33,776 bases of DNA from Desulfuromonas sp. GTDB taxonomy: Bacteria; Desulfobacterota; Desulfuromonadia; Desulfuromonadales; BM515. Numbering within the stretch: the first letter of the stretch is position 1; each line of letters starts with the position of its first letter. Below the pieces are notes generated by a model, which was given only the letters and a program-made list of their open reading frames with translations, ran no database searches and was not told the origin of the DNA. The translations under genes were made by a program, and so were the position numbers. The stretch covers positions 1-33,776 of the forward strand of contig PKUF01000033.1 of assembly GCA_002869635.1 (NCBI GenBank), in the 5' to 3' direction. Below, piece after piece: positions 1 to 33,776 of the stretch.

Positions 1-1170
1 GCCCCACCCTCCCCAAGCGCGGAAGCGATAGGACACAACTTTTTCAAAAAAAACCACACCGGAAAGAAAAAGGCCAACAGAAGGCAAATACAACCGGTGT
101 TCATTCATTACATCAACGATGGGAATAAAAGAAGATTCCACGGAAATCGTCAAATAAAACCAAAATATTCCAAAACCAAAAATCAAGAAATGACCACTCT
201 TCCTAAGAATCCCCCTCGCAAAGGCGTATACTCCAGTTGCAAACACGCTCAGATGAAACAAAAAGTAAAGCACGGATACAAACAACTGAGATGAAGAGTA
301 AACGGGGTAATCGTGGTCAACATTGAGTTCAAAAGGAAAAAACAAAAGTTTAAAATAAGAAAAGACAACACCCAATTGGGTCATAAAGTAATCATAACGC
401 GACATCTCTGTGCCAGATCTCATTCCAATAGCTATACTGTCTAAGCTAAATGGCCCAGAAACATAGGTCAATGTCACCGTCGTTACTACTAAGAGAATCA
501 ACAAACATGCTCCGGCAAACTTTTTCCACCCCCAACCAAAAAAAGCAAACTCAACAAGAAAGACCATCAACGGAAGTATCGCTGAATTTTCCTTGCTTTT
601 GAAAGCCAGAGCAGCACAAAAAACGAATCCCGACAAAAGGATAAAAGACCTAATGCCAGAAGATTCCCTCGCTAAAAAATAAAGAAGGAGCGCAAGCATA
701 AAAAAAAGCGCAGAAACAACAGCATAACGTTGTGCAATATAGGATACAGCTTGAGATTGGACTGGATGAACAATAAAAAAAAGTGCTGTAAGGGAAGATA
801 TTATCTTCCCTTCAGCACTTAAATGGTATCCTGATTTACAGGTAGTAGAAATTATTTTTTTTACCAAAAAAAAACAAACAATCCCACTTGAGGCATGAAA
901 AAAAACATTCGTCAAATGGAACCAGAACGTATCACTACCTCCTAAAAACCAATTAACTGCAAACGTAAAATCTACAACTGCCCTATTTCTAAAAAACTGG
1001 ATATCAAAATCACGGACAATCGGATTTCCCACAATGACGACATTGTCATCGTAAAGGAAAGGACCATAAAGACTACTGGAATAAACAAGGACAGAAGAAA
1101 ATATGATCAGGACAATCGTCGTGCGCTGTCTAATTTCCCAAAAAACGTGAGGGGTCAATGAAGACATCAT
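1..1170 (-). CDS. Partial TMTC/PMT-like (GT-C) membrane glycosyltransferase, N-terminal part
   Basis: The reading frame is open for 390 codons from the ATG at 1170 to the left edge of the window, so the gene is cut by the edge, not broken. The translation is a multi-pass membrane protein: a first membrane segment at about residues 19-31, then the acidic loop FLYDDNVVIVGNPIV with the Asp-Asp pair typical of the first extracytoplasmic loop of GT-C enzymes. LFFIVHPVQSQAVSYIAQR, FKSKENSAILPL and DVMNEHRLYLPSVGLF are patterns I associate with bacterial TMTC/DUF1736-like proteins, which usually carry C-terminal TPR repeats (these would lie outside the window). Such proteins probably move sugars from polyprenyl carriers to proteins or glycans; the substrate is unknown. 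Alternative starts are ATG at 1170 or 1167; the ribosome site is weak (GGTGAA). The segment is AT-rich (a sampled line has about 38% G+C, against about 60% in polA), suggesting transfer or a different gene pool. Confidence 0.85.
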   Translation of the reverse strand, partial: MMSSLTPHVFWEIRQRTTIVLIIFSSVLVYSSSLYGPFLYDDNVVIVGNPIVRDFDIQFFRNRAVVDFTFAVNWFLGGSDTFWFHLTNVFFHASSGIVCFFLVKKIISTTCKSGYHLSAEGKIISSLTALFFIVHPVQSQAVSYIAQRYAVVSALFFMLALLLYFLARESSGIRSFILLSGFVFCAALAFKSKENSAILPLMVFLVEFAFFGWGWKKFAGACLLILLVVTTVTLTYVSGPFSLDSIAIGMRSGTEMSRYDYFMTQLGVVFSYFKLLFFPFELNVDHDYPVYSSSQLFVSVLYFLFHLSVFATGVYAFARGILRKSGHFLIFGFGIFWFYLTISVESSFIPIVDVMNEHRLYLPSVGLFLSGVVFFEKVVSYRFRAWGGWG

Positions 1171-1219
1171 TTCACCACGCAGTTACACTCGCTTATCACA
1201 GAAAAACACCGAAGCCTAA

Positions 1220-1367
1220 CAGGCTGTTGAAAAAGTCACAAAATTTAGACCTGGTCAAAAAAGTGGATCCTAAATTCCTCTCGTAGTGGGCGAAGCTTTT
1301 GTTTTAGGGGTAAGGCTCACCCTGAGAGGTTGAAAATGAAGGCCCAAAATAGTTTTTCAACAGCCTG
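1220..1367. mobile_element. MITE-like element with 15-bp perfect terminal inverted repeats
   Basis: The ends CAGGCTGTTGAAAAA (1220-1234) and its exact reverse complement (1353-1367) match at 15 of 15 positions. The 148-bp unit is flanked on both sides by CTAA (1216-1219 and 1368-1371), which looks like a 4-bp target-site duplication. No open frame for a transposase fits inside. A 4-bp duplication of pyrimidine-T-A-purine type is known for the IS5 group, so mobilisation in trans by such a transposase is possible, but the family is inferred. It lies between the AT-rich membrane gene and the hydroxyacid dehydrogenase gene. Confidence 0.65.
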
Positions 1368-1417
1368 CTAAGGACGACTCTGACTTGACTCTATTTTTCC
1401 CGCATCCCCTGAATGTT

Positions 1418-2284
1418 TTAGCGTCTCAGAGACTTAATCACAGCTGAAAAATCCTCCTCGCCCCGTCCGTCTTCAACAGCCTGCTCATAGACCTTGCAAA
1501 CCGCCTCGGCCGCTGGCAGATCAAGTCCCGACTTGTGTGCGGCTTCCTTAACCAGCAACAACCCTTCATAGACGTATTTAAGTGCAAGGTTACGGCTAAA
1601 ATCTCCGCGAGAAATCGAACGCCCCTTGGTGTTCATCAAAGGTGCAGAAACGCCCCCCGAATCGAGAACTTCGAGAATTTTATCGGCAGGGAAGCCGAGT
1701 TTTTCACCAAAGACGAGCCCCTCAGCTAACGCCTCCATCACATGTCCCTGCATCAGATTGACGACAAACTTCATCTTAGTTGCATCACCAACACCACCAA
1801 CATGAATGATATTGAGGCCAAAGAAAGAGAATGCTTCACGGCAACGGCTGACCAGTGTGGCATCACCGCCAGTGAGAATCGTGAGGAGTCCGTTGGCGGC
1901 ATGCTCCTTGGTTCCCCAAACCGGTGCATCAAGAAAGAGAACCCGTCGGCGCACCGCCTCTTCAGCCAACTCCATCGTTGCTTCAAGCGAATGGGTGCCC
2001 ATATCAACAAGGATTGTTCCGGGATCAAGCCCTTGCATGAAACCATTGTCCCCTTTAAGGGCCGCCTGCATCTCTTCGGCCTCGGGCAAAACAACGATCA
2101 CCAGATCTTGCCCTTTTGCTGCCGCAGCAGGCGTCGCTGCCGCAGTCGCTCCCGCAGCGGCCAGGTCAGTCACCTCACGCTCCTGACTGTCAAAGACTGT
2201 CAGTGCATAGTTCCCCTTCAGCAGATTGAGGGCCATATGTCTGCCGACCGTTCCTAATCCAATAAAACCGATATTCTTGACCAT
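1418..2284 (-). CDS. GLYR1-like beta-hydroxyacid dehydrogenase (HIBADH/6PGDH superfamily)
   Basis: This 288-residue NAD(P)-dependent reductase belongs to the 3-hydroxyisobutyrate dehydrogenase superfamily. The N-terminal Rossmann fold opens with GFIGLGTVG (G9, G11, G14). The substrate loop is APVWGTKEHA at about 120-129, closer to the APVSGxKxxA form of glyoxylate/succinic semialdehyde reductases (GLYR1 type) than to the PVSGG form of HIBADH. The catalytic lysine is K170 in GDATKMKFVVN, followed by the all-helical C-terminal domain. Likely role: reducing a small aldehyde such as glyoxylate or succinic semialdehyde; the exact substrate is inference. The start at 2284 is preferred over the upstream in-frame codon at 2329 because GGAGG lies 6 bases ahead and the Rossmann strand begins there. 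It is divergent from the membrane gene at 2477. Confidence 0.85.
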   Translation of the reverse strand: MVKNIGFIGLGTVGRHMALNLLKGNYALTVFDSQEREVTDLAAAGATAAATPAAAAKGQDLVIVVLPEAEEMQAALKGDNGFMQGLDPGTILVDMGTHSLEATMELAEEAVRRRVLFLDAPVWGTKEHAANGLLTILTGGDATLVSRCREAFSFFGLNIIHVGGVGDATKMKFVVNLMQGHVMEALAEGLVFGEKLGFPADKILEVLDSGGVSAPLMNTKGRSISRGDFSRNLALKYVYEGLLLVKEAAHKSGLDLPAAEAVCKVYEQAVEDGRGEEDFSAVIKSLRR

Positions 2285-2338
2285 GATTGCCTCCAGAATG
2301 AAAAGGTTTAGGCCTCCCCTGAACGTCACACATCCCTT

Positions 2339-2367
2339 ATACTATCGGCAAGAATCGCAAAAAACAA
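2339..2367 (-). promoter_or_regulatory. Possible sigma-70 promoter for the hydroxyacid dehydrogenase
   Basis: On the minus strand TTGTTT (2362-2367) and TAGTAT (2339-2344) are separated by 17 bases. Matches to the consensus are 3/6 and 4/6, so this is only a candidate. It is upstream of the start at 2284 and within the divergent intergenic region. Confidence 0.3.
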
Positions 2368-2402
2368 CCTCTACGCGCAGAGCATAGGACCGCGAGAACT
2401 CC

Positions 2403-2431
2403 TTGACTTCCTGCCGTTTGGCAAGTAGGAA
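2403..2431 (+). promoter_or_regulatory. Possible sigma-70 promoter for the membrane protein gene
   Basis: TTGACT (2403-2408, 5/6 match) is followed after 17 bases by TAGGAA (2426-2431, only 3/6). It lies 46 bases ahead of the start at 2477. A short TGCC/GGCA inverted repeat falls in the spacer. Confidence 0.3.
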
Positions 2432-2476
2432 AGGGGCATACCCCCACAACCCCTCTTCGGGAGTCAATACAGCAGC

Positions 2477-4120
2477 ATGAATCCTAGAACTCTCTCTTTC
2501 CCTCTCACCATCTCATTATTTTTTTCAGCATGGGTCTTTATGATTACCCTACGCTTGATCTATCAATTTGACTACTGGACCCACCTTGCCATGGGGCAAA
2601 CATTTTTCTCAATGGGGCGCGATTTTTTTCTCAGTCCCAATGAGCTCTTTGCAGGCCGGGCAATCACCTGGCCTTTCCAGGTTCTCGTCTACGGAGTTGA
2701 AACCTTATTTTCTCACACTGGTGTCTCTATACTGGTCGCGTCTCTTGCAACTTTTGCCTTTATCCCTTTGCTCTTGCGAGGGGTCTGTCGCCATAACAGT
2801 GCGGGTTCTCTTCTTTTTATCCTGACCTTGATCGGCGTGGTCTTAAGCTCACGCTTTCGTTTTATTGCCCGGCCCGAACTTCTTGCCTACATCCTGTTCA
2901 CAACCGCCATGGCCCTTGCCTGTCATTGGGCTGACAAACCCAAAACCCGAACCCTCTTAGGCATTGCCGCCCTCCTTCTCATCTGGAAACCGCTGCACCC
3001 GACTCTCTACATCGGAGGGCCGCTGATCATCGCTTTTCTGGCAAGTTCACCACAGAAACCAGGTTTCTGGCGCACACAATTTCGCTCCCCCCCCTTTTTA
3101 TTAATCCTTGTCCCATTAATCGGGGTCTTACTGCTTTATTCGGGGCGTTTTGCTAACTATGTCTTCACTTTACTGGAACAGGGAAATGTTCTAACCGGGG
3201 TCGTCGAAATGAGACCATCCTGGCACTTCCCCATGCTCTTCTGGCCCTTTCTCATCACCACGGCACTTGCCTTCGCTCTTGCTCTTGCGCCCCGTGAAGG
3301 GCGCATCCAACGGGCCACATTGATTACAATTGCGCTACTCCCCGGTCTTTTGGCTGTGCGCAACATCCCTCTTTCGCTTCTTTTTGTCTCCTTTATGGCG
3401 GCAGAAGGGGTCCGTCGAACAACTCTCAACCTTACACGTCCGAAGTATTTGCCTTTATTGACTGGAGGGCTCCTCGTACTTGCCCTTTTGCTGGGAGGGC
3501 GGGAACTAAGAATGGTCGACCCCCCTTTCGGCACCGGCGTCCAGTGGGATTGGTTTCCTAAAGAATCATCCGAATTTGTCGCTCGGAACCATCTTACAGG
3601 ACCACTATTCAACAATTGGGACTGGGGGGGATATCTTCTCTGGAGCTTAGAAGGGGCCCCAAAACCCTTTCTTGACGGCCGCTTCAATGGCAGCAAAGAG
3701 AAACTTGCCGACTACGACCGTATTTTTGCCGGAGATCAGCACGAGCCGCTGTTGAACAAATACGAGATCGAAACCATTCTCATCCGTCCTCTCTATCTCG
3801 ACAGCGGACGGACATTCCCCTTGGTGACCCGCCTTCTTTTTAGTCGCCATTGGAGGCTGGTCGATGCCCAAGACGCCTTGGTTTTTGTCCGTAAAGACCT
3901 CTTCCCCGAACTGAAGACACTCCCTCTGGCCGAGGGCTGGAGGTTGATTATCCGACAAGCTGAGGCGTTAAAAAGGAACGATCCACGCTTCGAACACCCT
4001 CACCTTGACTTCACCCGGGGACTTGCCTATATGGCCGTGGGCGAGTACACCTTGGCCCAAAACGCCTTTCAAAAAGGGAAAGAAGAATTCCCGGAAATCG
4101 CGAAGCAGTATTCCCACTGA
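2477..4120 (+). CDS. Multi-pass membrane protein, GT-C-like, unknown function
   Basis: The 547-residue protein has an N-terminal membrane segment (about residues 10-27), then FDYWTHLAMGQTFFSMGRDF. This resembles the D-x-W-x-H-L-x-x-G loop seen in a large family of uncharacterised polytopic proteins with a GT-C glycosyltransferase-like plan. About nine or ten further hydrophobic segments run to about residue 340. A soluble C-terminal part follows, with NNWDWGGYLLWS and PFLDGRFN near residues 374-400, also recurrent in that family, and a TPR-like end (about 510-545). I do not assign a substrate. It is the only plus-strand gene in the window and converges on polA with seven bases between stop codons. 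The ribosome site is poor: GGGAG is 13 bases from the ATG. Together with the partial gene at the left edge it suggests envelope-glycan work, but this is inference. Confidence 0.8.
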   Translation: MNPRTLSFPLTISLFFSAWVFMITLRLIYQFDYWTHLAMGQTFFSMGRDFFLSPNELFAGRAITWPFQVLVYGVETLFSHTGVSILVASLATFAFIPLLLRGVCRHNSAGSLLFILTLIGVVLSSRFRFIARPELLAYILFTTAMALACHWADKPKTRTLLGIAALLLIWKPLHPTLYIGGPLIIAFLASSPQKPGFWRTQFRSPPFLLILVPLIGVLLLYSGRFANYVFTLLEQGNVLTGVVEMRPSWHFPMLFWPFLITTALAFALALAPREGRIQRATLITIALLPGLLAVRNIPLSLLFVSFMAAEGVRRTTLNLTRPKYLPLLTGGLLVLALLLGGRELRMVDPPFGTGVQWDWFPKESSEFVARNHLTGPLFNNWDWGGYLLWSLEGAPKPFLDGRFNGSKEKLADYDRIFAGDQHEPLLNKYEIETILIRPLYLDSGRTFPLVTRLLFSRHWRLVDAQDALVFVRKDLFPELKTLPLAEGWRLIIRQAEALKRNDPRFEHPHLDFTRGLAYMAVGEYTLAQNAFQKGKEEFPEIAKQYSH

Positions 4121-4127
4121 CCCTTCA

Positions 4128-6797
4128 TCAATGCGCCTGCCGCCAGTTGCTGCCGACACCGATATCGACCAGCAACGGCACCGAGAGGGGGAGCGCCCCT
4201 TCCATCTCCTGTTGCACTAAGCGCCGTAACGCCTCCAACTCCGGTTGTGGCACATCGAAAACAAGTTCGTCGTGCACCTGCAACACCATCCGGCTTTTGT
4301 GCCCTTCCTCAACGAGACGACGGTGGATACGGAGCATGGCGAGTTTGATGATATCGGCAGCAGAGCCCTGAATCGGGTAGTTGATGGCATTGCGCTCGGC
4401 GTAGGCACGGATGGCACCATTACGACTGGTGATCTCCGGCACGGCGCAGCGCCGCCCGAGCAGGGTGGTGACATACTGATGGGTACGGGCCTCTTCTTTC
4501 TTACTCTCCATAAAGACTTTAATACCGGGATAGCGGGCGAAGTAGTTGTCAATAAACCCTTGCGCCTCACGAGTTGAGATTCCCAAGTCCTTGCCGAGGC
4601 TGAAAGCCCCCATGCCGTAAATCACCCCAAAGTTAATGGTCTTGGCCTGGCGCCGCATCTCGGGGGTGACGAGCTCGGGGAAAACTCCGAAAATCTCACT
4701 GGCGGTACGACGATGGATATCTTCGCCTTGGGCGAAGCTCTCCTTGAGCACCTGCTCGTCGGCCATATGGGCGAGGATACGCAGTTCGATCTGTGAATAG
4801 TCGGCAGCGAGAAGGACGTTCCCCTCTCCAGGGATAAAGGCCTCACGGATGCGGCTCCCCTCTTCGCTACGAATCGGGATATTCTGCAGGTTGGGGTCGC
4901 TTGAGGAGAGGCGGCCGGTCGCGGTCACTGTCTGGTTGAAACTGGTATGGACCCGTCCGGTTTCAGGGTTAACCAGCTTCGGCAGGGCGTCAGTGTAGGT
5001 CCCCTTGAGTTTGGCCAGAGAGCGAAAATCGAGGATCCGGGCAGCGATGGGATGCTCTTCGGCAAGCTTGCTTAGCACCTCGACATTCGTCGACCAGCCG
5101 GTTTTGGTCTTCTTACCGCGGGGCAGGCCGAGTTTTTCAAAGAGGATTTCACCGAGCTGTTTGGGCGAAGCGATATTGAAGGGGATCCCGGCAATACCGT
5201 GAATCTCCTTCTCCAGCGCCACCAATTTTTCATTCATCTGCGCAGAGAGGCGATCAAGCAGGGCGGTGTCGAGCCGCATGCCGGCCCATTCCATATCGGC
5301 AAGAACCTCGACCAGCGGCATTTCGAGTTCAGCAAAGAGGCGTCTCTGCTCGGCCTCATCGAGTTTCGGGTCGAGAATCTGGGCTAAGCGCAGAGTGATA
5401 TCGGCGTCCTCAGCCGCGTAGGTGATCGCCTTCTCGACCTCGACCTCATCAAAGCCGATCTGTTTTTTACCGCTGCCGGTCACCTCGCTGTAGCTGATCG
5501 TCTTATGCCCAAGCAGCTCGCTTGCCATGGTGTCCATCCCGTGACTTTTAGCGGCGGGATTGGCGAGGTAAGAAGCGATCATGGTATCGAAATCTGCCCC
5601 TGCGACAGCCACTCCGGCCCGGCGTAGCACCAGCAGGTCGTACTTGAGATTCTGGGCGATCTTGCTCTGTTGCGGATCTTCAAGAAGTGGGCGTAACCGC
5701 TCAAGCACTGTCGCGGTCGCAAGCTGTTCCGGCGCGCCGAGATAGCGATGGGTCAACGGGATGTACCACCCCTCTCCCTCCTTGACGGCAAACGAGAGAC
5801 CAACGAGATCGGCGCGAACGGCGTCGAGGCTGGTGGTCTCGGTGTCAAAGGCGAAGCGCTCAGCCTGTTCCAGGGTCACAATGAGGGCATCAAGCCCCTC
5901 GCGATCGAGAACCCCACGATACCCTTCGCCACTGCTGCGGCTCTCGACGGTGAACTCCTGCACCAGCTTGTGAAATTCGCATTCTTTAAAGAGCGCAGTC
6001 AGAGCGCCACGGTCCGGCTCACTCAACGGAAACTGCTCCGCCTCAATCTCGAGAGGAACGTCATCGACGAGGGTGACCAGCCGTTTGGAGAGACGGGCCT
6101 GCGCGCCGAACTCGCGTAATTTCTCCTGCATCTTCCCTTTGACTTCATCGACCCGGACAAGGAGCTCTTCCACCGAACCGAACTGGCGGATCAACTTGAC
6201 CGCGGTCTTCTCGCCGATCCCCGGCACCCCGGGAACATTGTCGGAGCTGTCGCCAGCGAGAGCCTGAACCTCGACCACCTTGTCGGGGCTACCACCGAAA
6301 CGCTCAGCAACCTCGGCCAGCCCCGAGCGAACATCTTTCATGGTGTCGAGCAAAGTCACTCGCTCATCGACAATCTGCATCAAATCCTTGTCGCCGGTCA
6401 CCACTGTCACCTCGATGCCCTGCGCCGAAAAACGTTTGGCGAGGGTGGCAATGATGTCATCCGCCTCAAACCCCTCCTTTTCGATCGCCGGCATTTTAAA
6501 GGCCCGCACCACTTCTTTGATCAAGGGGATCTGGGGCACAAGATCTTCCGGCATTTTGGCACGGTTCGCTTTGTATTCTGGGTAGATATCCTTGCGGAAG
6601 GTCGGCCCTTTGGCATCGAAAATCACCGCCAGCTGATCGGGGGCATGCTCGCGTACCACCTTGAGTAGCATGTTGGTAAAACCGAAGATGGCGTTTGTGG
6701 CGAATCCTTTGGAGTTGGAAAGGTGACGAATGGCAAAGTAGGCCCGGTAAATATAGCTTGAGCCATCGATAAGATAGAGTCGTTGTGCGCTCGGCAT
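4128..6797 (-). CDS. polA: DNA polymerase I
   Basis: The 889-residue enzyme fills gaps and removes RNA primers in replication and repair. The 5' nuclease domain (about 1-285) shows YLIDGSSYIYRAY, EADDIIATLA, VTGDKDLMQ and GDSSDNVPGVPGIG. The proofreading 3'-5' exonuclease domain is intact: DTET with D318 and E320, QNLKYDLLVL, and YAAEDADITL. The polymerase domain has TGRLSSSDPNLQNIP, motif A with D666 (AADYSQIELR), motif B RRQAKTINFGVIYG and motif C VHDE with D843. The 177-residue spacing of the two catalytic aspartates equals that between D705 and D882 in the E. coli enzyme. The start at 6797 is chosen because AAGGGGG precedes it and the next in-frame start upstream (6845) adds a non-family tail. 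Convergent neighbour on the left, phoU terminator upstream. Confidence 0.97.
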   Translation of the reverse strand: MPSAQRLYLIDGSSYIYRAYFAIRHLSNSKGFATNAIFGFTNMLLKVVREHAPDQLAVIFDAKGPTFRKDIYPEYKANRAKMPEDLVPQIPLIKEVVRAFKMPAIEKEGFEADDIIATLAKRFSAQGIEVTVVTGDKDLMQIVDERVTLLDTMKDVRSGLAEVAERFGGSPDKVVEVQALAGDSSDNVPGVPGIGEKTAVKLIRQFGSVEELLVRVDEVKGKMQEKLREFGAQARLSKRLVTLVDDVPLEIEAEQFPLSEPDRGALTALFKECEFHKLVQEFTVESRSSGEGYRGVLDREGLDALIVTLEQAERFAFDTETTSLDAVRADLVGLSFAVKEGEGWYIPLTHRYLGAPEQLATATVLERLRPLLEDPQQSKIAQNLKYDLLVLRRAGVAVAGADFDTMIASYLANPAAKSHGMDTMASELLGHKTISYSEVTGSGKKQIGFDEVEVEKAITYAAEDADITLRLAQILDPKLDEAEQRRLFAELEMPLVEVLADMEWAGMRLDTALLDRLSAQMNEKLVALEKEIHGIAGIPFNIASPKQLGEILFEKLGLPRGKKTKTGWSTNVEVLSKLAEEHPIAARILDFRSLAKLKGTYTDALPKLVNPETGRVHTSFNQTVTATGRLSSSDPNLQNIPIRSEEGSRIREAFIPGEGNVLLAADYSQIELRILAHMADEQVLKESFAQGEDIHRRTASEIFGVFPELVTPEMRRQAKTINFGVIYGMGAFSLGKDLGISTREAQGFIDNYFARYPGIKVFMESKKEEARTHQYVTTLLGRRCAVPEITSRNGAIRAYAERNAINYPIQGSAADIIKLAMLRIHRRLVEEGHKSRMVLQVHDELVFDVPQPELEALRRLVQQEMEGALPLSVPLLVDIGVGSNWRQAH

Positions 6798-6860
6798 GCA
6801 GCCCCCTTGACGAGGTAAAAGATGAAAAGGGGGACATTGTGCCACAGAGTAGCGACGGCG

Positions 6861-6907
6861 AAAAGAAAAACGGCCCCGGCAGCGTCTTAACGCCGCCGAG
6901 GCCGTTT
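6861..6907 (-). terminator. Intrinsic terminator after phoU
   Basis: On the minus strand an 18-bp stem (two G-U pairs, no gaps, loop TAAG) at 6868-6907 runs into TTTTTCTTTT. It closes the pst-phoU transcript and separates it from polA 64 bases further on. Confidence 0.9.
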
Positions 6908-6929
6908 CAGGGGTAAAACGAGGCAGGGA

Positions 6930-7583
6930 TCAAACGGTATGACGGACAATCTCCCCTTCGATCATGTAGAGAACATCCTCAGCGATGTTGGTGGCGAGAT
7001 CTGCGATCCGCTCCAGATGGCGTGAGACCGAAAGATACTGCACCAACGCATCGAGGCGCTCAGCATGCTGGCGGATCTGGGTCTTGACCAGTGTGTAGGT
7101 GAGCTTGTGCTGGGCATCGACCTCATCATCAAGAGCACAGACCTGCAGAGCGGTCTCACGATCAAGCCGCACCAGAGCATCAAGACTTTTCTCGAGCATC
7201 ACCTCGACCTTACGCCCCATGGAGGCGATATCGAACGGAGCAGGGATGCGACCAACCTCGGCAAGCCCGCGGGTCCGCTCTGCAACGTTGACCGCAAGAT
7301 CGGCAATCCGCTCTAGGTCGTTGTTGATCTTAAGAACCACGATGATGAAGCGCAAATCCGCGGCGACTGGCTGGTGCAACGCGAGGATTTTCAGACACTC
7401 TTCTTCAAGGTCGACCTCAAGGGCGTCAATCGTTTCATCCCCGGCCACCACCTCTTCAGCAAGGGCAATGTCCCCTTCGACCAGGGAACGAACCCCTTTT
7501 TGAACCGTCTCCTCGACTGTTGAGGCGAGAGAAAGAATTCTCTGTTTGAGCCCTTCAAGCTCATGTTGAAGATGTATTGTCAT
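6930..7583 (-). CDS. phoU: Phosphate-specific transport accessory regulator PhoU
   Basis: The 217-residue, all-helical protein shows the two related three-helix halves of PhoU. The twin signatures are NDLERIADLAVNVAE (first half) and RHLERIADLATNIAED (second half), whose acidic residues bind metal ions in the family. PhoU links the Pst transporter to the PhoR kinase and keeps the Pho response off when phosphate is plentiful. A strong AGGAGG lies four bases ahead of the ATG, and the gene begins eight bases after pstB. It is the last gene of the pst operon, just before a strong terminator. Confidence 0.96.
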   Translation of the reverse strand: MTIHLQHELEGLKQRILSLASTVEETVQKGVRSLVEGDIALAEEVVAGDETIDALEVDLEEECLKILALHQPVAADLRFIIVVLKINNDLERIADLAVNVAERTRGLAEVGRIPAPFDIASMGRKVEVMLEKSLDALVRLDRETALQVCALDDEVDAQHKLTYTLVKTQIRQHAERLDALVQYLSVSRHLERIADLATNIAEDVLYMIEGEIVRHTV

Positions 7584-7591
7584 AGTCCCTC

Positions 7592-8374
7592 CTAACCGAA
7601 CCGGCCGGTAATGTAATCTTCGGTCTGACGATGTTGCGGCTTCATAAAGAGTTTGCTGGTCGCTCCGAATTCGATCAACACCCCTTCATAGAGAAATGCG
7701 GTGTAATCAGAGACCCGCGCCGCCTGCTGCATGTTATGGGTAACGATGATGATCGTGTAGTCCTGTCGCAACTCGCCGATCAGCTCCTCGACCCGCGCCG
7801 TCGATTTGGGGTCGAGGGCGCTGCACGGCTCATCCATAAGGATCACTTCGGGATTCACCGCGATGGCCCGGGCGATACAGAGCCTTTGCTGCTGACCACC
7901 AGAAAGGCCGAGGGCCGATTGCTGCAAACGGTCCTTCACTTCATCCCAGAGGGCCGCCCCCTTAAGACTCTTCTCCACGGTCTCATCAAGGAGTGCCTTG
8001 TCTTTGACTCCGGCAATCCGCAGACCATAAATGACATTTTCATAGATTGATTTGGGAAACGGATTCGACTTCTGAAAGACCATCCCGACCTGCCGCCGCA
8101 GTTCGATGACATCGGTGCCGCGCGCATAGATGTTGGCACCATTGAGCAGCACCTCACCGTCGACCCGGATATTGTCGATCAGGTCGTTCATCCGGTTGAA
8201 ACAGCGCAGCAAGGTACTTTTGCCGCAGCCCGAAGGACCGATGAGCGCCGTCACCTGCTTGCGCGGAAAACGGAGGCTGACATCAAAGAGGGATTGAGAC
8301 TCCCCATAGTAAAAATCGAGGTTGGCGACCTCAAGAACCGGATCGACAATCGTCTGAGTTAAATCGGTAGACAT
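7592..8374 (-). CDS. pstB: Phosphate ABC transporter ATP-binding protein PstB
   Basis: The 260-residue ATPase powers high-affinity phosphate import from the inner face of the membrane. Walker A is GPSGCGKST (46-54) followed by the PstB-typical CFNRMNDL. The Q-loop is [10 protein letters not shown], the ABC signature LSGGQQQRL, and Walker [13 protein letters not shown]; the switch histidine is in [10 protein letters not shown]. Length matches the family (about 250-260). The gene follows pstA after 15 bases and precedes phoU by eight. The ribosome site (AGAGAG) is modest. Apart from a C-terminal tail ending TGRFG, nothing is unusual. Confidence 0.97.
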
Positions 8375-8389
8375 AAAGCGTATCTCTCT

Positions 8390-9991
8390 TTAGAAAACAC
8401 CGAAAGTGTAGCGTTTTTTCATCCGGTTGCGTAGCGCAATCGCAGTCCCACTCATGACCAGTACGATCAACACCAGCAACAGGGTGGTCACAAAAACCAT
8501 CGGCTTGGCCGCCTCAATGTTAGGAGACTGAAAACCGATGTCGAAAATATGAAAACCAAGATGCATGAATTTGCGATCAAGATGAACAAAGGGGAAGTTG
8601 CCGTCAATGGGGAGAACCGGTGCCAGCTTGACCACACCGGTAATCATCAACGGCGCCACCTCACCGGCAGCACGCGCCATGGCAAGAATCAGTCCGGTCA
8701 TGATCCCCGGTGAGGCCATAGGAAGAAGAACCTTGATCAGGGTCTGGAATTTGGTCGCCCCTAGAGCGTAGGAGCCTTCGCGCATCTCCCGGGGGATGGC
8801 GCTTAACGCCTCTTCGGTCGCCACGATGACCACCGGGACAGTAAGCAACGCCAGCGTCAAGCTCGCCCAGAGGATCCCTCCGGTACCGAAGGTCGGGTTA
8901 GGGAGCAGTTCAGGATAAAAGATCCGGTCAATCGCCCCCCCAACTCCATAGACGAAGAAACCGAGGCCGAAAATACCATAGACAATGGAAGGGATTCCGG
9001 CCAGATTGTTGACGGCAATCCGTACCAGACGAACCACCGTCCCCTCTTTGGCGTACTCTCGCAGATAGACGGCGGCGATCACCCCAAAGGGGAAAGAGAA
9101 GAGGCTCATCACGAAGATCAGCATCACCGTACCGAAAATCGCAGGGAAAAGGCCCCCTTCCGTATTCGATTCTCGCGGCTCAGCACTGAAGAGCTCCCAG
9201 AGCTTCCCCAGGTAAAAGAGCGTTTTTTCTCCAACCGTCATGATATTCGGCTGCCAGGTTCGAAGGACATCGGCGGCAATCAATGTTTTTTCACGGCCAT
9301 CGATGGTCGTCATGGTCACCGTCGCGCTCTGCAAGACCTGACTGAGACGATTCTGCTCTTCGAGAAGTTGATGAAAACGCTCTTTAAGTGCACCCTCTTT
9401 CTTTTCAACCGCAAGGCGCTGCGGATCATCAGCGGCCACGACCTCATAATCGTAACGCACCCGCTTTAAGCGTAACTCCTCCATGGCATAGCTGACATCG
9501 TTGAGATGTTCGGACTGTTTTATCAGAGCGGCACGTTCATCCTCCATCTTTGCCAGCAGTCGTTCCAGCAGGGAACGCTCCGTTCCTTGCAATTCTGGAG
9601 CAATCTCCCCCCCATCGACTTCCTTGAAGAATCCGTAAAAATTTCCGTATTCGCTCCGCTCCAACGCCACCGCATCAGCCGGAAGGCGGGTCAGGGCGAT
9701 ATCGTCAAGATTGACCCAACGAAAATCGAGACCGTTGAGCTGGCGATTGCCAATCTTATACTGCACGCGCTCCCCCGCCCCTTCGGGGCGAGCCTCGCTG
9801 CGCACCATCTCACCAAGTAGAACCGACCCGTCATTGAGACGGACTTCCACCAGATTGGACGGCCAGAATACACCGAGACCGTTGCTTACAATCACCACGA
9901 GTAGAACCAGAGCGATAAGCAGTGTCACACTTAAGGCGGTACCACTGAGCCAAACCATCGGTTCACCGATACGCCAGAATGCCCGTTTCAT
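8390..9991 (-). CDS. pstA: Phosphate ABC transporter permease PstA, enlarged form
   Basis: The protein has 533 residues against about 296 in E. coli. The C-terminal permease domain (from about 283) has the usual membrane segments, NNLAGIPSIVYGIFGLG, and the coupling loop EALSAIPREMREGSYALGAT...LLPMASPGI that contacts PstB. The extra N-terminal part has one membrane segment (about 11-36) and then some 240 residues predicted to lie in the periplasm, with a charged, coiled-coil-like stretch at about 130-215. This resembles the N-terminal DUF3333-type extension of some proteobacterial PstA proteins (from memory). The ATG at 9991 and a TTG at 9994 are both possible; AGGAG lies nine or six bases away respectively. 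It begins 21 bases after the pstC stop. Confidence 0.93.
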   Translation of the reverse strand: MKRAFWRIGEPMVWLSGTALSVTLLIALVLLVVIVSNGLGVFWPSNLVEVRLNDGSVLLGEMVRSEARPEGAGERVQYKIGNRQLNGLDFRWVNLDDIALTRLPADAVALERSEYGNFYGFFKEVDGGEIAPELQGTERSLLERLLAKMEDERAALIKQSEHLNDVSYAMEELRLKRVRYDYEVVAADDPQRLAVEKKEGALKERFHQLLEEQNRLSQVLQSATVTMTTIDGREKTLIAADVLRTWQPNIMTVGEKTLFYLGKLWELFSAEPRESNTEGGLFPAIFGTVMLIFVMSLFSFPFGVIAAVYLREYAKEGTVVRLVRIAVNNLAGIPSIVYGIFGLGFFVYGVGGAIDRIFYPELLPNPTFGTGGILWASLTLALLTVPVVIVATEEALSAIPREMREGSYALGATKFQTLIKVLLPMASPGIMTGLILAMARAAGEVAPLMITGVVKLAPVLPIDGNFPFVHLDRKFMHLGFHIFDIGFQSPNIEAAKPMVFVTTLLLVLIVLVMSGTAIALRNRMKKRYTFGVF

Positions 9992-10012
9992 CAAGAACGA
10001 CTCCTCAAACGC

Positions 10013-12268
10013 TTAAAAACGTCCGTATTTGGCCCGCAGCCGCTGACGAATCAGTTCGGCGACGGTATTGACAATAAAGGTCATCACAAACAGCAGAACC
10101 GCCGAGAGGAAAAGAACCCGGTAGAGCGAACCATCCACCGGCGCCTCGGGAATCTCGACAGCAATATTGGCCGAAAGGGGTCGCATCCCGTTAAAGATGC
10201 TCAAATCCATAATCGGCGTATTCCCCGTGGCCATCAGGACAATCATCGTTTCACCAACAGCACGCCCAAATCCGATCATCGTTCCGGCAAAGATGCCGGG
10301 GCTTGCCGAAGGAAGCATCACCCGCCAGACCGTCTGCCAACGACTCGCCCCGAGGGCCAGCGAAGCCGCCTTCAAGCTCTGCGGTACATTGGAGAGAGCA
10401 TCTTCGGCAATGGTAAAGATGATCGGGATGACAGCAAAGCCCATGGCGAAGGCGATGATGATACAGTTTCGCGGGTCGTAACGGACCCCCATCTCGTTAA
10501 AAAGCCACTGTTTGAGGTTGCCGGCGAAAAAAACCTCTTCAATCAACGGACCACACCAGGCCGCTAAGGCCACAGCGCCGATCAGAATCGGGGCGACCGC
10601 GACGAATTCAAAACCACGTTCAATCCTCTGTAACGACTCATTGCGCCGCGCCGCCTGCCAGACCAGCAAGGCCATCACCAACGTTGTCGGGAGGAAGATG
10701 AGACTTAAGAAAAGACTGCCAAGGGAGCGTTCGATCAGCGGGGCGAGCCAGAGCGCTGCAAGAAAACCGATGATGACCGTCGGCACCGCCGCCATGATCT
10801 CGACCGTCGGCTTGATCACCCCACGCAGCCGCGGCCGGGCAAACTGGCTGGTATAGATGGCCCCGAAGATCGCCAGCGGAACCGCAAAGAACATGGCGTA
10901 GAAGGTCCCTTTAAGGGACCCGTAGATCAAAGGGACCAGGCTTAGTTTTGCCTCATAGTCATCCGTTGCCGCTGAGGACTGCCAGACGTAACCGGGGGCG
11001 TCGTACCCCTCATACCAGACTTTGCCAAAGAGTGTTTTGAGGCTGACTTCAGGATGTGGAATCATCAGCGACCAACTGAGCATTTTCCCCTGCGAAGAGA
11101 CCGTGACCAGCCCGTTTCCTCGGGTGGTCAGGGCCAAAGGAGCATTCTCCTGAAACGCCGGGAGCGTCAAAAGGTGACGTTCACTGGTCATGTTATCTAT
11201 ATGCACCGCCGCACGGCTGGCACTGATGACGTTCTTGTCACGCTGGGTCGGATAGAGGGCGAGAATCGGGGCGTCGTGTCGACTCAAATCGTGGATACGT
11301 CGCAAAACTCGAGTGCCATGTTCATTGCGAACCGGCATCCATGTGGTCACCAGGCCGGTCGCATCGCCGACCGCGAGAGAGACATCCCCGAAGATCATGG
11401 TCAGGGCGGTGATAGCCCGCTGATCGACAAACGCCTTGCGACTTTCCAGCAGGATCGGTTCTTCAATATCAGCAAGATCCCAGCGCATCAACTCGCCAAG
11501 AGAGCTGCCGATAAAGAGCTGCTGCCCGTCGTGGCTGAGAACCAGGCTGGCGACCCTACCAAGAATGGAGGAGAGGTCGATCTCATGCTCCTCTTCACTA
11601 AAGCTTGTTTCACCGAGAAAGTTTTCCTCTTCGAGGCGCTGCAGAAGCTCAACGTGCCCATCGGCAAAGAGGTCAACGCGTGTCGAGCGCCCGTCAGCAC
11701 TGATGCGGGCCCAGGAACGTTCGGGCACACCGCTTGCCGGAGGGGCAAAGGTGGCGAGGCGTTCGCGTTGGTGCAGAATACTGCGTTCGTTACCCTGTTC
11801 GGCGTCGAAGAAGGGGCGAAAGCGAACTCTTTCGACGCTGACGCTCCCATCTTCCCAGAGCAGGACATGACGCAATCGGCCATCACCCTCGACTCCACGC
11901 AGGCGATCGGGTCCACTCGGAGCATGGAGTTGCTCTTGATCTAGCAACGCGCCATCGCTGATTTTGTAAAACGGCAGCTCACCATTTTCACTTAAGGCGT
12001 AGGAGGTTTCAAGGTATTCATCCATCCCGACAGCCAGCAGATTACCAGAGAGCTGCGACTCGACCGCCACACTCGGTTGACGCTCAACCTGGGCCGAGAA
12101 AAAGAGCGGCAGAGCTACATTGACGATCAGGACAAGGATGAAAACAACGCAAAAAATGACCGCCAATCCACCAAGGGTAATCCCCCAGCGGGCGAACCGG
12201 TCCATACGTTTGGCGCGCGCTTGATAATTCGTATTCATGGAACCATCACGTTGGTGGTTTTCAGACAC
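10013..12268 (-). CDS. pstC: Phosphate ABC transporter permease PstC, enlarged form with beta-propeller-like insert
   Basis: At 751 residues this is more than twice the E. coli PstC (319). Residues from about 449 onward form the permease, with EIMAAVPTVIIGFLAALW and the PstB-coupling loop DALSNVPQSLKAASLALGAS...MLPSASPGI. Ahead of it come one membrane segment (about 28-55) and a periplasmic region of nearly 400 residues with WD40-like strands, such as QQLFIGSSLGELMRWDL and SLAVGDATGLVTTWMPV. Large PstC forms occur in other proteobacteria. The start is uncertain: the longest frame begins with GTG at 12268, whose GAGG ribosome site and first base sit in the 3' arm of a perfect hairpin (12268-12303). 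The ATG at 12238 has only a weak site (GATGG) but leaves the membrane segment intact. Confidence 0.93.
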   Translation of the reverse strand: MSENHQRDGSMNTNYQARAKRMDRFARWGITLGGLAVIFCVVFILVLIVNVALPLFFSAQVERQPSVAVESQLSGNLLAVGMDEYLETSYALSENGELPFYKISDGALLDQEQLHAPSGPDRLRGVEGDGRLRHVLLWEDGSVSVERVRFRPFFDAEQGNERSILHQRERLATFAPPASGVPERSWARISADGRSTRVDLFADGHVELLQRLEEENFLGETSFSEEEHEIDLSSILGRVASLVLSHDGQQLFIGSSLGELMRWDLADIEEPILLESRKAFVDQRAITALTMIFGDVSLAVGDATGLVTTWMPVRNEHGTRVLRRIHDLSRHDAPILALYPTQRDKNVISASRAAVHIDNMTSERHLLTLPAFQENAPLALTTRGNGLVTVSSQGKMLSWSLMIPHPEVSLKTLFGKVWYEGYDAPGYVWQSSAATDDYEAKLSLVPLIYGSLKGTFYAMFFAVPLAIFGAIYTSQFARPRLRGVIKPTVEIMAAVPTVIIGFLAALWLAPLIERSLGSLFLSLIFLPTTLVMALLVWQAARRNESLQRIERGFEFVAVAPILIGAVALAAWCGPLIEEVFFAGNLKQWLFNEMGVRYDPRNCIIIAFAMGFAVIPIIFTIAEDALSNVPQSLKAASLALGASRWQTVWRVMLPSASPGIFAGTMIGFGRAVGETMIVLMATGNTPIMDLSIFNGMRPLSANIAVEIPEAPVDGSLYRVLFLSAVLLFVMTFIVNTVAELIRQRLRAKYGRF

Positions 12269-12303
12269 GGTTGGGCCTCGTCCATTCGGACGAGGCCCAA
12301 CCG
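12268..12303 (-). promoter_or_regulatory. Perfect 16-bp hairpin between pstS and pstC
   Basis: The arms at 12268-12283 and 12288-12303 are exact reverse complements around a 4-base loop (GAAT on the minus strand). The minus-strand 3' arm ends in GGACGAGGCCCAACCG. It contains the GAGG ahead of the GTG at 12268 and the first base of that codon. The next bases (TGTCTGAAA) hold no T-run, so it is not a standard intrinsic terminator. Likely role: a 3'-end stabiliser for pstS mRNA, limiting pstC expression; masking of the pstC start is inference. Confidence 0.8.
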
Positions 12304-12324
12304 ACGCGATGCAGAAGAAACGCG

Positions 12325-13305
12325 TTAATCGAGGAGTTCACGCTGCTTGCTGGCAGCACCGGCGGGAAGAGGGAGGAAGCCGTCCTTGACCACCACTTCC
12401 TGCCCCTGCTTGGAGAGCATGTACTTAAGAAACTCTTTGGTCAGAGTTTCGAGAGGTTTGTTCGGTTCTTTGGCCACATAGACGTAGAGCATACGACCCA
12501 GGGGGTACTTACCACTGAGAACATTCTTGTAGTTCGCCGCGTAAGCCTTGCGCCCCTCTTTTTTGGCCAGAGCGAGAGCTTTGACACCCGAGGTCACGTA
12601 CCCCATCCCCGAGTAGCCGATACCGGCCCTGTCTTCGCTGACACCAAGAACCACAGAGGCGTTCCCCGGCTGCTCTTTCACAATATCTTTAAAATCACCT
12701 TTTTTAAGAGCGTTCTTTTTGAAGAAACCATAGGTTCCGGAGGCCGAATTACGCCCGTAAAGGCTGATCGGCAGCTTCGACCATTTGCCGCCCATGCCGA
12801 CCTCGCCCCAGAGAGAGACATCGTCGCCACCGCGCTTTTGGGTCTTGGAGAAGATCGAGTCGACCTCAGTCATGGTGAGCGATTCAAGAGGGTTGTCTTT
12901 GTTCACAAAAACCGCCAGCGCATCAAGGGAAACCCCGATGGCGGTCGGCTTAAAACCGTGCCGCGCCTCAAACGCCTCAAGCTCCTGCTTCTTCATGGCA
13001 CGGGACATGGGGCCGAGCTGACTCGTCCCTTCGGTCAGCGCCGGAGGAGCCGTGCTTGAGCCTTTGCCTTCAACCTGAACATTGACATTGGGATAGATCT
13101 TACGGAACCCTTCAACCCAAAAGGTCATCATATTATTTAGGGTGTCGGAGCCGATACTGTTGAGCGTCCCGGCAACCCCTTGGACCTTTTGATAATCAGG
13201 CAGGGCCTTATCAACCTCAACCGCGTTTGCCGTAGTCCCAACAGCTGCCAGCATCAGAACCGCTACCGTCGTGGTGTACCATTTTGCAAGACGACTCTTG
13301 TACAT
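12325..13305 (-). CDS. pstS: Periplasmic phosphate-binding protein PstS
   Basis: The 326-residue precursor has a signal peptide: charged MYKSRLAKWY, a hydrophobic core (TTTVAVLMLAAVG) and a likely cut after ANA at residue 28. No lipobox cysteine is present, so it should be soluble in the periplasm. The mature part has IGSDTLNNMMTFWVEGF, GKGSSTAPPAL with the phosphate-loop serines, GTSQLGPMSRAMK, and ASGTYGFFK, as in the PstS-like branch of the phosphate-binding family. The start at 13305 is chosen because GAGGAG lies seven bases ahead and the signal peptide then begins normally; the upstream ATG at 13341 would fall within the presumed -10 region. First gene of pstSCAB-phoU, under a Pho box. 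A hairpin follows the stop. Confidence 0.96.
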   Translation of the reverse strand: MYKSRLAKWYTTTVAVLMLAAVGTTANAVEVDKALPDYQKVQGVAGTLNSIGSDTLNNMMTFWVEGFRKIYPNVNVQVEGKGSSTAPPALTEGTSQLGPMSRAMKKQELEAFEARHGFKPTAIGVSLDALAVFVNKDNPLESLTMTEVDSIFSKTQKRGGDDVSLWGEVGMGGKWSKLPISLYGRNSASGTYGFFKKNALKKGDFKDIVKEQPGNASVVLGVSEDRAGIGYSGMGYVTSGVKALALAKKEGRKAYAANYKNVLSGKYPLGRMLYVYVAKEPNKPLETLTKEFLKYMLSKQGQEVVVKDGFLPLPAGAASKQRELLD

Positions 13306-13339
13306 TCGTTTTCTCCTCATTTCTGAATAAGTTTTCTCC

Positions 13340-13370
13340 ATTATCGCCAGAAATGTTAGGGGAATGTTAG
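13340..13370 (-). promoter_or_regulatory. Pho box and promoter of the pst operon
   Basis: On the minus strand two exact copies of CTAACAT (13364-13370 and 13353-13359) are separated by TCCC. This gives the 7+4 spacing (11-base period) of PhoB-binding Pho boxes; the E. coli form is CTGTCAT. GATAAT (13340-13345) follows seven bases later and can serve as the -10 element. The Pho box takes the place of a -35 box. Confidence 0.8.
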
Positions 13371-13425
13371 GGTCGCGCGATGAGTTGATTAGCTCTTTTT
13401 TTCGCTGGGCGCAGCGTCAATCGCT

Positions 13426-16059
<2,634 letters not shown>

Positions 16060-16102
16060 GGATACACCTCCTCCTCGTGACTTTCATCCAGAGAGAACAG
16101 CC

Positions 16103-16123
16103 CCTCCCCGGAAGGCGGGGAGG
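16103..16123 (-). other. GC-rich hairpin between phoR and acnA
   Basis: CCTCCCCG (16116-16123 on the minus strand) pairs perfectly with CGGGGAGG (16103-16110) across a five-base loop, starting four bases after the phoR stop. The sequence after it (GGCTGTTCTCTC) is only weakly T-rich. It may pause polymerase or protect phoBR mRNA; full termination is doubtful. Confidence 0.45.
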
Positions 16124-16127
16124 CGGA

Positions 16128-17900
16128 TCAGCTGCTGGGGAGCGAGATCGTGAAGGTACTCCCTTTGCCGAGTGCGCTTTTCACCTCAACTTCGCCCCCG
16201 TGTGCTTTACAAATATTCTGGACAATGGAGAGGCCGAGCCCTGTCCCTCCCTGCATACGGCTACGAGAGGGATCAACCCGATAGAAACGCTCGAAGAGGC
16301 GGGGGAGATGCTTTGAGGCGATCCCACAGCCGTGATCCGTCACCGCTATGGTAACACAGTGCGCTTTCTTCGCCACTTCAATCTCAACCTCAGCGTCAAG
16401 TGGACTGAACTTAATCGCATTGGTTAGCAGGTTGACCACCGCCTGTTCCAGGAGCGGCGAATTTACCTTCATGTGCAGCGGCGGTGCCTCAACCTTGAAA
16501 CGGATGCCCCGGCTCTCTGCCGCGACAGCACAATCCTGTTGGGCCGCATCGAGGATCGGGCGAAGTTCCACTTCCTCAAGAGGTAACGGCTTCCCCTCTG
16601 TATTGCCATCAAGACGAGATAACACCAGAAGATCATCAATGATCGCTTGCAGTCGATCCGCCTGACGCACAATGACCCCAAGGAAACGTGCCCGATCCTC
16701 TTCGCTGATCCCACTGTCCAGGAGGGTTTCGCTGTACCCTTTGATGGCGGTCACAGGCGTTTTGAGTTCATGCGAGGCATTCGCGACAAAATCACGTCGA
16801 ACTTGTTCCAATCGTCGGAGACGGGTGACATCATGAAGAACGATCAACGCCCCACTGCGATCACCCTTGTCATCGGCCAAAGTCGTCCCATGGGCTTGTA
16901 GAAAACGCTCAGCCTGAGCCTGTCGTAGCACCAGATCGGTCTCGATCGGTTCATCGCTTGCCATAACATGGTCGACAAATCGTTGCAGCTCTGCGCGGCG
17001 AGAAACCTCGGCAAAAGGACGACCCTGCGCCAACTCGGGATCAATCCCCAAAAGCTCTCCAGCGGCTCGATTGAGCCGCACAATCGACTGATCATGATCA
17101 ACAGCCAACACGCCCTCAACCATGCTCGCCAGCATGGTGTTCTGCTCGTTGCGCTGCTGAACCACCATTTTGATACGATCATCAAGTTGTCCTGCCATCT
17201 GGTTCATGGTTGCGGCCAATGCTTGCAGCTCTCCCGAACCTCTAACGGCAAGGCGACGTTTGAGTTCTCCTCGGGCAAAGCGCTCCGCCCCCTGACGTAA
17301 TCGCGCCAACGGCAGACTGATATGTCGGGCCATCCCCCAACTGAGCAAAGCTGCGAGAAAAACGGCCAGACCACCCCCAAATGCAATCCGGCTATAAAGC
17401 ATATGTAACGCCTCATCAATTGTTTCAAGCGCCTTGGCCGTTCGGACAATTCCGACAACCGTTCCGGACTCATCTTCAACCGACTGGGCAACGTAAAGCA
17501 TCTCCTTCTGCAACGTGTGGCTGTAGCGTAAGGATGACCCATCCTTTTTATCCAAGGCTGACTGAATTTCTGGACGACTCGCGTGATTCTCCATAAAGAG
17601 GGGATTTTCATCGCTATCCCCGACAACCGTTCCATCCGGAAGAATCAACGTGATCCGCGTTGTTCCGATTCCGGTCACACGGTTCGCCCAACCTAACAAC
17701 GACTCTCGATCGTCGGTGAAAAAAAGATTCGATATCTGGGCGCGAAAAACACGTCCCTGTTCTAGAAGGTTGTCGCGCGTCGACTGAAGATGAAAATCAC
17801 GCAGCGCACTTGTCGAGAACCAGGAAATCCCGCCGACACTGAAGATCAGGATCAACAAATAGGTTGGAAAAAGCTGTGATATAAGTCGTCTTGGTCGCAT
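16128..17900 (-). CDS. phoR: Phosphate-regulon sensor histidine kinase PhoR
   Basis: The 590-residue kinase has two membrane segments (about 12-30 and 172-190) flanking a periplasmic domain of about 140 residues. HAMP (about 190-245), a PAS domain (about 255-360), and the phosphoacceptor helix FVANASHELKTP with H377 follow. The ATPase domain has the N box NLLTNAIKFSP, DHGCGIA, FERFYRVD and GGTGLGLSIV. E. coli PhoR has only a short periplasmic part, so this form, common in other phyla, may sense an extra signal. The start at 17900 is one base after the phoB stop, with AAGGA ahead of it; the longer frame (17942) would overlap phoB. Role: phosphorylates PhoB when phosphate is scarce, restrained by PhoU/Pst. 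Confidence 0.95.
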   Translation of the reverse strand: MRPRRLISQLFPTYLLILIFSVGGISWFSTSALRDFHLQSTRDNLLEQGRVFRAQISNLFFTDDRESLLGWANRVTGIGTTRITLILPDGTVVGDSDENPLFMENHASRPEIQSALDKKDGSSLRYSHTLQKEMLYVAQSVEDESGTVVGIVRTAKALETIDEALHMLYSRIAFGGGLAVFLAALLSWGMARHISLPLARLRQGAERFARGELKRRLAVRGSGELQALAATMNQMAGQLDDRIKMVVQQRNEQNTMLASMVEGVLAVDHDQSIVRLNRAAGELLGIDPELAQGRPFAEVSRRAELQRFVDHVMASDEPIETDLVLRQAQAERFLQAHGTTLADDKGDRSGALIVLHDVTRLRRLEQVRRDFVANASHELKTPVTAIKGYSETLLDSGISEEDRARFLGVIVRQADRLQAIIDDLLVLSRLDGNTEGKPLPLEEVELRPILDAAQQDCAVAAESRGIRFKVEAPPLHMKVNSPLLEQAVVNLLTNAIKFSPLDAEVEIEVAKKAHCVTIAVTDHGCGIASKHLPRLFERFYRVDPSRSRMQGGTGLGLSIVQNICKAHGGEVEVKSALGKGSTFTISLPSS

Positions 17901-17901
17901 T

Positions 17902-18591
17902 TTAATCCTTAAATCTGTAGCCGACACCACGAACAGTCTCAATCATAGAGCCACTGGGACCGAGTTTTTTGCGCAACCCAACAATTTGCACATCAACCGC
18001 CCGGTCCGTGACCACATAGTTTTCCCCCCGAACCGCATCGACGATCTGTCCCCGAGTAAAAACCCAGCCGGGCCGACCGGCCAAAAGCTGCAAAACTCGA
18101 AACTCGGTATATGTCAGATCAACACTTACACCGGCGACCGTCACCTCGTTGCGGCCCGAGTTGATCCTCAAGTCACCGATGCTCAGAGTCTTCACCTCAT
18201 CTTTTTCCGCAGGTCCATGCCGACGGCGGAGAACCGTCTTAACACGGGCAAGAAGAACTTTGGGACTAAACGGTTTGGTGACGTAATCATCGGCACCGAG
18301 TTCTAGCCCGGTCACAATGTCAGCCTCTTCACCCCGCGCCGTCATCATAATGATCGGAACATGGCGCGTCGATTCATCTTCCCTGAGAAGACGGCAAACT
18401 TCAAGGCCATCCATTTCAGGGAGCATCAGATCGAGCAATACCAGATCAAAATCTCCGTTGCGACAGAGCCTCAACCCTTCTTCGCCTGTCATGGCACTGG
18501 AAACTTCATACTTTTCGCGTGAGAGATGAAAGTAGACCAGACTGAGAAGATCTTCCTCATCCTCAACAATCAGAACCCTTATCTTTTCCAT
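17902..18591 (-). CDS. phoB: Phosphate-regulon response regulator PhoB
   Basis: The 229-residue OmpR/PhoB-family regulator has a receiver domain with acidic pocket E10/D11, phosphoacceptor D54 (LLDLMLPEMDG), T84 and K106 (YVTKPFSP). A winged-helix DNA-binding domain follows (about 130-229) with LTYTEFRVLQLL, VTDRAVDVQIVGLRKKLG and the ending VRGVGYRFKD. AAGGAG lies five bases ahead of the ATG. Coupled to phoR with one base between the genes. A Pho-box-like repeat upstream suggests self-activation. Its position next to phoR and pst makes PhoB, not another OmpR-type regulator, the likely identity. Confidence 0.95.
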   Translation of the reverse strand: MEKIRVLIVEDEEDLLSLVYFHLSREKYEVSSAMTGEEGLRLCRNGDFDLVLLDLMLPEMDGLEVCRLLREDESTRHVPIIMMTARGEEADIVTGLELGADDYVTKPFSPKVLLARVKTVLRRRHGPAEKDEVKTLSIGDLRINSGRNEVTVAGVSVDLTYTEFRVLQLLAGRPGWVFTRGQIVDAVRGENYVVTDRAVDVQIVGLRKKLGPSGSMIETVRGVGYRFKD

Positions 18592-18623
18592 ATCTACTCC
18601 TTTTTCCTCACGATATGTCGGGA

Positions 18624-18641
18624 ATGTTAGATCAAGGTTAA
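18624..18641 (-). promoter_or_regulatory. Pho-box-like direct repeat upstream of phoB
   Basis: On the minus strand TTAACCT (18635-18641), TGAT, then CTAACAT (18624-18630) form a 7+4+7 direct repeat, with 5 of 7 positions equal between copies. The second copy and the four bases after it (TCCC) match the exact pstS repeat. It lies 33 bases ahead of the phoB start. Confidence 0.6.
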
Positions 18642-18667
18642 ATTTGATCCAATCTTCATCTTTTCAT

Positions 18668-18701
18668 AAAAAAAAGGCAGAGCCAATGGCTCTGCCTTTT
18701 T
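18668..18701 (-). terminator. Intrinsic terminator of the ribosomal protein operon
   Basis: A 9-bp perfect stem (GGCAGAGCC with GGCTCTGCC, 3-base loop) lies 22 bases after the rplQ stop and is followed on the minus strand by eight T residues. Flanking A and T runs can extend the stem. It separates the alpha operon from phoB. Confidence 0.93.
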
Positions 18702-18723
18702 CATCATGTATAAACGACACCCG

Positions 18724-19113
18724 TTACTCAGCAGCGGGAGCTTCCTCTGTAACAACACTCTCCTCGACCAGTTCGATGATCGACAAAGACGCATTATCAC
18801 CAAGACGATTGCCAAGCTTGATGATACGAGTGTAGCCACCAGGACGCTCCATATAACGAGGGGCCACCTGCTCGAAGAGACGGCCGACAACCTTACGGTC
18901 ACGAACCACCTGCAGGACTTGACGACGAGCGTGAAGGTCACCGCGCTTGCCAAGAGTAATCATCTTCTCTGCGATTTTACGCAGTTCCTTGGCGCGGGCG
19001 TCGGTGGTCGTAATCCGCTCATGCTCAAGCAGAGAAGTCACCAAGTTACGCATCATTGCCGCGCGATGGCTGGAGTTACGCCCCAGTCTTCTGCCGGATT
19101 TATTGTGACGCAT
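18724..19113 (-). CDS. rplQ: 50S ribosomal protein L17
   Basis: The 129-residue protein begins [20 protein letters not shown] and has [18 protein letters not shown], both hallmarks of L17, which helps shape the outer side of the 50S subunit near the exit tunnel. The C-terminus ([14 protein letters not shown]) is a short acidic tail beyond the E. coli form. Last gene of the alpha operon, 37 bases after rpoA and just before the terminator. ATG start. Confidence 0.97.
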
Positions 19114-19150
19114 GGTTCATCGATCCTTTCTTCATATCCGAGTTCTCGGA

Positions 19151-20167
19151 TCAGGCTTCTTCTTGGCCCTTCTGAATAACTTTGAGATATTCAGGATCCG
19201 GGAAGTTTTCAAGTTTCATCCCCAAGGAGAGCCCCATCTCTGCGAGGATATCCTTGATTTCGTTCAGTGACTTACGACCGAAATTCTGCGTTTTGAGCAT
19301 TTCAGCCTCTGTCTTCTGAACCAACTCACCGATTAAGTGGATACTTGCATTTTTCAGGCAGTTCGCACTACGCACAGAGAGCTCGAGTTCATCAACACTG
19401 CGATAGAGATTTTCATTGATCTTCTTCGACTCTTCGCTCTGGACCTGCTCTTCGGTCTCCTGCTCTTCATCGAAGTTGATAAAAATCTGCAACTGCTCCT
19501 TGAGAATCTTCGCAGCGTAGGCGACTGCATCGTCCGGGCGGACACTACCGTCCGTGGTGACCTCGAGGTTGAGCTTATCGTAGTCAGTGATCTGACCAAC
19601 ACGTGCATTGGTCACCGTGTAGTTGACCTTTTTCACCGGTGCAAAAATCGCGTCGATAGGGATCGTGCCGACAGGCGCCTTCTCATCACGATTGCGGTCT
19701 GCGGGAACATATCCTTTCCCCATGGTGACAACCATGTCCATCTCCACATCAGCCTCTTTGGAACAGGTGGCGATATGGTGATCTGGATTCAGAACCTCAA
19801 CATGCGAGTCACAGACTATATCCCCGGCCTTGATGACCCCTGCACCTTTTTTCACGATGCGAATATTACGGGTATCCTGACCATTCAGCTTAAGAAGGAC
19901 CCCTTTGAGGTTCAAGATGATGTCTGTAACATCTTCCGTCACACCTGGGACCGTGGAGAACTCGTGAAGAACGTTCTTGATCCGAACCGAGGTAATTGCG
20001 GCCCCCTGCAGGGACGAGAGGAGCACACGCCGCAGCGAGTTACCGAGCGTCGTACCAAAACCACGTTCAAACGGCTCGGCATAAAAACGGCCATAAGTCG
20101 GACTCAAGGTTTCGGTTTCAATCTGGAGACGCTTGGGCTTGATCAGTTCTCTCCAGTTCTTATACAT
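19151..20167 (-). CDS. rpoA: RNA polymerase alpha subunit
   Basis: The 338-residue subunit dimerises to start RNA polymerase assembly. The N-terminal domain (about 1-240) has [22 protein letters not shown] and LNLKGV. An acidic linker ([16 protein letters not shown]) leads to the C-terminal domain (about 255-330), which binds UP elements and activators; the key arginine is in [10 protein letters not shown] and the helix-hairpin-helix in [14 protein letters not shown]. Located between rpsD and rplQ as in most bacteria. ATG start at 20167 with AGGAAAAG a few bases ahead. Confidence 0.98.
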
Positions 20168-20204
20168 TCTTTTCCTCCCTCATGAGGTAGCCAGGACGAC
20201 TCAC

Positions 20205-20834
20205 TTACTTGGAGTACAATTCGACAATGAGCTGTTCCTGGAAGACCGGTGTGGTCATCTCCTCGCGGATCGGGAGGGTCTTGACCGTTCCTTTAAAGGC
20301 GGCACGGTCGAGTTCGACCCAGGAGGGGAGCCCACGACGCATGACACCGTCAAGAGCTTCGTTCATCCGGGTCACCTGGCGACTCTTCTCGCGCAGCTCA
20401 ACGACATCCCCAACTCGCACCTGATAGGAGGGGATATTGACCTTAATGCCGTTGACCAGGAAGTGCCCCTGGCGCACTAGAAGACGAGCTTCGTTACGGG
20501 AAGTCGCAAAACCCATGCGGTAGACCATACTGTCGAGACGGCGCTCAAGCAGGACAAGAAGGTTCTCACCCGTCACGCCCTTCATACGATCTGCCTTCAC
20601 AAAGTAAGCGCGGAACTGAGCTTCAAGCAGACCGTAGGTACGCTTGACACGCTGTTTCTCACGCAACTGTGTCCCGTAATCCGAGACTTTGACACGCCCT
20701 TGACCGTGCTGGCCAGGGGCATAGTTGCGACGCTCTACTGCACACTTATCGGTGTGGCATCTGTCCCCTTTGAGGAACAGCTTCATGTTTTCCCTTCTGC
20801 ACAGACGACAGACGGGACCAGTGTATCTAGCCAA
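20205..20834 (-). CDS. rpsD: 30S ribosomal protein S4, zinc-type, TTG start
   Basis: The 209-residue protein helps nucleate 30S assembly and in many bacteria represses its own operon. The N-terminus carries the four-cysteine zinc motif (CRLC near residues 9-12 and CHTDKC further on). The central S4 RNA-binding domain includes [21 protein letters not shown]. The start codon is TTG at 20834, fixed by AAGGAGG seven bases ahead and by the conserved MARYTGP start. It follows rpsK by 24 bases. Confidence 0.97.
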
Positions 20835-20858
20835 GGTTCGACCTCCTTATATCTTCCG

Positions 20859-21254
20859 TTAAACTCTTCTGCGCTTGGGGGGACGGCAACCATTGTGCGG
20901 GATCGGGGTCACATCCTTGATCAGGGTGATCGAAAGACCGACACTCTGCAATGCCCGCAGCGCCGACTCACGCCCAGAACCAGGCCCTTTCACATAAACC
21001 TCGACGCTACGAAGGCCATGTTCCTGAGCCTTCTTCGCCGCATCCTCAGCCGCGACCTGAGCCGCAAACGGGGTGCTCTTACGGGAACCTTTGAACCCCT
21101 TTGCCCCGGAAGTCGACCAGGAGATAACATTCCCGGCGATGTCGGAAATGGTGACAATGGTGTTATTGAAGGTCGCCTGGATGTGCACAACACCGTTAGC
21201 GATATTCTTCTTCTCTTTTGATTTACGTACTACTCTTTTGCCTGGCTTAGCCAT
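20859..21254 (-). CDS. rpsK: 30S ribosomal protein S11
   Basis: The 131-residue protein forms part of the 30S platform near the E site. [38 protein letters not shown] and the terminal [14 protein letters not shown] are classic S11 sequences. Length matches the family (E. coli 129). ATG start with GGAGG seven bases ahead. Between rpsM and rpsD. Confidence 0.98.
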
Positions 21255-21265
21255 AGCTCCTCCGA

Positions 21266-21634
21266 TTATTTCTTCTTGCCGGCGACGGTCTTACGGGGCC
21301 CCTTACGGGTACGAGCATTGGTCTTCGTCTTCTGCCCGCGTACAGGTAACCCACGCCGGTGGCGAAGGCCGCGATAGCAACCCAGATCCATCAGTCGTTT
21401 GATATTCATCGAAACTTCACGCCGCAGGTCACCCTCGACTTTCGTTTCGCGGTCGATGACCTCACGAATGCGGCCGACCTCAACTTCAGTCAGATCGTCC
21501 GTACGTGTATTAAAGTCAACCCCGGCTTTCGTCAGGATATCCTGTGATGCGGAGCGACCGATACCATAAATATAGGTCAGTGCGATCTCAATCCGCTTAT
21601 TTCTTGGTAAGTCAATACCAGCGATACGTGCCAA
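21266..21634 (-). CDS. rpsM: 30S ribosomal protein S13, TTG start
   Basis: The 122-residue protein sits in the 30S head and contacts the 50S subunit and P-site tRNA. It begins [13 protein letters not shown] with GIGRSAS and the C-terminal [23 protein letters not shown], all typical. The start codon is TTG at 21634, set by AGGAGG eight bases ahead and the conserved N-terminus. It follows rpmJ by 21 bases. Confidence 0.97.
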
Positions 21635-21655
21635 TGTCTGATCCTCCTGATTCCG

Positions 21656-21769
21656 TTATCCCTGTTTCTGCTTGTGCTTGGGGTTTTCACAGATGATCCG
21701 GACTATACCCTTACGCTTGATCACCTTGCACTTGTCGCAGATTGTTTTTACCGACGCACGGACTTTCAT
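21656..21769 (-). CDS. rpmJ: 50S ribosomal protein L36, zinc-type
   Basis: This 37-residue gene reads [20 protein letters not shown] at its start and ends with NPKHKQKQG. The zinc ligands C11, C14, C27 and H32 are all present, so it is the zinc-dependent form. It lies between map and rpsM, the standard place. infA, often next to it, is absent from the 62-base gap to map. Confidence 0.96.
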
Positions 21770-21831
21770 CGCCTGTTCCTTTACGTTTTAATGCACTCGG
21801 GCAGCTGTCAACATCACCTTCATGCATGAAT

Positions 21832-22578
21832 CTAGAGCTGTGTTAAAACCTCAGGTCCATGCTCGGTGATGGCGATTGTATGTTCAAAGTGTGCTGAAAG
21901 GCGACCGTCTGCTGTGACCGCCGTCCAACCGTCTGCAAGTACTTTTACATCTGGAGAACCGGCATTGATCATCGGCTCAATGGCCAACGTCATACCAGGT
22001 TTCAACCTCGGTCCCTGTCCAGGGAGACCAAAATTGGGAATCTGCGGTGATTCATGAAGCTTTCGTCCGATACCATGCCCGACAAAATCACGAACCACAC
22101 TGAAGCCTTCATCTTCAACATACGTCTGTACCGCATGAGATATGTCCGACAGGCGATGTCCAACCTGTGCTTGAGCGATCCCCCTCCCCAGAGAGGCTGC
22201 GGTAACGGTCAAAAGACGCTCCGCATCGAGAGAGATTTCTCCGACAGGGGCAGTAAAAGCAGAATCACCGTAAAAACCTCGATGAATAACCCCAAAGTCG
22301 ACACTCAAGATATCCCCTTCTTGCAGCGGCTCATCATTCGCGAAGCCGTGAACAACCTGCTGATTCGGGGAAGAACAAATTGTATAAGGGAAACCACCGT
22401 ACCCCTTGAATGCCGGAACCACCTTGTGCTTTCGACACTCTTTTTCGGCCAAGGCATCGAGATCCCTAGTCGTCTGACCAGGTCGGATCTCTTCACGCAA
22501 ACGACCGAGAATTTCTGCGACGATCCGCCCGGCTTCGCGCATCTTTACAAGATCGCGGGCCGACTTAATCGTGATCAC
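21832..22578 (-). CDS. map: Methionine aminopeptidase, type I
   Basis: The 248-residue enzyme removes initiator methionine from new proteins. All five metal ligands are present: D94 and D105 (VDFGVIHRGFYGDSAF), H168 (VGHGIGRKLHE), E201 (AIEPM) and E232 (FEHTIAIT). The substrate-contacting HGF is at about 77-79. No N-terminal zinc-finger extension. The start is GTG at 22578, one base after the adk stop; the ribosome site is weak, so translation is likely coupled to adk. The N-terminus VITIKSARDLVKMREAG matches the family. Confidence 0.96.
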   Translation of the reverse strand: MITIKSARDLVKMREAGRIVAEILGRLREEIRPGQTTRDLDALAEKECRKHKVVPAFKGYGGFPYTICSSPNQQVVHGFANDEPLQEGDILSVDFGVIHRGFYGDSAFTAPVGEISLDAERLLTVTAASLGRGIAQAQVGHRLSDISHAVQTYVEDEGFSVVRDFVGHGIGRKLHESPQIPNFGLPGQGPRLKPGMTLAIEPMINAGSPDVKVLADGWTAVTADGRLSAHFEHTIAITEHGPEVLTQL

Positions 22579-22579
22579 A

Positions 22580-23227
22580 TCAAACCGCTTTCAGCAAATC
22601 CGATATACGGGTGCGAACCTCATCGATAGGCTTCATCCCATCGAGCTCGCGTAACAGGCCACAACCCCGATAGTAGGCAATCAAAGGTGCAGTCTGCTCA
22701 TCGTACACGGCAAGACGTTTACGAATCGTCTCTTCCTGATCATCCGCACGCTGAACCAGTGCAGCGCCACAGACGTCACAGACATCTGACTTTTTAGGCG
22801 GCTCATAGGAGACATGGTAGCCTCGACCACAACTGCCACAGGCGCGACGGCCCGCTAAACGCTCAACCAGAGCTTCCCCATCGACCGCAAGAGAGATGAC
22901 TAAGTCCAACTCCTTCTGAAGTCCGGAAAGAGTTGACTGCAGGGCGTCAGCCTGCGGAACCGTGCGAGGGAAACCATCGAGTATAAAACCCTTAGCACAA
23001 TCGTCATGCTGAAGTCGATCACGAACAATTCCGATCACCACTTCATCGGGAACCAGGCCCCCTGCATCCATAAATGCTTTAGCTTTAAGACCCATCTCGG
23101 TTCCCTCTTTGACCGCCGCCCGGAGTATGTCACCGGTGGAAATCTGAGGGATACCGTACTCATCGACCAGAGTCTTTGCCTGCGTCCCCTTACCCGCTCC
23201 CGGCGGTCCGAGAAGAATCAATTTCAT
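22580..23227 (-). CDS. adk: Adenylate kinase, zinc-LID type
   Basis: The 215-residue enzyme balances ATP, ADP and AMP. The P-loop is GPPGAGKGT (7-15); the AMP site includes STGDILRAA and GFPRT. The LID domain carries four cysteines (C130, C133, C150, C153), the zinc-binding form seen in many Gram-positive and deltaproteobacterial enzymes but not in E. coli. ATG at 23227 is preferred; a GTG directly ahead at 23230 is also possible, with GGGGG six to nine bases upstream. It follows secY by 19 bases. Confidence 0.97.
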
Positions 23228-23246
23228 CACAAACTACCCCCGTATC

Positions 23247-24557
23247 TTATCCACGCCGCCCCTTGATGGTCACGCCGCGCATGAATCCTTCATAGGAACG
23301 AGAGATCAGATGTGCCTCGATCTGCGACGCCGTATCCATACCAACGCCTACTACGATCAAGAGTGACGTTCCACCAAAGTAGAAGGGAACGTTAAACTGA
23401 CCTATTAGAATGGTCGGCAAGACGCACACCGCGGAGATATAAATAGCACCGGCAAAAGTCAGCCGACTGAGCACAGTGTCTATATACTCCGCGGTCTCTT
23501 TACCTGGCCGGATACCAGGCACATATCCACCCTGCTTCTTCACATTCTCCGCAACATCAACAGGGTTGAAGGTGACAGCCGTGTAGAAGTAGCAGAAGAA
23601 GACGATAAAAGCAACATAAAAAAGATTGTACAGCCAGTGGTCCGGAGTCATCATATTCGCCAGCGACTGAACCCATGGCACATCGACAAGATTGGCGACT
23701 GTCGCAGGAAACATTATGATCGAACTTGCAAAAATCGGAGGTATAACTCCGCTCATATTGACCTTGAGGGGCAGATGACTGCTTTGGCCTCCGCTGCTGC
23801 GCATCCCGACAACACGCTTGGCGTAATGAATCGGTACCCGGCGCTGGCCGCGCTCAACAAAAATGATCGCCCATATGACCGCAATCATCGCGGTAAGGAT
23901 CAAAAGAACGACTAAGGGAGCAAGGGCTCCGGTACGCAGCAGACGGATCGAATTGACAACAGCGGCCGGAAGGTTAGCTACGATACCAGCAAAAATAATC
24001 AACGAGATCCCGTTACCGATACCACGCTCAGTGATCTGCTCACCAAGCCACATGATAAAGGCGGTACCCGCAGTCAGAGTCACGATTGTCAGCAAGATGA
24101 AGCCAATCCCCTGATTCGGAACCACCAACTCTCCTGCCGGTCCTCGCATGGTCTGCAAACCAACAGCAATCCCCGCCCCCTGAACCACCGAAAGGATCAC
24201 CGTGCCATAGCGCGTCCATTTGGTGATCGTCTTGCGTCCCTGCTCTCCCTCTTTCGCGAGACGCTCAACCGGTTCAAAGACCACGGTCAGCAACTGCAGG
24301 ATAATCGAGGCGCTGATATAGGGCATGATCCCGAGAGCAAAGACCGTCATGCGCTCAAGCGCCCCCCCGGTAAACGCACTGACGAGACCGAGCAGCGTCC
24401 CCTGCGTTCCCGAGAAGAATTTCGCCAGCACCTGGGCATCGATCCCCGGTGTCGGGACATGACATCCTACCCGATAAACAGCGAGCATCCCCAATGTAAA
24501 GAGGATGCGACGCCGTAATTCAGGAATGCTGAAGATATTCTGAATGCTTGAGATCAC
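23247..24557 (-). CDS. secY: Protein translocase subunit SecY
   Basis: The 436-residue channel protein of the Sec translocon has the expected ten membrane segments. It opens with [29 protein letters not shown], and has the plug-region [34 protein letters not shown], the ribosome/SecA-binding loop [15 protein letters not shown], and [12 protein letters not shown]. The GTG start at 24557 follows the rplO TAA with no gap, so the two are probably translationally coupled. Length fits (E. coli 443). Confidence 0.97.
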
Positions 24558-24998
24558 TTAGAGAACCTCGGCTTTTCCGCCCGCAGCTTCAATTTTGGCC
24601 TGGGCCGACTTGCTGAACTTATGTGCCTTCACCGTCAGCGCTTTGGTCAATTCGCCGTCACCAAGAATCTTAACGCCGTCACGCAGTTCATTAACCAGTC
24701 CTGCCTGACCATAAGTCTCAAGATCAATGACAGTACCCGCCTCAAAGGTCTCGAGATCCCTGAGGTTGACCAAGGCATAAACCTTTTTATTGAGCGACTT
24801 GAAGCCGCGCTTGGGAAGACGGCGTTGAAGAGGCATCTGCCCACCTTCAAAACCAGCCTTAACTCCACCACCGGAGCGGGAGTTTTGCCCCTTGTGCCCC
24901 TTACCCGAGGTTTTTCCCGTGCCGGAGCCGGGACCACGACCAAGACGCTTTCTATTTTTTGTCGAACCGATAGCCGGTTGTAGATTACTCAGATCCAT
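24558..24998 (-). CDS. rplO: 50S ribosomal protein L15
   Basis: The 146-residue protein is a late-assembling 50S component. [20 protein letters not shown] and the glycine-rich [19 protein letters not shown] are diagnostic, with RLPKRGF further on. The start at 24998 is chosen over an upstream in-frame codon at 25028, because the longer form would overlap rpmD and lacks conservation; AAGGA is eight bases ahead of 24998. Confidence 0.96.
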
Positions 24999-25017
24999 TG
25001 TATTCGTCCTTGTCGAA

Positions 25018-25197
25018 TCAGTCCTCAACGGCCACCATGTGGGCGACCTTACGGATCATGCCGCGAATTTCCGGAGTATCCGGAAGGGCGACGGTCTTGT
25101 TCAACTTGGTCAGACCGAGTCCCTTAAGCACGCGCGTAAAATACACGTCGCGCCCGATACCGCTCTTCTTCAGGGTTACTTTCACCATATCTGCCAT
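25018..25197 (-). CDS. rpmD: 50S ribosomal protein L30
   Basis: A short 59-residue gene fitting exactly between rpsE and rplO. It begins [17 protein letters not shown] and contains [13 protein letters not shown] and [12 protein letters not shown], the compact L30 fold. Length equals that of E. coli L30. GGGAGG precedes the ATG. Confidence 0.96.
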
Positions 25198-25208
25198 AAC
25201 AACCTCCC

Positions 25209-25706
25209 TTACTCCTGCTCACCGGCGGTAAGACCACGACGAGCCATGATCTCTTCGGCACTTTTGAGCTGTCCCAAGGCGTTGATCGTCGCCTTAACAA
25301 CATTATGGGGATTGTTCGAACCGATGCACTTGGAGAGGATGTCACCCACCCCCGCAACCTCAAGAACCGCACGGGTCGCACCACCGGCGATAACACCGGT
25401 ACCAGCAGAAGCCGGTTTGAGAAGTACACGGCCAGCGCCAAATTTACCAAGGACATCAAAAGGGATGGTGCGGTCCTTAAGGGGAACGCGGATGAGCGAC
25501 TTTTTCGCCTGCTCTACCCCTTTACGTATCGCCTCAGGGACCTCTTTGGCCTTGCCAAGGCCGTAGCCGACACTGCCCTGCCCGTCCCCAACAACAACCA
25601 GTGCCGAGAAACTGAAGCGGCGACCACCTTTTACGACTTTGGCGCAGCGATTGATATGAATGACACGATCAGTCAGATTGAGCTCATTGGGATCATTGCG
25701 AAGCAA
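25209..25706 (-). CDS. rpsE: 30S ribosomal protein S5, TTG start
   Basis: The 165-residue protein takes part in decoding accuracy together with S4. The N-terminal double-stranded RNA-binding domain holds [18 protein letters not shown] and [13 protein letters not shown]; the C-terminal part has [12 protein letters not shown] and the usual S5 ending. The start is TTG at 25706, five bases after GGAGG; no in-frame ATG exists near the conserved [12 protein letters not shown]. It starts 15 bases after rplR. Confidence 0.97.
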
Positions 25707-25721
25707 AGGTTCCTCCTCTGG

Positions 25722-26090
25722 CTAGAAAGACAGCCCCGCCTCCCGGGCCGCGTCGGCAAGCGCCTTGACACGTCCGTGGTACAGAAAGCCGTTACGGTCA
25801 AAAACCACCTGTTTGATATTCTGTTCGAGGGCCTTCTTAGCGATGGCCTCCCCAACACACTTGGCCGCCTCGACATTCCCGGTGTAGGCGTCGCCACTGA
25901 CGACTTCCTTGCTGAGCGAAGACACGGCAGCCAGCGTCTTCCCGGTTGAATCCTCTATAATCTGAGCGTAGATATGGCGTGCGCTGCGGAAGATATTCAG
26001 ACGCGGACGCTCTTCTGTCCCCTTGACCTTCCGGCGTACCCGCACCTGACGCTTGCAACGCGCCTGACGCCTTTTTTCTGCAACACTCAC
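25722..26090 (-). CDS. rplR: 50S ribosomal protein L18, GTG start
   Basis: The 122-residue protein binds 5S rRNA with L5. Typical blocks are [33 protein letters not shown] and [27 protein letters not shown] start at 26090 with AGGAG seven bases ahead; it is the only 50S protein gene here with a non-ATG start. Confidence 0.97.
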
Positions 26091-26116
26091 TGGCTCTCTC
26101 CTCGACTGAAAAAGCT

Positions 26117-26653
26117 TTATTTTTTACCGGTCTTGCCGGCTTTACGAATGATCTTTTCGTCCGCGTACTTGATCCCTTTGCCCTTGTAAGGCTCAGGCTC
26201 ACGGAATGAGCGGATCTTGGCAGCGGTAGCTCCAACAACCTCTTTGTCGATCCCTTTTACCGTGATCTTGGTCTGTTTCTCGACCTCTACGCTGATCCCT
26301 TCAGGGAGTGCGTACTCGATCGGGTGAGAATAACCAAGAGCAAGATTCAGAACCTTCCCTTTAATCTCAGCACGATAACCGACACCGTTGATCTCGAGGA
26401 TACGGGTAAAACCCTTGGTCACCCCTTCAATCATATTCGCAACCAGCGTGCGGGTCAGTCCCTGAAGGGCGTTCGCATTGCTCGCCTCACCCTGTTGAAC
26501 AAGGATTTGATCGGCTTCAACCTGAACATTTACCCCTTCGGGGAGATCCCGGGAGAGTTTACCATTGGGGCCCTGCACGTCGATCGTCAGATCTTTGAGG
26601 GCAACCTTAACTCCCGACGGGATATCAATGGGCTTTTTGCCTATGCGTGACAT
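26117..26653 (-). CDS. rplF: 50S ribosomal protein L6
   Basis: The 178-residue protein lies near the GTPase-associated centre. It begins [17 protein letters not shown], contains [16 protein letters not shown] and ends with [25 protein letters not shown], all typical of L6. Two repeated L6 domains are expected from this length. ATG start; between rpsH and rplR. Confidence 0.98.
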
Positions 26654-26677
26654 GGTATTGACTCCTTGTGCGTTCGC

Positions 26678-27076
26678 TTACCAGATGGTGCAGAGGACTT
26701 CTCCGCCCACCTGTGCATCACGCGCCGCATTATCGTTCATGACCCCTTTTGAAGTCGAAAGGATCGCGGCGCCTAGCCCGTTCTTCACCTTGGGGATCTC
26801 ATCCTTCCCCACATAGACACGGCGACCGGGGGTCGAAACGCGCGCAATCTCATGGATCACGTGAGCGTTGTTGCCGTCAAATTTCAGATAAACACGCAGA
26901 GTTCCCTGCTTGTCATCACTGACGGTTTTATAATTTTTGATGTAGCCAAGATCCCGGAGAACCTCGACAATTGCCACCTTGACGTTCGAGGCGGGTATAT
27001 CAACCTTCTGGTGCTTCGCCAGGCCGGCATTGCGGATGCGCGTCAGCAGGTCCGCGATCGGATCGGTCATAGCCAT
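26678..27076 (-). CDS. rpsH: 30S ribosomal protein S8
   Basis: The 132-residue protein binds 16S rRNA and in E. coli represses the spc operon. [16 protein letters not shown] near the start, [17 protein letters not shown] and the terminal [22 protein letters not shown] are diagnostic. ATG start at 27076 (MAMTDP); a second ATG two codons on is possible. AGGAG lies nine bases ahead. Confidence 0.97.
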
Positions 27077-27101
27077 TGGATGCAGCTCCTCTATTTTCTC
27101 A

Positions 27102-27287
27102 TTACCAGCTTGACTTAGTCACGCCGGGAATCTTCCCTTCCGACGCAAGCTTGCGCAGACAGATCCTGCACATGTCGAATTTACGGTAATACGCCCGGGG
27201 GCGCCCGCATAGCGGGCAACGGTTATATTCTCTGACCTGGAATTTCTTCCGCCGGGCAGCCTTCAGCATCATGGACTTCTTCGCCAC
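27102..27287 (-). CDS. rpsN: 30S ribosomal protein S14, zinc-type (type Z), GTG start
   Basis: At 61 residues this is the short zinc-binding S14, not the 100-residue form of E. coli. The ligands are in CPLCGRPR and CRICLRKLA. It ends [11 protein letters not shown] as in the family. GTG at 27287, six bases after GGAGG. Between rplE and rpsH. Confidence 0.97.
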
Positions 27288-27310
27288 TGTTATCCTCCGC
27301 GATCCGTTGT

Positions 27311-27850
27311 CTATTTTCTGAACGGCATGCCAAGGCTGGCCAGCAACGCCCGCCCCTGCTCATCAGTCTTTGCCGTGGTCACAATCGTGATATTGAGTCC
27401 CTTGATTTTGTCGATCTTCTCGAAATCGATCTCAGGGAAAATCAACTGCTCACGAATACCGAGCGTGTAGTTGCCACGACCGTCGAACGCCTTGGGGGAG
27501 ATCCCCTTGAAGTCACGAACACGCGGTAGGGCAATATTGATCAGGCGGTCCATAAATTCATAGGCACGATCACGACGCAGGGTCACCATGCAGCCGATCG
27601 GCATCCCTTCACGCAATTTAAAACTCGCAATCGACTTCTTTGCCTTGGTCACAACGGCCTTCTGACCGGTAATGTGTCCAAGCTCCTCAACGGCCGACTC
27701 GAGAACCTTGATGTTCTGAATCGCCTCGCCAAGACCCATGTTGACCACGACCTTCTCGATCCGGGGGACATCCATCACATTGTTGAGCTGCAGTTCACTC
27801 TGCAGTTTGGGAACCAGTTCAGACTGGTACATCTCTTTCAGGCGTGCCAT
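27311..27850 (-). CDS. rplE: 50S ribosomal protein L5
   Basis: The 179-residue protein binds 5S rRNA and contacts P-site tRNA; length equals E. coli L5. Diagnostic stretches are [42 protein letters not shown], and [25 protein letters not shown] start at 27850 with GGAGG ahead. Between rplX and rpsN. Confidence 0.98.
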
Positions 27851-27862
27851 GGAAATCCTCCG

Positions 27863-28192
27863 TTACTTATCCATAATCTCGTTACACTTCTTACAGTAAC
27901 GAGCCTTGCTGCCATCTTCCAGAATCCGCATCCCGGTTCGGGTCGCCTTGTTACAGGCACCGCAAACAGGCATGACATTGGAGGCGTCAAGAGCTGCTTC
28001 TTTCTCGACGATCCCACCTTCAGCCTCACCACGCCCCGGACGGACATGGCGCTTGACCATATTGAGATTTTCTACCACGAGACGACCCTTGGCAGGGAAG
28101 ACGCGGAGAACTTTACCGGTTTTACCTTTATCTTTACCGGCGATGATCATCACCATGTCATCTTTCTTGACATGAAGCTTTGTTGCCGCCAT
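27863..28192 (-). CDS. rplX: 50S ribosomal protein L24 with zinc-ribbon tail
   Basis: The 109-residue protein starts 50S assembly. The KOW motif region is DDMVMIIAGKDKGKTGKVLRV, followed by VVENLNMVKRHVRPG. The C-terminus has two Cys-x-x-Cys pairs (VCGACNKATR and YCKKCNE), forming a likely zinc ribbon present in many L24 proteins but not in E. coli. ATG start at 28192. Confidence 0.97.
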   Translation of the reverse strand: MAATKLHVKKDDMVMIIAGKDKGKTGKVLRVFPAKGRLVVENLNMVKRHVRPGRGEAEGGIVEKEAALDASNVMPVCGACNKATRTGMRILEDGSKARYCKKCNEIMDK

Positions 28193-28219
28193 TGCTTGAT
28201 ATCTCCCACTCGCAGGTAA

Positions 28220-28588
28220 TTAAAGAACTTCCGGGGCCAGGGACACAATTTTCATGAACCGGCGAGCACGAAGTTCACGAGCAACGGGCCCGAAGATACG
28301 GGTACCGACTGGCTCGCCACCAGTATTGACAACCACAGCAGAGTTTTTGTCAAAACGGATATAGGAACCGTCGGGGCGCACCACTTCTTTCGCCGTACGG
28401 ACGATTACCGCCCGCACAACATCGCCCTTTTTCACCTTGGAATTGGGAAGGGCCTCCTTGACGGAGCAGATGATGATGTCACCCAGGCCGGCGTACTTGC
28501 GCTTGGAGCCGCCAAGTACCTTGATACAACAGAGCTTCCGAGCACCGGAATTGTCTGCCACATCAAGCATCGTCTGCATCTGAATCAT
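28220..28588 (-). CDS. rplN: 50S ribosomal protein L14
   Basis: The 122-residue protein forms intersubunit contacts. It begins [19 protein letters not shown] and includes [31 protein letters not shown], which is diagnostic. ATG start at 28588, 12 bases after rpsQ, with AGGAG ahead. Between rpsQ and rplX as in the classic spc order. Confidence 0.98.
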
Positions 28589-28600
28589 AGTTTGGTTCTC

Positions 28601-28867
28601 CTAGACAATAACGTGCTTTTCAAGAATTTCGCGGACTCTCCACCGCTTGTCGCGAGACAGCGGTCTGGTCTCCACGATCAGTACCTTGTCACCAGTGGCG
28701 CATGCATTCTGCTCATCATGAGCTTTGTAGGTGATGCGACGCTTGATGTATTTCTTGTAGACAGGATGTTTGACCAGCTGGTCGACCTTCACCACAACAG
28801 TCTTGTCCATCTTGTCACTTACAACGATTCCAATCCGGGTTTTCCGGTTTCCACGTTCAGTCGTCAT
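28601..28867 (-). CDS. rpsQ: 30S ribosomal protein S17
   Basis: The 88-residue OB-fold protein binds 16S rRNA early in assembly. [40 protein letters not shown] and [16 protein letters not shown] are typical. ATG start at 28867. It follows rpmC by 19 bases. Confidence 0.97.
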
Positions 28868-28886
28868 GTTGTCCTCTCACTCGTCC

Positions 28887-29075
28887 TTAGGCCTGTTTTT
28901 CCCGGAGGACGGTCTGCACGCGGGCAATGTCCTTCTTCAACTGGGAGAGCCGGGCCGTATTCTCCAGATGCCCGGTGTGCAGCTGGAATTTGACGGAGAA
29001 CAGCTCCTGGTTCAGCTCCTGACACTTTTTCTGCAGCTCATCGATGCTGAGCCCCTTAACTTCACTTGCCTTCAT
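28887..29075 (-). CDS. rpmC: 50S ribosomal protein L29
   Basis: The 62-residue two-helix protein lies at the exit tunnel. It begins [20 protein letters not shown] and includes [26 protein letters not shown] at 29075 is preferred (GGGAGG nine bases ahead); a TTG two codons earlier (29081) is only three bases from that site. The start overlaps the end of rplP by 14 bases, suggesting coupled translation. Confidence 0.95.
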
Positions 29076-29490
29076 GATCAAGGTCCTCCCTGACTACAAA
29101 CTTGGTCTTCATGGGGAGTTTGTGAGCCGCCAGACGGAACGCCTCGCGGGCGGTCTCCAATTCTACACCCTGCATCTCATAGAGCACCATACCGGGGCGA
29201 ATTACAGCAACCCAGCTATCAGGAGAACCTTTCCCCTTACCCATACGAGTCTCAGCCGGCTTACGGGTCAGAGGCTTGTCAGGAAAAGCACGGATCCAGA
29301 TCTTACCACCACGCTTGATATAACGGGTCATGGCGCGACGGGCCGCCTCTATCTGACGGGAGGTTAGCCAGCCGCAAGCAGTCGCCTGCAGTCCGAAATC
29401 ACCGAAATTAAGCTCGGTCCCTCCGGAAGCGGCACCTTTCATGCGCCCCTTAAACTGTTTTCTATGTTTAACCTTCTTGGGCATTAACAT
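29062..29490 (-). CDS. rplP: 50S ribosomal protein L16
   Basis: The 142-residue protein organises the A-site side of the 50S subunit. [43 protein letters not shown] (in part) and [19 protein letters not shown] match; the arginine of RMGKGKG is the usual hydroxylation site. ATG at 29490. Its 3' end overlaps rpmC. Confidence 0.97.
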
Positions 29491-29514
29491 GACAAACGTC
29501 TCCTATACGCTCGG

Positions 29515-30150
29515 CTACTGTTCTCGCGCGAGAACCTCACCCTTGAAGATCAGGACCTTAACGCCGATGATCCCATAGGTGGTCTTGGCTTCGGCGAAGC
29601 CGTAATCGATATCGGCACGCAGGGTGTGAAGTGGAACTCGACCCTCGCGATACCACTCGGTACGACTCATCTCAGCCCCGCCAAGGCGGCCGCTGCAGTT
29701 GATCTTGATTCCCTGAGCCCCAAATTTGAGGGTCTGACTGACACTCTTTTTCATCGCACGACGAAAAGCGACACGACGCTCGAGCTGCAGGGCAACATTC
29801 TCGGCAACCAGCTGCGCATCGACTTCGGGCTTGCGCACTTCCTGAATGTTGATGAATACTTCTTTGTCGGTGAGTCGGGCCAGCTCTTTCTTAAGAGCCT
29901 CAACTTCAGAACCCTTCTTACCGATAATGATTCCGGGGCGCGCTGCAAAGATATTGATCTTCGCTTTGTTAGCGGCACGCTCCATCTCAATCTTCGAGAT
30001 CCCGGCGTGATAAAGACGCTTTTTGAGGTAGTTTTTAAGCTTGATATCCTCGTGAAGAAGCTTGGCGTAATCAGCCGTCGCAAACCACTTGGATTCCCAG
30101 GTCCTGATGACCCCGAGGCGAAATCCTACCGGATGTACTTTCTGGCCCAA
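29515..30150 (-). CDS. rpsC: 30S ribosomal protein S3, TTG start
   Basis: The 211-residue protein lines the mRNA entry channel. It begins [21 protein letters not shown]; the KH domain has [18 protein letters not shown], and the C-terminal domain has [31 protein letters not shown] in overlapping blocks. It is shorter than E. coli S3 (233) at the tail. The start is TTG at 30150: it lies right at the conserved N-terminus, an in-frame stop is close upstream, and a full anti-16S sequence precedes it. Confidence 0.97.
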
Positions 30151-30152
30151 AC

Positions 30153-30164
30153 GATCACCTCCTT
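30153..30164 (-). promoter_or_regulatory. Extended Shine-Dalgarno sequence of rpsC
   Basis: AAGGAGGTGATC is a 12-base complement of the usual 16S rRNA 3' end. It is placed two bases before the TTG start of rpsC (GGAGG core seven bases away). It likely offsets the weak start codon. Confidence 0.85.
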
Positions 30165-30172
30165 AAGGCAGA

Positions 30173-30505
30173 CTATTTTTCGTCAAGAACCACACAAATG
30201 TGGCTCGTCGGTTTACGGATACGTGTCGCACGCCCCTGTGCACGGGGCATAAAACGACGCAGAACAGGTCCCTGATCCACCGTGATGGCTTTCACCACCA
30301 GTTGATCGACGTCGGAAACGCCTTTCTGCTCGGCATTCGCGACCGCAGAAAGAACAAGCTTGGAAACGATTCCGGCGGCTTTCTGCGACGAGAACTTGAG
30401 AATATTCAGCGCGTCCTGAACTCCCTTGCCCCTGACCATGTCGACGACAAGGCGGGCCTTACGGGGAGAAAGGCGCACATAACTCAGTTTGGCTCTGGCT
30501 TCCAT
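30173..30505 (-). CDS. rplV: 50S ribosomal protein L22
   Basis: The 110-residue protein lines the exit tunnel. It starts MEARAKLSYVRLSPRKARLV, with DMVRGKGVQDALNIL and the loop PVLRRFMPRAQGRATRIRKPTSH typical of L22 tunnel hairpins. Length equals E. coli L22. ATG start at 30505 with GAGG ahead. Confidence 0.98.
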   Translation of the reverse strand: MEARAKLSYVRLSPRKARLVVDMVRGKGVQDALNILKFSSQKAAGIVSKLVLSAVANAEQKGVSDVDQLVVKAITVDQGPVLRRFMPRAQGRATRIRKPTSHICVVLDEK

Positions 30506-30528
30506 GAATTGAACTCCTCTACGGGATC

Positions 30529-30813
30529 TTACTTCTTCTTCATCTTGCTCTTTTTGTCCGCACCATGCCCATAGTAGGTACGGGTCGGAGCAAACTCACC
30601 CAGTTTGTGACCGACCATGTTCTCGGATACGAAAACCGGCACAAACTTTCTGCCGTTGTGGACGGCGAAGGTATAGCCGACAAACTCCGGGATGATGGTC
30701 GAACGCCGGGACCAGGTCTTGACGACCTTCTTCGACGGGGCGTCCGCTTCAAGATCGATCTTCCGCAGAAGGCATTCCTGGACGTAAGGCCCTTTTTTAA
30801 CTGATCTCGCCAC
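30529..30813 (-). CDS. rpsS: 30S ribosomal protein S19, GTG start
   Basis: The 94-residue head protein contacts S13. [40 protein letters not shown] and [22 protein letters not shown] are diagnostic. GTG start at 30813, preceded by GGAG. Between rplB and rplV. Confidence 0.98.
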
Positions 30814-30843
30814 TGCCGTCTCCTCACTCTATCGTTAAATTGA

Positions 30844-31668
30844 TTATTTGGTTCTACGCCGTACGATGAAGGCGTCAGTGCGCTTGTTGGTGCGCGTTTT
30901 ATAACCCTTGGTCGGGACCCCCCAAGGGGTGACCGGGTGACGACCTCCGGAACTCTTACCTTCACCACCACCGTGGGGATGATCGACCGGGTTCATCGCC
31001 ACACCACGGGACTGAGGACGCTTACCGAGCCAGCGGTTACGACCCGCCTTACCGATCTTGACGTTCTCGTGATCTGTGTTGCCGACTTGACCTACCGTCG
31101 CACAACACTCCTGAAGAACAAGACGAACCTCGCCGGAGGGGAGACGAAGCTGAGCGTATTTCCCTTCCTTCGCCGCGACCATGGCGTAAGTACCGGCACT
31201 GCGGGCGAGCTGCCCACCCTTCCCGATCTTAAGCTCAACGTTGTGAACCCAGGTACCGAGAGGGATCGCACGAATCGGCATGGCGTTGCCCGGCTTGATA
31301 TCCGCCTGCTCGCTCGCGATGACCGTGTCTCCCACTGTGATACCGTTAGGGGCGAGGATGTAGCGCTTCTCACCATCAGCATAATTGAGAAGGGCGATAC
31401 GCGCCGATCGATTCGGGTCATATTCGACCGTCACAACCTTCGACGGGATCTCTTTTTTGTCCCGCTTAAAGTCGATAATACGGTACTTGCGCTTATGACC
31501 ACCGCCGGTATGACGGCTGGTAATCCGGCCATAGCTGTTACGTCCACCGGTACGCTTGAGAGAAACAACCAGGGATTTTTCCGGGCGGTCGGTCGTCACC
31601 TCTTCAAACGTCGAAGAGGTCATGTGGCGACGGCCCGGTGATGTCGGTTTATATTTTTTGATCCCCAT
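30844..31668 (-). CDS. rplB: 50S ribosomal protein L2
   Basis: The 274-residue protein is needed for subunit joining and peptidyl transfer. [36 protein letters not shown] and the conserved [19 protein letters not shown], including the functionally important histidine, are present. Length matches E. coli (273). ATG start at 31668. Confidence 0.98.
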
Positions 31669-31700
31669 TATTCTTAACTCCGATCACTGGATGACAGATC

Positions 31701-31991
31701 TTAAACGCCGTAGAAGTCGATGTTGCTTCCCTCAACAAGGGTCACATAAGCCTTCTTGAAGTTGGAACGCTTACCGATGTTGCGGCCGACTCGCTTGCGC
31801 TTGCCAGCCATCACTACGGTGTTGACATTCTCTACCTTCACGTCAAAGGCTTGCTCGATAGCCTGCTTAATCTCGATCTTGTTCGCATCGATCGCCACCT
31901 CAAAGGCAACAGTCCGTCCCTCTTCTCCGGGACCAAGACTGGTCTTCTCAGTGATCAGCGGCTTCTTCAGAATCTGATGCAGAGGTTTCAT
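31701..31991 (-). CDS. rplW: 50S ribosomal protein L23
   Basis: The 96-residue protein at the tunnel exit docks trigger factor and [41 protein letters not shown] and the basic loop [19 protein letters not shown] are typical. The ATG overlaps the rplD TGA by one base, so translation is coupled. Confidence 0.97.
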
Positions 31992-32611
31992 CAGGCTAAC
32001 GCTCCTTCCAGTTGGGCCAGAGCGCTCTCGGTAACGATGAGCTTCCGGTACTTCATGACATCGTAGACGTTGACGCCATCAGCCCGCAGCACCTTCACAA
32101 AGGGGAGGTTACGTGCCGACAGTTCCACCGCCGGATTGGCAGCATCAATCACAACCAAGGCATTGGCGGCCTCGAAGCGATTAAGAACCTCAGCAAACCC
32201 CTTGGTGCTGATCTTCTCAAGCTCAATCGTGTTGAGAACGGTCAGCTGTTCCCCCTTGTAGCGCGCCGAAAGGGCACTACAAAGTGCAGCTTTTTTGACC
32301 TTACGGTTCAGCTTGAAACTGTAGTTACGTGGGTTCGGGCCAAAAGCGGCGCCACCACCAACAAAGTGCGGCGCACGGACACAACCCTGTCGGGCGTTAC
32401 CGGTCCCCTTCTGCTTATAAGGCTTCTTGCCACCACCAGCGACTTCACTGCGGGTCTTGCTGGCCGAAGTCCCCTGCCGCCTTGCTGCCAGTTGGTATCG
32501 AACCATATCATGGATCAAATACCCGCGAACATCGGCGTCGAAAACCGCATCGGCGATCTCACGCTCACCAACTTGGTTTTTATCCATATCGTACACTGCA
32601 ATCTTTGCCAT
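31991..32611 (-). CDS. rplD: 50S ribosomal protein L4
   Basis: The 206-residue protein lines the exit tunnel; in E. coli it also represses the S10 operon. The tunnel loop is seen in [32 protein letters not shown], in overlapping parts. The C-terminal fold contains [28 protein letters not shown] start at 32611 with GGGAG upstream. Between rplC and rplW. Confidence 0.98.
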
Positions 32612-32645
32612 TTTCGTTCTCCCAGATTACACCGCTAAGACCGGC

Positions 32646-33284
32646 TTACGCCTTGGCCTTGATCCCCTTACGGATCATCACCAGACCATTTTTGGGGCCG
32701 GGGACAGCGCCGCTGACCAAAATCAGATTTTCCTCGGGACGGACCTCCACAACCTGAAGATTCTGTGTCGTCACCTTGGCATTTCCCATCTGACCGGCCA
32801 TCTTCTTCCCTTTAAAAACACGGGAAGGCCAAGCGCTGCAACCGATTGCCCCAGGGCGGCGATGGAACATCGAACCGTGGGAGCTACGTCCACCGGAGAA
32901 GTTCCAACGCTTGATGACCCCCTGGAACCCTTTACCTTTACTGGTCCCCGTCACGTCAATCACGTCACCGGCAGCAAACAGTCCTTCGCAGGAGATTTCG
33001 TCACCCATGGAGATGTCATCGACATTGTCGACACGCAGCTCTCGCACATGGGAGAATGCTCCCTTGCCCGCCTTTTTGAAGTGCCCCATCTCAGGCTTAT
33101 TCACCCGGGTGGTCTTCTGAGGCGCAAAGCCGAGCTGGAGGGCATTGTAGCCATCCGTCTCGACCGTCTTTTTCTGGAGCACAACACAGGGGCCCGCTTC
33201 GAGAACGGTCACCGCAATCCGACGACCGTCCACTGCGAAAACCTGGGTCATTCCCAGTTTCTTTCCCATGATTCCCTTTATCAT
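32646..33284 (-). CDS. rplC: 50S ribosomal protein L3
   Basis: The 212-residue protein is an early assembly factor whose loop reaches the peptidyl-transferase centre. [71 protein letters not shown] (in parts) and [17 protein letters not shown] are diagnostic. ATG at 33284, eight bases after AAGGA. Confidence 0.98.
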
Positions 33285-33325
33285 CGCAGCATTCCTTATG
33301 CTTAAACCCGTAACGGTTAGTTGGA

Positions 33326-33634
33326 TCAGAGTTTGATCTCGACGTCCACACCGGCCGAAAGGTCGAGCTTCATCAGCGCGTCAACCGTCTGCTGGGTCGG
33401 TTCAAGGATATCGAGGAGGCGCTTGTGGGTCCGCATCTCAAACTGCTCACGGCTTTTCTTGTCGACGTGGGGACCACGCAGCACCGTATATTTATTGATC
33501 ACGGTCGGCAACGGAATGGGACCGGCAACTCGGGCCCCTGTCCGCTTGGCGGTATCGACGATTTCGTTCACCGAGCCGTCAAGTAGCTTGTGATCATAGG
33601 CCTTTAAACGAATGCGAATTTTCTGGCTGGGCAT
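33326..33634 (-). CDS. rpsJ: 30S ribosomal protein S10 / NusE
   Basis: The 102-residue protein works in the 30S head and, with NusB, in antitermination. [57 protein letters not shown] (in parts) and [17 protein letters not shown] are typical. First gene of the S10 cluster, only 18 bases after tufA, so it probably shares a transcript with it. ATG at 33634. Confidence 0.98.
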
Positions 33635-33652
33635 GATGTTATCCCTCTTCTA

Positions 33653-33776
33653 TTACTCGACGATTTCGCTAACGACACCGGCGCCGACGGTGCGGCCACC
33701 TTCGCGGATCGCGAAGCGAAGTTCTTTGTCCATGGCGATCGGGGTGATCAAATCAACGCTCACCGCGATGTTGTCA
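33653..33776 (-). CDS. tufA: Elongation factor Tu, partial (C-terminal 40 residues)
   Basis: The stop TAA is at 33653-33655 and the frame runs off the right edge. The visible end includes [19 protein letters not shown] and [20 protein letters not shown], the invariant C-terminus of EF-Tu domain 3. EF-Tu delivers aminoacyl-tRNA to the ribosome. Its place directly ahead of rpsJ is the ancestral str-S10 junction. Confidence 0.96.

Follow-up and report, generated by a model that had tools for sequence, protein, structure and literature searches.

The phosphate-binding protein PstS is present in excess over the channel of its transporter. ABC transporters typically need more of the binding protein than of the channel, and in the five E. 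coli ABC operons that PMC5927463 names as showing differential decay (maltose, polyamine, arginine, histidine and methionine) the stabilised gene is that of the binding protein. According to the same source, 26 of 34 stabilised 5' genes in E. coli end just past a stable hairpin without a U tract, while protective structures in this species lie mostly within coding regions (PMC5927463). A stem-loop of -60.2 kcal/mol was predicted between pstS and pstC of Streptomyces lividans, 3 to 83 nt past the stop codon, and Northern blots showed more of the pstS transcript than of the pstC/A/B transcript (PMC2605767). The authors of that work also described the pstS-pstC palindromes of E. coli and B. subtilis as able to stabilise pstS RNA, citing Aguena 2002 and Allenby 2004, and proposed for their own stem-loop a terminator as well, leaving both roles open (PMC2605767). 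The pstS-pstC hairpin as such is therefore already known from these three species, as reported there. Intercistronic stem-loops of the selective RNA processing and stabilisation (SRPS) type have been grouped by their poly(U) tail into stabilisers, stabilisers-and-terminators and terminators (PMC8219983). The word "pst" is absent from the main texts of PMC5927463 and PMC8219983.

We analysed a 33,776-nt stretch of contig PKUF01000033.1 from Desulfuromonas sp., called the window below. Open reading frames and Pfam domains showed a pst operon on its minus strand, made up of pstS (12325..13341 as the longest ORF; phosphate-binding protein, PF12849), pstC (10013..12238 from the conserved ATG 12238; permease of 741 aa, PF00528), pstA (8390..9994; permease), pstB (7592..8374; ATPase) and phoU (6930..7583). 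The closest named match of its PstS, with 73% identity, was in a MAG labelled Desulfuromonas sp. (locus L035). A 19-pair, terminator-like hairpin with a T-rich tail lies 3' of phoU on the same strand (6867..6908) and is the probable terminator of the operon.

Like the pst operons of E. coli, B. subtilis and S. lividans, this operon carries a strong hairpin at the same junction, 3' of the binding-protein gene, but the stem-loop of S. lividans is larger (PMC2605767). In the inverted-repeat listing of the window, two of the seven pairs listed are perfect and non-overlapping; the longer one, at 12268..12303, has a perfect stem of 16 bp and a loop of 4 nt. Its arms (12268-12283 and 12288-12303) are 16 nt each, 100% complementary and separated by 4 nt. 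On the minus strand, which is the pst direction, the hairpin reads CGGTTGGGCCTCGTCC GAAT GGACGAGGCCCAACCG, with the 5' arm at 12303-12288 and the 3' arm at 12283-12268; it begins 21 nt past the pstS stop codon and ends 29 nt ahead of ATG 12238. The fold of a 141-nt region gave a z of -6.2 on the plus strand and of -4.0 on the minus (coding) strand, and none of 200 dinucleotide shuffles was as good on either strand. The perfect 16-bp hairpin announced in an earlier note on this DNA is thus confirmed, while of the span that the note had given to it (12238-12303) only 12268-12303 belongs to the hairpin and 12238-12267 does not.

Copies of the arm were sought in the assembly, which is 74% complete. 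Exact matches to a 14-mer of the arm were its own two arms only, and when up to one mismatch was allowed two one-mismatch places were added, against four places for the reversed control pattern. No dispersed repeat family of the REP/BIME type was thus found for the arm in the 74%-complete assembly. The E. coli pstS-pstC hairpin, which we take to resemble a REP element, differs in this respect from the arm in the window, which is single-copy in the assembly.

We then compared the junction among relatives. At E up to 0.001, which lets in weak paralogues, 44 of the 58 genomes from the same order gave PstS matches, and at E up to 1e-60 so did 69 of the 146 from the same class. The flanks of 76 strong PstS matches, together with the window and L035, gave 78 loci, and the 76 with pstC within 400 nt were kept, window included; L084, where no pstC was found, and L121, with a gap of 991 nt, were left out. 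Also left out of the strong matches were a partial one (G056) and two fragments from G020, and the weak matches from the order (E 4e-28 or worse) were unused. The sample holds two loci from some genomes and includes close relatives, and its p-values ignore kinship.

The results of the fold scan showed a best 46-nt fold of -20 kcal/mol or lower at 70 of 76 pstS-pstC junctions, compared with 8 of 74 for pstC-pstA, 1 of 70 for pstA-pstB and 5 of 65 for pstB-phoU. The median fold z was -5.35 at pstS-pstC versus 0.02, 0.10 and 0.01, respectively, at the other three, with 20 shuffles each and with scan steps of 2 for real sequences and 4 for shuffles, which slightly favours the real sequences and was applied alike to the control junctions. 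Since the gaps at pstC-pstA, pstA-pstB and pstB-phoU are shorter, the comparison was also made on length-matched gaps (56-400 nt). A core stem score of at least 24 was then reached at 67 of 76 pstS-pstC junctions, at 3 of 24 pstC-pstA, 2 of 14 pstA-pstB and 1 of 23 pstB-phoU junctions, that is, at 6 of 61 when the junctions other than pstS-pstC are pooled; the window's own pstC-pstA junction, a control, has no strong hairpin. The core score exceeded that of all 50 base shuffles of the same spacer at 65 of 76 junctions, and the cut-off was reached in 108 of 3585 110-nt coding segments of pst genes. Because the core search allows loops of up to 11 nt and no more than two mismatches, hairpins like those of L075 and L089 escape it, and some of the nine junctions below the cut-off nevertheless hold long imperfect hairpins. 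Hairpin positions were taken from this search and not from folds extended into imperfect outer pairs.

Comparison of the hairpin across relatives, proposed earlier as a check, thus showed a strong hairpin kept at 67 of 76 junctions with varied sequence: the 67 core hairpins have 61 distinct 5' arms. The stem typically lies 20-50 nt past pstS and 25-50 nt ahead of pstC in the class. Structure and place are conserved at pstS-pstC and the letters are not, which is what stands out in the result. The pst operons with a hairpin after pstS now include that of one uncultured lineage and, by comparison, those at most of the loci studied from its class.

Enlarged pstS-pstC spacers were seen in L118 (268 nt), L120 (259 nt) and L055 (182 nt), stretches that are also numbered L020, L026 and L027. 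By eye, the usual hairpin in each is accompanied by another long inverted repeat, as though an insertion had taken place.

The feature is patchier beyond the class. Among 11 further loci of the same phylum, five reached the score within 220 nt of the pstS stop codon, with pstC next in four, and L137 and L142 have weaker hairpins with T-rich tails. In the Ignavibacteriales locus L036, PstC homology starts about 1 kb past pstS; the interval apparently holds a further reading frame, and the surroundings of pstS gave no strong hairpin. The pstS-pstC spacer of E. coli K-12 forms a hairpin with a z of -2.4, four of 200 shuffles being as good.

The hairpin is found at the same spot in most relatives, and for this reason an ordinary device for keeping PstS above the channel is probable and a lock on a start codon is not. 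We consider it likely, with some room for doubt, that the hairpin is an intercistronic stem-loop that shields the pstS mRNA of a pstSCAB-phoU operon from 3' decay. Transcription starting 5' of pstS would pass through the hairpin, the less protected pstCAB-phoU part would be cut off, and 3'-to-5' exonucleases would be halted by the stem that now ends the pstS message, by analogy with the precedents. The pstS mRNA would then outlast the rest and PstS would exceed PstC, PstA and PstB, while pstC would be translated separately, from ATG 12238. The sequences show the structure, its place, its conservation at most junctions of the class, its rarity elsewhere in the operon and the conserved ATG, and from there we infer the read-through, the mRNA protection and the protein ratio. 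None of the three promoter-like sites in 6800-13500 (3.1 expected by shuffling) falls within the junction. The earlier note had proposed that the hairpin sets the PstS:PstC ratio in two ways; a block of 3' decay, which the hairpin could exert, is supported by its position, structure, conservation and precedent, whereas a limiting of pstC initiation is not supported. Nothing observed here speaks for the switch opened by ribosomes or an RNA-binding factor that the note had also raised.

The hairpin resembles those of differential decay at malE-malF of E. coli in being stable, without U tract and placed between the genes of a binding protein and a permease, but the E. coli case has decay data whereas the hairpin in the window is known here from sequence alone (PMC5927463). 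It is intercistronic like the SRPS stem-loops, which set subunit ratios and were worked out experimentally in Clostridium, while the window hairpin is assigned by sequence only (PMC8219983). By its U tail it fits best in the stabiliser class of the SRPS scheme, and some relatives would fall into the mixed or the terminator class (PMC8219983).

The place of the pstC start bears on another reading, in which the stem covers the ribosome site of GTG 12268 and so keeps PstC synthesis low, possibly in a switchable way. The earlier note was right that the 3' arm includes GAGG and the first G of GTG 12268, and the Shine-Dalgarno zone of this codon is predicted to be fully paired (unpaired probability 0.00). 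ATG 12238, in frame and ten codons downstream, has indeed the weak ribosome site described there: its anti-SD pairing is -2.8 kcal/mol, compared with -5.9 for GTG 12268 and with a median of -4.0 and an upper quartile of -3.3 for the assigned pstC starts of the 76 loci. Only this weakness would speak for a different start.

With the PstC query taken from ATG 12238, 66 of 75 relatives (67 of 76 loci if the window is counted) had an ATG aligned exactly with the first residue of the query. The rule used to assign pstC starts favours ATG and closeness to the aligned position; of the 76 loci, 9 had an assigned start elsewhere than at that residue, and two (L088 and L098) had one that was not an ATG. 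Upstream of the assigned start, 37 of the 75 relatives had the frame closed within 10 codons and the other 38 had it open; an in-frame start codon 8-12 codons 5' of the assigned start was present in only 8. The distance from the end of the stem to the assigned start ranged from 15 to 186 nt (median 32) over the 67 core hairpins, with no overlap. The 29 nt from stem to ATG in the window are typical, and a stem overlapping a GTG start would be without parallel in the set of 67. On this comparison, the start in use would not be inside the stem, the conserved ATG 12238 being 29 nt 3' of it.

The simplest reading is that pstC starts at ATG 12238; GTG 12268, at the base of the stem, is most likely in frame by chance. 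GTG 12268 and the nine codons that follow it (12239..12268, minus strand) are probably untranslated leader, homology in the relatives beginning at the ATG. A likely mis-call of the pstC start is thereby corrected from GTG 12268 to ATG 12238. The claim that the hairpin hides the start of pstC was rejected on comparison because the homologous start is ATG 12238 and no core hairpin reaches an assigned start; a stem acting through GTG 12268 is, in our estimation, very improbable.

The sequence past the stem bears on the main rival to mRNA protection, leaky intrinsic termination, in which most transcripts end past pstS, a minority reach pstCAB-phoU, and the ratio is set by transcription and not by decay. 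The two could coexist. The window hairpin is followed by 3 T in 8 nt (TGTCTGAA) and lacks the U tract that, together with a GC-rich hairpin, makes an intrinsic terminator. A terminator scan of the window returned seven terminator-like sites (7.9 expected by shuffling), among them the hairpin 3' of phoU but not the pstS-pstC stem, in agreement with the earlier remark that there is no T-run and no terminator here. By position and stability alone, it is the stable hairpin 3' of a gene needed in excess, and ahead of a less expressed one, that a stabiliser calls for, and the absence of a U tract past the stem points the same way in the window, while the relatives are mixed.

Over the 67 core hairpins, T was enriched at +2 to +6 past the stem, with 2.27 per 5 nt versus 1.09 elsewhere in the spacers (Wilcoxon p 4e-8, ignoring kinship). 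At least 5 T of 8 were present in 8 of 67, but 41 of 67 had fewer than 4 T of 8. Some relatives (L041, L072, L081 and L083), with 6-7 T of 8, do have the hairpin and U tract of a terminator; L077 and L081, which are below the score cut-off, have 6 and 7 T of 8. A stabiliser would not require such enrichment, so that a terminator component is suggested in relatives, which would agree with the proposal of the S. lividans authors (PMC2605767). Since U tails are mixed among the relatives, the element would be terminator-like in some and a plain stem in others. Leaky termination as the explanation for the window is, on balance, unlikely, but it deserves far more weight than a masked start.

Protection of pstS mRNA can also be weighed against a processing site for RNase III or another endonuclease, or a source of a 3'-UTR-derived small RNA. 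RNase III could conceivably act on so long a perfect duplex, but stems are short in many relatives, with a 10th percentile of 10 bp. The arms are so varied that a trans-acting RNA is disfavoured, as it could hardly tolerate such change, and the window gave no match to Rfam RNA families at the gathering threshold. Processing or a small RNA is therefore highly unlikely as the role of the hairpin.

Beyond mRNA protection in the window, we put forward a broader reading only tentatively, and regard it as rather doubtful: throughout the class, the hairpin at pstS-pstC may be a structural element tied to no particular sequence, which shifts over time from pure stabiliser to leaky terminator and back. 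The strong stem would be under selection while letters and U tail turn over, and the PstS:PstC ratio would be held by interchangeable mechanisms across species. With their mostly different stems and varied tails, the 67 junctions offer a ready-made set in which stabiliser and terminator function could be told apart.

Several other features of the window were observed. Two adjacent 11-bp direct repeats, CCCTAACATTC CCCTAACATTT, followed by GATAAT, were seen by eye 5' of pstS (13351-13372, minus strand) and presumably resemble a Pho box with its -10. If this is true, the pst operon would have its own phosphate-controlled promoter. The first ATG of the pstS ORF (13341) is just 3' of these box-like repeats, and ATG 13305 carries, by eye, a GAGGAG ribosome site; pstS probably starts at ATG 13305 rather than at 13341.

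The Pfam permease domain of the 741-aa PstC begins only at residue 464 in the numbering of P0001, and the part N-terminal to it gave weak, below-cut-off matches to beta-propellers. Seven permease-domain matches were found in the genome when other junctions of a binding-protein gene with a permease gene were sought; two are pstC and pstA themselves, and by eye the neighbour translations of the remaining five showed no binding-protein gene directly 5' of the permease. A perfect inverted repeat, AAAAAGGCAGAGCCA/TGGCTCTGCCTTTTT, is located at 18671-18701 of the window and resembles a two-way terminator, and its core, GGCTCTGCC, is shared with the pstS-pstC stems of L035, L048 and L113.
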